From positions 186,001-250,000 of the forward strand of contig NZ_CANMJB010000003.1 of the NCBI RefSeq assembly GCF_947498175.1: 64,000 nt of DNA, in the 5' to 3' direction. Source of the stretch: an uncultured Algimonas sp. GTDB lineage: Bacteria > Pseudomonadota > Alphaproteobacteria > Caulobacterales > Maricaulaceae. Positions 1 through 64,000 of this stretch are shown here, one piece after another (within the stretch, counting starts at the first letter, position 1; each line of letters starts with the position of its first letter). The notes under the pieces are model-generated. The model saw only the letters and a list, made by a program, of their open reading frames with translations. It did no database searches and had not been told where the DNA came from. Both the position numbers and the translations under genes were made by a program.

Positions 1-154
1 GGCGGACGAACAGCACGGCCAGCGCCAGCAGCGTCACGCCCCAGATGTGGAACGGCGCGAAACCCAGCGCCGCCAGGGCGCCGGCCAGGGGAACCAGCAG
101 ACGCGGCCCCCACCCTCTGGCATCCCAGACCCGTCCGGGTCCGGTCACGTTCAT
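1..154 (-). CDS. lnt: Apolipoprotein N-acyltransferase, N-terminal fragment (cut by window edge)
   Basis: Only the first 51 codons are inside the window. The visible protein begins [20 protein letters not shown] and continues into a hydrophobic segment containing [10 protein letters not shown] first membrane helix with an xFAPFxxW motif is typical of Lnt, the inner-membrane enzyme that adds the third acyl chain to lipoproteins. Its ATG overlaps the corC stop codon as ATGA, so it is translationally coupled. The ybeY-corC-lnt order is the conserved bacterial arrangement and strengthens the call. The catalytic Glu-Lys-Cys domain lies outside the window and cannot be checked. Confidence 0.8.
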
Positions 155-1107
155 GTGTCCGGCTGGGGTTTGGAGACGTCGATCGCGACGGTGCCGGGCT
201 TGCGCGGCAGGGTGATGCGCAGGCGCTTGACGCGGCGCGGATCGGCATCGGTCACTTCCATCTCCACCCCTTTCGGATGGACGATGATCTCGCCGCGTTC
301 GGGCACGCGCCCGGCCAGGGTGAAGACCAGCCCGCCCAGCGTGTCGACCTCCTCTTCCTCGTCGATGGTCGCGAAGTCGCGGCCGATGGCGGCTTCGAAA
401 TCGTCGATGCTCATGCGCGCATCCACGTCCCAGCAGATCTTGCCGTCCTCCAGGGTGAGCTTCTTCAGCGCGTCTTCGAGTTCGTCATGTTCGTCCTCGA
501 TGTCGCCGACGATGGGCTCGATCAGGTCCTCGATGGTGACCAGCCCGTCCGTGCCGCCATATTCGTCCACCACGACGGCCATGTGGATCCGGCGCGCCTG
601 CATCCGCCGCAGCAGATCCTGGGCCAGCATGGAGGGCGGGACGTAGAGGACGGGCCGCCGGATGGTGCGGATGACCTTGCGGTCCGGATAGGTCTTGGCC
701 GTGCGTCCGCGCGCGTCGAACATCAGGTAGGGCAGCAGATCCTTGATGTGGACCATGGCGACCGGATTATCGAGCGTGTCTTCATAGACGGGCAGGCGCG
801 AATGACCGGCGGCGCGGAACGCCTTGGTCAGCGCCTTCAGCGAGGCGTTCTTGTCGATCGCGACGATATTCGCGCGCGGCACCATGACATCGTCCACGCG
901 CAGCAGGTGGAAGCGGTCGGCGGCATCGATCATGCGTTCGCGCGCGGCCGCCTTCTCCGTCGGGGAGACGTTCTCCACATCCTTGTCGGCTTCGGTCATG
1001 CGGCGGCGGAAGACCTTGGCGAAGAAGGACGGTCGTTCGGACAGACGTTCGGCCGGGGGCGGGGTGTGGGCGGCCGGGTCGTCCGGCGACGCAGGGTCGG
1101 TGGTCAT
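151..1107 (-). CDS. corC: CorC/HlyC-family protein, paired CBS domains plus CorC_HlyC C-terminal domain
   Basis: This 318-residue cytosolic protein is the short CorC form, without the DUF21 membrane domain. Residues ~70-200 form two CBS motifs ([17 protein letters not shown], then [20 protein letters not shown]). The second is the signature end of the CorC CBS pair, and [12 protein letters not shown] starts the CorC_HlyC transporter-associated domain at ~235-310. The family is linked to Mg2+/Co2+ efflux and membrane integrity, but its biochemistry is poorly defined. It lies 6 bases after ybeY and overlaps lnt by 4 bases, so all three are one operon. The very acidic region ([12 protein letters not shown]) is normal for the family. 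The haemolysin name is historical. Confidence 0.93.
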
Positions 1108-1113
1108 AGCGCC

Positions 1114-1602
1114 TCAGCGATTATCCGACCCATAGGGATTGTCAATCGACAGCCGCGCCAGCGCGCGGATTTCGCGGGCTTCCATGGTCGCGGCGTCGTC
1201 GTCCGCGCCGTGGTCGAAACCCTGCAGGTGCAAGACGCCGTGGACCAGCAGATGGACGAAATGGTCCGCGAAGGCCTTGCCCTGTTCGACGGCCTCGCGC
1301 TCCAGCGTTTGTCGGGCGAAGACCACGTCGCCCATCAGTCCGGTCGCGCGCGCTTGCGGGAAGGACAGGACATTGGTCGGCCGGTCCCGGTCCCGGTAAT
1401 CTCGATTGAGGGTCCGGACGCGGGCATCGTCGGCCAGCACGACGCAGAGTTCGCCCAGATGCGGGTCGTCCAGGCCGGCCAGCGCGGCCGCGACCGCCGG
1501 GGCGGTGAGGCCCGACACATCCGGCCAGCCCTCGTCCAGACGGACGATGTCGATCTGGACCGGCGGGCCGGTCAGGCGCCGGCTTCCATCTCTTGGGACC
1601 AT
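1114..1602 (-). CDS. ybeY: Endoribonuclease YbeY (16S rRNA maturation)
   Basis: YbeY is a zinc-dependent endoribonuclease acting in 16S rRNA 3' maturation and ribosome quality control. The diagnostic H-x3-H-x5-H zinc motif is present as HLLVHGVLHLQGFDH, preceded by NRDYRDRDRPTNVLSF and MGDVVFA, all family hallmarks. The chosen ATG (162 aa) lies inside the 3' end of fba, giving a 31-base overlap. No closer ATG exists before the conserved VQIDIVRL segment; a CTG eight codons later is an alternative. Placement directly behind fba instead of phoH is unusual. Function is secure and the start is uncertain. Confidence 0.9.
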   Translation of the reverse strand: MVPRDGSRRLTGPPVQIDIVRLDEGWPDVSGLTAPAVAAALAGLDDPHLGELCVVLADDARVRTLNRDYRDRDRPTNVLSFPQARATGLMGDVVFARQTLEREAVEQGKAFADHFVHLLVHGVLHLQGFDHGADDDAATMEAREIRALARLSIDNPYGSDNR

Positions 1603-2612
1603 TCGCCGGTCGAGGCCAGGCCGTTCATGCGGCAGCGGCGCGAGAATTCTTCCTGCGCGGCCGGTACGTTCTCCGCCTTGCCGGACCAGGTGCGCAGCGT
1701 GCTCTGCTGCAGGGCGCGGCCATAGCTGTAGGTCAGCGACCAGGGCAGGTCGCCCCTGCGGTTCATGGCGTCCAGATGCGCCGTGGCGGTCACGTCGTCC
1801 TGCCCGCCGGACAGGAAGGCGATGCCCGGCACGGAAGACGGCACGATGTCCTTCAGCACCGACAGGGTCCGGGCGGCGACGGTCTGCACGTCGGCCCGGT
1901 CGTCGCAATCGGCGGCCGACACGATCATGTTGGGTTTCAGCACCATGGCCTCCATCCGGACATTGTGACGGCGCAGCGCATCGAACACGGCGACGAGAAC
2001 GTCGCGCGTCACCGCTTCGCAGCGATCGATCGTGTGGCAGCCATCCATCAGCACTTCGGGTTCCACGATCGGCACGATGCCCGCTTCCTGGCAAAGCGCG
2101 GCATAGCGCGCGAGGCTTTCCGCATTGGCCAGGACCGCGCCGCGCGTCGGCGTCTGGTGGTCGGCGTCCGGATGGGCGATGGTGATGACGGCCCGCCATT
2201 TCGCAAAGCGCGCGCCGAGATCATGATATTCGGCCAGCCGCTCGCGCAGCCCGTCCAGCCCTTCGGTGATGGTCTCGCCCGGATGCAGGGCCATGGGCTT
2301 GGCGCCCTTGTCCACCTTGATGCCCGGAACGGCGCCGGCGTCCCGGATCAGATCGACCAGCGGCGTGCCGTCGGACGCGCTCTGGCGCAGCGTTTCGTCG
2401 TACAGGATGACGCCGGAGACCCGCTCCCTCATGGCCTCGTCCGTGCGGAACAGCATTTCGCGCCAGGCGCGGCGATTGCCTTCCGTGTTCTCGGTGTCGA
2501 TCGAAGCTAGGCGCTTGCCGATCGTGCCCGTGCTTTCGTCGGCCGCCAGGATCCCCTTGCCCGGGGCCACCATGGCCTGGGCCACCTTTTTCATCTCGTC
2601 CAGTCGTTCCAT
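1572..2612 (-). CDS. fba: Class I fructose-bisphosphate aldolase
   Basis: This 346-residue aldolase is of the eukaryote-like class I type, which uses a Schiff-base lysine and no metal. The N-terminal MVAPGKGILAADESTGTIGKR is the class I signature. GIKVDKG and AVITIAHPDAD carry conserved catalytic residues, and VLKPNMI holds the Schiff-base lysine. The C-terminal half has FLSGGQDDVTATAHLDAMN and LTYSYGRALQ. It interconverts fructose 1,6-bisphosphate with glyceraldehyde 3-phosphate and DHAP, consistent with gap and pgk just upstream (6 bases from pgk). The protein ends at MEAGA. Confidence 0.95.
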   Translation of the reverse strand: MERLDEMKKVAQAMVAPGKGILAADESTGTIGKRLASIDTENTEGNRRAWREMLFRTDEAMRERVSGVILYDETLRQSASDGTPLVDLIRDAGAVPGIKVDKGAKPMALHPGETITEGLDGLRERLAEYHDLGARFAKWRAVITIAHPDADHQTPTRGAVLANAESLARYAALCQEAGIVPIVEPEVLMDGCHTIDRCEAVTRDVLVAVFDALRRHNVRMEAMVLKPNMIVSAADCDDRADVQTVAARTLSVLKDIVPSSVPGIAFLSGGQDDVTATAHLDAMNRRGDLPWSLTYSYGRALQQSTLRTWSGKAENVPAAQEEFSRRCRMNGLASTGEWSQEMEAGA

Positions 2613-2618
2613 GTTCGC

Positions 2619-3821
2619 CTACGCGCTCCCTCTCGTCACGATTTGCACGCCCGGAAGGCGTTTGCCCTCCATCCATTCCAGAAACGCCCCGCCCGCCGTG
2701 GAGACGAAGGTGAAATCCTCCGCCACGCCCGCCGCGTTCAACGCCGCGACCGTATCGCCGCCGCCCGCGACCGCGACGATCTTGTCGGCCCGGCACAGGC
2801 GCGCGGCATACTTCGCCGCCTCGATGGTCGATGTGTCGAAGGGCGGCGTTTCGAACGCGCCCAGCGGCCCGTTCCAGATCAGCGTGTTCGACTTGTCCAT
2901 CGCGTCCATCAGCTCGCCGACCGTGTCCGGGCCGACATCCAGGACCATCTCGCCTGGCTTGACGCCGTCGCGGCCGCGGACTTGCGTCTCGGCGCCCGCT
3001 TCGAACTTCGTCGCGGTCACGACATCGACGGGCAGGATGATTTCGCAATTATGGCGGGCCGCGGCCTTGAGAATGTCCGCGGCCTTGCCGATCAAATGGG
3101 CTTCCGCTAGCGACCGGCCGACATCGACCCCCTTGGCCAGCAGGAAGGTGTTGGCCATGCCGCCGCCGATGGCCAGACGGTCGAGCTTTTCGACCAGGTT
3201 TTCCAGCAGGCCGATCTTGGTGCTGACCTTGGCGCCCCCGACGATGGCCATGACCGGCGTCTTCGGGTGGTCCAGCGCCTGGGCGATGTGGTCCAGCTCG
3301 CGTTCCATCGAAAGCCCGGCATAGGTCGGCAGATGGTCGGCCAGCCCGGCCGTCGAGGCGTTGGCCCGGTGCGCGACGGAAAACGCGTCCATCACGAACA
3401 GGTCTCCGAGCCGGGCCAGCTCTTCGGCCAGGCTTGGGTCGTTTTCGGTCTCGCCGGGAAGGAAGCGCGTGTTCTCCAACACCAGGACGTCGCCGGGAAT
3501 GACGCCGTCGGGCCTGCCGTCCGCCCGGTCCAGGAACCGCACCGGCGCGCCCAGCGCCGCGGCGAGCGGGTCCGCGACGAAGGCCAGGGACAAGGCCGGA
3601 TCGGGCGCGGCCTTGGGCCGTCCGAAATGCGACAGCAGGATCACGGCCGCGCCGCGCTCGCGCAGGAAGCGGATCGTCGGCAGGGCGGCGCGCAGGCGGG
3701 TGTCGTCGGCGATGGCGCCGTCGTCCGATCGCGGCAGGTTGAAATCGACGCGCACCAGCGCGGTCTTGCCGTCCAGCCCGCCGAGATCGCCGGGCGCTTC
3801 CTCCAGTCGGCGGATGTCCAT
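2619..3821 (-). CDS. pgk: Phosphoglycerate kinase
   Basis: Phosphoglycerate kinase transfers phosphate between 1,3-bisphosphoglycerate and ADP. The ATG at 3821 gives 400 aa, the normal length, starting MDIRRLEE; an upstream in-frame extension would run into gap. The N-terminal substrate domain shows ALVRVDFNLP, RLRAALPTIRFLRERGAAVILLSHFGRP and ENTRFLPGE. The nucleotide domain shows VGGAKVSTKIGLLENL and the C-terminal GGGDTVAALN loop. The start lies a single base from the gap stop codon, so translation is probably coupled in a gap-pgk-fba operon. Confidence 0.96.
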   Translation of the reverse strand: MDIRRLEEAPGDLGGLDGKTALVRVDFNLPRSDDGAIADDTRLRAALPTIRFLRERGAAVILLSHFGRPKAAPDPALSLAFVADPLAAALGAPVRFLDRADGRPDGVIPGDVLVLENTRFLPGETENDPSLAEELARLGDLFVMDAFSVAHRANASTAGLADHLPTYAGLSMERELDHIAQALDHPKTPVMAIVGGAKVSTKIGLLENLVEKLDRLAIGGGMANTFLLAKGVDVGRSLAEAHLIGKAADILKAAARHNCEIILPVDVVTATKFEAGAETQVRGRDGVKPGEMVLDVGPDTVGELMDAMDKSNTLIWNGPLGAFETPPFDTSTIEAAKYAARLCRADKIVAVAGGGDTVAALNAAGVAEDFTFVSTAGGAFLEWMEGKRLPGVQIVTRGSA

Positions 3822-3822
3822 G

Positions 3823-4833
3823 TCAGGCGAGATCCAGCCGCTCGCCCATGGTGCGGGCGACATCGATCATGCGGTTCGCGAACCCCCACTCATTGTCGTA
3901 CCAGGCGACGACTTTCAGCAGGTTGCCGTCCATCGACTTGGTCAGCGGGCTGGCGAAAGTCGCGCTGTGCGGATCGTGGTTGAGGTCGGAGCTGACCAAC
4001 GGCTCGGTCGTGTAGGAGATGATGCCGCGCATCGGGCCTTCGGCGGCTTCCAGCATGGCGGCGTTCAGGGCTTCGGCCGTGATGGACTCTTCCGGCTGGA
4101 AGGCCAGATCGACCATGGAGACGTTGGCGGTCGGCACGCGCACGGCCGATCCCGACAGGCGGCCGTCCAGTTCCGGGATGACCTTGCCGACGGCCTTGGC
4201 GGCGCCGGTCGAGGTCGGGATCATGTTCAGTCCCGCGGCCCGCGCGCGGTAGAGGTCCTTGTGGGAATTGTCCAGGATGCGCTGGTCCTGCGTGTAGGCG
4301 TGGACGGTCGTCATGAAACCGCGCCGGATCCCGGCCGTGTCCATGATGACCTTGGCGATCGGGGCCAGGCAATTGGTCGTGCAGGACGCGCAGGAGACGA
4401 GCCGGTCGTCCGGACCCAGCAGGTCGTGATTGACGCCGTAGACGATGGTCCGGTCCACATCCTCGCCCGGCGCGGAGATCAGGACCGCCTTCGCCCCGCC
4501 GTCGAAATGCGGTTGGCACCTTTCGCGCGACCGGAACAGGCCGGTGCATTCCATGACCAGGTCGGCTTGGTCCCACGACACGTCGGCCGGATCGCGCTCA
4601 TGGGTCATGGCGATGCGCCCGCGCCCGAAATCGATCCAGTCCGGGCCTTCCTCCACGGTCGCGTCGAAGCGGCCATGCACCGAGTCGTAGCGCAGCAGGT
4701 GGGCCGACGTCTCGATCTTGCCGGGCGAGTTGATGAGGACGAGTTCGACGTCCCGGATATCGTATTCGTGCAAGGCGCGGGCGACGAGGCGTCCGATGCG
4801 CCCGAACCCGTTAATGGCGATCTTGAGGGTCAT
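3823..4833 (-). CDS. gap: Glyceraldehyde-3-phosphate dehydrogenase
   Basis: This 336-residue NAD(P)-dependent enzyme starts MTLKIAINGFGRIGRL, the Rossmann fingerprint, which sets the start at 4833 in preference to an upstream in-frame ATG at 4923. The active site SCASCTTNCLAP carries the catalytic cysteine, and the catalytic His lies in TTVHAYTQDQ. WYDNEWGFANRM is the conserved C-terminal signature. It is the first gene of the leftward glycolytic operon. The 187-base divergent gap to the DUF4164/zapA unit contains a perfect inverted repeat that could regulate either side. Confidence 0.96.
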   Translation of the reverse strand: MTLKIAINGFGRIGRLVARALHEYDIRDVELVLINSPGKIETSAHLLRYDSVHGRFDATVEEGPDWIDFGRGRIAMTHERDPADVSWDQADLVMECTGLFRSRERCQPHFDGGAKAVLISAPGEDVDRTIVYGVNHDLLGPDDRLVSCASCTTNCLAPIAKVIMDTAGIRRGFMTTVHAYTQDQRILDNSHKDLYRARAAGLNMIPTSTGAAKAVGKVIPELDGRLSGSAVRVPTANVSMVDLAFQPEESITAEALNAAMLEAAEGPMRGIISYTTEPLVSSDLNHDPHSATFASPLTKSMDGNLLKVVAWYDNEWGFANRMIDVARTMGERLDLA

Positions 4834-4962
4834 GGCGTGGGAAACGATCCTGGCGTTCGGAAAGGCGAAAGGCCGTCCGCCCTTCGCGCGCATCCGATGA
4901 ATGGAGGGGCCGGTTACGCGCAACCGCCTGCCAGCGCAATAATCGCTGTGAAAAAAGACGCT

Positions 4963-4986
4963 TGGCGCAAGGGCGATCTTGCGCCA
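4963..4986. promoter_or_regulatory. Perfect 9-bp inverted repeat, candidate operator between gap and the zapA unit
   Basis: Arms TGGCGCAAG and CTTGCGCCA are separated by 6 bases and lie 35-60 bases before the rightward DUF4164 start and about 130 bases before gap. A second short dyad (ATTCAT...ATGAAG) follows. Divergent promoter regions are typical places for operators, but no known regulator consensus is recognised. The dyad could also fold as RNA in the DUF4164/zapA leader. Confidence 0.4.
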
Positions 4987-5020
4987 TTCATATTGCGAAT
5001 GAAGATGTTATCCGCAAGCC

Positions 5021-5377
5021 ATGACTGACAGCGCCAACAAGAAGGCCGGCCTCGACCAGGCGGCGCGCGCCCTGGCCGACGCCCTCGGCGCGCTCGAGAC
5101 CGCGCTCGACCCCGTTCTCGCAAAGCTCGCCCGTCAGGACACGCAATTGCGCGAAGCGGACGGCTTCGGCGACGACCGCGCCAAGCTCGCCGCCCAGCTG
5201 GACGAGGCGCTGGAAACGCGACGCCAGCGCGAAGAGGAATTCCAGGCCCTGTCCAAGCAGACGCGCGAGGAACTGGATCTGACGATCCAGGTGCTGCAGC
5301 AGGCTCTGAAAGACAAGGATTCAGGCAATGGGGGTTCGGGCAATGGGGGCGCAGGCGATGGAGCCAGCCATGGGTAA
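5021..5377 (+). CDS. DUF4164-type small coiled-coil protein upstream of zapA
   Basis: This 118-residue soluble protein is mostly charged helix. Residues ~10-95 are heptad-like and rich in Ala/Glu/Arg/Leu (LDEALETRRQREEEFQALSK), and the tail is Gly/Asn/Ser-rich (GNGGSGNGGAGDG). Small coiled-coil proteins of the DUF4164 type commonly sit immediately before zapA in alphaproteobacteria, which is the basis for the name. Its stop codon overlaps the zapA start, so it is probably co-translated. A cell-division or ZapA-related role is inferred from position only. Confidence 0.75.
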   Translation: MTDSANKKAGLDQAARALADALGALETALDPVLAKLARQDTQLREADGFGDDRAKLAAQLDEALETRRQREEEFQALSKQTREELDLTIQVLQQALKDKDSGNGGSGNGGAGDGASHG

Positions 5378-5738
5378 GGTCAATCTCGACATCAACGGGC
5401 GCGCCTATGCGCTGGGCTGCGAAGACGGCGAAGAGGAGCGGCTGGAGAGGCTCGGCGAGCGGCTCGACCGGCGCGTTGCGCAAATGTCCGAGCAATTCGG
5501 CCAGATCGGCGATCTGCGCCTGCTCGTCATGGCCGGGATCACCTTGCTGGACGAGATGGAAGACCCCAAGGCATCCGCCGAAGCGCGCGTCGAACGACGG
5601 CTCAAGGCGGCGGACCGCGACGTCGAAGAGGCCGCCAAAGCCCAGCAAACGGCCGAAACAGAGGCGACGGAGGCGCTGCTGAAGGCGGCGTCCCGGATCG
5701 AGCGCCTGGCCGGGCAACTATCGGACGCGGCCGGTTAG
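5370..5738 (+). CDS. zapA: Cell division protein ZapA
   Basis: The 122-residue product starts MGKVNLDINGRAYALGCEDG, which matches the short beta-rich ZapA head. The head is followed by EERLERLGERLDRRVAQM and a long C-terminal coiled coil. ZapA binds FtsZ and bundles protofilaments at the Z ring. The ATG at 5370 is preferred because GGAG lies 6 bases upstream; an in-frame ATG at 5358 would add four residues. It overlaps the preceding gene by 8 bases and is followed by 6S RNA, the conserved alphaproteobacterial order. The C-terminal coiled coil is longer than in E. coli ZapA. Confidence 0.9.
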   Translation: MGKVNLDINGRAYALGCEDGEEERLERLGERLDRRVAQMSEQFGQIGDLRLLVMAGITLLDEMEDPKASAEARVERRLKAADRDVEEAAKAQQTAETEATEALLKAASRIERLAGQLSDAAG

Positions 5739-5759
5739 CCGCTTGCTTTTGCGGTCCTT

Positions 5760-5910
5760 GCGTCCCACATAGGTGTGGACGGTTCCTGCGGGCTGCGTGA
5801 GCGGCACTAATCCACCGGACCTTACTGTATCCTTCGGGAGCTGGCTCTGTCTGGACCGTGGTCCAGTTACTTCCGGCACCCACCTCAAATCGAGGTTCAT
5901 GAGGATTTTT
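5760..5910 (+). ncRNA. ssrS: 6S RNA (ssrS)
   Basis: This region folds as a 6S RNA. A closing stem AGGTG (from ~5771) pairs with CACCT (~5886), enclosing an interrupted duplex with CCTGCGGGCTGCGTGAGCGG on the 5' side and CTGGACCGTGGTCCAGTTA on the 3' side. That 3' segment and the CCGGCACCCACCT end match my recollection of alphaproteobacterial 6S RNAs. Position directly after zapA is also diagnostic. 6S RNA mimics an open promoter and sequesters housekeeping RNA polymerase in stationary phase. The exact 5' end is not certain. The usual downstream 5-formyl-THF cyclo-ligase gene is missing. Confidence 0.85.
5882..5910 (+). terminator. Rho-independent terminator of 6S RNA
   Basis: CCTCA pairs with TGAGG across a short loop, followed by ATTTTT. 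An overlapping alternative stem ACCTC/GAGGT is also possible. The position fits the 3' end of 6S RNA. Confidence 0.65.
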
Positions 5911-6155
5911 AAGCGGCCACGGGTCATGTGGGGACCGTCAACCTCTCTTTCAGCCCCACAGGTTTGCGTCCCGATAAGGGTCTTCGACCGACATGCGCCG
6001 AAGCGGCATCAGAGCGAACATTCGCCCTTCGCCATCCGGAAAGAGGCTCGAACGCGGACCCGGACCGTTGCGGAAAAACGGGCATCCACTCTTGACCCGT
6101 GACAACAGTCACGCGGCCGCTCCCTACGCCTGCGGCGCAGATGGCAAGAACATCG
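5911..6155. other. Intergenic stretch without a recognisable gene
   Basis: About 245 bases between the 6S terminator and the convergent iclR stop. It contains a TGTGGGG...CCCCACA dyad near 5927-5962 and another GC-rich dyad close to the iclR stop, but no conserved coding frame. Short open frames here have low-complexity Arg-rich translations and no credible ribosome-binding site. A 5-formyl-THF cyclo-ligase gene, expected here by synteny, is not present. Confidence 0.6.
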
Positions 6156-7184
6156 CTATAGCCCCTCGCTGCGCTCGGCACGGGCATTTACGCCAGCGTC
6201 GGGCGCCGTTGCCGGAGGCTGGCTTTGTCCGAGTGCCGCTCGGCCCATGATCGCGTCCTCGATGGACCGCGGCAGACCGGCGACGAAGCCGCGCAGGACG
6301 GGCGCGATTTCGGGGGCGCGCTCGCGGATTACCTCGGCCGGGCCGCCGACGCCGACGCACAGATGGCGCCTGACCCCGCGCGAGGGCAGGGAAACGGCAA
6401 TGCCGCCCGTGCTTTCATAGGACGGGCCGACGGCGACGGCGTAGCCCTTGGCCCGGGTCGTGCGCACGCCGTCCACCGCCTGGACGGCGGATTCCTTCCA
6501 GAAATCGTTTCCGACCTCGTGGATGGTGCGCCGGACCAGCTTGCCGATGTCGGCATCCGTATCGCCGGTCAGCATGGCGTAGCCCGTGGCCGAACAGACC
6601 AGCGGCCGGACGGAGCCGGTCTCGACATGTTCGCGCACGGGGCCGGGCCGGTGGTGGGTGTAGATGTATTGCGAATAGATGCCGTTGCGCATGGCCAGGA
6701 AAACCGTCTCGCCGATGGTTTCCGACAACCGCGCCAGATTGTCGGCGAACCCGTCGGGCAGGCCCGCCATGCGGAGCAACCAGTCGCCGAGAAACGCCAC
6801 GCGCAATGTGGGGTAGAAGGCGCGGCTCTCCGTGTCGCGTTCGAGGAAGCCGGACTCCTGCAAGGACCGGGTCAGCGCGGACGCCGAGGATTGCGGCATG
6901 TTGAGATTGTCCGCGATCTCGCCGATGGAGGCCGGACGTTTGACGTCGGCGAAGAATTCGAACAGCGCCATGGTGCGAAAGCTCGACTTGAGCATGTTCT
7001 CCGCATCGTCCAGGCGCAGCGCCTGGCCATGCAGAACGGCCTCTGCGATGTCCGACCTGGCTCGATCCGTCTTGGCCCCATCCGTCTTGGCCCGTTCCGC
7101 CCCGGCCTGTTCCGTCCCGGCCTCTTCCGCATATGGGTCCTGCAGGCGTGGATCACGCGCCGCATCGTCGGGTCTGTCGCTCAT
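6156..7184 (-). CDS. IclR-family transcriptional regulator
   Basis: This 342-residue regulator has an unusual ~60-residue charged N-terminal extension. Within it EQAGAERAKTDGAKTDRARSD comes from short tandem DNA repeats at ~7070-7125. The IclR winged helix follows at ~66-130 (LFEFFADVKRPASIGEIADNLNMPQSSASALTRSL). The C-terminal effector domain (~140-310) includes TGYAMLTG and GGIAVSLPSR, typical of IclR ligand domains. AGGAC lies 8 bases before the ATG. A 7-bp dyad (CCTGCCA/TGGCAGG) lies just upstream, consistent with autoregulation. The target pathway cannot be told: the neighbours are 6S RNA and a stress protein. Confidence 0.88.
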   Translation of the reverse strand: MSDRPDDAARDPRLQDPYAEEAGTEQAGAERAKTDGAKTDRARSDIAEAVLHGQALRLDDAENMLKSSFRTMALFEFFADVKRPASIGEIADNLNMPQSSASALTRSLQESGFLERDTESRAFYPTLRVAFLGDWLLRMAGLPDGFADNLARLSETIGETVFLAMRNGIYSQYIYTHHRPGPVREHVETGSVRPLVCSATGYAMLTGDTDADIGKLVRRTIHEVGNDFWKESAVQAVDGVRTTRAKGYAVAVGPSYESTGGIAVSLPSRGVRRHLCVGVGGPAEVIRERAPEIAPVLRGFVAGLPRSIEDAIMGRAALGQSQPPATAPDAGVNARAERSEGL

Positions 7185-7193
7185 GGCCCGTGT

Positions 7194-7210
7194 CCTGCCA
7201 TGCTGGCAGG
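7194..7210. promoter_or_regulatory. Inverted repeat upstream of iclR, candidate autoregulatory operator
   Basis: CCTGCCA-TGC-TGGCAGG is a perfect 7-bp dyad 10 bases before the leftward regulator start and overlaps its AGGAC ribosome-binding region. IclR proteins bind palindromes and often repress themselves; that this one does so is inference. Confidence 0.4.
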
Positions 7211-7314
7211 TTCCGCACCAGTCACAGGGCTGAATAAGCGAAAACCGCCCGTGCAGGGCACGGACGGTCTCGAAGTCGTGCCGGACGGACGGGACCGGCG
7301 GACGGATCGCTTCA

Positions 7315-7815
7315 TCAGGCGGCTTTGGCGGCCTTGTTGATGCCGTCCTGGGCGAGCTTGGTGAATTTCAGGTCGCCTTCCATCGTCTCTTCCTTGCAGG
7401 TTTCCAGCTTCTTGGCGTCTTCGAGCAGGTCGAGGCGCTTGGCGAAGGCTTCGACGGAGCCGTAGCCGGTGATGGCGTAGTGGGCCATGCGCTGGTACTG
7501 GCTGATCAGCATGGCGTCGCGCACGCTGTCATCGCCATATTCTTCCTTCAGGACATGCTCTTCGGCTTCTTTCGTCAGGCCCTTCATGCCTTTGCAGGTC
7601 ACGTTGCCGACGCCTTCGCCGTGGCTGTCGAGGATCGACTTGAGATGCTCGTTGCCTTTCTTGGTGCCGGTGATGGACTGCTTCAGGGCGTCCTTCAGGC
7701 CGGAGTCGCTGGCGGCGGGGATCAGCTTTTCGATCGTGGCGTTGGCTTGCTCGTTGGCGTCGTAAAGGTCCTTGAGTTCGGCGAGGTAGAGTTCTTTCAG
7801 ATTATTGATGGCCAT
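7315..7815 (-). CDS. DUF892 / YciE-type ferritin-like stress protein
   Basis: The product is 166 aa, starting MAINNLKELYLAELKDLYDANEQ, the characteristic DUF892 head. The family forms four-helix ferritin-like bundles. The acidic and histidine positions (EHLKSIL, EEHVLKEEYGDD, RMAHYAITGYGSVEAFAKRL) fit a di-iron bundle. Such proteins are usually induced by general or oxidative stress; their exact activity is unknown. AAGGAG 7 bases upstream fixes the start at 7815 in preference to an upstream ATG. It is divergent from the CBS-domain gene. The 242-base gap between them carries a GGAAC...GTTCC dyad (7887-7907) but no clear EcfG-type promoter pair. Confidence 0.88.
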   Translation of the reverse strand: MAINNLKELYLAELKDLYDANEQANATIEKLIPAASDSGLKDALKQSITGTKKGNEHLKSILDSHGEGVGNVTCKGMKGLTKEAEEHVLKEEYGDDSVRDAMLISQYQRMAHYAITGYGSVEAFAKRLDLLEDAKKLETCKEETMEGDLKFTKLAQDGINKAAKAA

Positions 7816-8057
7816 TCGTGTCTCCTTGGGGATGGGGGCGTGCGACATGGCGGCGTGCGCGCCCGTGTGGGTTCACCTTATCAATGGGAACCCCGGGCCA
7901 ATGTTCCGAGACTCTTTTGCGACAATCCGAATCCGGCCTGCGTCAAAGCGCATCAGCCGCGTCTGCAATCGCGCCGATCGGGCGTGCCGTAACCAATGTT
8001 TCGACGGGCTTGAGGCGAAAGACCCAGTCGTGGCCCGGCTACACGTTGAGGACGATT

Positions 8058-8639
8058 ATGACATCCGTGAGAAACCAAGTCGAACCGCCCGCAGGCACGG
8101 GCGACGCGCCGCGCAAGGGCAACCGCCTGATGGACCGTCCCGAATATGCGACCAAACCCCAGCCCCTGACGGCCGGACCGGACGCCAGCGTGTTCGAGGC
8201 CGTGTCCCGCATGTCGGAGAAGAATTACGGATCCGTGATCGTGGTCGATGCCGACGACGTCGTCATCGGCGTGGTGACGGAACGCGACATCATGAACAAG
8301 GTGGTCGGCCGGGGCCTCGACGCCAAGGCCACCCCGCTATCCGACATCATGACGAGGAACCCGCGCCTGGCGCGCGAGACGGACGACATGCTGAACTGGC
8401 TGCGCATCATGTCGAATGAACGGTTCCGGCGCCTGCCGGTCGTGGATGCGGACGGGCGCATCAAGGCCGTCTTCACGCAAGGCGACTTCGTCTCCTACAC
8501 GTGGCCGGACCTGATGTACCAGATGAAGTCCATCGCCTCGGCCACCTTCAGCCGCAACCCGTCCACCTTCCTCGTGATCGGGTCGGTTGCGGTCTATTCC
8601 CTCGTCCTCATCATCGTGCTGGCCCGCATTCTGGGCTAG
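8058..8639 (+). CDS. CBS-pair protein with C-terminal membrane anchor
   Basis: The product is 193 aa. Residues ~30-155 form two CBS motifs (GSVIVVDADDVVIGVVTERDI and RFRRLPVVDADGRIKAVFTQGDF). Residues ~170-192 form one strongly hydrophobic helix (FLVIGSVAVYSLVLIIVLAR), so the CBS pair is probably held at the cytoplasmic face. CBS pairs bind adenylates and act as energy or nucleotide sensors. GAGGA lies 6 bases upstream of the ATG. It converges on the potassium channel gene with a 4-base overlap of stop codons. A link to K+ uptake is suggested by position only. Confidence 0.85.
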   Translation: MTSVRNQVEPPAGTGDAPRKGNRLMDRPEYATKPQPLTAGPDASVFEAVSRMSEKNYGSVIVVDADDVVIGVVTERDIMNKVVGRGLDAKATPLSDIMTRNPRLARETDDMLNWLRIMSNERFRRLPVVDADGRIKAVFTQGDFVSYTWPDLMYQMKSIASATFSRNPSTFLVIGSVAVYSLVLIIVLARILG

Positions 8640-9961
8640 CCCAGATAGACCTTGCCTTCCGGATAGTGCAGGCGCGGCGGGGTCTTTGTGGCGAGCAGGA
8701 AGCCCAACGTCAGCGGGCCCAGCCGCCCCAGGAACATGACGACGCAGATCGTCAGCTTGCCGAGCGTGTCGAGCTCCCCGGTCGCGCCGCGCGACAGCCC
8801 GACCGTGCCGAAGGCGGAGAAGACCTCGAAGGCGGCGTCGAGGAAGTCGAGCTCCTGGCTCAGCACCAGCACGAACAACGCCGTGAAGATCAGCATCAGC
8901 CCGACGAAGAGCAGCGCCATCACTTTCAGGCCAGAAGAGGGCCCGATCTCGTTTTGCTGGATGTGGATCACGCCCGAGCGGCGGAAGAAGGCGATCGTGG
9001 CGAGCAGCAGCACGAAGGCGGTCGTCACCTTGATGCCGCCCGCCGTGGACGTCGCCCCGCCGCCGATGAACATCAGCACCATGGTCAGCAGGGCGGTCGC
9101 GTCTGTCACGCCCGCCGTGTCCATGCTATTGAACCCGGCGGTACGCGGCGTGACGCCTTCGAACCAGCTGGCCTGCAATTTGGTCCAGACGCCGCCCAGA
9201 CCGCCACCGTCGAACCGGCCGAGCGTCGCCGGATTGGTCCATTCCAGCAGGGCGTAGCCGCCCACGCCCGTCGCGATCAGCAGCGGCGTGCCGATCAGCA
9301 TCAGACGCGTATGCAGGGACAGGCGCCGCCAGCGCCGGATGCGGAACAGCTCCGACAGGACCAGGAAGCCGAGCCCCGACAGGATGAATTGCAAGCTGAT
9401 CGTCCAGATGATGACCGGGTTCTCGACCCACCCCATCAGGCTGTCCGAAAAGGTCGAAAAACCGGCATTGTTGAACGCGCTGATCGAATGGAACAGGCTG
9501 TGCCACAAGCCCATGCCCCAGCCATATTCGGGCACGAATTGCGATGCGATCAGACCCATGCCGACCAGTTCGCAGACGATGAAGATGCCCAGGATGCGCC
9601 GCACGAAGGGAATCAGCCCGCCCATCGTGTCGATGTTCAATTCCTCGGCCAGATAGCGCTGTTTGGAGACGTCGATGCGCGCGCCGACCGCCGACAGCAC
9701 GAAGACGGCAAAGGTGATCAGGCCGAGCCCGCCGAACTGGATCAGCACCATGATTACGCCTTGGCCGAACAGCGTCCAGGCCGTGCTGGTATCGACCACG
9801 ATCAGGCCCGTCACGGTCACGGCGGAGACGGCCGTGAACAAAGCGTCCACCCAGCTGATCGGCTGGGTCGAGGCGATGGGCAGTTTCAGCAGGGCCGTTC
9901 CCGACGCGATCCACGCCCCGTAGACGATGACCAGCCAGGCCGGGATCGACAGTTTGCTCAC
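8636..9961 (-). CDS. ktrB: Potassium uptake membrane subunit (KtrB/TrkH family)
   Basis: This 441-residue polytopic protein belongs to the superfamily of K+ transporters. Four pore-loop signatures are visible: AVTVTGLIVVDT, AFNNAGFSTF, RTAGFNSMDT and GTVGLSRGAT. Each carries the selectivity-filter glycine. The length and compact N-terminus fit KtrB better than TrkH. It probably starts at a GTG (9961) five bases after the ktrA stop, with the mature sequence VSKLSIPAWLVIVYGAW. With KtrA it takes up K+, usually Na+- or H+-coupled. Confidence 0.9.
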   Translation of the reverse strand: MSKLSIPAWLVIVYGAWIASGTALLKLPIASTQPISWVDALFTAVSAVTVTGLIVVDTSTAWTLFGQGVIMVLIQFGGLGLITFAVFVLSAVGARIDVSKQRYLAEELNIDTMGGLIPFVRRILGIFIVCELVGMGLIASQFVPEYGWGMGLWHSLFHSISAFNNAGFSTFSDSLMGWVENPVIIWTISLQFILSGLGFLVLSELFRIRRWRRLSLHTRLMLIGTPLLIATGVGGYALLEWTNPATLGRFDGGGLGGVWTKLQASWFEGVTPRTAGFNSMDTAGVTDATALLTMVLMFIGGGATSTAGGIKVTTAFVLLLATIAFFRRSGVIHIQQNEIGPSSGLKVMALLFVGLMLIFTALFVLVLSQELDFLDAAFEVFSAFGTVGLSRGATGELDTLGKLTICVVMFLGRLGPLTLGFLLATKTPPRLHYPEGKVYLG

Positions 9962-9966
9962 GCGCT

Positions 9967-10623
9967 TCAGCCGCCGTTCGAAAAACGCCGCAGGTCGGAG
10001 CGCTTGCCCGCCAGGATAAGCTTGTCGGACAGGCTGAGCTCGTGGCGTGCCAGGTCGTCCGTCACGATGCGTTCTCCGATATCGATGCCGACGCAGGACA
10101 GATCGTATTTCGCCAAAGGCAGATCGCCGACCGTCGTACAGGCCGAGCCGGACGGCGCGTTCATGGACGCGATATAATTGCCGTTGCCCAGATTGAGGAA
10201 GTCCACCATGTGCGGATTGTGCAACAGCTGCGCCAGATGCAGGGCAAACCCGGCTTCGGGTTCCAGCAGGTTGCGCACACCCATGGCACTCAGGATCCGC
10301 GCATGTTCGGGCGTCTGGGCCTTGGCATGGACGTTCTGGCAACCGGCCTGCATCACGCCCAGCGTGGTCAGGAGGCTCGACTGCATGTCGTCGCCGATCG
10401 CCACGATGACGCTGTCGAACTGGCCGATCCCGGCATGGTTGAGGACTTTCGGGTCCGTCGCATCGGCTTGCATGACGGCGTCGATCTCGCCGTCCATGGC
10501 CGCAACGGCGGCCGCGTCGCGGTCGATGCCCGTCACGCGATCGCCCATGCGGGCCATTTCGCGCGCCACGGCGCTGCCGAACGTGCCCAGGCCGATGACG
10601 GCGATATCGCGTCTTTCGCTCAT
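9967..10623 (-). CDS. ktrA: Potassium channel regulatory subunit KtrA/TrkA (RCK domain)
   Basis: This 218-residue cytosolic gating subunit has an N-terminal Rossmann RCK_N domain (IAVIGLGTFGSAVAREMARMGDRVTGIDRD, with an acidic residue ending beta 2) and a C-terminal RCK_C domain (~135-218). It gates KtrB in response to NAD(H) or ATP/ADP. GGGAG 6 bases upstream selects the ATG at 10623 (MSERRDIAVIG). It precedes ktrB by 5 bases in one transcription unit. The upstream 202-base region is divergent to the HTH-hydrolase gene. Confidence 0.9.
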   Translation of the reverse strand: MSERRDIAVIGLGTFGSAVAREMARMGDRVTGIDRDAAAVAAMDGEIDAVMQADATDPKVLNHAGIGQFDSVIVAIGDDMQSSLLTTLGVMQAGCQNVHAKAQTPEHARILSAMGVRNLLEPEAGFALHLAQLLHNPHMVDFLNLGNGNYIASMNAPSGSACTTVGDLPLAKYDLSCVGIDIGERIVTDDLARHELSLSDKLILAGKRSDLRRFSNGG

Positions 10624-10825
10624 ACTGGCTCCCATCTTTCGGACCGGGCCGGTCATCGGGCCGACGACCGGACGGCCTGTCCTGTAGGGCGGGCCGGAAT
10701 CAACGGCAACAGGGTTTCGGACGGATCGCCGCAACATCCCGTTGGACATGGACAGAATGTTGCCGCAAAGAGAGTTTGGCCCGCACACGGCCTTCCCGCC
10801 TGTCTTAGCGAGAAAACCGCCCACC

Positions 10826-12571
10826 ATGACGACTGCCCGCAAAAACGGTGATCCGCCCAGCAAGGAATCGCTGATCCAGCTGGCCTACGGCCTGGTCGTC
10901 GGGCCGGAAGGGTTCGAGACCCTGTTCGATGCGTTGCAGGTCCATCAGGCCGATATCCTCGACACCGCCTTCTCGGAGGAAGCGGACGATGCTCCGGGGC
11001 TCCGCCAGGGCCAGCTCGACGGGCTTGCCGATCTCGAAGCCCATTTCGAGAACGCCCTCACTCTTCTGCGTTCGCAGGGGCGGCGCAAACTGTCGGCGTC
11101 GAGCGCGATCCGCACGCTCAACGCATCCATCAAGCCAGCGATGACGCTGTCGGGCCGCGGCGAGGTCCTGCACGCCAATCCGGCGGCCGAAAGCCTGTTC
11201 GGCCTGTCCGGCACGGGTCGCCTGGATCCCGCCCAGTTCGAAACCGGGCACCATGCGGAATTGCTCGACCATCTGGGGCGATTGGAAACCCAGCCGGAAA
11301 ACACCATCCTCACCATTCTCGGCTTCCATCCGGCCGACGATGGCGGGCTGGTCAAGATGTCGCTGTCGCGCACGACCGGATGGCAGGGCCGGCCCGTCGG
11401 CCTGCTGTCCGCCTTGCACATCAGTTGGTATCCCGATGTCGGCCAGCGCTTCCGCGACATGATGAAGCTGACCAAGGCGGAGCTGCAGATCACGCGCGCC
11501 ATCGTCACGGGCCTGCCGCTGTCCGCCGTCGCCGAACAGCGCGGCAGCAAGCTGTCCACCGTGCGCAACCAGACCAAGGCGCTGTTGAAGAAGCTGGGCG
11601 TGCGCTCCCAGACGGAACTGGCCTGTCTCTATTCGGGCTTTTCGCGCTACAGCCTGGAGAGCACGCCCCAAACGGAAGGGGCCGCGGCGCAGACCGTGCC
11701 GCCGACGGCCCTGATGGTCGGGCGCGGACATGTGATCGACTATACGGTCGCGGGCGCGCCGCGCGGCCGGCCCGTGCTCTATCTGCCCGGCATGCTGGGC
11801 GGCCGCGTCGTGACGGCGGCCCTGCACGCCGCATTGCTGCGTCACAATGTGAAGCTGGTGATGCCGTGGCGGCCCGGTTTTTCGAAATCCTACAATAGCG
11901 AGCCGTCGGCCGACCCTTTCCGCGACACCGCCCGGGAAACCGAGACCTTGCTGGACGCGCTGTCATTGCCGCGCGTGCCTGTCGTCGGACAGATGACCAG
12001 CGCCATGCATGCCTTCGCGGCCGCGCACCACCTGCCCGGACGCATCGCCGCCGTCGTCGCACTGGCGCCGGGCCTGCCGACGGTGCGCGGCCCGCATCTG
12101 CGCCACATCGGCGCGGCGCAGAAATTGCGCTCCTTCCTGTCGCGCGAAGCCCCGCGTGTCGGCCGCCTGATCGCCCACGGTTTCCTGTCGCGCGTGGATG
12201 CGGGATACGATGTCGAATTCATCCGCCACTACCTCAAGGACAGCCGGACCGACCTGGAATTCACGCGCCAGGCGGAAACGATCGAAGCGTTCCGCACCGC
12301 CTACGAGGACACGCACTGCCAGGGCTATGACGGGTTCATCGACGAACTGGGCCTGTTCGGCTCCGACTGGCATCATCTGTTCCAGGGCTTGGAGTGTCCG
12401 ATCCGCTTCTTCGTCGGCGAGGAGGAAACGGCCTTCCCGCCCGCCGCGGTGGACCGGTTCGCGCAGACATTGCCCACTGCAACGATGGAAGTGGTCCCGC
12501 GCACCGGGCATCTCATCGCCTATGAGGCGCCGGACCGCTGGCTGTCGCATTTGGCGAGTTTGCCGGACTAG
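10826..12571 (+). CDS. PAS-like / LuxR-type HTH / alpha-beta-hydrolase fusion protein
   Basis: The product is 581 aa with three parts. Residues ~100-215 look like a PAS-type sensor (SIKPAMTLSGRGEVLHANPAAESLFGL). Residues ~215-280 are a LuxR/GerE HTH (LTKAELQITRAIVTGLPLSAVAEQ, STVRNQTKALLKKLGV). Residues ~310-580 form an alpha/beta-hydrolase fold with VLYLPGMLGG, MPWRPGFSKS, FFVGEEETAFPP and a late histidine in RTGHLIAYEAPDRW. The nucleophile-elbow position reads VVGQMTSAMHAF, so the usual G-x-S-x-G serine is not recognisable. The hydrolase part may bind a ligand and no longer cleave it. The start is uncertain; an in-frame ATG lies 84 bases upstream. Function unknown; predicted transcription factor. 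Confidence 0.82.
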   Translation: MTTARKNGDPPSKESLIQLAYGLVVGPEGFETLFDALQVHQADILDTAFSEEADDAPGLRQGQLDGLADLEAHFENALTLLRSQGRRKLSASSAIRTLNASIKPAMTLSGRGEVLHANPAAESLFGLSGTGRLDPAQFETGHHAELLDHLGRLETQPENTILTILGFHPADDGGLVKMSLSRTTGWQGRPVGLLSALHISWYPDVGQRFRDMMKLTKAELQITRAIVTGLPLSAVAEQRGSKLSTVRNQTKALLKKLGVRSQTELACLYSGFSRYSLESTPQTEGAAAQTVPPTALMVGRGHVIDYTVAGAPRGRPVLYLPGMLGGRVVTAALHAALLRHNVKLVMPWRPGFSKSYNSEPSADPFRDTARETETLLDALSLPRVPVVGQMTSAMHAFAAAHHLPGRIAAVVALAPGLPTVRGPHLRHIGAAQKLRSFLSREAPRVGRLIAHGFLSRVDAGYDVEFIRHYLKDSRTDLEFTRQAETIEAFRTAYEDTHCQGYDGFIDELGLFGSDWHHLFQGLECPIRFFVGEEETAFPPAAVDRFAQTLPTATMEVVPRTGHLIAYEAPDRWLSHLASLPD

Positions 12572-12575
12572 GCCC

Positions 12576-14195
12576 CTACTTCCCGATCAATGTTTCCATC
12601 ACCTCCAGCCGGTCGGCCTCATGCGCGGGCTTGTCCCAGCGGATGCGGCTGATGCGCGGGAAGCGCAGCGCGTAGCCGGACTTGTGGCGCGGGCTGCGAT
12701 GCGCGCTGTCGAACGCGACCTCGAAGACCAGTTCCTTGTCCACTTCCTGCACCGGTCCGTAGCGGGCGACCTTGTGGTTCCGGATCCACTTGTCGAGCTG
12801 CTTCAGTTCTTCGTCGGTGAAGCCGAAATAGGCCTTGCCGATGGGCAGGAGCTTCTCCTCGCCCTCGACCGACTTCCAAAGACCGAACGTGTAGTCAGAG
12901 TAGAAAGACGACCGCTTGCCCGTACCGCGCTGCGCATACATCAGCACGGCATCGAGCAGGAACGGCTCGCGCTTCCATTTGTACCAGGCGTGTTTGGGAC
13001 GACCCGCGACGTAGAGCGAATCGCGCCGCTTGATCATCAGCCCTTCCTTCAGGCCTTCGGATGCGGCGGCCTCCTCGCGCAGCGCCTTGAGATCGTCGAC
13101 CGTCTGCCAGTCCAGCAGTTCCGAGAGCGAATAGTGATCCGGATTGCGGTTGCCGATGAAGTCGGCCAGCCGCCCGCGCCGTTCGTCCAGCGTCTGGTCG
13201 CGATATGACACGCCGTCTTGGCTGATGATGTCATAGGCGATCAGGTGCGCGGGCAGGCGCTTCATCAATGGTCCCGATGGCTTCTTCTTGCCGAGCCGTT
13301 GTTGCAGATCGTTGAAGCTGCCGATGTTTCCGTCCGGCCGAACCAGCAGCTCCCCATCGATCACCGCGTCCCAGTTCACGGTCGCGGCCAGGTCCGGGAA
13401 GCTGTGGGAAATGTCGTCGCCGGTGCGCGAATAAATCCGGGCCTCGCCGCCCATACCGGCGACCTGCACGCGGATGCCGTCCCACTTCCATTCCGCCGTG
13501 TGGGTGTCGGGGGCCAGTCGGTCCAGGTCAGCGTCTTCGTCGATGGGATGAGACAGCATGACCGGCGAATATGTCATGACGTTGGAAATGTCCGGCATTT
13601 CCGCTTTGCCGTCGATCCAGGCGAACAGCTCTTCGTAAGGCGGCGTGATGCCGTGCCACAACTCCTCGATCACGCCGACATCGACGCCCTTCATGTTGGC
13701 CAGCGTCTTCTTCACCGTCCGCGCGCTCATCCCGATCCGAAGCCCGCGCGTGCCGAGCTTCAGCAGCGCCCAGCGCTGATGTGGCGCCATATTGTCGAGC
13801 AGTACGATGAGGTAGTCGCGAATGCCGGATTTATCGCGCACCTTGAACTCCTCGATCACCTCATGAAGGTCCGGCAGGCGGTTCAGGCGCACGGGCTCGG
13901 GCGATTGCGGCCAGGCGAGCGCGACGGTCTCGCTCATCTCGCCGACATAGTGGCGCGACAGCTGGAACAGATACGGATCCATCCGCTCCTCCATCAGCGT
14001 CTTGACGAGGTTGCGCTTGAACAGATCGAAACTCAGCGTCCCGCCGATGGCAGCCAGCGCCCAGCCCCGGTCGGGGTCCGGCGTGGTGCGGAGGAACTCG
14101 CTGAGGATCGCTTCCTTGGCGAGGTTGGAATTGGTGAAGTAGAGATCGTCGAGCAGGTCGGCGAAGGTCGCGAAACTGGAGGATGGGTCGCTCAT
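12576..14195 (-). CDS. ATP-dependent DNA ligase (ligase-associated damage-response type)
   Basis: This 539-residue ligase has an N-terminal helical DNA-binding domain (~1-200), then the nucleotidyl-transfer domain with the adenylation motif EWKWDGIRVQV (K-x-D-G). Motif III-like TGDDISHSFPDL, motif IV DGELL and LMIKRRDSLY follow. The OB fold ends with FEVAFDSAHRSPRHKSGYALRFPRISRIRWDK. Together with the downstream-coded MBL exonuclease it belongs to the bacterial ligase-associated repair set. The usual Lhr-like helicase and metallophosphatase members are not in this window. It converges with the HTH-hydrolase gene. Confidence 0.92.
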   Translation of the reverse strand: MSDPSSSFATFADLLDDLYFTNSNLAKEAILSEFLRTTPDPDRGWALAAIGGTLSFDLFKRNLVKTLMEERMDPYLFQLSRHYVGEMSETVALAWPQSPEPVRLNRLPDLHEVIEEFKVRDKSGIRDYLIVLLDNMAPHQRWALLKLGTRGLRIGMSARTVKKTLANMKGVDVGVIEELWHGITPPYEELFAWIDGKAEMPDISNVMTYSPVMLSHPIDEDADLDRLAPDTHTAEWKWDGIRVQVAGMGGEARIYSRTGDDISHSFPDLAATVNWDAVIDGELLVRPDGNIGSFNDLQQRLGKKKPSGPLMKRLPAHLIAYDIISQDGVSYRDQTLDERRGRLADFIGNRNPDHYSLSELLDWQTVDDLKALREEAAASEGLKEGLMIKRRDSLYVAGRPKHAWYKWKREPFLLDAVLMYAQRGTGKRSSFYSDYTFGLWKSVEGEEKLLPIGKAYFGFTDEELKQLDKWIRNHKVARYGPVQEVDKELVFEVAFDSAHRSPRHKSGYALRFPRISRIRWDKPAHEADRLEVMETLIGK

Positions 14196-14223
14196 CGGAT
14201 GGTCTCGCTTTGCGAGACTTTTC

Positions 14224-14383
14224 GTTTCGTCTCCCCCTCCGACCTACGCTTCGCTTCGGCCACCTCCCCCTGTCCGGGGGAGGAACAGAGAGATCGTAGA
14301 AAGCCAGACCCTTTGGTTCCTCCCCCGGACAGGGGGAGGTGGGCCGTCGTGCGTAGCACGCGGGTCGGAGGGGGAGACGAAAC
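14224..14383. repeat. 160-bp imperfect palindromic extragenic element
   Basis: The outer arms GTTTCGTCTCCCCCTCCGAC and GTCGGAGGGGGAGACGAAAC are exact reverse complements, and an inner pair CACCTCCCCCTGTCCGGGGG / CCCCCGGACAGGGGGAGGTG also pairs. The centre is an ~35-base spacer. Similar CTCCCCC-rich palindromes are dispersed in many alphaproteobacterial genomes. It has no coding capacity and lies in the ~307-base gap between the DNA ligase and exonuclease genes, so any read-through transcript would fold strongly here. Confidence 0.85.
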
Positions 14384-14502
14384 CAAGAAGCCTGCTGCAG
14401 GCAGCCCATTCATTCTCCAAGCGGGTTCATCCATTCGCATGCGCTCACGGCATGTTGGTATTTTCGATTGCCAATCGAAAATTTCGGCTGCGCCAAACCC
14501 CA

Positions 14503-15525
14503 TCATTCGCCCGCTTCCTCGTCCATCCCGATCAGGTGCAGCCCCTTCGCGTTGATCCCCTCCTTGCGCAGCGCATATTCCAGCGCCTCGACCCGACCAT
14601 GTGTGATCCAGACCATGCTCGCGCCCGTCTCCCGGCACGTCCGTAGCAAATCGTTCCAGTCGGCATGATCGCTGACGATCAACCCCATCTCCGCCCGCTT
14701 CTGCCGCGCCCGCGCGCGGATCTGCATCCAGCCGCTGGCGACCGTGGGCAGCGGGTCGGCAAATCTCCGTGACCAGCGGTCATTGATCTGGGCGGGCGGG
14801 CACAGCACGATCTTGCCGCGGAAGCGGTCCTTGTCCTTGCGGTCGATCTCGCTGACCAGCTGCCACTCGCCGAAATCCTGACCGTAGCTCTCATAGAGTT
14901 CCGTCAGCCGTTTCAGCGCGCCGTGCAGATAGAAGGGGTGCTCATACCCGGCCAGGCGCAGCGTCTTCATCACGCGCTGGCATTTGCCGAGCGCATAGAC
15001 GCCGACGATGTGCGTGCGGTCCGGCAGGGTGCGCATGCTGCGCATCAGCTTCTCGACTTCGCTCTCCAGCGGCGGGTGCTGGAAGACGGGCAGGGCGAAG
15101 GTGGCCTCGGTGATGAAGACGTCGCACGGCACGACCTCGAAGGGCGCGCAGGTCGGATCGGGGTGGCGCTTGAAATCGCCGGCGGCGACAATCCTCTGGC
15201 CCTGATATTCGAACACGGCCTGCGCGGAGCCGAGAATATGCCCGGCACTGGCGAACCAGAGCGTGACGCCCCCGCCCAGATCGTGCCGCTGGCCGTAGCG
15301 CAGCGGGACGCGCACCGTGTCGTCGGAGATGTAGTAGCGCGTGTCCATGATCGCCATCGTCTCTTCGGTCGCCCAGACCCTGCCGTGGCCCTTGCGGGCA
15401 TGGTCGGCATGGCCATGCGTGATGACGGCGCGCGGCACCGGCTCCATCGGATCGACATAGGCGTCCGCCGGTTTGCAGTAGAAATGCCCGTCGCGCACTT
15501 CCATCCATGATTCGGGATCGAGCAT
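14503..15525 (-). CDS. Ligase-associated DNA exonuclease (metallo-beta-lactamase fold)
   Basis: This 340-residue member of the MBL/beta-CASP nuclease group has the metal motif THGHADHARKGH (H-x-H-x-D-H) at ~35-46, followed by SAGHILGSAQ and GDFKRHPDP. A beta-CASP-like insertion occurs before the C-terminal LIVSDHADWNDLL. This arrangement resembles SNM1/Pso2-type exonucleases acting on damaged ends or crosslinks and is characteristic of the ligase-associated exonuclease. It is encoded upstream of the ligase on the same strand, with the large palindrome between them. Its start is 88 bases from the divergent MATE gene. Confidence 0.92.
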   Translation of the reverse strand: MLDPESWMEVRDGHFYCKPADAYVDPMEPVPRAVITHGHADHARKGHGRVWATEETMAIMDTRYYISDDTVRVPLRYGQRHDLGGGVTLWFASAGHILGSAQAVFEYQGQRIVAAGDFKRHPDPTCAPFEVVPCDVFITEATFALPVFQHPPLESEVEKLMRSMRTLPDRTHIVGVYALGKCQRVMKTLRLAGYEHPFYLHGALKRLTELYESYGQDFGEWQLVSEIDRKDKDRFRGKIVLCPPAQINDRWSRRFADPLPTVASGWMQIRARARQKRAEMGLIVSDHADWNDLLRTCRETGASMVWITHGRVEALEYALRKEGINAKGLHLIGMDEEAGE

Positions 15526-15613
15526 CAGACTCCTAGCGAACAGCGCGGGGAATCGTTCCCGCTCCTCTTATACGGGCTTGGTCGCGGTTAAGGACGGGAC
15601 TAGAGCGGGCGTC

Positions 15614-16951
15614 GTGTCCGGCCCCTCCCATCCCCCGCTGAGCGCCCGCGCGGTCTTCAACCAGAGCTGGCCGATCATGCTGGCCAATGCGGCCGCGCCG
15701 GTGGTCGGTCTGGTCGACACATTCGTGGTCGGGCGCTTCGTCGGCACGACAGCCCTGGCCGGGATCGGGCTGGGCGCGGTAATCTACGGCATCGTCTATT
15801 GGGGCTTCGGCTTCCTGCGCATGAGCACGGCCGGGCTCGCCGCCCAGGATGACGGGGCCGACGATGTGGCCGGGGTGCAGGGTCACATATTGCGGGCGAT
15901 TCCGCTGGGCCTGGTCATCGGGACGGTCGTTTTCGCCGCGCAGATGCTCCTGTTGCCCGCCGCCTTCGCCGTCTTCACCGCCGCACCCTATCTGGAATCC
16001 GAAGCGGCGACCTATATCCAGGCGCGGCTGTGGGGCCTGCCGGCCACGCTGGGCACGATCGCGCTGATGGGCTGGTTCGTGGGGATCAGCCGGGCTGGTC
16101 TGGCCCTGCAGCTGCAGATCGTGCTGAACCTCGTAAATATCGTGCTGTCGCCAGTCTTCGTCATCGTGCTGGGCGCCGGGCTCTACGGGGTCGGACTGGC
16201 CTCGGCTGTGGCGGAATGGTGCGGATTTGCCATGGGATTGATGCTGATGCGGCGCGAATTCATCCGGCGCGGCGGGCTACGGCCCGGCGTGGTCACGCGC
16301 GCCAACCTGCTCGATCCGACCCAGCTCAAACGGTTGGGCGTGGCCAACTCGAACATCTTCATCCGAACCCTGACGCTGACGCTCGGTTTCAACTTCTTCG
16401 GCAATGCGGCCGCGTCCGAAGGCTCGCTTTTCATGGCGGCCAACCATATCCACATGCAGCTCATCACCATGAGCGCGCTGGTGCTCGACGCCTTCGCCCA
16501 CACGGCCGAAGCGGTCAGCGGAGCGGCTTACGGCGCGCGCGACCGGGCGCGCTTCATGCGGGCGGTGCGGCTGACGACGCGCTTCTCATGCGCCTTCGCG
16601 CTATTGCTCGGCGCGGTCATCCTGCTGGGCGGGCCGTTCCTGATCGATGGGCTGACGGTCGATCCCGACGTGCGCCAGACGGCGCGCGACTATCTGCCTT
16701 ACGCGGCGCTCGCGCCCGTGATCGGGTTTGCCGCCTACCAGATGGACGGCATCTTCATCGGCACGACCCATACGGCGGAGATGCGCAATGCGGGCATCGC
16801 CTCCGTTGCGATCTATATCGGCGCGCATTTCCTGCTGACGCCGGTCTTCGGAGCGACGGGTATCTGGTTGGCGTTCCTGGTCTATTACGCGGCCCGCGCC
16901 GTGACGCTGGCGCCGTATTTGCCGCGCATCACGGCGCGGCTGACGGATTAG
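15614..16951 (+). CDS. MATE-family efflux transporter (DinF-like)
   Basis: The product is ~445 aa with twelve predicted membrane helices. The N-terminus reads FNQSWPIMLANAAAPVVGLVDTFVVGRFVG, a MATE family opening, with a matching repeat in the second half (FIRTLTLTLGFNFF). DinF-like MATE proteins export drugs or lipid-linked compounds using Na+ or H+. The start is unsure: GTG at 15614 gives the family-typical length and a TTG at 15578 would add 12 residues. Its TAG shares bases with the TAA of the convergent secreted-protein gene. Substrate unknown. Confidence 0.87.
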   Translation: MSGPSHPPLSARAVFNQSWPIMLANAAAPVVGLVDTFVVGRFVGTTALAGIGLGAVIYGIVYWGFGFLRMSTAGLAAQDDGADDVAGVQGHILRAIPLGLVIGTVVFAAQMLLLPAAFAVFTAAPYLESEAATYIQARLWGLPATLGTIALMGWFVGISRAGLALQLQIVLNLVNIVLSPVFVIVLGAGLYGVGLASAVAEWCGFAMGLMLMRREFIRRGGLRPGVVTRANLLDPTQLKRLGVANSNIFIRTLTLTLGFNFFGNAAASEGSLFMAANHIHMQLITMSALVLDAFAHTAEAVSGAAYGARDRARFMRAVRLTTRFSCAFALLLGAVILLGGPFLIDGLTVDPDVRQTARDYLPYAALAPVIGFAAYQMDGIFIGTTHTAEMRNAGIASVAIYIGAHFLLTPVFGATGIWLAFLVYYAARAVTLAPYLPRITARLTD

Positions 16952-17358
16952 TCGGCGCGCGCCGGAGACAGGCCGTCAGGACGACAGCTTTTGCGGCATT
17001 GATCGATGCCGGACCGTGCGGCGCGGTCGCAATCATCCGTGGTCGGGACGGGTGTCGAGAGCGGGGCTTCGTCGGGGGATGCGTGCGCGGACAGAGCCCG
17101 GATCGTGGCGACGCAGATCTGGTGGCTGCGCACGAACTGCCTGTCGCAGCGTTGCGTGCAGGTGAAACGGTTCGCCGTCGCAGGGTCGGACCGGGCCGAC
17201 AGGTCGGCGTGCGCTTGCGCCGAAACAGGGGGTCCCGGAAGATGGATCGGAGAAGCCGTCCCGGCTGCGTCCGAACGCATGGGACCGGCCTGTGCGGACA
17301 CGGCGAAGACGGCCGTCAGCCCGGCCGCGATCCACCCATATGTCCGGACAGGGCGCAT
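16948..17358 (-). CDS. Small secreted cysteine-rich protein
   Basis: The product is 136 aa with a probable Sec signal peptide (positive MRPVRTYG, then WIAAGLTAVFAVSAQAG, AxA-type cleavage near residue 24). The mature part has six cysteines (FTCTQRCDRQFV, QICVAT, DDCDRA, DQCRKSCRPD), consistent with three disulphides in the periplasm. No family is recognised. It starts one base after the ppa stop, so it is probably co-transcribed with ppa. Its TAA overlaps the convergent MATE TAG. Function not assignable. Confidence 0.6.
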   Translation of the reverse strand: MRPVRTYGWIAAGLTAVFAVSAQAGPMRSDAAGTASPIHLPGPPVSAQAHADLSARSDPATANRFTCTQRCDRQFVRSHQICVATIRALSAHASPDEAPLSTPVPTTDDCDRAARSGIDQCRKSCRPDGLSPARAD

Positions 17359-17359
17359 G

Positions 17360-17881
17360 TCAGGCCGCCGCGATCCCGCTGGCGATCAATTCATGGGCCT
17401 TGTCCCGGCCGCCCCAGCCCAGCACCTTGACCCACTTGTCCTTTTCCAGGTCCTTGTAGTGGGCGAAGAAGTGCGGAATCCGGTCCTGCAGCACTTGCGG
17501 CAGGTCGCGATAGGTCTTGATCTGGTCGTAATAGGGGGTCAGCTTGGCGTGCGGCACGGCGACGATCTTCTCGTCCAGTCCGGCCTCGTCTTCCATCATC
17601 AGAACGCCGACGGGTCGGGCGCGCACGACGCAGCCCGGCATCAGGGCGCGCTGGCCGACCACCAGGACATCGGTCGGATCGCCGTCATCCGACAGCGTGT
17701 GCGGGATGAAGCCGTAATTGCACGGATAGCGCATCGATGTGTAGAGGAACCGGTCCACGAACATGGCGCCGCTGGCCTTGTCCATTTCGTATTTGATCGG
17801 TTCGCCGCCGAGCGGAACCTCGATCACGACATTGATGTCTTCGGGCGGGTTTTCCCCGGCGGAAACGGCGGACAAATTCAT
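17360..17881 (-). CDS. ppa: Inorganic pyrophosphatase (family I)
   Basis: The product is 173 aa, the usual family I length. Active-site segments are present: [46 protein letters not shown] with the D-x-D-P-x-D metal motif, and LDEKIVAVP. It hydrolyses PPi and drives biosynthetic reactions in the cytosol. It is divergent from ahpC across 262 bases. The small secreted-protein gene follows one base after its stop. Confidence 0.95.
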
Positions 17882-18026
17882 GGAAGGGACAGGCTGGTTT
17901 CGAATGGACTGAAGTTGCGCGCGCCCTAGGGCTGCGGTTCTTGAACCGCAAGCGAAACAAATGTGACAGTGCGGTTACAAAGCCGTGTCGGTCGGCTGTT
18001 TTCGGACCCTTAGGCCCGCCCTATGG

Positions 18027-18049
18027 AAACGATTGGAACAAACGATTGG
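18027..18049. promoter_or_regulatory. Direct repeat in the ppa/ahpC divergent region
   Basis: AAACGATTGG occurs twice, 13 bases apart, about 95-115 bases upstream of ahpC. Direct repeats at roughly helical spacing suggest a regulator site, for example for peroxide-inducible ahpC. No OxyR-type ATAG-N7-CTAT pattern is seen, so the regulator is unidentified. Confidence 0.35.
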
Positions 18050-18143
18050 GCGCCCCGTTCCAACGGACCTAGAGGCCCTGCGCCTGCCGGACCTTCCGGT
18101 TCATCTCCCACGTCCCAACGCATCCAAAGGATGGAATTCCCCC

Positions 18144-18707
18144 ATGATCAAAATCGGTGACAAACTTCCCGAATTCTCGCTGACCGCCGTCGACGGCAAG
18201 CCGTTCGACGACATCACCATCGACAATGTCTTCACCACCGTCTCCAACGCCGACCTCAAGGGCAAATGGACGGTCCTGTTCTTCTACCCCAAGGACTTCA
18301 CCTTCGTCTGCCCGACCGAAATCGCCGCCTTCGGCGAGCTGAACGAGGAATTCGAAGACCGCGATGCCGTGCTGCTGACGGCCTCCACCGATTCGGAGTT
18401 CACGCATTGGAACTGGCGCAAGCACCAGGACGAGCTGCGCGACCTGCCGATCCCCATGCTCGCCGACATCAAGCGCGACCTGACCACGGCGCTCGGCATT
18501 CTCGACGAAGCCGAAGGCGTCGCCCAGCGCGCGACCTTCATCGCCGACCCGGACGGCGTCGTGCGCTTCATCTACATCACGGACCTGAATGTGGGCCGCA
18601 ACCCGCAGGAAGTGCTGCGCGTGCTCGACGCCCTGCAGACGGACGAGCTCTGCCCCTGCAACTGGTCCAAGGGCGAAGACGTGATCGACCTGCAGAAGGC
18701 CGCTTAA
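18144..18707 (+). CDS. ahpC: Alkyl hydroperoxide reductase AhpC (2-Cys peroxiredoxin)
   Basis: This 187-residue typical 2-Cys peroxiredoxin has the peroxidatic cysteine in FYPKDFTFVCPTEIAAF and the resolving cysteine in DELCPCNWSKGE. It reduces H2O2 and organic peroxides. The ATG at 18144 gives MIKIGDKLPEF, the family start. The ahpD gene begins at the very next codon after its TAA. This pairing indicates that AhpD, not AhpF, is the electron donor, as in mycobacterial and several alphaproteobacterial systems. Expression is probably peroxide-induced. Confidence 0.95.
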   Translation: MIKIGDKLPEFSLTAVDGKPFDDITIDNVFTTVSNADLKGKWTVLFFYPKDFTFVCPTEIAAFGELNEEFEDRDAVLLTASTDSEFTHWNWRKHQDELRDLPIPMLADIKRDLTTALGILDEAEGVAQRATFIADPDGVVRFIYITDLNVGRNPQEVLRVLDALQTDELCPCNWSKGEDVIDLQKAA

Positions 18708-19235
18708 ATGGCCCTCGCCGAGCTGAAGTCCGCGCTGCCGGACTACGCCAAGGACATCAAGCTCAACTTGGGCCGCGTTCTCGCGGCCGACGGAATGGAC
18801 GGGCTGTCCAAGGACCAGGTCGCGGGCATCGCGCTCGCGTCCGCCTACGCGACGAAGAACCACACGGTGATCGGCGCGGTCCGGGACGAAGTCAGCGTTG
18901 CAGACGACATCGTCACCGCCTCCAAGGCGGCGGCGACGGTGATGGGCATGAACAATGTCTATTACCGCTTCGTCCATCTGGTCGGCGGTGAGTACGCCAA
19001 GATGCCGGCGAACCTGCGCATGAACGTGATCGGCGATCCGGGCATCGACCGGGTCGACTTCGAGCTGATGAGCCTGGCCGTGTCCGCCATAAACGGCTGC
19101 GGCATGTGCATGGAGGCGCATGTCGCCGAAGTCACCAAGGGCGGCGTCAAGCCCGCCGGCGTGCAGACCGCGATCCGCATCGGCGCGGTGCTGATGGCCG
19201 CGGCGCAGGCGATCGAGATCGAGGCGGCGGCGTAG
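18708..19235 (+). CDS. ahpD: Alkyl hydroperoxidase AhpD
   Basis: The product is 175 aa. The thioredoxin-like active site is INGCGMCMEAH (C-x-x-C with the catalytic His three residues on), and the N-terminal half is the helical carboxymuconolactone-decarboxylase fold. AhpD reduces oxidised AhpC using lipoamide-linked electrons. It begins immediately after the ahpC TAA, so re-initiation is likely. A strong GC hairpin follows the stop. Confidence 0.95.
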   Translation: MALAELKSALPDYAKDIKLNLGRVLAADGMDGLSKDQVAGIALASAYATKNHTVIGAVRDEVSVADDIVTASKAAATVMGMNNVYYRFVHLVGGEYAKMPANLRMNVIGDPGIDRVDFELMSLAVSAINGCGMCMEAHVAEVTKGGVKPAGVQTAIRIGAVLMAAAQAIEIEAAA

Positions 19236-19243
19236 CTGAAGTC

Positions 19244-19270
19244 GTCCCCCGGCAATGAATGCCGGGGACG
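19244..19270. terminator. Hairpin after ahpD, probable terminator
   Basis: GTCCCC(C)GGCA pairs with TGCCGGGGAC around a five-base loop, just after the ahpD TAG. No long T run follows. The remaining gap to the convergent LysE gene carries three more small hairpins (TAGAG...CTCTA, GCGACC/GGTCGC, GATTTCGTCC/GGACGAAATC), so the region is likely a bidirectional transcription barrier. Confidence 0.5.
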
Positions 19271-19382
19271 GTCGGTTTATAGAGCCTTCTTGATTAGGCC
19301 TCTATAGCGACCTTCGGTCGCTTCCGTCCGGCTGTCGCCTTCCGGCAATCCTCTCGATTTCGTCCCCCGGACGAAATCGCTT

Positions 19383-19994
19383 TCAGGCGAGGATTGCCCA
19401 CACCCCGCTGGCGATCATCACCACCCCGATCGCCGCATTGAAGGCCTTCGCCGCCCGCGCGCTTTGCAGCTTCGCCCGGATCCACCGCGCGAAGGCCGCA
19501 TAGACGGCCAGCCCCTGCAGCTCCAGCCAGGTCACCGTCGCCAGCATGATCCCGAATTGGGTGAGCAAGTCCTTCTGCGGGTCGAAATAGAGCGGCAGCA
19601 GCATCCCGAAATAGACCAGCGGCAAGGGCGAGCTGATCTGCAGGGCGAGGCCGCGGAAATACAGCCCCGACCGGCGGGGAGCGTCGCCGGAACTCACGCT
19701 CATGTCCGGCGGCGGGCCGAAGATGGTCGACAGGCCGAGATAGAGAATGACCAAGAGGCCGGCGATCTTCAGCCCCAGCGTGACGCTCGGAAATGCCGTC
19801 AGCAGCGCCGCCGTCCCGCTGGCCGCCAGCACCAGCCACAACACATTGGCCGAAGCGATGCCCAATGCGGGCAGCATGGCGGGCCGGAAACCATGGCGGA
19901 AACTGCTGGCCATGACGAGCATGACCGCCGGACCGGGCGTCAACCCACCGACCGTGAACAGCACGACGAGGCTCAGCCAGACATTGAATTCCAA
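19383..19994 (-). CDS. LysE/RhtB-family amino-acid exporter
   Basis: This 203-residue membrane protein has about six helices. The N-terminal LFTVGGLTPGPAVMLVMASSFRHGFRPA is the LysE family signature (TPGP motif). Family members export lysine, threonine, homoserine or related compounds; the substrate is not predictable here. It is divergent from the ExoD-like gene. One 20-residue hydrophilic loop (PPPDMSVSSGDAPRRSG) separates the halves. Confidence 0.9.
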   Translation of the reverse strand: MEFNVWLSLVVLFTVGGLTPGPAVMLVMASSFRHGFRPAMLPALGIASANVLWLVLAASGTAALLTAFPSVTLGLKIAGLLVILYLGLSTIFGPPPDMSVSSGDAPRRSGLYFRGLALQISSPLPLVYFGMLLPLYFDPQKDLLTQFGIMLATVTWLELQGLAVYAAFARWIRAKLQSARAAKAFNAAIGVVMIASGVWAILA

Positions 19995-20059
19995 GTGTGC
20001 CGCCCCTTTCGCGAATAAGCGGTGGCGCCCTAACAGCGCCCGCCCTATCTGTCACCGCC

Positions 20060-20680
20060 GTGGAAAGCCAACCCGACGATATCGACCCGCCCATCGAGAC
20101 GGCGCCGCTGCAAGGCGTCTTGACCCATGTCCTTTCCGAAATGGACGGCGCAGACAGCAACATGCGCGATATCGTGATCTCCATGGGTCACCGCGCTTTC
20201 GGGCCCGTCATGGTGCTGTGCGGATTGTTCCTGATGACGCCGCTGGGCGCCTTGCCCGGATTGCCGACCGCCTTCGGCCTGATCAACATCGCTTTTGCCG
20301 TCCAGCTTCTGGCGCGCCGTCCGCATCCCTGGGTGCCGGATTTCCTGGCGCGCGTCCGGGTGCCCCACAGGCGCGTCGCGGCGGTCCACGCCAAGGTCGG
20401 CCCGTGGCTGGCGAAGATCGACAATGTCATCCAGCCGCGTCTGGCTTGGGCGACGGAGGGGCCGATGCTGGTTCTGGCCGCGCTGGTCGCGATCCTCCTG
20501 TCCGCGGCCATGATCCCGCTCGGGCTGATTCCGTTCGGCGTCGTCCCGGCCGCGGCTATCCTGGGCGTCATGGGTCTGGCCCTGATCGCGCGCGACGGCG
20601 TGCTGATGCTGCTGGCGCTGGGCCTGTCGTCGGGGATCGCGATCTGGACGGCGACCCTGCTGGACGGACTGGTCGGATGA
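20060..20680 (+). CDS. ExoD-family membrane protein
   Basis: The product is ~206 aa with hydrophobic segments including AFGPVMVLCGLFLMTPLGALPGLP and a C-terminal membrane pair. The conserved core (GHRAFGPVMVL, PLGALPGLPTAFGL, LIARDGVLMLLAL) matches the ExoD exopolysaccharide-synthesis family. ExoD affects polysaccharide production and alkaline tolerance in rhizobia; its mechanism is unknown. The GTG at 20060 is chosen because upstream codons overlap the divergent promoter region. A DUF302 lipoprotein gene follows 52 bases downstream. Confidence 0.82.
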   Translation: MESQPDDIDPPIETAPLQGVLTHVLSEMDGADSNMRDIVISMGHRAFGPVMVLCGLFLMTPLGALPGLPTAFGLINIAFAVQLLARRPHPWVPDFLARVRVPHRRVAAVHAKVGPWLAKIDNVIQPRLAWATEGPMLVLAALVAILLSAAMIPLGLIPFGVVPAAAILGVMGLALIARDGVLMLLALGLSSGIAIWTATLLDGLVG

Positions 20681-20732
20681 CGCGCTTAGCGACCGGGTCG
20701 AGAAAAAGCTGGAAACATTCCAAGGGAGAGCC

Positions 20733-21242
20733 ATGATGCGGATCATGAAATCCTTTGCTCCGATTGCCGCCTGTCTTCTGCTGTCGGCCTGTTCCAGCCT
20801 GCCGGACTCGATCCCCTTGCCCGACGCCATGCCCCTGTCCGAACGGTTGCCCCTGCCGGTCCGGACTTCGGTCGGCGTGTCGGACAGTTTCGTTGCGGCC
20901 GAAACGCGGCTGCGCGACGCCATATCGGCTAGGAACTTCCGTCTGTTCGCCGTGATCGATCACGGGGCGGGCGCGCTGTCGGTCGGTCGCGACATCGGCC
21001 AGAGCAAGCTGTTCGTCTTCGGCAATCCGCAAGGCGGCGCGCCGTTGATGCAGGCCGAACCCGAACTGGGTTTCAGCCTGCCGTTGAAGATGCTGATCTA
21101 CACGGATGAAAGCGGCCGGACACGCATCATCCACACCGACATCGCCGCATTGCGGGACCATTACCGGATCGAGGGCCAGGACGACCATATCGACCGGATG
21201 CGCGCCACCCTGCGCGCCATGGCGATGGAAGCGGCGGGATAG
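20733..21242 (+). CDS. DUF302-domain lipoprotein
   Basis: The product is 169 aa. The start MMRIMKSFAPIAACLLLSACSS has a clear lipobox (LSAC, Cys ~20), preceded by an AGGGAG ribosome-binding site. Residues ~50-160 match DUF302: ETRLRDAISARNFRLFAVIDHGAGA, LFVFGNPQGGAPLMQAEPELGFSLPLKMLIY and a late HTDIAALRDHY. The domain is widespread, binds no known ligand with certainty, and often occurs in periplasmic stress proteins. Anchoring in a membrane facing the periplasm is expected. Confidence 0.88.
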   Translation: MMRIMKSFAPIAACLLLSACSSLPDSIPLPDAMPLSERLPLPVRTSVGVSDSFVAAETRLRDAISARNFRLFAVIDHGAGALSVGRDIGQSKLFVFGNPQGGAPLMQAEPELGFSLPLKMLIYTDESGRTRIIHTDIAALRDHYRIEGQDDHIDRMRATLRAMAMEAAG

Positions 21243-21305
21243 ACCCGTCCGACCGGCACGCTCTCATGCTTGACTCGCCGACGCGCATGGTGTGAACCGA
21301 AACCC

Positions 21306-21475
21306 GATGGCGCCCTTCGGGGCATGGGAAGCCGGTGCGGTTCTTCAGGAACCAAGACCGGCGCTGTACCCGCAACTGTAAGCCGTGATGCGGATGGGCC
21401 TTGTTGCCACTGGAACGCCACGTTCCGGGAAGGCGGCCCGCCCGCGACGACCGGCAAGCCAGGAGACCGGCCATC
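21306..21475 (+). ncRNA. Cobalamin riboswitch
   Basis: The canonical B12 elements are present in order: GGGAAGCCGGTGCGG, GACCGGCGCTGTACCCGCAACTGTAAGCC, GCCACTGG, GGGAAGGCGG and the B12 box AAGCCAGGAGACCGGCC (21456-21472). The P1 stem is GATGGC (21306-21311) with GCCATC (21470-21475). Cobalamin binding normally switches downstream genes off. The next genes are the btuFCD ABC importer, so the control is feedback repression of uptake. Confidence 0.96.
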
Positions 21476-21511
21476 ACGTCGTTCGCCTGCGGACCGGGAT
21501 GTGTCCGAGGG

Positions 21512-21553
21512 CGGGGAAGACGCACCGGGTCGTGCCGTGCGCCTCTCCTTTTT
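21512..21553 (+). terminator. Riboswitch expression-platform terminator
   Basis: GGGGAAGACGCAC pairs imperfectly with GTGCGCCTCTCC (the CGCAC/GTGCG core is exact) and is followed by TTTTT. It lies between the B12 aptamer and btuF, as expected for transcriptional attenuation. Confidence 0.65.
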
Positions 21554-21668
21554 CGCGACAGATATCGGATGTGTCGCACCCGGCCCGGCCGGATGCGGTT
21601 CTTCTCGGTTCCGGGTCCGTCGCCCTGTGCGGGCGCTCCGGGACGCATGTTGCGAAGGAGCTTTGACA

Positions 21669-22580
21669 TTGCGGTCTGGACGGCAGGACAATGAACGGAG
21701 CCGCTTCCGCCCTGTGCTGGCGGCGCTGTCGCTTGTCCTGGCGGCCGGGTGCGGGGCGGCTGGGTGCGGGGCGCCTGCGGCGGTGCCGTCCGCGGACAGG
21801 CCCGACCGCGCGCAACGCATCGTCAGCCTGGACTTCTGCGCCGATCAATATGTCCTGAAACTGGCGGGCCCAGACCGGATTCTCGCGCTCTCGCCCCACG
21901 CGACGGCGGAATTTTCCTACATGCGCGACGCCGCGCAGGGATTGCCGCAGGTACGGCCCATCGCCGAAGATGCGCTGGTCTTGCAGCCCGACCTTGTCGT
22001 TCGCTCCTATGGCGGCGGGCCGAATGCGGCCGCCATGTTCGAGCGGGCCGGTGTGCCGGTCCTGCAAGTGGGCTGGGCCGGAGACCTGCCGGGTATCCGC
22101 CGCGTGACCGAAGACATGGGCAAGGGATTGGGCGCCGAAGCGCAGGCCGCCGAAATCCTAGCCGACATGGATCGCCGCCTCGGCGAACTGCGGCAAACGG
22201 GTGAACGGTCGGGCCCGCGCCTCGACACGCTCTACGTCACCCCGTCCGGCGCGACGACCGGTGCGGGATCGCTGGTCCACGAGATCCTGCAAGAGGCCGG
22301 CCTGGCCAATTTCGAACAGCGTGCGGGCTGGCGTTCCCTGCCACTGGAAAGGCTGGCGAACACGCAGCCCGACCTCGTCGCCGCAGCCTTCTTCGACAGT
22401 CCCGGCCAGAAACACGACCGCTGGAGTTCCATGCGCCACCCGATCGCGCAGGCGCAATTGAAGACCCGCCCCGTGGTCGATCTGCCCAGCGCCTGGATGT
22501 CCTGCGGAGCGTGGTTCGCGGTCGATGCCGTCGAAGCGTTGAGCCGCGCGGCCGTGCGCGCGGAGGAAAACCGACGGTGA
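21669..22580 (+). CDS. btuF: Cobalamin ABC transporter substrate-binding lipoprotein (BtuF-like)
   Basis: The product is ~303 aa with an N-terminal export signal ending in LSLVLAAGCGAAGCGAP. A 15-base tandem duplication creates two candidate lipobox cysteines (AAGC-GAAGC). The mature domain has RIVSLDFCADQYVLKLAGPDRILAL, EDALVLQPDLVV and AGVPVLQVGWA, typical of class III (helical-backbone) binding proteins for B12 or iron chelates. B12 is favoured by the upstream riboswitch. No ATG is available; TTG at 21669 has AAGGAG 8 bases upstream. It overlaps btuC by one base (TGATG). Confidence 0.88.
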   Translation: MRSGRQDNERSRFRPVLAALSLVLAAGCGAAGCGAPAAVPSADRPDRAQRIVSLDFCADQYVLKLAGPDRILALSPHATAEFSYMRDAAQGLPQVRPIAEDALVLQPDLVVRSYGGGPNAAAMFERAGVPVLQVGWAGDLPGIRRVTEDMGKGLGAEAQAAEILADMDRRLGELRQTGERSGPRLDTLYVTPSGATTGAGSLVHEILQEAGLANFEQRAGWRSLPLERLANTQPDLVAAAFFDSPGQKHDRWSSMRHPIAQAQLKTRPVVDLPSAWMSCGAWFAVDAVEALSRAAVRAEENRR

Positions 22581-23566
22581 TGCGGCGCATCCCCCTGATA
22601 CCGGCGCTGATCGCCGGTAGCGCGGCCGTCCTGTTCGCCGCCTGCCTGCTCGGCTCGACTCCCATGCCGCCGTCCCGCGTTCTGACCGCTCTGTTCGGGA
22701 CGGCCGCCGCAGGGGACGTCACGATCGTCTGGTCGATCCGCCTGCCGCGCGCACTCGCCGCCTGGCTGGTCGGCGCGAGCTTGGGCGTCAGCGGGGCCGC
22801 CCTGCAGGGCCTGCTGCGCAACCCGCTCGCCGAGCCCGGCATATTGGGCGTGTCCGCCACGGCGTCGCTGCTGGCCGCCGTCGCGATCTATTACGGGTTT
22901 GCGGCCGCCGCCGTCTGGATCATGCCGGTCGCGGCCATCGCGGGCGCGTTGATCGCGACGGCCCTGATCACGCTGCTCGCGATCCGCGTCCAGTCCGTGG
23001 TCACGCTGATCCTTGTCGGTGTCGCCTTGTCGAGCTTTGCGGGTGCGGCGATGAGCCTTTTGCTCAATCTGGCCCCCAATCCGTTTTCGCTGGCCGACAT
23101 GATCAACTGGATGCTGGGCTCGGTCGCCAACCGCAGTTTCGACGACATCGCCTTGGCCCTGCCTTTCATGGTGTCGGGCGCGGCGGTGCTGATGCTGACG
23201 CGCCGCGGACTGTCCGCCCTGACAGTGGGCGAGGAGGCGGCGGCGGGCCTCGGCCTGGATCTGCAGCGCCAGCGCATTGCGGTCGTCGTCGGCGCGGGGC
23301 TGGCCACGGGCGCGGCGGTGTCGCTGGCCGGGGCCATCGGGTTCGTCGGCATCATCGCGCCGCATCTGGTCCGGCCCTGGGTGCGCAGCGATCCGGCCCG
23401 CGTGCTGCTGCCATCCGCCCTGCTCGGTGGGATCATGCTGGTTCTGGCCGATATCGGCGTCCGTCTGGCGCCCACCAGCAGCGAGCTGAAGCTCGGTGTC
23501 GTGGCGGCCCTCGTCGGCGCGCCGGCCTTCGCCTGGATCGCGGCGCAGCGCAGAGGCGCGTCATGA
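22580..23566 (+). CDS. btuC: Cobalamin ABC transporter permease (BtuC/FecCD family)
   Basis: This 328-residue polytopic protein has family signatures IRLPRALAAWLVGASLGVSGAALQGLLRNPLAEPGILGVS and GFVGIIAPHLVRPWVRSDPARVLLPSALLGG, the latter forming the coupling-helix region. It pairs with BtuD to import B12 across the inner membrane. Its start overlaps the btuF stop, and its end overlaps btuD by 4 bases (ATGA). Confidence 0.93.
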   Translation: MRRIPLIPALIAGSAAVLFAACLLGSTPMPPSRVLTALFGTAAAGDVTIVWSIRLPRALAAWLVGASLGVSGAALQGLLRNPLAEPGILGVSATASLLAAVAIYYGFAAAAVWIMPVAAIAGALIATALITLLAIRVQSVVTLILVGVALSSFAGAAMSLLLNLAPNPFSLADMINWMLGSVANRSFDDIALALPFMVSGAAVLMLTRRGLSALTVGEEAAAGLGLDLQRQRIAVVVGAGLATGAAVSLAGAIGFVGIIAPHLVRPWVRSDPARVLLPSALLGGIMLVLADIGVRLAPTSSELKLGVVAALVGAPAFAWIAAQRRGAS

Positions 23567-24336
23567 CCGAACTGCGCGTCAGGGACCTCCATGTGGAAGC
23601 CGACGGGGTCACCCTCGTGGACCATGTCGGCTTTCAGGTCCGGTCGGGCGAGATCGCCGTTCTGATCGGTCCGAACGGGGCCGGCAAGTCGATGGCGCTG
23701 CGCGGTGCGCTGGGTCTGGTCCCGGCGATGGGGTCGGTGGAGATCGACGGCGACCCGGTCTCGAAGATGAGCGCTGCGGAGCGCGCGCGCCGGATCGCCT
23801 ATTTGCCTCAAAGCGGCCCCATGGCTTGGCCCGCGCGGGTGCGGGACGTCGTGGCACTCGGCCGCTTCGCCTACGGGGCCTCGCCATCCCGGATATCGGG
23901 CGAGGACTGGCAAGCCGTCGAGACGGCGCTTGGCGAATGCCAGCTGACCGACTTGGCGGACCGACGTGTGGACACGCTGTCGGGCGGCGAGACCGCCCGC
24001 ATGCATTGCGCGCGGGCTTTCTGTGCGCGCACGCCCTTGCTGATCGCCGACGAACCCGTCGCCGCTCTCGATCCGGCCCAGGCGTTCCGCATCATGGACC
24101 TGCTGAAAACCAAGGCCGAAGCGGGTCTGGGCGTGCTGGTCGTGTTGCACGACATCACTCTGGCCGCCCGCTATGCCGACCGCATGATCCTGATGAGCGA
24201 AGGCCGCATCCTGGCGGACGGACCGACCGTCGGGGTCCTGACGCCGGACGCGCTGGCCGAGCTTTACGGGATCGCCGCCGAGGTGAAAGGCCGCGAGATC
24301 AGGCTGACGGGTGTTTTGACGGAACCGGTGGCATAA
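23563..24336 (+). CDS. btuD: Cobalamin ABC transporter ATP-binding protein
   Basis: The product is 257 aa with Walker A GPNGAGKS, Q-loop near YLPQSGPMAWPA, ABC signature LSGGETARMH, Walker B LLIADEPVAALDP and the switch histidine in VVLHDITLA. It energises import through BtuC. It is the last gene of the riboswitch-controlled btuFCD operon. The rfbC leader begins directly after it. Confidence 0.93.
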   Translation: MTELRVRDLHVEADGVTLVDHVGFQVRSGEIAVLIGPNGAGKSMALRGALGLVPAMGSVEIDGDPVSKMSAAERARRIAYLPQSGPMAWPARVRDVVALGRFAYGASPSRISGEDWQAVETALGECQLTDLADRRVDTLSGGETARMHCARAFCARTPLLIADEPVAALDPAQAFRIMDLLKTKAEAGLGVLVVLHDITLAARYADRMILMSEGRILADGPTVGVLTPDALAELYGIAAEVKGREIRLTGVLTEPVA

Positions 24337-24351
24337 CGGACATTCGAATGC

Positions 24352-24470
24352 CTAGAAAGCCGCGCCGGTTGCCAGGATCGGCCGCATGGCCGGTCCACGG
24401 CTTGAGAAACACACGCGCTGACTGTAAGCCGCCGGCTGACGAAGGCCGGCGCGGTCGCAATCCTTTCTCG
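24352..24470 (+). promoter_or_regulatory. Structured leader before rfbC with competing hairpins
   Basis: CCGCGCCGG (24360-24368) can pair with CCGGCGCGG (24446-24454), or the latter can take part in a local hairpin CGCCGGC/GCCGGCG (24430-24451). These are mutually exclusive. A third hairpin lies at ~24379-24392. The stretch GCGCTG-ACTGTAAGCCG equals the upstream cobalamin aptamer core with 8 bases (TACCCGCA) missing. The B12 box is absent, so this is not called a functional cobalamin riboswitch. It may be an attenuator or a degraded copy. Confidence 0.4.
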
Positions 24471-24486
24471 GACATTCCTGGGCAAC

Positions 24487-25041
24487 ATGAAGACAGACAC
24501 TTTCCAGATCGACGGACCCGTCCTCTTCAGCCCCCGGCGCTTCGAGGATGCGCGCGGCTATTTCATGGAAACGTTCCGCCGGTCCGTCTTCGACGACAGT
24601 GTCGGGGAGCCGGTCGAATTCGTCCAGGACAACCAGTCGCTATCCCGGCGCAAGGGAACCGTGCGCGGCCTTCATTACCAGTCCCCGCCGCATGCGCAGG
24701 GCAAGCTGGTGCGTTGCATTCAGGGCGCAATCGTGGACATTGCGGTGGATGTGCGCCGGGGGTCTGCGACCTATGGCCAGCACGTCCGGGCCGAACTGAC
24801 GCAGGACAATGCCCGCCAGCTCTGGGTGCCGCCCGGTTTCCTGCACGGATTTTCCACGCTCACCGACGATGTCGTCGTCCATTACAAATGCTCGGACTAT
24901 TACGCGGCCGGTGCCGAAGGCAGCGTGGTCTGGAACGATCCCGACCTGTCGATCGATTGGGGTGTCGATGCCGTGGATGCCGTCGTTTCGCAAAAAGATG
25001 CGGCGGCGCCGGCGTTCGATGCGTTCCAGAGTCCGTTTTGA
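24487..25041 (+). CDS. rfbC: dTDP-4-dehydrorhamnose 3,5-epimerase
   Basis: The product is 184 aa, the normal RmlC length. It has [39 protein letters not shown] (catalytic His), [12 protein letters not shown] (Asp) and [11 protein letters not shown] (catalytic Tyr region). It performs the third step in dTDP-L-rhamnose synthesis. It is the first of four contiguous rml genes in order C-B-D-A. Confidence 0.95.
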
Positions 25042-25051
25042 GGAACCGGCC

Positions 25052-26104
25052 GTGAAGATCCTCGTCACCGGTGGGGCCGGGTTCATCGGTTCGGCCGTCA
25101 TCCGCGAGGCGGTCGCGCGCGGCCATTCGGTCGTCAATGTCGACAAGCTCACCTATGCCGCCAATCTCGACAGCCTGCGCAGCGTCGCGGACGAGGATGG
25201 TTACATCTTCGAACGGATGGATGTCTGCGACACGCAAGCGGTCGCCGCCCTGATGCAGCGAACGCGGCCCGACGCGGTCATGCATCTGGCCGCCGAGTCG
25301 CATGTGGACCGGTCCATCGACGGACCGGGCGACTTCATCCAGACCAACATCGTGGGCACGTTTTCGATGCTGCAGGCCGCGCGGTCCCATTGGGCAGGCC
25401 TGGAACCGGATGCAAAAGCCCTTTTCCGGTTCCACCACGTCTCGACGGACGAGGTGTATGGCGATCTGTCTTCGCACGACCCGGCTTTTTCCGAAACGAC
25501 TCCCTATGATCCGAGTTCGCCCTACTCGGCGTCCAAGGCCGCGTCCGATCATCTCGTCCGGGCCTGGGGCCGGACCTTCGGGCTTCCGGTCGTCCTGACG
25601 AATTGCTCGAACAATTACGGCCCCTATCAGTTTCCCGAAAAGCTCATTCCCGTCGCGATCCTGAAAATGCTGCAAGAGGAACCCATCCCCGTCTATGGCG
25701 ACGGAAGCAATGTGCGCGACTGGCTCCATGTCGAAGACCATGTCGATGCCTTGCTGACGGTTCTGGAGCAGGGCCGGCTGGGCGAAACCTACAATATCGG
25801 CGGGGACAATGAGCGCACCAATCTGGAACTCGTCCAGGCGCTCTGCTCCCTGATGGACCGGCACAGCCCCACGGGCCGCACCGATCATGCCTCGCTGATC
25901 GCTTTCGTCGATGACAGGCCGGGGCATGACCGGCGATACGCCGTCGACGCTTCGCGCATCCGTGACGAACTCGATTGGACCCCGTCCGCCGACTGGATGT
26001 CGCGGCTCGAGGACACGGTGCTCTGGTACTTGCAAAACGAAGACTGGTGGCGCCCGCTCGTGGAGGCCAAGGCGATCGGACAGCGGCTCGGACGCAAGGC
26101 CTGA
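25052..26104 (+). CDS. rfbB: dTDP-glucose 4,6-dehydratase
   Basis: This 350-residue extended SDR enzyme starts at GTG 25052 ([16 protein letters not shown]), with GAGGA upstream. NAD motif [26 protein letters not shown] and catalytic YSASKAASD (Y-x3-K) are all present, along with [17 protein letters not shown], typical of RmlB. It converts dTDP-glucose to the 4-keto-6-deoxy sugar. It is spaced 10 bases from rfbC and 5 from rfbD. Confidence 0.95.
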
Positions 26105-26109
26105 AGGCG

Positions 26110-26991
26110 ATGGGACCGCTTGTCATCGGACGCACCGGACAGCTCGCCCGCGCCTTGGACGCCCTCTTGCCGAACGCGACCTGTCTTGGCCGCGAGGCCC
26201 TCGATCTGGCGGGCGACGGGCTTGCGATATGCAAGACCCTCGATGCGCATGGCGCCGCCTCCGAAAGCGGCGTCATCCTGGCGGCAGCCTATACGGATGT
26301 CGATGGCGCGGAAGAGGACCGGGACACCGCCCATGCCGTCAATGCCGTTGCGCCCGGCATCATAGCGCGCTGGTGCGCCGAGCGCGGTGCGCCGCTCGTC
26401 CACGTCTCCACGGACTATGTCTTCGACGGCCGTGCGGTCTCGCCTTACGGTCCGGATCATCCGACGCAGCCGCTCAACGTCTATGGCCGGACCAAGCGCG
26501 ACGGCGAAACCGCCATTCAAGACAGTGGGGCCAACGCGGCCATTCTCAGAACGTCCTGGGTCCATGACGGCCAAGGGCGCAATTTCCTGACCAGCATGCT
26601 GCGCCTCGCCGCAATGCGCGACACGTTGCGCATCGTGTCCGATCAGACAGGACGCCCGACTTATGCCCCCGACCTCGCCCGCGCCGCCGTCGCGGCGCTG
26701 GAGACCATCGCGACAGACCCGTCGACAGGCGGAACCTATCATGTCACGAACACAGGCGATCCGGTCAGCTGGGCCGGATTCGCCGCCGCCATTTTCGATG
26801 CAGCCGAAAAGCGGATGCGGATCGAGCCCATCACCACGGCTGAGTTCGGAGCGCCGGCGCCCCGTCCCGCCTATTCGGTTCTCGACACGGAGGCTTTCGA
26901 ACGCGGGTTCGGTTACGCTTTGCCGGATTGGCGTGACGGCATGCGCCGGGCATTGCAGGAAGCGGATCTCGGAGCGGAAGGCACCTCATGA
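26110..26991 (+). CDS. rfbD: dTDP-4-dehydrorhamnose reductase
   Basis: This 293-residue SDR enzyme has [11 protein letters not shown] at the dinucleotide site, [20 protein letters not shown] (Y-x3-K) and [18 protein letters not shown]. It makes the final reduction giving dTDP-L-rhamnose. The N-terminus is very short before the Gly-rich loop ([11 protein letters not shown]). It overlaps rfbA by 4 bases. Confidence 0.94.
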
Positions 26992-27860
26992 CGGACAGGC
27001 GCGGCATCATTCTGGCGGGCGGTACGGGCACGCGCCTGCACCCCTCGACCATCAGCGTCAGCAAGCAGCTGATGCCGGTCTTCGACAAGCCGATGATCTA
27101 CTATCCGCTCAGCGTGCTGATGGAAGCGGGCATCCGCGACATACTGATCATCACGACACCGCGCGACCAGGCGGCCTTCGAGCATCTTCTCGGCGACGGC
27201 TCCAACTACGGCATCCGCCTGTCCTATGCCGTCCAGCCCAGCCCGGACGGGCTGGCGCAGGCGCTGATCATCGCGGAAGATTTCCTGAACGGTCATCCGT
27301 CGGCCCTGATTCTGGGCGACAATCTGTTCTTCGGCGACGAGTTCGAACTGGCCTTGCGCAGAGCCCAGCAACGCAAGACCGGAGCGACCGTCTTTGGCTA
27401 TCATGTCAGCAACCCCGGAGATTACGGCGTCGTCGGCTTCGACGCCGACATGAATGCCGTATCGCTCGTGGAAAAACCGGACGACCCTGCCTCCAACTAC
27501 GCTGTGACGGGTCTTTACTTCTACGACGACCGCGCGCCCGCCCTGGCGCGGACCGTCACGCCCTCCGCGCGCGGCGAACTTGAAATCACGGCATTGAATT
27601 CGCTCTACCTGGATAGGGGCGAGCTGTCCGTGGAACTGTTCGGCAAGGGATCGACCTGGCTGGATACGGGCACGCACCGCTCCCTGCTCTCTGCGGCGCA
27701 ATTCGTCGGCATCATCGAGGAACGGCAGGGTCTGCGCATCTGTTGTCCCGAAGCGGTCGGCTGGCGCAAGGGCTGGCTCAGCGACGACCGGCTCGCCGCG
27801 GTTGCCGAACCGCTGAAGAAGTCCGGTTACGGCGAATATCTCCTCACGCTCCTGTCCTGA
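26988..27860 (+). CDS. rfbA: Glucose-1-phosphate thymidylyltransferase
   Basis: The product is 290 aa with the nucleotidyltransferase signature [12 protein letters not shown]...[29 protein letters not shown] and [20 protein letters not shown]. It makes dTDP-glucose and is the entry step and usual feedback target of the rhamnose pathway. It is the last gene of the rfbCBDA operon. A GC dyad (CCGGGTTCGG/CCGAACGGG) just after the stop may help termination. Confidence 0.95.
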
Positions 27861-28011
27861 CCGGGTTCGGCCCGAACGGGACGGCGACCCATCGTGATGC
27901 GAACCCGCATGGCGAAAGCGCTTGACCCGGGCGTCGCGATTGTCAGGACATGGCCGCTACTCGTACAACGGCCATAGCTTGCCTGCTGAGGCTATCGAAG
28001 GAAGATCATTC

Positions 28012-28242
28012 ATGAGTGACACATTTGTTCACGAAAGCGCCTATGTCGATGACGGCGTGACGCTCGGCAAAGGCACGAAGATATGGCACTTCTGCCATGT
28101 CTTGCCGGGCACGGTGATCGGCGAGAATTGCTCTCTCGGACAGAACGTCATGGCCGGTCCCGACGTCCGCATCGGCGATGGTTGCAAGATCCAGAACAAT
28201 GTCGCGCTATATAAAGGCGTCGTTCTTGAAGACGGGATTTTT
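28012..28242 (+). pseudogene. wbpD: Truncated UDP-sugar N-acetyltransferase (WbpD/WlbB-like), 5' fragment
   Basis: A good ribosome-binding site (AAGGAAG) precedes an ATG, and the first ~75 residues match hexapeptide-repeat N-acetyltransferases of the WbpD/WlbB type (FVHESAYVDDGVTLGKGTKIWHF, GENCSLGQNVMAGPDVRIGDGCKIQNNVALYKGVVLEDG). Family resemblance stops abruptly after VVLEDGIF. The frame then runs into unrelated sequence to a stop at 28533, and the rest of the left-handed beta-helix and active site is missing. In the pathway WbpD acetylates the 3-amino group made by WbpB/WbpE, which are also broken here. Probably non-functional. Confidence 0.8.
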
Positions 28243-28554
28243 TACCTCGCGCCTGAAATCGGCCACGAAGACAATCATGTTGTCATACATTCCCGTTCTG
28301 TGGCGGATCGTGTCCGGGAACAGGGCTTCCAGCTCCGAAGGGTCGTGTCCAGTCTCGATAGTGTGAAAATCGAAGCCGCGTTGTGCTTTAAGGCCCCATT
28401 TGTTTTCTTCAGATCGCTCGTGAATCTTGCCATGGTTATACTGACGGGACGAGAGCGAGTGCAGCCTTGCTTTCATGCAGGCTTTTCGCCCATCGCTAGT
28501 TCTCGTTCTGACATGTGCAGCGCTATAGCTTGACTGGTCTGTCGAGGGAATCAT
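28207..28554 (-). CDS. Uncertain hypothetical frame antisense to the wbpD remnant
   Basis: This 115-codon frame (MIPSTDQSSYSAAHVRTRTS ... HTIETGHDPSELEALFPDTI ...) lies largely in DNA of lower GC than its surroundings. Upstream of its ATG the same frame stays open through the hexanucleotide repeat as an (Ala-Lys)n run back to a TGA near 28645. The translation looks protein-like, but no family is recognised and there is no clear ribosome-binding site. It overlaps the end of the wbpD fragment. It may be a fragment of an inserted gene. Confidence 0.25.
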   Translation of the reverse strand: MIPSTDQSSYSAAHVRTRTSDGRKACMKARLHSLSSRQYNHGKIHERSEENKWGLKAQRGFDFHTIETGHDPSELEALFPDTIRHRTGMYDNMIVFVADFRREVKNPVFKNDAFI

Positions 28555-28626
28555 CTTAGCCTTAGCCTTAGCCTTAGCCTTAGCCTTAGCCTTAGCCTTA
28601 GCCTTAGCCTTAGCCTTAGTCTTAGC
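28555..28626. repeat. Hexanucleotide tandem repeat (CTTAGC)12
   Basis: Twelve uninterrupted 6-base units, eleven exact CTTAGC and one CTTAGT (unit 11). On the minus strand it reads (GCTAAG)n, coding Ala-Lys in the frame of the adjacent hypothetical gene. It lies in the abnormal DNA between truncated wbpD and the epimerase gene. Copy-number variation would not shift any frame. Confidence 0.97.
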
Positions 28627-28909
28627 CGTTGCAGAATCCTTTTTTCGTCAGCATTGCCTTTTGCAGACGAGGCCTTGCCAAAGGCGCGAATCCGGCAGGA
28701 CTTATGGCTGACTCGTTTTCCCAGCAGTTCCTCTTTGGCGACGGGTATCGCCTATGCAAGCGGAACAATCATGATCATCGTGTTGGCGCGTAGAGTGCTC
28801 AATCTCCGCCTATTGTAAGCTTGGCTTGCCTTCGGGGTGGCTTATAGGAGCATCGCATTGACGGTTATCGGACTCGTCGAGCAGGGATGGCCGGGGAAGA
28901 CCGAAACCA
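28627..28909. other. Non-coding stretch upstream of the epimerase gene
   Basis: About 280 bases with no credible gene. The longest frames are under 40 codons without homology. The sequence holds a T6 run just after the repeat and a TTGACGG hexamer near 28857 that may be part of the epimerase promoter, but no confident -10 partner is seen. Confidence 0.5.
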
Positions 28910-29917
28910 ATGAAATATCTTGTAACCGGTTCCGCCGGGTTCATCGGCAATCACGTCGCGCTAGACCGTTTGAAGGCCGGTTTCGAGGTGATCGGAATCG
29001 ATATCGTCAGCGATTATTACGATGTGAACCTCAAGGAGGCGCGTCTCGATCGTCTGCGCTCCTTTGATGGCTTTACCGAGGAACGCATCGATCTGGCCGA
29101 TGACGACCGGATGGCGGAGACCTTCGCGCGTCACCAGCCGGACGTGGTTATCAATCTCGCAGCGCAGGCGGGCGTTCGCTACAGTCTCGATCATCCGCGC
29201 GAATATGTAAAAAGCAATCTGGCCGGTTTCCTCAACGTGCTGGAAGGCTGCCGCCACAACGGCGTCAAGCACCTGCTCTATGCTTCGACGAGCTCGGTCT
29301 ACGGGGCAAACACGTTGCAGCCATTCAACGAACATCGTCATGCCGACCACCCGTTGACCTTTTATGCCGCCTCCAAACGGGCCAACGAATTGATGGCGCA
29401 CAGCTACGCCCATCTGTTCGGCCTGCCCTGCACGGGCCTTCGCTTCTTCACCGTCTATGGCCCATGGGGACGCCCGGACATGGCGCTGTTCAAGTTCACT
29501 AAGGGGATCATCGAGGACACGCCGATCGACATCTACAATAATGGCCAGATGTCGCGTGACTTCACCTATATCGACGATATCGCCGAAGGGATCGTGAAAC
29601 TGGCCGACGTGGTTCCGCAGCCGGACCCGGACTGGAATAGCGATGATCCCGACCCCTGCACGTCCGGCGTCGCGCCGTTCCGGGTCTACAATATCGGAAA
29701 CAGCAACGTCGTGCCGCTCATGACCTATATCGAGACTCTCGAGAAAAAGCTCGGCAAGGAAGCGATCAGGAATTTCATGCCGATGCAGATCGGCGACGTG
29801 CCATCAACTTGCGCCGATACGTCCGACCTGAAAGCCGCGACGGGTTTCCGCCCCGATACATCGGTCGACGTCGGCATCTCGAACTTCGTGGATTGGTATC
29901 TGGAATATTACCGCTAA
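28910..29917 (+). CDS. UDP-glucuronate 4-epimerase (NAD-dependent epimerase/dehydratase)
   Basis: This 335-residue extended SDR has [40 protein letters not shown] and [42 protein letters not shown]. These motifs, in particular AGVRYS and the [11 protein letters not shown] stretch, are characteristic of UDP-glucuronate 4-epimerases, which supply UDP-galacturonate for capsule or LPS. The gene is intact although its upstream neighbour is truncated. UDP-GlcA must be supplied by a dehydrogenase outside the window, because the only dehydrogenase here (wbpA) is frameshifted. Confidence 0.9.
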
Positions 29918-29976
29918 GGCGGCCTTCCGGAGTAAAAATCCATGTCGGAGTTAATCGGCCTTCTGGAAGATGGTTC

Positions 29977-30261
29977 ATGACGTATAAATACAATGTCGGA
30001 TGGCTTGCCGTCTTCGGAACTGCGGCAATGATTGTCATCATGGCCTTTCAGATGGTCCCCCACTGGTGGCCGAATGCGGCCTCCGACAACTTTCTATACT
30101 CTCCTGTGAACATTCTTTTCAGCCTGTCAGCGCTGATCTTATGGCAAATGTCCTTCCTGTCTTTTCTAAAACTGTTTTGCTTCAGGCTCGATACGGGGAT
30201 GGTTTCAAGTCGAAGAACAGACTTCGGTAACATCATGCTGGGAACCATAGCGACGCGTTGA
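29977..30261 (+). CDS. Small hypothetical membrane protein
   Basis: This 94-residue frame starts MTYKYNVGWLAVFGTAAMIV with GGAAG 8 bases upstream. Two hydrophobic segments are visible (~8-28 and ~42-68, NILFSLSALILWQMSFLSFL), with a short WWPNAASDN loop. No family is recognised. The C-terminal ~20 residues overlap the opposite-strand Tat-like remnant, and the end may be artificial if a recombination junction lies near 30250. It is 60 bases downstream of the epimerase, so possibly co-transcribed. Confidence 0.45.
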   Translation: MTYKYNVGWLAVFGTAAMIVIMAFQMVPHWWPNAASDNFLYSPVNILFSLSALILWQMSFLSFLKLFCFRLDTGMVSSRRTDFGNIMLGTIATR

Positions 30262-30344
30262 TGCGGACGGCGGGTTTGCAGCGGACCACAGGCCTGCACC
30301 GCCACCATAGCAGCAGCTGCGACGACGAAATCACGACGATCCAT
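30048..30344 (-). pseudogene. Possible remnant of a Tat/lipoprotein signal sequence
   Basis: The first ~22 codons read MDRRDFVVAAAAMVAVQACG, which has a twin-arginine-like motif and a lipobox-like cysteine, an unlikely chance combination. Beyond that the frame is antisense to the small membrane protein and has no protein-like character. It may be the 5' stump of a deleted gene. Confidence is low. Confidence 0.25.
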
Positions 30345-30393
30345 GGAAAATCTCAGGTAGAATGATTTAAATATAAAATCGGGGCTTCTAGCA

Positions 30394-31386
30394 TCAGCAT
30401 AGGAAAGTCCACGAATATTGGCGCTGAACCTGAAATCGGTTTTCGATCTGCAAGGCACCGGTCTTCACGGCGATGTTCGTGAAACCATCGGGGCCTGACC
30501 GGCCGGTCAGGGTCGCGGCGGACAGATTGCGGATGCCCGGCAAGGCAACAAGCGTGGTCAGAACGGGGCTGGCGCCGGTGTCGTAGACCATCAAGGCGCT
30601 ATGATGCGATTGCGGATATCCGCCATCGTCCGTTAGCGTCAGCGCAAAGATGCCGCCCGATCCCGGGGTGGCGACATCCATCATCGAATCGACGGCCAAG
30701 CTCTGCTGCCCGCTTCTGAGAGCGGCCGCGCTCAGGCCCTTGAAGTCGGGGGCGATGCTGGCATGCCGATGCCATATCGTGCCGTCCGGGCTCGTCTGCA
30801 AGCTCAACGTCTCATCGCCGATCATGCCGATTTCCGCCCGTCCGGACAGCCCGGTCTGAAACAGGCAGGATGACGTGCCGCCCGCTGCCGGACGGTTGAG
30901 GACCAGTCTGTGACCATCGCCGGACGGAGCGGCATTGAATAAGGTGGTGGCGCCCCGGACACTCAACGAATGGCGGGGATCGGCTGGAGCGCCGATACCC
31001 AGTTTCGGAATCGTATCGGGCGATCCGGAGCCCTGACCGCCGACGGCGACCCAGGCCGTCCCGGACCATTGCACCAACGTGTCATTTTGGATGTCGTAGC
31101 CGACAATGCCGGGACGCAGGGGCTGGAACCGCCAACCCTGCCCGGTCGCGAAGGCGAGACTCTCCGGATGGCCTGCAAAGATGCCGGATGGGGCGGAACC
31201 GGTCGCAAAGGCATCGCCGGGCGCAAAGACCATCGGCGGATCGTCGACTCCCAAGGCGGATATGCGGAGCTGCGCTAGGGCATCCAAGCGCAGCAGCGCA
31301 TCGTTGACCACCAAGTGCTTTTGCGCCTGTGCGGGTGCCATGAGGGGCAGCCCCAGGTTCGGGGACTGCGGAATGTCGCGTGCCAT
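30394..31386 (-). CDS. DUF2793-domain protein (phage/GTA-tail type)
   Basis: The product is 330 aa. The N-terminus ARDIPQSPNLGLPLMAPAQAQKHLVVNDALLRLDAL is the DUF2793 hallmark, found in tail-fibre-like proteins of phages and gene transfer agents. Residues ~35-125 form the Trp-rich domain (GWRFQPLRPGIVGYDIQNDTLVQWSGTAWVAVGG). The C-terminal part (~150-330) is Gly/Ser-rich beta structure and may be a receptor- or glycan-binding tail module. No other phage genes are nearby. It stands alone within the polysaccharide region. Confidence 0.85.
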   Translation of the reverse strand: MARDIPQSPNLGLPLMAPAQAQKHLVVNDALLRLDALAQLRISALGVDDPPMVFAPGDAFATGSAPSGIFAGHPESLAFATGQGWRFQPLRPGIVGYDIQNDTLVQWSGTAWVAVGGQGSGSPDTIPKLGIGAPADPRHSLSVRGATTLFNAAPSGDGHRLVLNRPAAGGTSSCLFQTGLSGRAEIGMIGDETLSLQTSPDGTIWHRHASIAPDFKGLSAAALRSGQQSLAVDSMMDVATPGSGGIFALTLTDDGGYPQSHHSALMVYDTGASPVLTTLVALPGIRNLSAATLTGRSGPDGFTNIAVKTGALQIENRFQVQRQYSWTFLC

Positions 31387-31488
31387 GAATGAACTCTCCT
31401 ATTGCGATGACAGGAGAACCTTAAGAGCGTTCAGGTATGGCGAGGATATGATTTCCGGAAAGCGAGGATTGAATGCATCCTATCCGCG

Positions 31489-32809
31489 TTAAGCCTTTAC
31501 GATCCGGTCGCTGAATTCGTCGCGAATGGCGGCCGTGGCATTGCGCGTATCCATGACCAGCGGCACCGCGGAACAGAGCGCGCGATAGTCGACCATGCTG
31601 TGATTGGTCGCGATCACGGCGGCATCGAAGCCGTCGAACCCATCGACCGACTCCATACCGGCGAACTCGGGATATTCGCGGGTCGTCGGCACGACCGGGA
31701 TCATCGGGTCATGATAGGACACGTGCGCCCCGTGGGCTTTGAGAATATCGATCAACTCGAGCGCAGGACTTTCGCGCATGTCATCGATATCGGCCTTGTA
31801 AGGCAAGGCCGACCAGAAGGATCTTCGCCCCGGCCAACGGCTTGCGCAACTTCAAGGACATTTCCTCCAGCAAGCGCTGGACGATCCGCCGCGGCATGTT
31901 GGTGTTCATGTTGCCGGCCAGCTCGATGAACTGGGTCGACAGGCCGTGCTTGCGGGCCTTGTAGGACAGGTAGTAGGGGTCGATGCGGATGCAATGCCCG
32001 CCGACGCCCGGGCCGGGGTAAAAGGCCTGGAAGCCGAAAGGCTTCGTTTTGGCCGCGTCGATGACTTCCCAGATGTCGATATCCATCGCCTCGAAGATCA
32101 CTTTCATCTCGTTGACGGCGGCGATGTTGATCCAGCGGTAGATGTTCTCGACCAGCTTGGTCGCTTCCGTGGTTTTGGAGTCCGAGACCATCACGGTCGT
32201 GACGATCAGGTCGTAGACGGCTTTCGCCATGTCACGCGCAGCTGGCCCGTCCGCGCCGATGACCTTAGGGATCGTGGACGTTTCGAAGTGCGGATTGCCG
32301 GGATCCTCGCGTTCCGGCGAATAGGGCAGCATGAAATCCTCGCCGGCTTTCAGTCCGCTCCTTTCCAGGATCGGACGCATGACTTCCTGCGTGGTGCCGG
32401 GATAGGTCGTGGATTCCAACACGACGAGCTGACCCGGTCGCGGCACGGAAGCCAATGTCTCGCAGGTCGCTTCGACGTAGGACAAATCCGGTTGGTGATG
32501 GACGTCCAGCGGCGTCGGAACGGCAATCAGGATCGCGTCGGCGTCTTGCAGGTCGGCCGGATTGGCTGTCGCGCGGAACAAGCCGCTTTCGACCATGCCG
32601 GAAACGCGATCGTCGGCGATATGGCGCATTCCGGATAGGCCGGAATTGAGCTGCGCGACGCGCTCTTCGCTGATGTCGTAACCGATGACCTTGGTTCCGG
32701 TGCGGACATAGGCTTCGGCCAGCGGCAAGCCGACATAGCCCAGCCCGACAATCCCCACCGTGATGGAGCCGTCCGATATTCTCTGCAGGAAAGTGTCCTT
32801 GATCGCCAT
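31489..32809 (-). pseudogene. wbpA: UDP-GlcNAc 6-dehydrogenase (WbpA-like), +1 frameshift
   Basis: The 5' part (342 codons) has the NAD motif VGIVGLGYVGLPLAEA, VVLESTTYPGTT, the conserved catalytic-lysine region TKLVENIYRWINIA and the catalytic-cysteine loop PGPGVGGHCIRIDPYYL. It breaks at AKILLVGLA, where LQGRYR-stop replaces the expected YKADIDDMRESPALEL. The expected C-terminal domain follows in the next frame (31489-31806). One extra A/T pair around 31800-31801 explains the shift. Repaired length is ~439 aa, normal for WbpA. The C-terminal UDP-binding domain is lost, so the gene is probably inactive unless this is a sequencing error. Confidence 0.9.
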
Positions 32810-32866
32810 GCGCGCGCCCCTTCGATTCGTTGTCCGGCCGGTCTCGTGACCGGCTCGATGTCATGT

Positions 32867-33981
32867 TTAGATGGCAGTGCGGGCCGCGGCGATAATCTTG
32901 TCCTGATCCGCTTCGCTCAAATAGGGATGCATCGGCAGGGAAATGATTTTGTCGATACAGTCTTCCGTATTCGCTAGGCCGCCCGCGCCGATGGGGTAAT
33001 GTTCATAGGCCGTCTGCATGTGGATCGGGCGCGGATAATACCGGGCGGTCGGAACACCCTCTTTCTTCAAGGCGTCGGCGAACGCTGTCGGATCCGGCAC
33101 TTCGATCGTATATTGAGCCCAGGTCGAGACCACGCCGTCCATGACAGTCGGCACGCGCAGCGCGTTGCTGCGCAATGCGTCCGTATAGCGGTCGGCGATC
33201 CGGTTGTGTGCTTCGATCTCGTCGCCAAAGACGGCGAGCTTCGGCAACAGGATTGCGGCCTGGAGCGTGTCCAAGCGAGAATTCATGCCGATGCGCACAT
33301 TGTCGTACTTATCCTTGCCTTTACCGTGGACGCGCAGACTGTCGAGCGCGGATGAAAGCGCGTCGTCGTCCGTCAGAATCGCCCCTCCGTCGCCGTAATA
33401 ACCCAGAGGCTTGGCGGGAAAGAAGCTCGTCGTCTGCACATCCGACCAGTGCAGCGGATGCCGACCGTTCAACGTCGTGCCGAAGCCTTGCGCAGAATCC
33501 GATATCACTTTCAGCCCGTGCTGGCGCGCGATCGGTTCCAGGCCGGATAGTCCGCGCATTGGCCAAAGAGATCGACGACGATCACCGCTTTCGGGCTCAG
33601 CTCGCCGTCTTTCACGACACCCTCGACGGCAAGACGCAGCGATTCCGCGTCCATATTGTAGGTCTGGCGGTCGATATCGACAAAGATAGGGGTCGCGCCG
33701 CAAAGGGCGACCACTTCCGCCGTCGCGCAATAGGTGAAGGATGGACAGAAGACCGCATCGCCCGGTCCGATGTCCCAAGCCAGCAGCGGCAGCAGGATCG
33801 CATCCGTACCGTTGGCGCAGCCCACCGCATGCTTTGCACTGCCGAACGCGGCGAGCTTCTCCTCGAATTCCTTGACCTGGGGCCCAAGAATATAGCGGCC
33901 GCTTTCCAGAACGGCGGCGATACCCGCATCGATTTCGTCCTTGAGACGGGCTTGCTGGGCATGAAGGTCGATGAATTGCAT
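32867..33981 (-). pseudogene. wbpE: PLP-dependent UDP-sugar aminotransferase (WbpE/DegT-type), -1 frameshift
   Basis: The N-terminal frame MQFIDLHAQQARLKDEID...ILGPQVKEFEEKLAAFG...VIVVDLFGQCADYPA is typical of DegT/DnrJ/EryC1 aminotransferases. It loses frame near 33540, giving WNRSRASTG-stop. The expected LEPIARQHGLKVISDSAQGFG continues in another frame, including the PLP-lysine segment FFPAKPLGYYGDGGA and YYPRPIHMQTAY. A missing C in the GCCCTGG context accounts for it. The 1115-base length is one short of 372 codons. It would aminate the 3-keto sugar made by WbpB. Confidence 0.9.
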
Positions 33982-33999
33982 GGGTTCGTCCTGATAGGT

Positions 34000-34962
34000 C
34001 TAGATCGGCTTGGGAAGCGTGTCATCCGCCATGACGCGCAAGACGCGCAATTCTTCTTCACCGTCGGTCAACGGGGTTTTGTTCTCGGCGATGCAGTCCA
34101 GGAAATGCCGGCATTCGGACTTCAGCGGTTCGCCTTGCGGTACGTCGATATAGTCGGGTTCGGCCTTGCGCGGTATCGGAACCGGCCCGCTCGTGTCGAT
34201 GGTATGGCGGTAGATGGCCAACTTCTCGGACCAGGGTTTCAGATCGTCGAAAACAGCCATGCCGGTCGCGCCGACGACGACAAGGCGTTGTTCCTTGAAC
34301 GGATGCAGCCAGGAAGCGAAGACGTGCGCGCGACCGCCCGACGGGAAAGTCATGTCGAGCCGAAGCTCGTCGGCCACGCCAGGCGTGATGAAATCCAGAC
34401 CGCTCTATCGGATCCTGTCCGGCGCTTCGCCGAAGAGCGACAGCAGCATCGAAACATCGTGCGGCGCAAGGCTCCAGCCCGCATCCTCGGCGACGCGGAA
34501 GATCCCAGTCGAGAGACGATGGCTATAGGCATAGCGCAGCTGGCCGAGCGAGCCCTCCTGCACGCGGCGGCGCAATTCCGCAAAGACGGGGTGGTACTGC
34601 AACAGATGGCCGACCATCAGGATGCGATCGGCGGCCTGGGCGGCTGCGACCATTTCCTCGCCGTCGGTCACCGACAGGGCGATCGGCTTTTCGACATAGA
34701 CGTGTTTGCCGGCGGCGATGACATCCATGGCCAGATCATGGTGCAGTTCCGCCGGTGCGGCGATGACGATGCCATCCACATCCGAAGCAAGGGCCTCATC
34801 CTGTGTCATGGCGGCGACGCCGTGCATGTCGGCATGAGTGCGGGCGGTCTCCGGATTCGGATCCACGACGGCCTGCAGCGCACCGAGTTCGGCGAAATTG
34901 CGGGCCAGATTCTTGCCCCAATGTCCGCAACCCAAGACGGCGACCTTCGGTAATGCCGACAT
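34000..34962 (-). pseudogene. wbpB: UDP-sugar 3-dehydrogenase (WbpB-like, Gfo/Idh/MocA), in-frame amber stop
   Basis: The gene starts MSALPKVAVLGCGHWGKNLARNF with GAGGA upstream and has HVYVEKPIALSVTDGEEMV (the E-K-P motif of Gfo/Idh/MocA enzymes). At 34405-34407 a TAG interrupts the frame after LFGEAPDRIR. The same frame then continues with SGLDFITPGVADELRLDMTF to a natural stop at 34000. Total length would be 320 codons, normal for WbpB. This is a nonsense lesion, not a frameshift, and no base needs inserting to restore the protein. It is the first gene of the leftward wbpB-wbpE-wbpA unit. Confidence 0.9.
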
Positions 34963-35360
34963 ACAAATCCTCGGATGGAGACCGCTCCCTTGCTCCGGAC
35001 GGCGTCGAAAGGCGGACTGCAAGGAAGACCGCATGTTCGGTAACCACCCTGGGCGCGATCCGATAGACGCGGACAGGATGAACGGTCCAAAAGCCGCGCT
35101 ATATGACTTCGCCGCAACGAATACAACGGCTTTTGGTTGCCCGAAGGAGCGTTTGCCCATAGCCAGACAGACAGACCGTTCGGACATTCCATGAAGAGCG
35201 TCTGATGTCCTGCGCGCTTCATTTGATGCCGAATGCGCGGCGACGGTCGCGAAAGACTGCGAGTGATGGACCCGGAGACAAATCCGACCATAGGGACAGG
35301 CCGCCGGAAGCGTGCCGCGCTCGGGGGTGGACATTTCGTCGTCATGCGTAGGCCATGGCT
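34963..35360. other. Non-coding region upstream of wbpB
   Basis: About 400 bases between the wbpB start and the glycosyltransferase stop. No frame here has a protein-like translation with a ribosome-binding site. It presumably holds the promoter of the wbpB-E-A unit. No terminator with a T run is apparent after wbpB's upstream neighbour, and no repeats stand out. Confidence 0.5.
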
Positions 35361-36437
35361 TTATGGTTCGGCACGATCATGCCTTCCGGTCGTTCCGCCG
35401 GACAATGGTGGGCTGCCCGGCCGTTGCGGTGCAGGCCAGGATACGAAGCGCCGCGCGTTCACGTCGCGGATCGTCCAGGATAGGCGGCGAGCGACGTGGA
35501 GACTGGCGCCGATCGGATAGGGACGCCGCCGGGTTCTGGCCCAAAGCCGTTGCGGCAGGCGCGCCAGCCCTTGGCGGAACCCGTCCGACCGGAAGCGGGC
35601 GACGGGCGTTCTGCGGTTGCGGAACTGGAACCAAGCGTGGGCGATGACGTGCAAGGCGAGCATGACCGGCAAGAGCGCGAGCGGCGCATTCGTGGCCATG
35701 CTCGAAAGCGCGTTGCGCGATGTCTGGCGGATGGCGAAGCCTGGGAGTCCCGCGGTGGAATGCCCGCCGATATGAATGCCGTTTGCATCGGGCACCAGAA
35801 GGGCGATGTCCTTGCGCGCGCGCAGGCGCAGGGCCAGATCCACATCCTCGAAATAGCAGAAGAAGCTTTCGTCGAATCCGCCGACCGCTTCGAACCGGTC
35901 GCGGCGGTAGAGTGCGGCGGCACCGGACGGACCGAACACTTCGCAGACTTCCAGTCCGGTCGCATCGGGCCACGCCCGGCCATGCCCGTTGCGCCAGGCG
36001 ATCCCGTATAGGCTGAGCGTGTCTCCCGCCCCGTCGAGAACCGGGGGACTTGCCTCCTGCCAGAGCAGCGGGCTCAGCATGGCGGCTCCCGCATGGTCGC
36101 GGGCGGCCTGGTGCAAGCGGGCCAAGCAGTCCGGATCGAGCCGGGTGTCGGGGTTGAGGGTCATGACGTAAGGTTCGCGCCCCTGCCGCACCCCTTGGTT
36201 CGACCCGCCCGCGAAACCGTTATTGACGGTGTTCCTGACCAGCGTGAACCGGGCGTCCGGCAGGCGCAAACCGTCGATCGCTCCGTCCGAACTGTCATTG
36301 TCGACGATGATGGCCGTGAAAGCCGGATCGCTCTGGGCGGCGAGCGCGTCGAGGCAGGCCTGCGTATGCGCGCCGCTATTGTAGGTCACGACGGCGATGC
36401 GCACCCAAGCGCCGCTATCACCGGGGTCGCCTCTCAT
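35361..36437 (-). CDS. Family 2 glycosyltransferase (rhamnosyltransferase-like)
   Basis: The product is 358 aa. GT-A fold motifs: VRIAVVTYNSGAHTQACLDAL at the N-terminus, AIIVDNDSSDGAIDGL, NNGFAGGSNQGVRQG, and the D-x-D-like LNPDTRLDPDCL. FGPSGAAALYRRDRFEAVGGFDESFFCYFEDVDLALRLR follows. This is the WbbL/rhamnosyltransferase-like GT2 pattern. A hydrophobic segment near residue 255 (LALLPVMLALHVIAHAW) may associate with the membrane. It probably adds a sugar such as rhamnose to the surface polysaccharide made here. A GTG 11 codons in is an alternative start. Confidence 0.85.
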   Translation of the reverse strand: MRGDPGDSGAWVRIAVVTYNSGAHTQACLDALAAQSDPAFTAIIVDNDSSDGAIDGLRLPDARFTLVRNTVNNGFAGGSNQGVRQGREPYVMTLNPDTRLDPDCLARLHQAARDHAGAAMLSPLLWQEASPPVLDGAGDTLSLYGIAWRNGHGRAWPDATGLEVCEVFGPSGAAALYRRDRFEAVGGFDESFFCYFEDVDLALRLRARKDIALLVPDANGIHIGGHSTAGLPGFAIRQTSRNALSSMATNAPLALLPVMLALHVIAHAWFQFRNRRTPVARFRSDGFRQGLARLPQRLWARTRRRPYPIGASLHVARRLSWTIRDVNARRFVSWPAPQRPGSPPLSGGTTGRHDRAEP

Positions 36438-36504
36438 GTCCCGGCCATGTCGAGGCCGGAAGAGAAGGTCAACGACCCGGATGCGCCGTCACGTTCGCGG
36501 CGCC

Positions 36505-38025
36505 TCATATCTTCTGGTCGAATTCCCCGACCTCGTCATGGGCGGCCAGCCTTCGCTCTATGTCGCGGAAGATGCCAACCGCATTCTCGCGGGCGGTCGG
36601 GCTTTCCACCACGACGACGAGGTTCGGCGTGTTGGAACTCGCCCGGATCAGGCCCCAGCTGCCGTCTTGGAGCGTATAGCGCACGCCGTTGACCGTGTTC
36701 ACGTCCACGATGCGTTGTCCGACGACGGTTTCGCCCTCTTCCTTGGCGGCTTGGATCTCGGCCACGATGCGTTCCACCACGCCGTACTTCTCCTCGTCGG
36801 CACAGGCCGGGCTCATGGTGGGCGAGCCGTAGGTCATGGGGAGATCGCGCCGCAGATCGCCCATGGTCTTGCCGGGACTGCGGTCGAGCATCTGCAATAT
36901 GGCGACTGCGGAAACCAGGCCGCAATCATAGCCGCGCCCGATCGGGGCGTTGAAGAAATAGTGGCCCGATTTCTCGAACCCGACCAGCGCATTCAGCTCC
37001 TTGCTGCGGCGTTTAATGTAGCTGTGGCCGGTCTTGTAATAATCGGTCTTCGCCCCGTTTGCCTTTAGCACGGGATCGGTGTTGAACAGGCCGGTCGATT
37101 TGACGTCGGCAACAAATTGCGCGTTCGGGTGGAGCGCCGATAAATCGCGCGCGAGCATGACGCCGACCTTGTCGGCGAAAATCTCCTCGCCCTCATCGTC
37201 CACGACGCCGCATCGATCGCCGTCCCCGTCGAAGCCCAGCGCGACATCGGCCCCGTGCTCCAGCACCGCGTCGCGCATGGCGTGCAGCATCTTCATGGAT
37301 TCGGGGTTCGGATTGTAGTTGGGGAAGGTGTGGTCGAGATCGCAGTCGACGGCGATCACCTCGGCGCCGATGCGCCGCAACGCTTCGGGCGCGAACGCTC
37401 CAGCCGTGCCGTTGCCGCAGGCAGCCACGACCTTGATCGGGCGCGATAGGGACACACCGTTCACGACATCATCCAGATAGGCGTCGCGCACCCCGTCCAC
37501 ATAGCCGTAGGACCCGCCGGGTCGCGCTTGGCTCTCTGCGTTCAGAACGATGGATTTCAAACGCGCCATCTCGTCGGGGCCGAAGGTCAGGGGCGGCTCG
37601 ATCCCCATTTTCACGCCTGTCCAGCCATTGGAGTTATGCGAAGCGGTGACCATCGCCACCCCGGCGGCATTCAGATGGAACTGAGCGAAATAGGCCATCG
37701 GTGACAGAGCCAGCCCGATATCCATCACCTTGACCCCGGCGCTCATCAGCCCGTTGACGAGCGCCATCTTGATGGCCAAGCTGTAGTGCCGAAAGTCGTG
37801 ACCGACTGCGATGACCGGGTCGACTCCGCGTTCATACATCAGCGTGCCTAGGCCTTCGCCCAAGGCGCGAACGCCGTAGAGATTCAACTCCGGGTCTTTC
37901 TCATGGCCCGGGATCCCGAACCACCAGCGCGCATCATATTCGCGGAAGCCCGTCGGCTTGACGAGCGGCCGCGTTTCGAAAGCGTAACTGTTGGGCGCGA
38001 TCTGCGCCTGCGGTTTGCGGGCCAT
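36505..38025 (-). CDS. Phosphomannomutase/phosphoglucomutase (alpha-D-phosphohexomutase)
   Basis: The product is 506 aa from the ATG at 38025 (MARKPQAQIAPNSYAFETRP). The phosphoserine loop is VTASHNSNGWTGVK, the metal loop is GFDGDGDRCGVVDDEG, the sugar-specificity loop is GFEKSGHYFFN and the phosphate site is RASSNTPNLVVVVES. It interconverts hexose 6- and 1-phosphates. Being divergent from gmd-fcl suggests it supplies mannose-1-phosphate for GDP-mannose, though glucose-1-phosphate for rfbA is equally possible. A GDP-mannose pyrophosphorylase is not seen in the window. Confidence 0.9.
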   Translation of the reverse strand: MARKPQAQIAPNSYAFETRPLVKPTGFREYDARWWFGIPGHEKDPELNLYGVRALGEGLGTLMYERGVDPVIAVGHDFRHYSLAIKMALVNGLMSAGVKVMDIGLALSPMAYFAQFHLNAAGVAMVTASHNSNGWTGVKMGIEPPLTFGPDEMARLKSIVLNAESQARPGGSYGYVDGVRDAYLDDVVNGVSLSRPIKVVAACGNGTAGAFAPEALRRIGAEVIAVDCDLDHTFPNYNPNPESMKMLHAMRDAVLEHGADVALGFDGDGDRCGVVDDEGEEIFADKVGVMLARDLSALHPNAQFVADVKSTGLFNTDPVLKANGAKTDYYKTGHSYIKRRSKELNALVGFEKSGHYFFNAPIGRGYDCGLVSAVAILQMLDRSPGKTMGDLRRDLPMTYGSPTMSPACADEEKYGVVERIVAEIQAAKEEGETVVGQRIVDVNTVNGVRYTLQDGSWGLIRASSNTPNLVVVVESPTARENAVGIFRDIERRLAAHDEVGEFDQKI

Positions 38026-38213
38026 GTCTGGACGCTCCGGCAATGTGACGGCCCGGTCTTCCGGACGTGTGGGATGTGGTCGGCATCGATATGCCGGGAC
38101 GGCCGCACCCATACAAACGCTTTCTCGCAGGCGTCCGACTAGGACGCTTGCACAAACCCATGGTTGGGAACATGGAGAGCGCGAACCGACGCCAAGCCTT
38201 ACGGGTCCGCCCC

Positions 38214-39269
38214 ATGACCAAAACCGCGCTCATCACCGGCATCACCGGACAGGACGGATCCTATCTGGCCGAGCTGCTGCTCGCCAAGGGTTACGTCGTG
38301 CACGGCATGAAGCGCCGGTCCTCGTCCTTCAATACGTCGCGGATCGATCATCTCTACCAGGATCCGCACGAAGCGGATCCGCGCTTCATCCTGCATTACG
38401 GCGATCTGACGGACTCGACCAATCTGATCCGCCTGGTCCAGGAAGTGCAGCCCGACGAGATCTACAATCTCGGCGCCCAGAGTCACGTCATGGTCAGTTT
38501 CGAGACGCCTGAATACACGGCCAATTCCGATGCGGTCGGAACGCTGCGCCTGCTCGAGGCGATCCGGATCCTCGGCCTGACGGAGAAGACGCGCTTCTAT
38601 CAGGCGTCGACGTCGGAACTCTACGGCCATGTCCGGAACGTGCCGCAGAGCGAGACCACGCCCTTCTATCCGCGCAGCCCCTACGGCGCCGCGAAGCTCT
38701 ACGCCTACTGGATCACGGTGAATTACCGCGAAGCCTACGGCATCCACGCCAGCAACGGCATCCTGTTCAATCATGAGAGTCCGCGCCGTGGCGAGACATT
38801 CGTGACCCGCAAGATCACCCGGGCCGTGGCCGCCATCCATCTGGGTCTGCAGGACACGCTCTATCTCGGCAATCTCGATGCCCGCCGCGATTGGGGCCAT
38901 GCCCGCGACTACGTCGAAGGCATGTGGCGGGTCGTCCAGCACGAGACGGGCGACGATTTCGTCCTCGGCACGGGACAGATGCACAGCGTGCGTGAATTCG
39001 TCGAACGGGCCTTCTCCGAAGTCGGGCGCAGCGTGGTGTGGGGCGGCGAAGGCGTGAACGAGACCGGCCGCGACGCGGATAGCGGGCAGGTGCTGGTACG
39101 CATCGATCCCTCCTATTTCCGCCCGACCGAAGTGGAGCAGCTGCTCGCCGATCCGCGCAAGGCGCGCGACGTTCTCGGCTGGACGCATACGGTGCCTTTC
39201 GCCGATCTGGTGTCGGAAATGGTGGTCGAAGACCTGAAGGTCATGGCGTTGGAGGCGGCGGGTGAGTGA
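38214..39269 (+). CDS. gmd: GDP-mannose 4,6-dehydratase
   Basis: This 351-residue SDR dehydratase begins [23 protein letters not shown]. It has [48 protein letters not shown] and catalytic [22 protein letters not shown], then [19 protein letters not shown], all invariant in Gmd. It converts GDP-mannose to GDP-4-keto-6-deoxymannose. It overlaps fcl by 8 bases. Confidence 0.96.
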
Positions 39270-40221
39270 ACCGACCGTCAGCCTGCCTTACGACCTGACG
39301 GGAAAACGCGTCTTCGTGACGGGCCATCGCGGCATGGTCGGCAGCGCGTTGCTGCGGCGACTGGAGCGCGAACCCGTTGCCGGGATCCTCACGGCTGGCC
39401 GCGACGAACTCGATCTGACCCGCCAAGCCGATGTCGAACGCTGGATGTCTGCAAACCGGCCCCATGCCGTCATCCATGCGGCCGGGCGCGTCGGCGGCAT
39501 TCTGGCGAACAGCCGCTATCCGGCGGATTTCCTCTACGACAATCTGGCCATGGCACAGAACGTCATCGCTTCGGCTCATGCGGCGGGGGTGGAGAAGCTG
39601 CTCTTCCTCGGTTCATCCTGCATCTATCCCAAAATGGCGCCGCAGCCGATTGCGGAAGACGCTCTTCTGAGCGGCCCGTTGGAACCAACCAACGAAGCCT
39701 ATGCCATCGCGAAGATCGCGGGTGTAAAGCTGTGCCAGGCCTACCGGGCGCAGCACGGCGCGGATTTCGTCTCCGCCATGCCGACCAACCTCTACGGCCC
39801 CGGCGACAATTTCGATCTTGAAAGCTCGCACGTCATTCCCGCCCTCATGCGCAAGGCACACGAGGCGAAGCTGTCCGGCGCTCCCAGCATGACCCTTTGG
39901 GGCAGCGGCACGCCGCGGCGCGAATTCCTGCACGTGGACGACTGCGCCGATGGCTGCGTTTTCATCCTCAAACGGATGAGCCGGGCTGCGCCGATCAATC
40001 TCGGGACAGGCGAGGACATCACCATCGAGGCGCTCGCCCGCGCGGTCATGCAGTCGGTCGGATTCGACGGAACGCTGACCAAGGATGCAAGCAAGCCGGA
40101 CGGCACGCCGCGCAAGGTCATGGACGTCTCGACCTTGGCGAAAGCCGGCTGGACGGCGTCGATACCGTTGCAGCAAGGTCTGAAACGCACCTATGCGGAC
40201 GCTTTCTCGCGGCAAGGCTAA
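39262..40221 (+). CDS. fcl: GDP-L-fucose synthase
   Basis: The product is 319 aa from a GTG inside the gmd end. [54 protein letters not shown] and catalytic [19 protein letters not shown] (Y-x3-K) identify the epimerase-reductase. [25 protein letters not shown] is also characteristic. With Gmd it makes GDP-L-fucose for the surface polysaccharide. Confidence 0.96.
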
Positions 40222-40310
40222 TGCCTTGTGAGCCGGCTTGGCGGCCTTTATGACGACGGCATCCGACCGAAGCCGCGCCGCCACATCCATCCACGAACGG
40301 ACACGCTCAC

Positions 40311-41174
40311 ATGAGTCCAGCCCTGAACCATCCCCGCTTCAAGATCGGCGGCGCTCACCCTTTGGCCGTGATTGCGGGGCTGAATGTTCTCGAAGACATC
40401 GATCTGGCGCTCGACATCGGAACAGAGCTGAAATCCATCTGTGCGGAGCTGGGCCTGTCCTATGCCTTCAAGGCCAGCTTCGACAAGGCCAACCGGTCCT
40501 CGATAAAATCCTTCCGCGGCCCAGGGCTGGACGCGGGCTTGGAGATCTTGGCCAAGGTCAAGGCGGAACTGGACGTGCCGATCTGCACCGATCTGCACGC
40601 GCCCGAACAGGCCGTGGCCGTTGCGGCCGTGGCCGACATCGTGCAATTGCCCGCCTTTCTCTGCCGCCAGACCGACCTGGTCGTGGCCACGGCCGAAGCC
40701 GTCGGGACGGCGGGCGGCATCCTGCACGTCAAGAAGGCGCAGTTCCTCGCGCCATTGGATGTACACAACATCATCACGAAGGCGCGCGAGGCCGCTCCGG
40801 ATCTGCCGATCGTCATGTGCGAACGCGGCAGCAGCTTCGGCTACAACAATCTCGTGGTCGACATGCTGGGCATCGGGCTCATGCAGTCGCTCGGCGTGCC
40901 GGTGACCATCGACGCGACCCATGCCGTGCAGCTGCCGGGGGCCGATCCGCGCACCCAGGGCGCATCCACGGGCGGACGGCGCGAGGGTGTGCCCGTCATT
41001 GCGCGCGCGGCCGTGGCGGCCGGGGCGGACGGGGTCTTCCTGGAATTTCACCGTGACCCGGATGCGGCGCTTTGCGACGGGCCGAGCTGCCTGCCGATCA
41101 CGCTGGCGCGCGGCCTGATTACTCAGCTCAAAGCCCTGCGCGACTGCGTTTCCTCAACTCCGGCGCACCGATGA
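40311..41174 (+). CDS. kdsA: 3-deoxy-D-manno-octulosonate-8-phosphate synthase
   Basis: This 287-residue aldolase-fold enzyme condenses PEP with arabinose-5-phosphate to make KDO-8-phosphate for lipid A-core. ASFDKANRSSIKSFRGPGLD, CTDLHAPEQA, QLPAFLCRQTDLVVA, KKAQFLAPLDV, ERGSSFGYNNLVVDM and DATHAVQLPG are family landmarks. The residue in IAGLNVLED is Asn, where metal-dependent KdsA has Cys, so this is probably the metal-independent type. It lies at the LPS end of the region, convergent with lptD. Confidence 0.94.
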   Translation: MSPALNHPRFKIGGAHPLAVIAGLNVLEDIDLALDIGTELKSICAELGLSYAFKASFDKANRSSIKSFRGPGLDAGLEILAKVKAELDVPICTDLHAPEQAVAVAAVADIVQLPAFLCRQTDLVVATAEAVGTAGGILHVKKAQFLAPLDVHNIITKAREAAPDLPIVMCERGSSFGYNNLVVDMLGIGLMQSLGVPVTIDATHAVQLPGADPRTQGASTGGRREGVPVIARAAVAAGADGVFLEFHRDPDAALCDGPSCLPITLARGLITQLKALRDCVSSTPAHR

Positions 41175-41182
41175 ATTCCGCC

Positions 41183-43561
41183 TTATCCGCTACCAAAGCT
41201 CGCAAGCGTATTTAACGAAATCCGGAAGCCGATTTCCGTGTCGTTGACGATGATGTTTCTGGAATTCCGTTTCAGGAAATAGAGTTCGAGCAATGTGCAA
41301 TCGTCTCGGTAGCTGAGCGTTGCGCGATGCGACCGCACGATGTTCTCGCTCAGATCGACATTGGTATAATAGCCGACAGACCAGTTCTTGACAGGGCCGA
41401 CGATCACGTTGCTGGTGAGGAATTCCCCCGGCGCCCTGCCATTGAGCAATGTCTGAGGCAGATCGTCCAATCGGTAGTATTTGGCGCGAAGGCGCAGATA
41501 TTCGGTGTTCACGGACAGGGACGAATCGATACGCGAGAACGTGTCGCGTTCGGGGTCGAACCGGACCAGAGTGCTGCCGACCAGATAGCGCGACAGGTCG
41601 ACTTTGACCTCCGCGACATATTCGGACGATGTCCCGGACAGTCCCGAAGACAGGCCGAAACGGTTCTCGACGCCGTCGGAGAAGCTGCGGCCGGCGAACA
41701 AGGAGACTTCGCTGTCCCGGTTCCACATGTCCCATTGCGCGGCGACTTTCGTGCCCACATCCAGACGGCGTCCTTCTTCGAAAAAGTCGAAGCCGTCCGC
41801 CTTGTTGGGCTCGAACAGAAGCTCGGCATCGAGATTGGGCGTCGCCCCTTCCTCGATCGCCGACAGACCGGTCTGCGCGTCGATGAACCGATCAAGCTTG
41901 GCGTCTCCGAAGCTCTCCGTGAATTGCACGCGCGGTTCGATGACAAGGTCCACACCTTCCCCGTGACGTATGAAAGGGTAGCGCACATCGACGCCAGCCT
42001 GTCCGATTGGCCGACTGAAGTCGATCTTCGTGTCTGTTGGCGTCGTGATGTCGTACTGGTCGAACCGGGCCCAGGCAAACGGCTTGACCTCCAGTCCCAT
42101 CGGCGCGATCCAGGTTTTGGAATAGTCCGCTCCCAGCGTAACGCGGCCGTAATCGTTTCCGGTCTCGCGATGCGCGTAGTTCATATCCCCGTAAAGGCGC
42201 AGTCGTCCGCCGACCAGCGGATCTTCGACGAAATACTCTCCTTCGACCTTGGGCCCGATGATGGGCAGGAAGCCATCATCCCTACGGGACGCGACGATCA
42301 GGTTGGTTTCCTGGTTTCGCAGGAATGCGTCGAAAAGACCCTGGAATGCCGCAACGGTGCCGGAAATGCGGTAATTGTCGCCTTGCGCGGCGATGAAGGC
42401 CTGCGACGTGTTGCTTCTGACGACATTCTGGAAGAGTCCGCTGGACTTGAACCGCGATGTCAGCCCGTAGCGCTCCCTGTAATTGTCGTCACTTTGAAGC
42501 ATGACCGTATAGCCGTAGCTTAGCTCGGTCGATGGCCTGAAATACCCGTCTGCAAAGAAATGGCTGGAAAGCTCGGGGCCTTGCTCTACCTGGGATGGAT
42601 CGCGAAACAGCGCGGGATTATCCAATGCGCGACCTTCGTCGTCAAAAGCGGTCTCATAGGTGATCGAACCGTCGAAACGCAGATCGCCCGTATGGAACTT
42701 GCGGCGCGCTTTCACGCCCAGCAACGGATTGACCTTGGAATAGATGCGCGGCGTGATCGTGGCTTCGGAATATTCGTCGATCGCCCAGTAATAGGGTTGG
42801 GCGTAGCTGATGCCGCGGCTGTCGGAAATGCTGGGCATCGGGAAGAGGAAACCCGAAGCGCGGTCCTTGGTCGGATCCGGGTGCGACAGATAGGGCGTAT
42901 AGAAAACCGGCAGGCCGAAAACCTCTATGACGGCATCCTTGTAACGGATGCTCCGGGACTCCTCGTCCTGGACCACGCGGCGGGCCCGGATGCGCCACGT
43001 CGGTTTCTTGACGTCGCCGTCGCTGTTCTCGCACAATTCGCACGCCGTGTAGGTGACGTTGTAGAGCTCGAACTCGCCCGACTCGCCCCGCGTGACCAGA
43101 CGGGCGGCGGTCGTCGGACCGGTGGCCAGGCGGGCTTGGTAGTTGGCCGCCGTCCCGGTCTCCAACCGGTCGGACAGTTCGACCTTGTCGGAATATTGCA
43201 CATTGCCTTGGCCGTCGATGATGACGACGTCGCCGGTCGCCACGACGACGCCCGTGTCGAGATTGTAATCGACGCGACTCGCGCGCAGGGTCCGGTCCTC
43301 ATAGCGGCCTTCGACTTCGCCGATCGCCGTGATCACGCGGCTGGCTTCGTCGTTCACGACCTCGTCGGCTTCCAGATAGATCAGATCGGGATCCTGGAAC
43401 GGGCTGTCGGGGTCGATCGTCGCGACGCGCGGCGCGGCTGCATCCGGAACGTCGGGTTGTGCCCATGCCGTGCCGGATACGCCGATCCACAGCAGCGACG
43501 CCAGAGAGACGCGGCCGGCCAAGGACGCACAGGCAGTTCTGAATGGCCCAGGACACGACAT
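41183..43561 (-). CDS. lptD: LPS-assembly outer-membrane protein LptD
   Basis: The product is 792 aa with an N-terminal export signal (SLLWIGVSGTAWA). The OstA-type periplasmic domain follows at ~45-190 (VNDEASRVITAIGEVEGRYEDRTLRASRVDY, ATGDVVIIDGQGNVQYSD), then a large beta-barrel. Cysteines for LptD disulphides are present in YTACELCENS and late in YRDDCTLLELYF. SDSRGISYAQPYYWAI is a typical barrel segment. It inserts LPS at the outer leaflet with LptE. The final residues are LNTLASFGSG. Confidence 0.93.
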   Translation of the reverse strand: MSCPGPFRTACASLAGRVSLASLLWIGVSGTAWAQPDVPDAAAPRVATIDPDSPFQDPDLIYLEADEVVNDEASRVITAIGEVEGRYEDRTLRASRVDYNLDTGVVVATGDVVIIDGQGNVQYSDKVELSDRLETGTAANYQARLATGPTTAARLVTRGESGEFELYNVTYTACELCENSDGDVKKPTWRIRARRVVQDEESRSIRYKDAVIEVFGLPVFYTPYLSHPDPTKDRASGFLFPMPSISDSRGISYAQPYYWAIDEYSEATITPRIYSKVNPLLGVKARRKFHTGDLRFDGSITYETAFDDEGRALDNPALFRDPSQVEQGPELSSHFFADGYFRPSTELSYGYTVMLQSDDNYRERYGLTSRFKSSGLFQNVVRSNTSQAFIAAQGDNYRISGTVAAFQGLFDAFLRNQETNLIVASRRDDGFLPIIGPKVEGEYFVEDPLVGGRLRLYGDMNYAHRETGNDYGRVTLGADYSKTWIAPMGLEVKPFAWARFDQYDITTPTDTKIDFSRPIGQAGVDVRYPFIRHGEGVDLVIEPRVQFTESFGDAKLDRFIDAQTGLSAIEEGATPNLDAELLFEPNKADGFDFFEEGRRLDVGTKVAAQWDMWNRDSEVSLFAGRSFSDGVENRFGLSSGLSGTSSEYVAEVKVDLSRYLVGSTLVRFDPERDTFSRIDSSLSVNTEYLRLRAKYYRLDDLPQTLLNGRAPGEFLTSNVIVGPVKNWSVGYYTNVDLSENIVRSHRATLSYRDDCTLLELYFLKRNSRNIIVNDTEIGFRISLNTLASFGSG

Positions 43562-43787
43562 GTTCGCTCTGACAATCCCCTTTCGAATGACGGCTTCCCT
43601 ATGGAGACCGGCATGCAGATTCCGTGCACTTAGACCGACTTCCCAACCGGGTCCACGCCGGGCTTCGCAAAAATCCGTAATGTTGAGGGTGACGGCGAAG
43701 ATGTGAGGGGGCAGCCGCCTTTATCCGGCACTTTTTGCGGCGCCGCTCATTGCACCGTCCGCCCATCCCGTTTCCAGGACGCCCGAC
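43562..43787. other. Divergent intergenic region lptD / FUSC gene
   Basis: 226 bases between two divergent starts. No gene, repeat or recognisable operator is seen. It presumably contains both promoters. Confidence 0.5.
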
Positions 43788-44816
43788 ATGCCTTTCGATC
43801 TCGACAGACAGACTTTGCGCGACGCGTTCCGCCTCGGAATGCAATCCGCCGTCGCTGCGGTCGCCTGCTACACGATCATCCAGATGATCGGCTCGGACGA
43901 AGCTTTCGTCGCGGTCCTGTCGGCCGTCCTCATCGTGCAACCCAGTATCGGTCGGACCATCTCGGCAGGTTGGGAACGTCTGCTCGCGACCTTGGTGGGC
44001 AGCGGCATCGGTCTGGCCTGTCTGTTCCTGCTTCCCGGCGGTTACGGCGTCGGCATCGCGCTCGCCGTCGTGATGTTCACCATGAACTTCGTGGCGGGTT
44101 TCCGGTCCAACTGGCGTTACGGCGTGGTCGCCGCCGTCGCGCTGGCGCTGGCGGACACGTCCGGCGATGTCGATGTCGCCCAAGCGCGCGCCGTCGCGAT
44201 CGGCATCGGCATCGCGGTCGGCATCGCCGTGAGCCTGATCGTCTGGCCCGAAAGCGCCGTCAAGCGCGGACGCCGCCATCGCCGTAATGCGCTGGACGCC
44301 GTGGCCAAACGCTACGCGGCCGCCCTGCGCGACGAAAAGGACGGTGACGGCGCGGATGCGGCACGCCGCGCGTTCCACGGCGCACTGTCTTCGGGGCGGG
44401 AGGTGATAGGCAAGGCCAAGACATCGGATCCGAAAGGCCTGCACAGCACTTTCGACGCGTTGGAGGAGCTCTACAATTCGGTCATCCTGATCGACCGGGT
44501 GGACAGCCCGCTTTCCTACTTCGACGAGGCCGCGATCGACCGGTCCGATCTGGTCGATGCCGGACAGGCCGCGATCCGGGCGCTGACCGACGACGGTGCG
44601 GATGAACAAGCAGGGATGGAAGACTTTTCGCAAGCCGTGGATGCGGTCGAAGAAGGTTTGAAAGGCCGGGACATCCAGGACGATTCGACCCAGCATGCCG
44701 GATCGGTCGTCTTCGGCCTGCGCGAAATGGAGCGCTGCATGAAGGATTTCCACATGCGGGAGCGCAAGCGCGACAAAGGCGGCAAGCTCGCGCAAGCCTT
44801 GCCGGGATTGGGCTGA
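43788..44816 (+). CDS. FUSC-type (aromatic acid exporter-like) inner-membrane protein
   Basis: The product is 342 aa. The N-terminal ~165 residues hold about five to six membrane helices (GMQSAVAAVACYTIIQMIGSDEAFVAVLSAVLIVQPSIGRTISAGWERLLATLVGSGIGL), the half-channel pattern of FUSC/aromatic-acid exporters. The C-terminal ~175 residues are soluble and helical with many acidic residues. Such proteins are proposed to export aromatic or hydroxycinnamic acids; function here is inferred from family only. A candidate CRP-like site follows its stop. Confidence 0.75.
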   Translation: MPFDLDRQTLRDAFRLGMQSAVAAVACYTIIQMIGSDEAFVAVLSAVLIVQPSIGRTISAGWERLLATLVGSGIGLACLFLLPGGYGVGIALAVVMFTMNFVAGFRSNWRYGVVAAVALALADTSGDVDVAQARAVAIGIGIAVGIAVSLIVWPESAVKRGRRHRRNALDAVAKRYAAALRDEKDGDGADAARRAFHGALSSGREVIGKAKTSDPKGLHSTFDALEELYNSVILIDRVDSPLSYFDEAAIDRSDLVDAGQAAIRALTDDGADEQAGMEDFSQAVDAVEEGLKGRDIQDDSTQHAGSVVFGLREMERCMKDFHMRERKRDKGGKLAQALPGLG

Positions 44817-44831
44817 CGGACGCCCCATCCA

Positions 44832-44847
44832 TGTGACGCCCGTCACG
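44832..44847. promoter_or_regulatory. CRP/FNR-like operator candidate
   Basis: TGTGA-CGCCCG-TCACG matches the CRP consensus TGTGA-N6-TCACA at 9 of 10 arm bases. It lies ~90 bases before the small membrane protein and ~390 bases before the DUF4212-symporter unit, so it could link carboxylate uptake to carbon status. It is based on one site only. Confidence 0.4.
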
Positions 44848-44929
44848 GCCGGGTTGGGCGGCATTCGCAATCATGACCGGACCCGCCCATCGTTCGTCAT
44901 TCGGACGCAAGGCCAGACGGAGCCGGTCC

Positions 44930-45076
44930 ATGAAAGCGTTTTCCATCGCCAAGCCCAGCAAGGAAAAGCTGTTCTGGGGCTGGATCGCCTACCAGACCGT
45001 CAAGGGCTTGATGACGACGACCTTCATCTGGATCCCGCTCTGGATGGCTTGGCGGACGGGTCTGCCCGGGCTTTAG
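44930..45076 (+). CDS. Small single-helix membrane protein (48 aa)
   Basis: The frame reads MKAFSIAKPSKEKLFWGWIA then YQTVKGLMTTTFIWIPLWMAWRTGLPGL, with a basic amphipathic start and one Trp-rich hydrophobic helix. No family is recognised, and the ribosome-binding site is weak (CGGAGC ~8 bases upstream). It is plausible as a small accessory membrane protein. An upstream in-frame ATG at 44873 would add 19 residues. Confidence 0.4.
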   Translation: MKAFSIAKPSKEKLFWGWIAYQTVKGLMTTTFIWIPLWMAWRTGLPGL

Positions 45077-45123
45077 GCCGCCGCTTTAGCCCGAACTCCT
45101 CCATCAGGCCTGATCCCGACTAA

Positions 45124-45133
45124 GACCAAAGTC
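45124..45133. promoter_or_regulatory. Candidate response-regulator site upstream of the DUF4212-symporter operon
   Basis: GACCAAAGTC, 86 bases before the DUF4212 start, matches the GACCAAGGTC dyad at 53448-53457 (upstream of porin-acs) at 9 of 10 positions. The shared motif in two functionally linked units suggests a common regulator, most likely the LuxR-type response regulator encoded at 52766-53413. Confidence 0.4.
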
Positions 45134-45219
45134 TGTCTTCCTTCTCCCGTGCCTTCGCGGCACAGCAAGTCGCTGAGCCCGACCAACAGGGCCGTGCAAT
45201 GAGACGGGGGAGAACGGCC

Positions 45220-45501
45220 ATGGCCGAAATCGATGTGACACACGAACCGGGCGAGGCGGCGAAAGCTGCCTATTGGCGCTCGGCCAAGCGGCTGACCTTG
45301 GGGCTTCTATGCGTCTGGTTCGCCGCTTCCTATGGTGCGGGCATATTGTTCCGAGAGGCGTTGGACAGTTTCTCGATCGGCGGCGCCCCGCTCGGCTTCT
45401 GGTTCGCCCAGAACGGAGCCATCTACATCTTCCTGCTGCTGATCGTGATCTACTGCATTCAGATGACCCGGCTGGAGCGCCGCTACGGGCTGGGAGGCTA
45501 G
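45220..45501 (+). CDS. DUF4212 small symporter subunit
   Basis: The 93-residue product has two membrane helices (LTLGLLCVWFAASYGAGILF and GFWFAQNGAIYIFLLLIVIYCIQM) and a conserved Y-W-R-S-A-K-R motif near the start, the DUF4212 pattern. DUF4212 proteins are encoded directly before SLC5 symporters of the VC_2705 type and are presumed accessory subunits. GGGAG precedes the ATG by 8 bases. The symporter gene starts 4 bases after its stop. Confidence 0.9.
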   Translation: MAEIDVTHEPGEAAKAAYWRSAKRLTLGLLCVWFAASYGAGILFREALDSFSIGGAPLGFWFAQNGAIYIFLLLIVIYCIQMTRLERRYGLGG

Positions 45502-45505
45502 AGCG

Positions 45506-47314
45506 ATGGATCAGACCTTCTGGACCTACTTCTTCGTCATCCTGACCTTCGGGCTCTATATCGGCATCGCCATCTGGGCGAAGGCCGGGTCGACCGAAGA
45601 CTTCTACGTGGCGGGCCACGACATCCATCCGGCGCTCAACGGCATGGCCACGGGCGCGGACTGGATGAGTGCGGCGTCCTTCCTCTCCATGGCGGGGCTC
45701 ATCGCCTTTCTCGGCTATGGCGGCTCGGTCTATCTGATGGGCTGGACGGGCGGCTACGTTCTGCTGGCGCTGCTGCTCGCGCCCTTCATGCGCGAATTCG
45801 GCAAGTTCACCGTGCCGGATTTCGTCGGCGACCGGTACTATTCCAAGGTCGCGCGGGTCATCGCCGTGATCTGCGCATTGATGGTGTCGTTCACCTATAT
45901 CGCCGGACAGATGAAGGGCGTCGGCGTGGCGTTCTCAAGCTTCCTCGGCGTGAACTTCAATGTCGGCATCTTCATCGGCTCGGCCATCGTGTTCTTCTAC
46001 GCGGTGCTGGGTGGCATGAAAGGCATCACCTATACGCAAGTGGCGCAATATGTCGTTCTGATCTTCGCTTATACGGTCCCGGCCATCTTCATCAGCCTGG
46101 CCATCACGGGCAATTTCATCCCGCAGCTCGGTTTCATCGGCAATGCGGCGGGGACGGACACGCCGATGCTGGAGAAGCTGAACACGCTCGTCACGGATCT
46201 CGGCTTCACCGAATATACCGGAACGACCAAGGCCAAGATCGACGTGTTCTGCATCACGGCGGCGCTGATGTTCGGCACGGCCGGACTGCCGCATGTCATC
46301 ATCCGCTTCTTTACCGTCAGTTCAGCCCGGGCCGCGAGGAAATCCGCCGGATGGGCGCTGATGTTTATCGCATTGCTCTACACGGTCGCGCCGGCGGTCG
46401 GGGCGTTTGCGCGGATCAATTTCATCGAGACGGTCAACGAGGCGACCTACATTTCTGACGACGAGAACTACGACGCCCGTTCCGCCGAAATCCTCGCAGA
46501 GGGCGGCAAGCCGGTGCCGGAATGGTACAAAACGTGGGAAACCACGGGCCTGCTCGCCTATGACGATCTGAACGGTGACGGCGTCATGCAATATCGCGGT
46601 CCCGCAGCCCCCGACGGCGTCGCCAACGAGGTCGTGCCGAACAACGACATCTTCGTGCTGGCCAATCCGCAGATCGCCAACCTGCCCGGCTGGGTGATCG
46701 GTCTGGTCGTGGCGGGCGGTCTCGCCGCCGCGCTCTCGACGGCGGCGGGCTTGCTGATGGTGATCAGTTCAGCGGTCTCGCATGATCTCATGAAGCGGAC
46801 TTTCACGCCGAACATGTCGGAGAAGCAGGAGATGTTCGCCGCCCGGACGGCTGCCGCCGTGGCAGTGGTCGCCTCGGCCACGCTGGGAGCCTTCGCGTCC
46901 AGCCTGCCCTTCGTCGCGCAGGTCGTGGCGTTCGCCTTCGGGCTGGCGGCCGCGTCGCTGTTCCCCGTGATCTTCCTGGGCATCTTCTGGAAGCGCATGA
47001 ACAAGGAAGGCGCGATCTCTGCCATGCTGGTAGGTCTGATCACGACCTTCAGCTACATCTACTACTTCAAGTTCGTGAATGAGGATCCGTCGCTCTGGCT
47101 CTTTGGGGTCTCGCCGGAAGGTATAGGCTTCGTGTTCATGTGGCTGTCGCTGGTGGTCGGAATCGGTGTGTCCCTCGTCACCGCGCCGCCGCCGCAGGAC
47201 ATCCAGGATCTGGTTGCGGATATCCGCATCCCCGGAACGCGACGTCCGCACGGCATCGCGGACGTAGGCATGACCCCCGACATGCCGGGTCTGGTGCCGG
47301 ACTCAGCGGAGTAG
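45506..47314 (+). CDS. Sodium:solute symporter, SLC5 family (acetate/short carboxylate type)
   Basis: This 602-residue SLC5 protein starts with FWTYFFVILTFGLYIGIAIW and has AKAGSTEDFYVAGHDIHPALNGMATGADWMSAASFLSMAGLI, the family entry motif. GLPHVIIRFFTV (the R-F-F motif) and GGLAAALSTAAGLLMVISSAVSHDL follow. A long hydrophilic insertion (~300-380) is normal for the VC_2705 subfamily. Acetate, lactate or another monocarboxylate is the likely substrate given acs and the CrbSR pair nearby. A strong terminator follows. Confidence 0.9.
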   Translation: MDQTFWTYFFVILTFGLYIGIAIWAKAGSTEDFYVAGHDIHPALNGMATGADWMSAASFLSMAGLIAFLGYGGSVYLMGWTGGYVLLALLLAPFMREFGKFTVPDFVGDRYYSKVARVIAVICALMVSFTYIAGQMKGVGVAFSSFLGVNFNVGIFIGSAIVFFYAVLGGMKGITYTQVAQYVVLIFAYTVPAIFISLAITGNFIPQLGFIGNAAGTDTPMLEKLNTLVTDLGFTEYTGTTKAKIDVFCITAALMFGTAGLPHVIIRFFTVSSARAARKSAGWALMFIALLYTVAPAVGAFARINFIETVNEATYISDDENYDARSAEILAEGGKPVPEWYKTWETTGLLAYDDLNGDGVMQYRGPAAPDGVANEVVPNNDIFVLANPQIANLPGWVIGLVVAGGLAAALSTAAGLLMVISSAVSHDLMKRTFTPNMSEKQEMFAARTAAAVAVVASATLGAFASSLPFVAQVVAFAFGLAAASLFPVIFLGIFWKRMNKEGAISAMLVGLITTFSYIYYFKFVNEDPSLWLFGVSPEGIGFVFMWLSLVVGIGVSLVTAPPPQDIQDLVADIRIPGTRRPHGIADVGMTPDMPGLVPDSAE

Positions 47315-47336
47315 ATCTGAAATACGTCAAAACAGA

Positions 47337-47361
47337 AGCCGCCCGTCGAGGCGGCTTTTTT
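47337..47361 (+). terminator. Rho-independent terminator after the symporter
   Basis: AGCCGCC-CGTCGA-GGCGGCT followed by six T. It isolates the following small peptide gene from symporter transcription. Confidence 0.9.
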
Positions 47362-47407
47362 AGACCAATGTCTAAGAAAGCCCGCATTTATAGTTGTTGC
47401 TTCAAAC

Positions 47408-47430
47408 ACACCAAATGGTAGATTTGGTGT
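47408..47430. promoter_or_regulatory. Perfect 9-bp inverted repeat upstream of the double-glycine peptide gene
   Basis: ACACCAAAT-GGTAG-ATTTGGTGT lies 11 bases before the AGGAGG ribosome-binding site. It overlaps a plausible promoter (TTGCTT, 16 bases, TAGATT), so it could be an operator, or it could form an RNA hairpin in the leader. Confidence 0.6.
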
Positions 47431-47451
47431 ATCGCAAAATAGGAGGAAAAA

Positions 47452-47592
47452 ATGCGAGAACTCAAAACCGAAGAAATGAGAGACGTCTCAGGAGGTTTCC
47501 TAATCTTATTGGCGATTCTGATGCCGGGCGAGGTGACAGATGATGGAACAGGATATTACGACAATGAGCACAATGTGCCCTTCTGCGCCTAA
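47452..47592 (+). CDS. Double-glycine leader peptide, bacteriocin/microcin-like precursor (46 aa)
   Basis: A perfect AGGAGG five bases upstream and an ATG give MRELKTEEMRDVSGG, a leader closely resembling colicin V/class II bacteriocin leaders that C39-peptidase ABC exporters cut after Gly-Gly. The remaining 31 residues are FLILLAILMPGEVTDDGTGY then YDNEHNVPFCA: a hydrophobic start, an acidic/aromatic middle and one cysteine next to the end. The gene is AT-richer than its neighbours, has its own promoter-like sequence, and is flanked by two near-identical terminators. No immunity protein or exporter is visible in the window. It could be an antimicrobial, a signalling peptide or a RiPP precursor. 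Confidence 0.72.
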   Translation: MRELKTEEMRDVSGGFLILLAILMPGEVTDDGTGYYDNEHNVPFCA

Positions 47593-47625
47593 ACTGTATG
47601 AAAAAGTGAAAGTTCGCTTTGTCGA

Positions 47626-47651
47626 AGCCGCCCTTCTGGGCGGCTTTTTTT
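47626..47651 (+). terminator. Rho-independent terminator after the peptide gene
   Basis: AGCCGCCC-TTCT-GGGCGGCT followed by seven T, 34 bases after the peptide stop. The stem nearly repeats that of the terminator at 47337-47361. Confidence 0.92.
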
Positions 47652-47654
47652 GTT

Positions 47655-48293
47655 CTAGCGGAACAGGAAGCGTTTCGCGCCGTCCGCTTCTAAGGGCGAC
47701 CAGCTCTCGGGATGGACCGTCAAGGGTACCGGGGCGGCGTCGATCTGGATCGGCTGCTCCGGCAACATGGTCGCCACGATGGGCGCGCGAGGTCCGGCCT
47801 CGGCCGCCCGTGCAGCCTCGAAAGCGGCTTGCAGCATGTGGTCCTCGTTCATGACGCTGCCGCGCGCCTGGCTGATGCGCAGCATTTGGATCTCCAGCTT
47901 CAGGCGCTCGACCTCCAGATTGTACAGCTTGGTGCAGTCGATGCGCTTGGGCTTGCGGCCCAGCGGTATCGTGATGCGCCCGTATAAAGCCGCCGCATCG
48001 CGCGCATAGACGTCGTTGGTGCCGATCACCCCGGCGTCGAACACGGGACCGCTCGTGCTGACCGAGGATTGGCAGGAGATGCCGCCCGCGCCGCGCACGC
48101 TGTCCTGACCTGTGGCGCGCGGCACGGCGGGCAGGTTGAAACCCTGCTGATTATAGGCGCTGAGATTGGACGGGATCAGGATCGCGCGGGTGTCGGCTTC
48201 CGCCGGAACCTGACGGGCCAGAACCGGCGCGGCCGGTCCCGTCGCCGCGAGCGCTGCGATCAGCGCGACCGAAAGGCGGAGACCTTGCCGCAT
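47655..48293 (-). CDS. Exported hypothetical protein with C-terminal helix
   Basis: The product is 212 aa with a Sec signal (RLSVALIAALAATGPAAPVLARQ). The mature part has two segments. Residues ~60-115 contain SCQSSVSTSGPVFDAGVIGT and YGRITIPLGRKPKRIDCTKL, with paired cysteines. Residues ~120-165 form a charged helix (YNLEVERLKLEIQMLRISQ). No named family is recognised. It is the last gene of the leftward set with two other secreted proteins, overlapping its neighbour by 34 bases, so it is probably part of the same surface structure. Confidence 0.65.
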   Translation of the reverse strand: MRQGLRLSVALIAALAATGPAAPVLARQVPAEADTRAILIPSNLSAYNQQGFNLPAVPRATGQDSVRGAGGISCQSSVSTSGPVFDAGVIGTNDVYARDAAALYGRITIPLGRKPKRIDCTKLYNLEVERLKLEIQMLRISQARGSVMNEDHMLQAAFEAARAAEAGPRAPIVATMLPEQPIQIDAAPVPLTVHPESWSPLEADGAKRFLFR

Positions 48294-48667
48294 ACTTCCC
48301 CCTTATAGGATGCGCCGACCCCCGCGATACGGGGTTGCATGGCGTGACAGACATAGACGATCCGCGTGCGTTTGCCGGGTTCGAAATCGACCAGCACGCC
48401 GATGCGGCGTTTCTGGCCGGGCCCCAGAACGAAGTCGTCGGCCGTCAGGGCGACGCGCAATATAGGCAGCATCGCCGTATCGCGCACGATGATCCGGCTG
48501 CGCTGTGGTTGCGCGTAGGGATTGCTCACATCGACTCCGATCTTGAAGACGTCGGTGTCCGCCGGAACGACCTGCTTCATGGGTGTCAACGCTTGTGCCG
48601 AAGCCGTCATCGGAAAGGCCGCGAGCAGCGCGGCCGTGACGATCCAGAATGGAGAGCGATACGTCAT
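48260..48667 (-). CDS. Exported Ig-like/chaperone-like small protein
   Basis: The product is 135 aa with a signal peptide (FWIVTAALLAAFPMTASAQA). The mature ~105 residues read as beta strands (DTDVFKIGVDVSNPYAQPQRSRIIVRD, VLGPGQKRRIGVLVDFEPGKRTRIVYVCHAMQ), recalling the N-terminal Ig domain of fimbrial chaperones. It is too short for a full FGS/FGL chaperone. Two cysteines (VCHA, EVCGKV) could pair. It overlaps the fimbrial-like gene by 4 bases (ATGA). Confidence 0.6.
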   Translation of the reverse strand: MTYRSPFWIVTAALLAAFPMTASAQALTPMKQVVPADTDVFKIGVDVSNPYAQPQRSRIIVRDTAMLPILRVALTADDFVLGPGQKRRIGVLVDFEPGKRTRIVYVCHAMQPRIAGVGASYKGEVCGKVSAFRSR

Positions 48668-49161
48668 GGCGTGATGCAGCGAACCGTCGGGCTCAGCGTG
48701 TAATTGCCGACCGGATAGAGCGTATCGCTGCGCGCGGCCTCGACATTCAGCGTCATGGCCGTGACACCCGGAAGAAGCGTCGTGGCGACCGCGCCGTCGG
48801 CCATTGTTCCCATCGTCACACCGGTCAGTGTGTATTCTGTGGAGAAGAGGCTGCCCGTATCGGCCCCACTGGGGGCGACGGTGAAAGCGCTGGGATTGAC
48901 GATCTGGATCTGAGAACCGGTGATGTTGGTCGTGATCTCGGCCACGCCGCTGACGCCGCCGATTTCCTTGCTCGACATCTTCAGATGGTCGGCCGAAACA
49001 CCGAGCTGGCCGCTGGTCATGACGTTGATGACACAGCTGGCCGTGATCTCGCCCGTGAAACTCATGGCCTGGTCGATCGTGTCGGCCCGGCCGGTTCCGG
49101 GCCGAAGCAACATGACTCCAAGAATGGCGCCTACAATGACGGCTTTCGGCCCGTATGTCAT
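48664..49161 (-). CDS. Spore-coat-U/fimbrial-like secreted subunit
   Basis: The product is 165 aa from the ATG at 49161, with AGGGGG upstream and a signal peptide (AVIVGAILGVMLLRPGTGRA). The mature protein begins FTGEITASCVINVMTSGQLGVS and ends GNYTLSPTVRCITP. A conserved N-terminal Cys and a C-terminal Cys with a beta-rich body match SCPU/fimbrial-subunit-like proteins. It is the first gene of the three-gene secreted set. No usher gene is in the window. Confidence 0.65.
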   Translation of the reverse strand: MTYGPKAVIVGAILGVMLLRPGTGRADTIDQAMSFTGEITASCVINVMTSGQLGVSADHLKMSSKEIGGVSGVAEITTNITGSQIQIVNPSAFTVAPSGADTGSLFSTEYTLTGVTMGTMADGAVATTLLPGVTAMTLNVEAARSDTLYPVGNYTLSPTVRCITP

Positions 49162-49230
49162 CCTATCCCCCTTCAACCCCGACAAACATTCGAACCGAAT
49201 AAAAAGGCAGAAAATTGCAAATCGGTTAAT

Positions 49231-49245
49231 ATGGTTTAAAACCAT
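49231..49245. promoter_or_regulatory. Perfect palindrome between fimbrial-like operon and crbS
   Basis: ATGGTTT-A-AAACCAT, a 15-base perfect dyad in the divergent 170-base region, ~70 bases before the fimbrial-like start and ~86 before crbS. TTAA half-sites within it resemble a CtrA box but with spacing 6 instead of 7. Regulator unknown. Confidence 0.45.
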
Positions 49246-49331
49246 CTATTGCCCTTTCAGGTTGTGGTTCGTCCGGAGCCTGCTTGCCAGTCATCCGGCC
49301 TCGGCCTAACCTTCTTTTCGGGAGGGAAGAG

Positions 49332-52300
49332 ATGCCGCTCTGGTTGGTATTCGCCGTCACGGCCATCTATGTCGCCGGTCTGTTCGCCATCGCCTGGACA
49401 GCGGACCGGCGCGCCGTCAGGACGAAGGATGTCTCCGGATGGCGTTCGGGCATCGGCTACGGGCTCGCCCTGAGTGTCTACTGCACTTCCTGGACCTATT
49501 TCGGCGCGGTCGGCACGGCGGCGTCTGCCGGAATGGACTATGTCTGGATCCTGCTCGGCCCGGCCTTCGTTTTGCTGTTCTGGTCCGGCCTGATCGGGCG
49601 CATCGGCGACATCACCCAGCGCGAGAGCATCTCGACCCTCTCGGATTTCCTGGCCGCACGCTACGGCAAGAGCCGCGGCGTCGCGGCGCTGGCCACGCTC
49701 TGCGCCGTCACGGGCAGCCTGCCCTATATCGCCTTGCAACTGAAATCGGTGGGGCTCAGCCTCGCCACGCTGGTCGGCGCGCCTGCGCGCGACGCCAATG
49801 GGCTGGTGCTCGGCACGGCGCTGGCCATGTCGGCCTTCGCCATCCTGTTCGGCGCGCGCGCGTCTGACGCGACCCGCCGCAATCCCGGTTTGATGCGCGT
49901 GCTGCAATTCGAGGCCTTGGTGAAGCTCGCCGCGCTGATAGCGGTCTGCCTTCTTTCCTTGAGCCTGATCCGGGAAAACGGCGTCGATCTGGCTCAAGCC
50001 GTGCGGGATCTGACGGGGCGCAGTAGTGACGGACTCCGCCCCACCGCGATCCTGCTTTTGTCCATGGCGGCCATTTTCTGCCTGCCCCGCCAGTTTCATG
50101 TCGCCATGATCGAACGCACGCACCGCCGCGACGTCTCATGGGCGCGCTGGCTTTTCCCTCTCTACCTGCTGGCGACGAGCCTGGTCGTCATCCCCATCAC
50201 CGTGGCGGGGCTGGCGGTCCTGCCAGGGAGCGTATCGCCGGATCTGTTCGTGCTGGAACTCCCGCTTGCAGTGGGTTCCGAAACGCTGGGCCTGTTCGTC
50301 TTCCTCGGCGGATTCTCGGCGGCGACAGGCATGGTGATCGTCGCGACCATCACCCTGTCGGCCATGGTGACGAACGATTTGATCGTGCCCAACCTGCTGG
50401 ATGGACGGTTCGGACCGGGCAAGGCGGGCCGCGTCGCCCTGCTGCGAATCCGGCGCGGCGTCATCATCGGGCTGTTGCTGTTGGCCTACGGTTTCTACCG
50501 CATGGGCGGGGACAGCGCCGCGCTGGCGCAGACTGGCCTGCTATCCTTTGCGGCGGCCGCGCAGTTCGGTCCGGCCCTGATCGGCGCGGTGATCTGGCGC
50601 CGCGCCAACCGGAAGGGCGCGCTGGCGGGGTTGGGCGCGGGCTTCGCGGTGTGGGCTTATACGCTGCTGCTGCCCGGCCTGTTCGGCCCGGACGTCATGG
50701 CGGACGTCGTCTCCGGATGGCTCCAGCCTCATGCGCTGCTGGGCCAGGATTTCGGCGATCCTCTGGCGCATGGCACGATCTGGAGCCTCGGCGTCAACAT
50801 GCTGCTTTTTGTCCTGCTGTCGCTCAGTGCGTCGGAACGCCTGCGCGACCGGGTGCAGGGCGCGGTCTTCACCGCCAGGGCGGAGCCGCGGCAGGCGCCG
50901 CAAGGCCGCCTGCCGGCACAGAGCGCGTCGATGTCGCCGGACGGGCTGTCCGCCCTGGCTGCGCGCTTTCTCGACCGCACGGCCGTACGACATGCGTTCG
51001 AGAGGTTCGCCGCACAGACGCCCGGCATAGCCGTAATCGGCAACGGATCGGCGGACTGGCGGCTGGTGCAGTTCACCGAAAAGCTCCTCGCCCGCGCGAT
51101 CGGGGCGTCGTCCGCGCGGGTCATCATGGCGTCCGCCGTGTCCGACCTGGACATGAACCTGGACGATGTCATCACCCTGTTCGACCAGCGTGCTCCGGCG
51201 GAGCGCTTCGACGACCATCTCCTGCAGTCGACGCTGGAAACGATCCCGCAGGGCCTGTCCGTCGTGGACAGCCAGCAACGCCTCGTCGCCTGGAACGGCG
51301 CCTATGCCGACATCTTCGATTATCCGAAGGAACTGCTGCAACGTGGCCGCCCCGTGGCGGATCTGATCGAGCACAATATTGGCGAAGGCTGGATCACGGG
51401 CGGCGACCCGCGCGACCAGGCCCGGCGGCGCGTGGCGCATATGCGCGCCGGACGGCCCCATATCTATGAGCGCGCCAATCCGGACGGGCGGACCTTCCGC
51501 ATCGAAGGCAGCCCGACGCCCGGCGGCGGCTATGTCACCACTTTCACCGACATCACCCGGGACCGGCAACGCGAAGAAGCCTTGCGCGACGCCAACGACC
51601 GGCTGGAGCAGCGCGTCGCGGACCGTACGCAGGCGCTCGAAGATATGGCGGAAACGCTGCGACGCGCGCGCGAGGATGCGGATGCCGCCAATGCATCCAA
51701 GACACGATTCCTCGCCGCCGCCAGCCACGATCTGCTGCAACCGCTCAATGCGGCGCGCCTGTTCGTCGGCGCGGTCGATCCGGACGCGCCCGACACCGCG
51801 CTGCTGGGCAAGGCCGATCAGGCGATCGCGTCCGCCGACATGCTGCTCAAGGGATTGCTCGACATTTCCCGGCTCGACCATGCGACCGTGCAGCTCAAGG
51901 AAACCGGGATCGCGCTCGGCGCCCTGTTCGCCGACCTGGTCGATGAGGCCGCACCGATGGCGGCGCAGGCCGGCCTGTCGCTGCGCCACGTGCCGACCCG
52001 GCTCGCAGTCCGTGCCGACGCCGATTTCCTGCAATCCGTGCTGCGCAACCTGCTCTCCAATGCGCGTCGCTACACACGCGAAGGCGGCGTGTTGATCGGC
52101 GCGCGGCGGGACGGTCCCGACCATGTCCGGGTGGAAGTCTGGGATACGGGTCCGGGCATCGCGCCGGAGCGTCGCGAAGCCGTGTTCGAAGAATTCGAAC
52201 GCGATGCGGCACTGGACAATCTCGGCGCGCGTGGGGGCGGACTGGGCCTGCCCGTCGCGCGCCGCATGGCCCGGCTGATGGGAACGGACGTCGTGCTGCG

Positions 52301-52769
52301 GTCCGTCGTCGGGCACGGCAGCGTGTTTTCCATCCGCCTGCCGCGCATCGCCGGTGCGCCGAGCATGAACTCCCGCGACAGTGTGGAGGCGACGACCGCG
52401 CCAGCCGTGCTGTCGGGCCGGACGATCTGGATCGTCGATGACGAACTGCCGGTGCGCGAAGGCATGGAAGCCCTGTTGGCGCGGTGGTCGGCAACGGTGC
52501 GAAGCTTCGCCGGTCCGGACGACCTACCTGCGGAACTGTCGGATGTTCCCGACACGGTGCTGGTGGATTACGATCTGGGCAACAACGGCGACGGGTTGGA
52601 CGTCATCGCGGATCTGCGCGCGCGCTTGCCCGCGTCGACGCGCTACGCACTCGTCTCCGCCGTGCAGGACGCCGACGTTCTGGCGCGAGCCGCGCGGATG
52701 GATGTGCCGCTCCTGCCCAAGCCGGTCGATCCGGACCGATTGGCCCGTTGGCTCGGCGAGACGCGCTAG
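49332..52769 (+). CDS. crbS: CrbS-like hybrid sensor histidine kinase with SLC5 transporter domain
   Basis: The product is 1145 aa. Residues ~1-500 form an SLC5 symporter-like membrane domain (YGLALSVYCTSWTYFGAVGTAASAG, RESISTLSDFLAARYGKSR). A PAS-type domain follows at ~630-750 (LVAWNGAYADIFDYP, VTTFTDITRDRQREEAL), then a coiled coil. HisKA has the phospho-His in AAASHDLLQPLNAARLF, and the HATPase domain has DTGPGIAPERREAVFEEFER. A receiver domain occupies ~1025-1145 (IWIVDDELPVREG, phospho-Asp in VLVDYDLG). CrbS-type kinases control the acetate switch. The gene converges on its likely partner regulator with shared stop bases. GGGAGG precedes the ATG at 49332. Confidence 0.9.
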   Translation: MPLWLVFAVTAIYVAGLFAIAWTADRRAVRTKDVSGWRSGIGYGLALSVYCTSWTYFGAVGTAASAGMDYVWILLGPAFVLLFWSGLIGRIGDITQRESISTLSDFLAARYGKSRGVAALATLCAVTGSLPYIALQLKSVGLSLATLVGAPARDANGLVLGTALAMSAFAILFGARASDATRRNPGLMRVLQFEALVKLAALIAVCLLSLSLIRENGVDLAQAVRDLTGRSSDGLRPTAILLLSMAAIFCLPRQFHVAMIERTHRRDVSWARWLFPLYLLATSLVVIPITVAGLAVLPGSVSPDLFVLELPLAVGSETLGLFVFLGGFSAATGMVIVATITLSAMVTNDLIVPNLLDGRFGPGKAGRVALLRIRRGVIIGLLLLAYGFYRMGGDSAALAQTGLLSFAAAAQFGPALIGAVIWRRANRKGALAGLGAGFAVWAYTLLLPGLFGPDVMADVVSGWLQPHALLGQDFGDPLAHGTIWSLGVNMLLFVLLSLSASERLRDRVQGAVFTARAEPRQAPQGRLPAQSASMSPDGLSALAARFLDRTAVRHAFERFAAQTPGIAVIGNGSADWRLVQFTEKLLARAIGASSARVIMASAVSDLDMNLDDVITLFDQRAPAERFDDHLLQSTLETIPQGLSVVDSQQRLVAWNGAYADIFDYPKELLQRGRPVADLIEHNIGEGWITGGDPRDQARRRVAHMRAGRPHIYERANPDGRTFRIEGSPTPGGGYVTTFTDITRDRQREEALRDANDRLEQRVADRTQALEDMAETLRRAREDADAANASKTRFLAAASHDLLQPLNAARLFVGAVDPDAPDTALLGKADQAIASADMLLKGLLDISRLDHATVQLKETGIALGALFADLVDEAAPMAAQAGLSLRHVPTRLAVRADADFLQSVLRNLLSNARRYTREGGVLIGARRDGPDHVRVEVWDTGPGIAPERREAVFEEFERDAALDNLGARGGGLGLPVARRMARLMGTDVVLRSVVGHGSVFSIRLPRIAGAPSMNSRDSVEATTAPAVLSGRTIWIVDDELPVREGMEALLARWSATVRSFAGPDDLPAELSDVPDTVLVDYDLGNNGDGLDVIADLRARLPASTRYALVSAVQDADVLARAARMDVPLLPKPVDPDRLARWLGETR

Positions 52770-53413
52770 GCTTTCAGCGCCGCGTTCAGTACAAGCAGCG
52801 CCTGTGTGCGGTTGTTCACGCCGAGCTTGCGGAAGATCGCCGTCATATGCGCCTTCACCGTCGCTTCGGAGATGCCCATCTCGAAAGCGATCTGCTTGTT
52901 GAGCAATCCTTCCGCCAGAAAGCCGGTCACGCGACGCTGCGCCGGGGTGAGGGTGGTCAGGCGCTGGGCCGGACTATCCTCCGCGCGTTCAGGCGTGAGG
53001 GCTTCCGGAAAGGCCTCGCCGCCTTCCAGTACGGTCCGGACGGCCGCCGCGATCGCCTCGCCCGGTTCGTTCTTGGTCAGGAACCCCTTCGCGCCGAGCG
53101 CCCGGGCCCGGGCGATGAGCGAGGGGTCGTCATGGCTGGATACGATCATGACCGGCAGGTCCGGGACAGTGCCCTGCAGTCGCGACAATCCTTCCAGCCC
53201 GCTGGCATCGCCCAGTTCCAGATCGAGCAGGACGAGATCGGGTCGCCCGTCCGCGATCAGGGGCAGGCCTTCGGACAGGGTCGAGGCGGTCCGCACCGTG
53301 TCGAAACCCGCGCGGGCGAGATTGGCGCAAAGCGCGTCGCGCACCAGCGGATGATCGTCGATCACGAGCAGGGTCGCATCGCCGGGTCCGTCCTGCCGCT
53401 CCGCTTCGCCCAT
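52766..53413 (-). CDS. crbR: LuxR/NarL-type response regulator (CrbR-like)
   Basis: The product is 215 aa with a receiver domain at ~12-130 (LLVIDDHPLVRDAL, phospho-Asp in DLVLLDLELGD, Lys in GFLTKNEP) and a GerE HTH at ~150-210 (LTPAQRRVTGFLAEGLLNKQIAFEMGISEATVKAHMTAIFRKLGV). AGGAGAGAGG upstream selects the ATG at 53413. Adjacent to crbS and divergent from porin-acs, it is the likely activator of acs and the symporter. Its TAG overlaps the crbS TAG. Confidence 0.88.
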   Translation of the reverse strand: MGEAERQDGPGDATLLVIDDHPLVRDALCANLARAGFDTVRTASTLSEGLPLIADGRPDLVLLDLELGDASGLEGLSRLQGTVPDLPVMIVSSHDDPSLIARARALGAKGFLTKNEPGEAIAAAVRTVLEGGEAFPEALTPERAEDSPAQRLTTLTPAQRRVTGFLAEGLLNKQIAFEMGISEATVKAHMTAIFRKLGVNNRTQALLVLNAALKA

Positions 53414-53447
53414 TTTCCTCTCTCCTTTCGAGCCTCTCTCCTTATGC

Positions 53448-53457
53448 GACCAAGGTC
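53448..53457. promoter_or_regulatory. GACC-AA-GGTC dyad, candidate operator of crbR and porin-acs
   Basis: A perfect 4-bp dyad in the divergent 157-base region, ~114 bases before the porin start and ~35 before crbR. A near-copy lies upstream of the DUF4212-symporter unit at 45124-45133. Confidence 0.4.
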
Positions 53458-53570
53458 GTAACACCTATGGCTAATAGCCGGGTGGCGCCGTCCCCTCCAG
53501 TAATCGTTGCAAACCGCCCTCGCCGGCCTGGCCGGAAGAAGGAACGCGGACAAGATATGGGGAGATACAC

Positions 53571-54911
53571 ATGACCGCATTGCGTCGCACGGGCTGCGCC
53601 CTGTTCGTTCTCATGGTCGCCAGCCCGGCCTTCGGGCAGAGCCCGACCGCCGATCTGGAGGCGCGGATCGCGCAACTGGAGCTGAGGCTGGCCGAGGTCA
53701 GGACGGAGCTGCAAGAGGTCCGGGACATCGCCGACGAGATGCCGGTCCTGTTGCAATCGCGCATTGCAGCCATTCCGCCCGAGGACAAGGGCAGCCAGAC
53801 CACGCCCAAAAGCGAAGGGTTCACATTGGGCGAAACGACATTCAAGATTGGCGGGTTCGTCGATCTGGATGCGCATGTGACGCGCTTCACCGACGGATCG
53901 GTCGGATCCGGATCGATCGCGCGCGACTTCTACATTCCCAGTGTCACGCCGGTCGGCGCCGGAGACGGCACGACGGTCACCGACCTGACGGCGCAGGCGT
54001 CGCGTCTGTCCTTTTCCGCCGAACGCGGGACGGACGAAGACCGGGCACTGGGTTTCATCGAGATGGACTTCCTCGGATCGCTGCAGGGCAATGAGCGGGT
54101 GTCCAACTCCTACGCGCTGCGCCTGCGCCGGGCCTTTCTCGATTATAAGGGCCTGCGCGTCGGTCAGGACTGGACGACCTTTCAGAACACGTCGGCCATC
54201 CCGGAAAGCGCGAGCTTCCTCGTCCTGTCGGACGGGATGAGCTTCATCCGCCAGCCCATGATCCGCTACACGACAGGGAACTTCCAGCTGGCCCTGGAAT
54301 CCGGCAACGCCACTCTCACGCCCGCCATGGGACTGGGACGGATCGAGGCGGACGGCAACCTGATTCCGGACGTGATCGCCCGGTACGACTGGGCCGGCGA
54401 TTTCGGCAATATCTCCCTGTCCGGCATCGGACGCCAATTGCGTCTGGAAACGGGCGCGCTGGATGAAAGCACGTTCGGCTTCGGGCTCAGTGCATCGGGC
54501 CGCATCAAGATCGGCGCGCGCGACGACATCCGCTTCAACGCGGTCGCGGGCGAAGGGATGGGCCGCTATGTCGGGCTGAACGCGATCAACAGCGCGGCGC
54601 TCGACCCGGCCACGGGCGAACTGGAAGCGATCCCGTCCTATGGCGGGCTGGTCGCCTGGCGCCATCCGATGGGCGAGACGACGCGGTTCAATCTCGGCTA
54701 TTCCGCCCTGTTCGCCGACAACCCCGATTTCCTGACCACGCTGAACCCGGCGACGACCCAGTCCGTCCAGTCCGCCTATGCCGCGCTGCTATGGGACATC
54801 GCGCCCAAGGTGACGGTCGGCGTCGAGGGCCTTTGGGGTATCAGGACGTTAGAGAACGAGACCAGCGGCGCGGTTCGGCGCTTTACCTTCTCGACGAAAT
54901 ACGGCTTCTAG
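53571..54911 (+). CDS. DcaP-like trimeric outer-membrane porin
   Basis: The product is 446 aa with a signal peptide ending near SPAFGQ. A coiled-coil periplasmic segment (LEARIAQLELRLAEVRTELQEV) is followed by a beta-barrel beginning FKIGGFVDLDAHVTRF and ending in the terminal aromatic motif FTFSTKYGF. DcaP-like porins take up dicarboxylates and small organic acids. Placed directly before acs and under CrbR-side control, it probably admits carboxylates through the outer membrane. Confidence 0.88.
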   Translation: MTALRRTGCALFVLMVASPAFGQSPTADLEARIAQLELRLAEVRTELQEVRDIADEMPVLLQSRIAAIPPEDKGSQTTPKSEGFTLGETTFKIGGFVDLDAHVTRFTDGSVGSGSIARDFYIPSVTPVGAGDGTTVTDLTAQASRLSFSAERGTDEDRALGFIEMDFLGSLQGNERVSNSYALRLRRAFLDYKGLRVGQDWTTFQNTSAIPESASFLVLSDGMSFIRQPMIRYTTGNFQLALESGNATLTPAMGLGRIEADGNLIPDVIARYDWAGDFGNISLSGIGRQLRLETGALDESTFGFGLSASGRIKIGARDDIRFNAVAGEGMGRYVGLNAINSAALDPATGELEAIPSYGGLVAWRHPMGETTRFNLGYSALFADNPDFLTTLNPATTQSVQSAYAALLWDIAPKVTVGVEGLWGIRTLENETSGAVRRFTFSTKYGF

Positions 54912-54923
54912 GAAGGCACGCAC

Positions 54924-56915
54924 GTGAACGACATGGCAGAGGCACCCGACATGAGCACATCGACACCGGCCTATCCGGCCCCGCAGGACTTCGCGCGCGC
55001 AAGCAACCTCACGCCGGAGGGTTATCGCTCGCTCTACGAACGATCCGTCACCGACCGGGAGGGTTTCTTCCGCGAACAGGCGGACCGCGTGAAATGGATG
55101 GAACAGCCAAGCCATGTCTGCGACTGGTCCTTCACCGCGCCGGTCAAGATCGAATGGTACCGCGACGGCGTGCTCAACGTGACCGAAAGCTGCCTCGACC
55201 GCCATCTTAAGACGCGCGGCGACAAGACGGCGATCCTGTTCGAGGGCGACGAACCGGGCGAGTCGAAGTCCTTAACATACCGCGAAGTCCATGCCGAAGT
55301 CTGCCGCTTCGCCAATGTATTGAAAGCGAACGGGGCGAAAAAAGGCGACCGCATCACCCTCTACATGCCGATGATTCCGGAAGCCGCTTTCGCCATGCTG
55401 GCCTGTGCGCGCATCGGGGCGGTCCATTCGGTCGTGTTCGGCGGTTTCTCGCCCGACGCGCTGGCCGGGCGGATCGTCGATTGCGACAGCCATGTGCTCA
55501 TCACGGCGGACGAAGGCGTGCGCGGCGGACGCACCGTTCCGCTGAAGGTCAATGCCGACGCGGCTTGCGACATTGCCGCCAAGGCGGGCGTTCCGGTAAA
55601 GACCCAGATCGTCGTACGGCGCACAGACGCCGATATAGGCTGGACCGAAGGCCGGGACGTCTGGCTGCATGAGGCGATGGCGAACGTGCCGGACGATTGT
55701 CCGGCCGAACCGATGAGCGCCGAAGACCCGCTCTTCATTCTCTACACATCCGGTTCGACGGGACAGCCCAAGGGCGTGCTGCACACTTGCGGCGGATATC
55801 TGGTCTGGGCTTCGCTGACCCACGACTATGTGTTCGATCTGAAGGAGGACGACGTCTATTGGTGCACGGCCGATGTCGGCTGGGTCACGGGCCATACCTA
55901 TATCGTCTACGGACCGCTGGCCAACGGCGCGACGACCGTCATGTTCGAAGGCACGCCGACCTATCCGGACGCGTCGCGCTTCTGGCAGGTCTGCGACGAT
56001 CACCAGGTCTCGCTGTTCTACACCGCTCCTACGGCGATCCGTGCGCTGATGCGCGACGGCGACGGCCCCGTCCGGGCCACGGACCGCTCGTCGCTGCGAG
56101 TGCTGGGCACGGTCGGCGAGCCGATCAACCCCGAAGCATGGGAATGGTATTTCCACACGGTCGGCGAGGGGCGCTGTCCCATCGTCGATACCTGGTGGCA
56201 AACGGAAACCGGCGGGGCGATGATCGTGCCGCTGCCCGGCACGGTGGACATGAAACCGGGGGCCGGGACGTTTCCCATGTTCGGGATCGAACCGCAGCTG
56301 TTGGATGCCGAAGGGCAGGTTCTGCACGGCGCAACGGAAGGCAACCTCGTCATCACCGCCTCCTGGCCGGGCCAGATGCGCACCGTCTATGGCGACCACG
56401 CCCGCTTCGAGCAGACCTACTTCTCGACCTATCCCGGCACCTATTTCACGGGCGACGGCGCGCGCCGGGACGCCGACGGCACGATCTGGATCACCGGACG
56501 CGTGGACGACGTCATCAACGTGTCGGGCCACCGCATGGGCACGGCCGAGGTCGAGGCCGCGCTGGGAAGCCATCCGGCCGTCGCGGAGAGCGCGGTCGTC
56601 GGCTACCCCCACGACATCAAGGGCCAGGGCATCTACGCCTATGTCACCACGACGTCCGGTGCGGAAGAAAGCGACGAACTCAAGCGCGATCTGGTCAAGC
56701 ATGTGCGAAAGGAAATCGGACCGATCGCGTCGCCGGACCTGATCCAGTTCACGCCCCGGACCGATGGCGGCCTGCCCAAGACGCGGTCGGGCAAGATCAT
56801 GCGCAGAATTCTCAGGAAGATCGCCGCCAACGAATTCGACCGGCTGGGCGACACCAGCACGCTGGCCGAACCCGCCGTGGTGGACAAGCTGATCGACGGA
56901 CGCGTGAACCGGTAA
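54924..56915 (+). CDS. acs: Acetyl-CoA synthetase
   Basis: This 663-residue enzyme makes acetyl-CoA from acetate, ATP and Co[18 protein letters not shown] is the AMP-binding P-loop, [16 protein letters not shown] the A5 motif, and [41 protein letters not shown] the hinge region. The acetylation-regulated lysine is in [15 protein letters not shown]. The GTG start has AGGAAGG 7 bases upstream; ATGs 3 and 9 codons in are alternatives. It lies 12 bases after the porin. Confidence 0.97.
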
Positions 56916-56987
56916 AAAGGCCGCGAAAACGGCACAGCAGGCTAGTCCGCGTCAGCCTGTCGTGACCGATTTCTACAATCTGAGATA

Positions 56988-57002
56988 TTAAACCATTTTG
57001 AA
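56988..57002. promoter_or_regulatory. CtrA-box-like element upstream of the chemotaxis cluster
   Basis: TTAA-N7-TGAA differs in one base from the CtrA consensus TTAA-N7-TTAA, in an AT-richer gap (56916-57101) that contains no gene. CtrA controls motility genes in many alphaproteobacteria; this single match is weak evidence. Confidence 0.3.
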
Positions 57003-57101
57003 AAGAGCCTGTTAACTATTCGGTGACACCAAGCGAAGTTCAAGAACGGGTAAACGCGGGGGGCAGCCGCGACCGTGGGGTGGAGCGGAGAATCAGACCG
57101 G

Positions 57102-57383
57102 ATGGCTGACGTAAAAACTGTGGAGCTGGATGCCACTGGCCTGGTTCCCTTGTTCACGGATTTGATGCAATCGGTCACGGACGGCAGTCTGTCCGGATTG
57201 GTCATCGACACCGCTCATCACCGCGATTTCGGCACGCTGGACCTGCAAGCGCTGATCCAGATCGAAAGGCTTGCCCGCAGCAACGATATCGGTGTCGCCG
57301 TCGACGGTCTGAGCCCGGCTCAGCAGGCGATCCTCGGCGAACGGTTTACCAAATCCTCACTCAGCGATGCGGAAGTGTCATGA
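57102..57383 (+). CDS. STAS-like small protein heading the chemotaxis operon
   Basis: The product is 93 aa: an alternating beta/alpha pattern (SLSGLVIDTAHHRDFGTLDLQALIQIERLARSNDIGVAVDGL) typical of STAS/anti-anti-sigma-like folds. The usual phospho-Ser segment (D-S-S/T) is replaced by FGTLDLQAL. It overlaps cheY by 4 bases. Similar STAS proteins lead many alphaproteobacterial che operons; the role is undefined. Confidence 0.7.
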   Translation: MADVKTVELDATGLVPLFTDLMQSVTDGSLSGLVIDTAHHRDFGTLDLQALIQIERLARSNDIGVAVDGLSPAQQAILGERFTKSSLSDAEVS

Positions 57384-57745
57384 CCATCAAAGTCCTAGCC
57401 ATCGACGATTCACGAACGATCCGGTCGTTAATGAACGCGACCCTCACCGATGCGGGCTTCGATTCCTGCATTGCCGAGGACGGCGTGGACGGCCTGGCCA
57501 AAATGGAAGATTTTGCGCCCGACGTCATCATCACCGATCTGAACATGCCCAATCTCGACGGGTTCGGCGTCATCGACGGGGTGCGTAACCATCCGGTCCA
57601 CGGCAGCTGTCCGGTTCTCGTGCTGACCACCGAGAGCTCGACGGAACTCAAGACGCGGGCACGGGATGCCGGCGCGACGGGCTGGATCGTCAAGCCGTTC
57701 GACCGGGACAGGCTCGTCGGTGCCATAAACCGGGTTGCGGGGTGA
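57380..57745 (+). CDS. cheY: Chemotaxis response regulator CheY (first copy)
   Basis: This 121-residue single-domain receiver has acidic pocket IDDSRTIRSLMNATL, phospho-Asp in VIITDLNMPNLDGFG, Thr in VLVLTTESS and Lys in GWIVKPFDRDRL. It is a typical flagellar-motor CheY and is directly followed by cheA. Confidence 0.93.
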   Translation: MTIKVLAIDDSRTIRSLMNATLTDAGFDSCIAEDGVDGLAKMEDFAPDVIITDLNMPNLDGFGVIDGVRNHPVHGSCPVLVLTTESSTELKTRARDAGATGWIVKPFDRDRLVGAINRVAG

Positions 57746-57749
57746 TCTG

Positions 57750-60044
57750 ATGGAGTTGGGGGACGAAATCAGGGACATCTTCTTCCTGGAATGCGCGGAC
57801 TTGCTAGCCGAATTGAACGGCAAGCTTGCGGACATTCAAGGCGGGGCAAGCGATGTCGAGGATCTGAACGCGGTCTTCCGTGCGGTCCATTCCATCAAGG
57901 GCGGGGCGGGATCGTTCGACTTGCCCGACCTCGTCGGCTTCGCCCACATCTTCGAAAACGTGCTGGACCTTCTGCGGTCCGGCAAGGCGGAGATCGACGA
58001 CGAGGTTACGGAACTGCTGCTGCAATCGGCGGATATTCTGACTGACCTCGTGGAATGGTCGCAAAGCGGCACCGAGATCGATCCCGACAGCTACAAACCC
58101 ACGCTGAGTGCGCTGGAAGCCTATGAGAGCAGCAAGAAAAGCGATGACGATGCGGACGCGGAGATCGAAGACTTCGTCTTCGCTCCCATGGCCTTGGATA
58201 TTGGCGGGCCAGGTCCGATCGATCTTCCGGATCTCGGCTTGCCCTTGGAACCAACGCCGACGGCGGGCCTGACTTTGAAATTCGCGCCGAGTGCGGCGCT
58301 CTACAAGGCGGGGCTGAACGCGTTCCGGCTGTTGGAAGACCTGATGGAGGCGGGGGCGCAGGATCTGCAGCTCCATGACGACGGCCTTCCCGACCGGGAT
58401 GCGTTCGATCCGCAGGAAGTGTACCTTTATTGGACCATGCGGTTCCCGCCGGATGTCGCGCGCAGTACGGTCGAGGACCTGCTGTTTTTCGCGGCCGACA
58501 AATGCGAACTGGAATTCACAGAGGAGGCATTGCCCGCGGCACCGCCCCCTTTGCCTGATCTGCCTCTGCCCGACCTTTCAGAGGCCGTGACAGGGGCTGC
58601 AGCAGAAGCTGTGACAGAGGCCGAGATTTCCGTCCCAGATCTTCCTTCGCTCGGTGATCCGGTTGATGACCCGGAAGGAAAAGAGACTGGCGAAACCGGG
58701 ACTGCGCAATCCGAAGCGGATCAACCGGCGAATGGCGGCGAGCCTTCCGAAGGGGATGAGGTCAAAGCGGAGAAAGCCGACGATGCCACCAAAAAGGCGG
58801 CGGCCGCGTCCACTCGCAAGGCGCCGCCCGCGACGATCCGTGTCGTGCTCGACAAGATCGATCGTTTGATCAACCAGGTCGGCGAATTGGTCATCACCCA
58901 AGCCATGCTAGACGAAACCATCACCGAAGCCGGACTGGAACGCGACCCGACGGTCATGTCCACGATCAATGACTTCCGGCAATTGACCATCGACATCCAG
59001 GAATCGGTCATGGCCATCCGCGCTCAGCCGATCCGTTCGCTGTTCCAGCGCATGGGCCGGGTCGTGCGCGAATCCGCACAGAAGGTCGGCAAGAACGCCA
59101 AGCTCGTCCTGGACGGCGAGTTCACGGAAGTGGACAATACCATCATCGAAAGCTTGGGCGATCCGCTGACGCACATGCTGCGCAATGCCGTCGATCACGG
59201 ATTGGAGAAACCCGATCGTCGCGCCGAAGTCGGCAAGAGCGAGGTCGGCGAAGTCCGTCTGAGTGCGGCTCACCGCGGCGGCAAGGTCGTGATCGAAGTG
59301 GCCGATGACGGCGCCGGCGTCAATCGCGAGAAGGTCCGGTCCATCGCCGAAGAAAAGGGCTTGATCGAGCCCGGATCGATCATGAGCGACGCCGAGATCG
59401 ACAACATCCTGTTCATGCCGGGCTTTTCCACGGCCGACAGCGTCTCGACCCTGTCGGGTCGCGGCGTCGGCATGGATGTCGTCAAACGCTCGATCCAGGA
59501 CATTGGCGGCAAGGTCGTCATCCGCTCGACGCCCGGCGAAGGATCCTGCATCACCATCACCTTGCCTCTGACACTCGCCATCCTGGACGGGATGCTGGTA
59601 CGCGTCGGCAAGGAAACGCTGGTTCTTCCCTTGACGTCTATCGTCGAGACGATCCTGGTATCGCCGAAATCGATTCACGGCATGGGAACGGGAGGGCGCA
59701 TGGTCGATGTGCGCGGATCTCTATTGCCGCTGATCGACCTGGCGGGTCAACTGGGTTTCGAAACGGACCGGGCGGCCGATGCGCCCACGGTCGTCGTCAT
59801 CGTGGAGGCCGACGGTCAACGCTGGTGCGCCTTGCAGGTCGATGCGATCATCGATCAGCGCCAGGTCGTCATCAAGAGCCTGGAAGAGAATTTCGGCCAT
59901 GTGGATTCCATTTCCGCCGCCACGATCCTGGGCGACGGACGGCTCGCCCTCATCATCGACACGGAACAATTGTCGGATCTGATGGTCTCGCGCCTGACGG
60001 AGCAGCCATCGACAGAACCCAAGAAGGAGCTGGCCCATGGGTGA
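57750..60044 (+). CDS. cheA: Chemotaxis histidine kinase CheA
   Basis: The product is 764 aa. P1 HPt has the phospho-His in AVHSIKGGAGSFDL. A P2-like region and a long acidic, Glu/Pro-rich linker (~270-350) follow. Dimerisation P3 is at ~365-430, and the P4 kinase has HMLRNAVDHGLE (N box), ADDGAGVN (G1) and LSGRGVGMDVVKRSI (G2). P5 is CheW-like at the C-terminus. It starts ATG 57750, four bases after cheY. The interdomain acidic linker is longer than in E. coli. Confidence 0.95.
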   Translation: MELGDEIRDIFFLECADLLAELNGKLADIQGGASDVEDLNAVFRAVHSIKGGAGSFDLPDLVGFAHIFENVLDLLRSGKAEIDDEVTELLLQSADILTDLVEWSQSGTEIDPDSYKPTLSALEAYESSKKSDDDADAEIEDFVFAPMALDIGGPGPIDLPDLGLPLEPTPTAGLTLKFAPSAALYKAGLNAFRLLEDLMEAGAQDLQLHDDGLPDRDAFDPQEVYLYWTMRFPPDVARSTVEDLLFFAADKCELEFTEEALPAAPPPLPDLPLPDLSEAVTGAAAEAVTEAEISVPDLPSLGDPVDDPEGKETGETGTAQSEADQPANGGEPSEGDEVKAEKADDATKKAAAASTRKAPPATIRVVLDKIDRLINQVGELVITQAMLDETITEAGLERDPTVMSTINDFRQLTIDIQESVMAIRAQPIRSLFQRMGRVVRESAQKVGKNAKLVLDGEFTEVDNTIIESLGDPLTHMLRNAVDHGLEKPDRRAEVGKSEVGEVRLSAAHRGGKVVIEVADDGAGVNREKVRSIAEEKGLIEPGSIMSDAEIDNILFMPGFSTADSVSTLSGRGVGMDVVKRSIQDIGGKVVIRSTPGEGSCITITLPLTLAILDGMLVRVGKETLVLPLTSIVETILVSPKSIHGMGTGGRMVDVRGSLLPLIDLAGQLGFETDRAADAPTVVVIVEADGQRWCALQVDAIIDQRQVVIKSLEENFGHVDSISAATILGDGRLALIIDTEQLSDLMVSRLTEQPSTEPKKELAHG

Positions 60045-60498
60045 GACAGGCGAAGAGACGAACCGCGCCGAATTCGTGACATTCACGGTTGGCGAGCAGA
60101 GGTTCTGCATCGACATCATGTCGCTGCGCGAGATCCGCGGCTGGAGCCCGGCGACGCCGCTGCCCGACACGCCCGACTACGTGCTGGGTGTCGTCAATCT
60201 GCGCGGCACGGTCCTGCCGATCATCGATCTGGCCGAACGGTTCGGATTGCCGGGCGCAGAGCCGAACGCACGCAGCATCATCATGATCACCAATGTCGAC
60301 GGCAAGCTGGCCGGCCTGTTGGCCGACAGCGTGTCGGACATCATCACGATCGATCCGTCCGAGGTCCAGGCCGCGCCGAACTACAAGGAAGATTCGCGCA
60401 GCATGTACGTTGCAGGGCTCGTCGCCCGTGACGATGAAATGATCGGTCTGGTTTCTCTGCCCGACGTCGTCGGACATCAGGCACTGGTCGCGGCATGA
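60037..60498 (+). CDS. cheW: Chemotaxis coupling protein CheW
   Basis: This 153-residue CheW domain has FVTFTVGEQRFCIDIMSLREI, GVVNLRGTVLPIIDL and ADSVSDIITI. It bridges receptors and CheA. It overlaps cheA by 8 bases and cheR by 4. Confidence 0.95.
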   Translation: MGETGEETNRAEFVTFTVGEQRFCIDIMSLREIRGWSPATPLPDTPDYVLGVVNLRGTVLPIIDLAERFGLPGAEPNARSIIMITNVDGKLAGLLADSVSDIITIDPSEVQAAPNYKEDSRSMYVAGLVARDDEMIGLVSLPDVVGHQALVAA

Positions 60499-61373
60499 GC
60501 GCGGCACTGGCCATACCGCCCGACGCTGCGCAGGCCCGGCCCAATCACTTCCCTTTGGAAGTGTCGGAATACCAGCGCATCGTCGCCCGTCTGGAAAACA
60601 TGACGGGGATCACGATGGGCGCCGACAAGCGCACGCTGGTCCATTCCCGATTGCAGCGGCGCATCCGGGCATTGGCCTTGCCGGGATTCCGCGACTATTG
60701 CGATCTTCTGGAACGACCCGAAGGGCAGGTGGAGCAGACGCATTTCGTCAACGCGCTGACGACGAATCTGACGAGCTTCTTCCGCGAGTCGCATCATTTC
60801 AAGCATTTCGTCGAAGAGGCCGTTCAGCCTATGCTGCCCGAGCTGAAATCCGGTCGGAAACTGCGCATCTGGTCGTCAGGGTGCTCCACCGGCGAAGAAC
60901 CGTTCTGCATCGCGATGATGCTCCTGTCGGTCTTTCCGCAGGCTTTTGACCGCAACGCCCGCATCCTGGCGACGGATATCGACTCCAGCGTTCTGCGCAC
61001 GGCGTTCAACGGAGAATATTCGCAGGAACGCATGAAAGGCGTGCCGGACCCGCTCTTGCAGAAATTCTTCGCCGCCGGCGGCAGCGAAGATGCGCCCGGT
61101 TACCGCGTCAATGACGAGGTCCGTCGCCTGATCGCCTTCCGCAAACTGAACCTGAATGCGTCCAGCTGGCCCATGCGCGGCAAATTCGACATGATCTTCT
61201 GCCGTAACACGCTGATCTATTTTGACGACGACCGGCAGAGCCGGATCCTGAAACGCTACCGCGACATAATGAAACCGGGCGGTCATCTCTATCTCGGACA
61301 TTCCGAGCGCCTGTCCGGACCTGCCGAAAAATCGTTCAAACGAGTCGGCACAACGATTTTCCAAGCTGTGTGA
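60495..61373 (+). CDS. cheR: Chemotaxis protein methyltransferase CheR
   Basis: The product is 292 aa: an N-terminal helical domain (DKRTLVHSRLQRRIRAL) and a SAM-binding domain (IWSSGCSTGEEPFCIAMML, ATDIDSSVLRTA, FDMIFCRNTLIYFDDD, HLYLGHSERL). It methylates receptor glutamates. The MCP encoded at the right edge ends in a CheR-docking pentapeptide. Confidence 0.95.
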   Translation: MSAALAIPPDAAQARPNHFPLEVSEYQRIVARLENMTGITMGADKRTLVHSRLQRRIRALALPGFRDYCDLLERPEGQVEQTHFVNALTTNLTSFFRESHHFKHFVEEAVQPMLPELKSGRKLRIWSSGCSTGEEPFCIAMMLLSVFPQAFDRNARILATDIDSSVLRTAFNGEYSQERMKGVPDPLLQKFFAAGGSEDAPGYRVNDEVRRLIAFRKLNLNASSWPMRGKFDMIFCRNTLIYFDDDRQSRILKRYRDIMKPGGHLYLGHSERLSGPAEKSFKRVGTTIFQAV

Positions 61374-61416
61374 CGCGACGCGCGTCACCGAAGCCAATGC
61401 CGAAAGAGGTCCGAAA

Positions 61417-61803
61417 ATGAGCTTGAAAGACGCGCTGACCGTTCTCGTGGTCGATGACATGGCGACGAGTCGCGGCCTGATCATCCAGGCCTTGACCGAT
61501 ATCGGCATCAAGAAAGTGTCCTGGGAGCGAGACGGCGACGCGGCTTTCCGCAGCTTGCAGAACCAACCCGTGCATTTGATCGTGTCGGACCAGAACATGC
61601 CCGGAATGACCGGGCTGCAGCTCCTTCACTCGGTGCGCAACTACACACCGACGGCCAAGACCGGTTTCATTCTCGTAACCGGGAGTCCGGACCCGAAAGT
61701 CCTGCAGCAAGGCGTACAGATCGGATTGAACAACTATCTGACGAAGCCGTTCACGACGGCGCAGATGAAAGCGTGCCTGGAACGCGTCGTCGGGAAACTC
61801 TGA
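61417..61803 (+). CDS. CheY-like response regulator (second copy)
   Basis: This 128-residue receiver has VLVVDDMATSRGLI, phospho-Asp in LIVSDQNMPGMTGL, LVTGSP replacing the usual Thr motif with Thr-Gly, and NYLTKPFTTAQM. It probably acts as a phosphate sink or second motor regulator, as in other alphaproteobacteria. The next gene starts 6 bases after it. Confidence 0.85.
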   Translation: MSLKDALTVLVVDDMATSRGLIIQALTDIGIKKVSWERDGDAAFRSLQNQPVHLIVSDQNMPGMTGLQLLHSVRNYTPTAKTGFILVTGSPDPKVLQQGVQIGLNNYLTKPFTTAQMKACLERVVGKL

Positions 61804-61809
61804 CCCACA

Positions 61810-62214
61810 ATGTCCGAACCCAGACTAAAATCCGTACCGTCGGGACCCTGCCAGCCGGAAAGCCCTGACTTGCGCGACATTCTCGACTGGTTGTCCGATG
61901 AGCTCGCCGGGGTCCGGAACACGATAGGAAATCTGCAAGCCACATTGGCCGATGTCGCGCAGGACGCGATGCGCAAGAGCCCGGCCGAATTCCAGGCTCT
62001 GGACCTGGTCACGCAGAAGGCGGAAAACCTGTCGCGTCTCGTCGGACTATTGTCCGATCGAACGGGATGCGAGACTGTCGACCGCGCGGATGAACTGATG
62101 GATGCTTTGACCCTGGGCGAGTTACGTCAAAGGCTGGGCCAAAGGATCGGCCGCATCGACGCGGTCGCACCGGAAAGCGGCACGCCCGTTGCCGGAGAAA
62201 TCGATCTGTTCTGA
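61810..62214 (+). CDS. Hypothetical small protein of the chemotaxis operon (possible CheY partner)
   Basis: The product is 134 aa and mainly helical (LRDILDWLSDELAGVRNTIGNLQATLADV, EFQALDLVTQKAENLSRLVGLLSD). It ends in AGEIDLF. The convergent CheD ends in TGEVELF. E. coli CheZ binds CheY through its extreme C-terminal peptide, so this may be a CheZ-like phosphatase or adaptor, but no catalytic D-x-x-x-Q motif is clear. Conserved position after a CheY gene supports a CheY-related role. The start codon follows a short spacer with a weak ribosome-binding site. Confidence 0.6.
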   Translation: MSEPRLKSVPSGPCQPESPDLRDILDWLSDELAGVRNTIGNLQATLADVAQDAMRKSPAEFQALDLVTQKAENLSRLVGLLSDRTGCETVDRADELMDALTLGELRQRLGQRIGRIDAVAPESGTPVAGEIDLF

Positions 62215-62224
62215 GAATAGCGGC

Positions 62225-62770
62225 CTAGAAAAGCTCGACTTCACCCGTTTGCGCCGGAATCGGAGCCGGGGCCGGTCTCTTGGCAATCGCGTCGGCGCTA
62301 TCGGCGATCCGCTTCACGCGCGCCTTGCCCGTTGCGGGCTGGAATTGGATTCTTTGGGCTTTGGTGCCGCGCAGCGCATTGCCGATGCAGGGAATGGCTT
62401 CGCTGATCAGGAATCCTTCGGCAAGTTGCGCGTTCTTGGCGCCGATGTCGCTCAACCCTTTGGTCAGGCAATTCCCGCCGAACAGCTTCGCCTGTAGCCG
62501 ACTCTTACGCGCGCCGATGCCCAGCAAGCGGTTGATGAGCAATTCCATCTGGTTGATGCCGTAGAGCGCTGTCTGTTCGCCCGCATTCGGATCGTCCGGC
62601 AAGAGGAAATGGTTCATGCCGCCGACACGGGCGACGGGATCGAAAATGCAGGCCGAGACACAGGATCCCACCAGCGTCGTCATGACGACACCGGACTCGT
62701 CGCTGACCTTCACCTCGCCTTGCGTCAGGTGAACCGTACGGAGCGACTGGCCATCCGTGTTCCAACTCAT
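62225..62770 (-). CDS. cheD: Chemoreceptor glutamine deamidase CheD
   Basis: The product is 181 aa. The catalytic Cys-His pair is in LVGSCVSACIFDP and GGMNHFLLPDD; AKLFGGNCL is a further family motif. It deamidates receptor glutamines. A ~25-residue Pro/Ala tail ends GEVELF. It overlaps cheB by 4 bases. Confidence 0.94.
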   Translation of the reverse strand: MSWNTDGQSLRTVHLTQGEVKVSDESGVVMTTLVGSCVSACIFDPVARVGGMNHFLLPDDPNAGEQTALYGINQMELLINRLLGIGARKSRLQAKLFGGNCLTKGLSDIGAKNAQLAEGFLISEAIPCIGNALRGTKAQRIQFQPATGKARVKRIADSADAIAKRPAPAPIPAQTGEVELF

Positions 62771-63828
62771 GGGGCGGCCTGTGGTGGCGACGCCAGTCTG
62801 GAGCAGGCGTCCAGCATGGCATCGGCGAGGTCGGATAGGGGAAGTTGCTCGCCGACGGCGCCGAGTTCGAACGCTACCTTGGGCATGCCGTAGACTGTGG
62901 ATGATGCCCGGTCCTGGCCAAAGGTGCGGGCGCCGCTTTCGCGCATCTCCAGCAGTCCGGCCGCACCGTCACGGCCCATGCCCGTCAGGATAGTGCCGAC
63001 GGCCCTTTTTCCGATGGCGGCCGCGACTGAACTCAACAGGACGTCCACGGAAGGACAATGCGCTCGGTCTGGCGACCGCGTGACAAGACGGATGCGATGG
63101 GCCGTGCGTGGGGACAGAGCCATATCGAGATCGCCGCCCGGCGCGAAACGGATCTGTCCGGGCTGAAGGGTTTCGCCTTCGCGTGCCACCTTGACGTCCG
63201 GTGCGATGGTGCGGTCCAGCCGATCGGCGAAGGACTGGATGAAGGCGGCCGGCATGTGCTGGGCAATGACAACGGGGGGGCAGTTTGCGGGAAAATCCGC
63301 CAGAAGTTCGCACAGCGCGTCCACCCCGCCTGTCGAGGATCCGATCGCGATCAAGGCGTTGCGCTTGAACAGATGGGCGGAGGCGGCCTGGCCTGACGCG
63401 GCCGAACCGGACGTTCTGGGTTTGCGGGCTGCGATCGACGATGCGGCCGCGGCCCGAACCAGACCCGGCAGATCGGACAGGGCCTCGATGATGTTGCCAC
63501 TGGACGGTTTCTGCAGACAGTGGAATGCACCGTTGCTCAACGCCGTCACGGCGCTGTCGCTGCCTTCGGCGGTCGAACTGGACAGCATGATGACCGGCAT
63601 GGGGCGGAGCGTCATGATCTTGTCGAGGAAGTCGAGCCCGTTCATGCCGGGCATCTCGATGTCCAGCGTGATGACATCCGGATCGAGTTCCTTGATGAGG
63701 CGGCGAGCCTCCATCGCATCCGCCGCCTCGCCAACGACCCGTATGGACGGATCCTGGCGGACGACGGATTTGACAACGGCTCTCAGGGTCGCCGAATCAT
63801 CGACGATCAGCAGCGAGACGGAAGACAA
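62767..63828 (-). CDS. cheB: Chemotaxis methylesterase/glutaminase CheB
   Basis: The product is 353 aa from a TTG start that follows the MCP stop directly. The receiver domain (~1-120) has LLIVDDSATLRAV and phospho-Asp in VITLDIEMPGMNGLD. The methylesterase domain (~155-345) has the Ser in GSSTGGVDAL, His in IAQHMPAAF and Asp in LTGMGRDGAAG. It removes receptor methyl groups when phosphorylated by CheA. TTG was chosen because no ATG precedes SSVSLLIVDDS in this frame. Confidence 0.95.
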   Translation of the reverse strand: MSSVSLLIVDDSATLRAVVKSVVRQDPSIRVVGEAADAMEARRLIKELDPDVITLDIEMPGMNGLDFLDKIMTLRPMPVIMLSSSTAEGSDSAVTALSNGAFHCLQKPSSGNIIEALSDLPGLVRAAAASSIAARKPRTSGSAASGQAASAHLFKRNALIAIGSSTGGVDALCELLADFPANCPPVVIAQHMPAAFIQSFADRLDRTIAPDVKVAREGETLQPGQIRFAPGGDLDMALSPRTAHRIRLVTRSPDRAHCPSVDVLLSSVAAAIGKRAVGTILTGMGRDGAAGLLEMRESGARTFGQDRASSTVYGMPKVAFELGAVGEQLPLSDLADAMLDACSRLASPPQAAP

Positions 63829-64000
63829 TTAGAACTCCTGCCAGTCCTGGTCGCCGTCAAAGTCGGGGTCGACCTTCACGGCCGCGGACCCGCTGGAAAA
63901 ATAGGCCTTGGCCCGTTCCTGCTGCGCATGCACCGGGTTCGCCCCGTTATTGGCGGCGACCGGTGCGGCCTGTGTCTCTGCGACCTGCGATGCGTCGATC
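63829..64000 (-). CDS. Methyl-accepting chemotaxis protein, C-terminal fragment
   Basis: The last 56 codons are visible: a Gln/Ala-rich tail (ETQAAPVAANNGANPVHAQQ) and a terminal DGDQDWQEF. The xWxxF-type pentapeptide (DWQEF) at the extreme C-terminus of MCPs tethers CheR and CheB. The stop TAA is contiguous with the cheB TTG. The rest of the gene is beyond the window. Confidence 0.82.
   Translation of the reverse strand, partial: IDASQVAETQAAPVAANNGANPVHAQQERAKAYFSSGSAAVKVDPDFDGDQDWQEF

Follow-up and report, generated by a model that had tools for sequence, protein, structure and literature searches.

In pneumococcus, leader positions -15, -12, -7 and -4 direct double-glycine peptides to the exporters ComAB and BlpAB, and PCATs are able to share substrates (PMC7018657, in its available part). 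For class II microcins, the available part of PMC9746304 puts verified precursors at 75-120 residues and describes an immunity protein. In the alphaproteobacterium Caulobacter, the Cdz glycine-zipper proteins are small peptides that depend on type I secretion (PMC5380434, likewise in part).

We analyzed a short gene at C3:233452-233592 of a 2.85-Mb genome of 26 contigs. It lies within the window, the whole 64,000-nucleotide stretch of DNA under study (C3:186001-250000). Like the ComAB, BlpAB and RtgAB substrates in the available part of PMC7018657, its product has a leader ending in GG with hydrophobic residues at -15, -12, -7 and -4, and its genome encodes C39 exporters. Unlike them, it is not encoded beside an exporter, its host is Gram-negative and its core is unrelated to any family that we found. 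The double-glycine leader, and the presence in the genome of a C39 exporter together with HlyD and TolC-type proteins, also recall class II microcins, the class that the initial annotation had invoked. However, set against the microcins in the available part of PMC9746304, the precursor has 46 residues rather than 75-120, no clear linked immunity gene and an acidic core; because the size feature failed, we do not file it as a class II microcin. The model for class IIb lactobin A/cerein 7B (TIGR03949) scored 13.5 bits, under its curated cut-off of 21.5, and only leader residues 3-17 aligned. With the Cdz proteins, as far as PMC5380434 was available, the peptide has in common its small size, type I secretion as the probable route and an alphaproteobacterial host, but its 31-residue core contains no GxxxG glycine zipper and it stands alone at its locus. 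A sister peptide elsewhere in the genome (C3:372725-372982) resembles Cdz, in the same part of that source, in being glycine-rich with a two-helix ORF adjoining.

The precursor gene and its surroundings

The open reading frame, its perfect AGGAGG, the leader and the 31-residue core all read as the initial annotation had described them, and the two near-identical terminators that it had placed around the gene are present. Positions are those of the window.

47338..47361, + strand: intrinsic terminator closing the symporter gene and forming the upstream border of the unit; called by the terminator scan on the - strand only
47408..47430, no strand: perfect 9-bp inverted repeat with a 5-nt spacer, a possible operator or RNA hairpin
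47441..47446, + strand: ribosome-binding site AGGAGG, 5 nt before the ATG, read directly
47452..47592, + strand: precursor gene, 46 codons, stop included; recovered at E 4.7e-4 by a leader profile that leaves it out
47452..47496, + strand: double-glycine leader MRELKTEEMRDVSGG, 15 residues, with hydrophobic M, L, M and V at -15, -12, -7 and -4
47497..47589, + strand: core FLILLAILMPGEVTDDGTGYYDNEHNVPFCA, 31 residues, net charge -5, pI 4.05, ~3,429 Da unmodified, hydrophobic first third, one Cys
47625..47651, + strand: strong intrinsic terminator of the precursor gene, with a T run

Both terminators have GCCGCCC...GGCGGC and a T run in common. The DNA between and around them had been called AT-richer than its surroundings, and this is borne out: GC content is 44.5% in 47362-47660 and 63.8% for the window, whose lowest-GC 230-nt stretch (41.7%, sampled every 5 nt) starts at 47386. 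The claim that a perfect dyad overlaps a candidate promoter survives in its first half. The arms, ACACCAAAT-5-ATTTGGTGT, are a perfect 9-bp match, but a sigma-70 scan of 46900-48100 returned no promoter. The 64 kb hold eight separate sites at which perfect 9-bp arms enclose a 3-8-nt loop, the dyad being one and the second terminator another. By itself, then, the dyad is nothing extraordinary. It has no further copy in the window with up to three mismatches allowed. Tested as a shared regulator site across 22 stretches (8 from this genome, 14 from relatives), it gave only three weak matches with 4 arm mismatches, all in relatives; the stretches of this genome around the four other double-glycine genes had none.

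The upstream neighbor is a symporter gene (Pfam SSF). No clear immunity-like gene was found among the three nearest genes on each side, and no receptor gene adjoins the target. Among these six neighbors, only one small protein has two hydrophobic segments: the 100-aa product of 45199-45501, whose gene immediately precedes that of the symporter. Of the three downstream neighbors, two have a single N-terminal hydrophobic segment. The earlier description of a neighborhood free of exporter and immunity genes is right about the exporter, as the window holds no C39 exporter; for immunity genes it is supported in part, over these six neighbors. On the - strand, 47655-49245 carries three consecutive small ORFs (212, 135 and 193 aa) with no Pfam match, and these are absent after the symporter in 9 genus relatives.

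The class of the leader and the origin of the core

A profile built from 15 other leaders, with the target left out, recovered the target in its own genome at E 4.7e-4. Scanned with a 14-row leader matrix at the permissive setting of 12 bits, the window gave the target as its only match (27.7 bits). All four recognition positions are hydrophobic. Collectively, these data support the view that MRELKTEEMRDVSGG is a C39-type double-glycine leader, judged from its sequence, and uphold the bacteriocin-type reading that it had first been given; very probably the peptide is a substrate of a C39 exporter. The core gave no Pfam match, and neither did the rest of the target, up to E 10. The profile search of relatives that the initial annotation had proposed yielded related leaders in 65 of 137 family genomes at E ≤0.5. 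Two of the three observations that it had listed as speaking against itself were a leader not kept in relatives and a genome lacking a C39 exporter; since the leader is kept in relatives and C39 exporters are present (see below), both fall away.

We set 36 distinct short-peptide leaders from the family against 23 from longer peptides, one short peptide of genome G050 being dropped. In leave-one-out trials 35 of the 36 short and 21 of the 23 longer leaders were correctly placed. The target scored 3.8 bits towards the longer-peptide class; an earlier comparison with 12 hand-picked longer leaders had put it 6.0 bits towards that class. The target has Met at -7, found in none of the 36 short and 13 of the 23 longer leaders, and Ser at -3 (1/36 and 15/23, respectively). 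Its leader thus leans weakly to the longer-peptide, or bacteriocin, type.

Some match to the target at E ≤10 occurred in 23 of 148 other relatives, but the 30 rows of that search from outside the own genome included no orthologue with both leader and core: the leaders of longer double-glycine proteins account for two (L013, L021), and RHS segments or unrelated frames for 28. No core orthologue was found in the 136 other family genomes, three of which have matches at E ≤0.05 (G003 and G005, both RHS, and G070, a 467-residue frame). The target was absent after the symporter in all nine genus genomes with a strong symporter match. As far as sampled, the core sequence appears private to its species.

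The RHS matches raised a candidate origin for part of the core, which we rejected. Residues 21-40 (AILMPGEVTDDGTGYYDNEH, 47512-47571) resemble a conserved RHS segment, SLMFPGQYADEETGYYDNWH, present in genus relatives, in four copies in G003 (L003, L026, L031, L107) and in G005 (L004). The raw BLOSUM62 score of 67 was reached by none of 500 shuffles, whose maximum was 42. However, the match emerged from a search of 149 genomes (E 0.002 per genome), the DNA agrees at 34-37 of 60 positions and the same codon serves 3-7 of 10 shared residues; by eye, the own genome's RHS protein is less similar to the target than are those of the relatives. Because the match was picked from so many genomes, we take the likeness as probably due to chance.

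Exporters, sister peptides and a kinase elsewhere in the genome

The search for a C39 exporter elsewhere in the genome, also suggested at the outset, was productive: PF03412 (C39 peptidase) has three matches, all outside the window, two of them in C39-ABC exporters. By eye, the C39 domains of both exporters keep Cys, His and Asp.

C3:309220-311316, - strand: first C39-ABC exporter, ~76 kb from the target
C3:308948-309013, - strand: short sister peptide MRELTVEELDVVVGG-YPIIVDF, after the first exporter
C3:373458-375608, + strand: second C39-ABC exporter, with ABC domain, ~140 kb from the target
C3:375605-376840, + strand: HlyD protein, directly after the second exporter
C3:372725-372982, - strand: glycine-rich sister peptide, leader MRELTTDEMHKTGGA, adjoining the second exporter divergently
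C3:372439-372633, - strand: 64-residue ORF with two hydrophobic segments, after the glycine-rich peptide
C4:364105-365526: OEP (TolC-type) protein
C4:365593: third PF03412 match, following the outer-membrane efflux protein gene
C4:27771 (L071:3718-3948): further double-glycine ORF, away from exporters
C1:372944 (L072:3945-4187): further double-glycine ORF, away from exporters; the ORF after it has 175 residues and five hydrophobic segments

The target is therefore one of at least five double-glycine peptides in the genome, two of which adjoin exporters, so "orphan", its original label, fits the locus but is wrong for the genome. The two ORFs away from exporters, C4:27771 and C1:372944, were first found at E 0.035 and 0.11, respectively, with a profile of four leaders, theirs not among them; the other four genome matches of the 15-leader profile are partly by construction, because it contains the genome's own leaders. 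The sister peptides at both exporters have leaders of the MREL type, very similar to that of the target. The 64-residue ORF could be the immunity gene of the glycine-rich sister peptide, and the whole locus, C3:372439-376840 (L038:440-4841), with second exporter, HlyD protein and glycine-rich peptide, is reminiscent of Caulobacter Cdz.

EM..VSGG leaders predominate among the longer peptides encoded next to relatives of the HlyD-partnered exporter at 64-71% identity (L232, L234, L237, L249, L083); L232 also has one EL-leader peptide beside such an exporter. In L083 (G053:C6:1-14000), several double-glycine proteins lie between a C39 exporter and an HlyD protein; they include two pairs with near-identical N-termini, and an ORF that by eye is transposase-like sits at the edge. 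Since the target leader leans to the longer class, we assign the target to the HlyD-partnered exporter, a choice that we consider somewhat better than even over the other C39 exporter.

The first exporter belongs to a different arrangement. At C3:306669-311316 (L035:8670-13317), outside the window, the C39-ABC exporter, the MRELTVEELDVVVGG-YPIIVDF peptide and a sensor histidine kinase follow one another in order, and relatives of this triad are found at L073-L086, L110-L130, L211-L230 and L236. The leader-profile matches include many very short open frames, mostly 20-24-residue precursors, with cores such as YPIIVDF, APIIVDF, NPIVIDF, MPIIIDF, SPIVIDF and KRLKIKV, and an ultrashort peptide was read in 12 of 18 genus genomes. 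We counted 44 such peptides in 42 genomes, hand-picked from the profile lists as short open frames carrying this leader. Left out were L111 and L215, short frames whose cores differ, L219, which a contig end truncates and which gave no hit, and other short-frame matches. Core length is 5-9 residues in 31 of the 44. Another nine hold between two and five tandem copies, such as five of RGVVL in L217 and four of IPVIDF in L222; the remaining four have other cores of 11-31 residues. The peptide of one relative, L213:3753 (- strand, G046), has a 31-residue core lacking repeats, with exporter and kinase still in place.

Enough flank on both sides was available at 38 of the 44 loci, the other six being too short. 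At 31 of these 38, the peptide gene is flanked immediately upstream by a relative of the first exporter and immediately downstream by one of the own kinase; two have the kinase only (L079, L217) and five have neither (L112, L126, L129, L216, L223). The short-peptide profile has matches at E ≤0.001 in 33 of 398 genomes of the order, 29 of them within the family. In the four outside it the matched frames have 88-236 residues and represent longer proteins with the leader, as in three of the 29. Among the best 80 of 573 C39 loci of named genomes, 32 have a leader-like ORF, and four of those 80 are of the ultrashort type (L131-L134, including Algimonas arctica and Litorimonas cladophorae).

The kinase has 721 aa with HisKA and HATPase domains. 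Its hydrophobic segments, at 1-19 and 411-429, predict a periplasmic portion of ~390 residues. A receiver domain is present in five of six relatives' kinases scanned and lacking in this one. An AlphaFold2 model built from 24 sensor sequences is nearly all-helical (mean pLDDT 86.6, pTM 0.78). Foldseek found no match to this model in the PDB below E 0.001. The best 50 matches begin at 1.4e-3; they are mostly TPR or other helical-repeat proteins and include the pheromone receptors RapH (3q15, E 0.010) and phage Phi3T Rap with pheromone (8rtc and 8rst, E 0.014-0.017). As far as the model goes, the likeness to Rap is generic to helical repeats. TPR sequence models gave scores under their cut-offs only, and in one of seven kinases scanned (L076).

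Peptide-pheromone sensing has its models in ComAB-CSP-ComD and Rap-Phr. The triad is analogous to ComAB-CSP-ComD in its exporter, peptide and sensor, and differs by the Rap-like fold predicted for its sensor. By this analogy it looks like a candidate Gram-negative peptide-pheromone relay. The C39 exporter would release an ultrashort, lineage-variable peptide, usually of 5-9 residues and in some cases excised from a tandem array of two to five. The histidine kinase encoded by the next gene would sense it through its predicted TPR-like periplasmic domain. The known quorum signals of Proteobacteria are typically small, enzymatically produced molecules, as the available part of PMC10075063 has it. 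A literature search, which largely covered work other than subscription papers and bioRxiv, turned up no account of a module like this from these bacteria.

What the peptide may do

Our main reading, to which we give a probability of about 0.55 as a whole, is that the gene encodes an orphan secreted peptide that leaves the cell through the HlyD-partnered C39 exporter and serves in competition. A C39 ABC exporter whose gene lies at another place on this contig, most likely that at C3:373458-376840, ~140 kb away, would recognize the leader and work with a TolC-like channel. The precursor would be cut after Gly-Gly during transport, and an acidic 31-residue peptide with a hydrophobic first third would be released outside the cell. 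Its likeliest role is narrow-range competition in the manner of class II peptides, with no clear immunity gene linked to it. That longer double-glycine peptides lie beside exporters in the family suggests this role; because neither a core orthologue nor an adjacent immunity gene was found, antimicrobial action is something that we infer, and our preference for competition over a signal or a relic is a tentative one, a little short of an even call.

The lack of a clear immunity gene, the small size and the acidity are why these two other readings are kept. The peptide might be a secreted signal or modulator that uses the other C39 exporter (C3:309220-311316) within the pheromone-like module. 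Its MREL leader is common to it and the module's peptide, it has no clear immunity gene at its side and it occupies its own terminator-bounded unit with a dyad. However, the leader leans to the longer-peptide class, the core has 31 residues where 31 of the 44 module-type peptides have 5-9 (yet that of L213 also has 31), no receptor gene adjoins it and it is not conserved, and we regard a signaling role as unlikely. We judge it equally unlikely that the gene is the remnant of a bacteriocin locus that has lost its immunity partner and perhaps part of the core. Its place in a low-GC islet, the lack of an orthologue and of a clear immunity gene, and its absence after the symporter (0/9 genus genomes with a strong symporter match) would fit such a history, but start, ribosome-binding site, leader, stop and private terminator are all intact. 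Finally, a chance ORF or a regulatory leader peptide that is not secreted seems very improbable. The region has six Rfam matches, models of Phe and Leu leaders among them, and 46900-48100 yielded no sigma-70 promoter; yet all six score far under their gathering scores, the leader is matched by a profile lacking it, AGGAGG is perfect, all four recognition positions fit, and no same-strand gene lies downstream before the terminator to be regulated.

Beyond the peptide itself, the genome may hold a double-glycine peptide economy around a Gram-negative peptide-pheromone relay, with the orphan as another C39-exported peptide, possibly an output of the relay. We hold this broader view with less than even confidence; the relay carries most of its probability, and the orphan would be tied to it only through the common leader. 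With a core that is short, acidic and private to the lineage, an export tag that is clear and candidate exporters in the genome, the target makes a directly testable secreted peptide from a little-studied marine group. If the conserved triad of exporter, ultrashort peptide and kinase is what it looks like, it would offer a case of Gram-negative peptide signaling that can be tested with short synthetic peptides.
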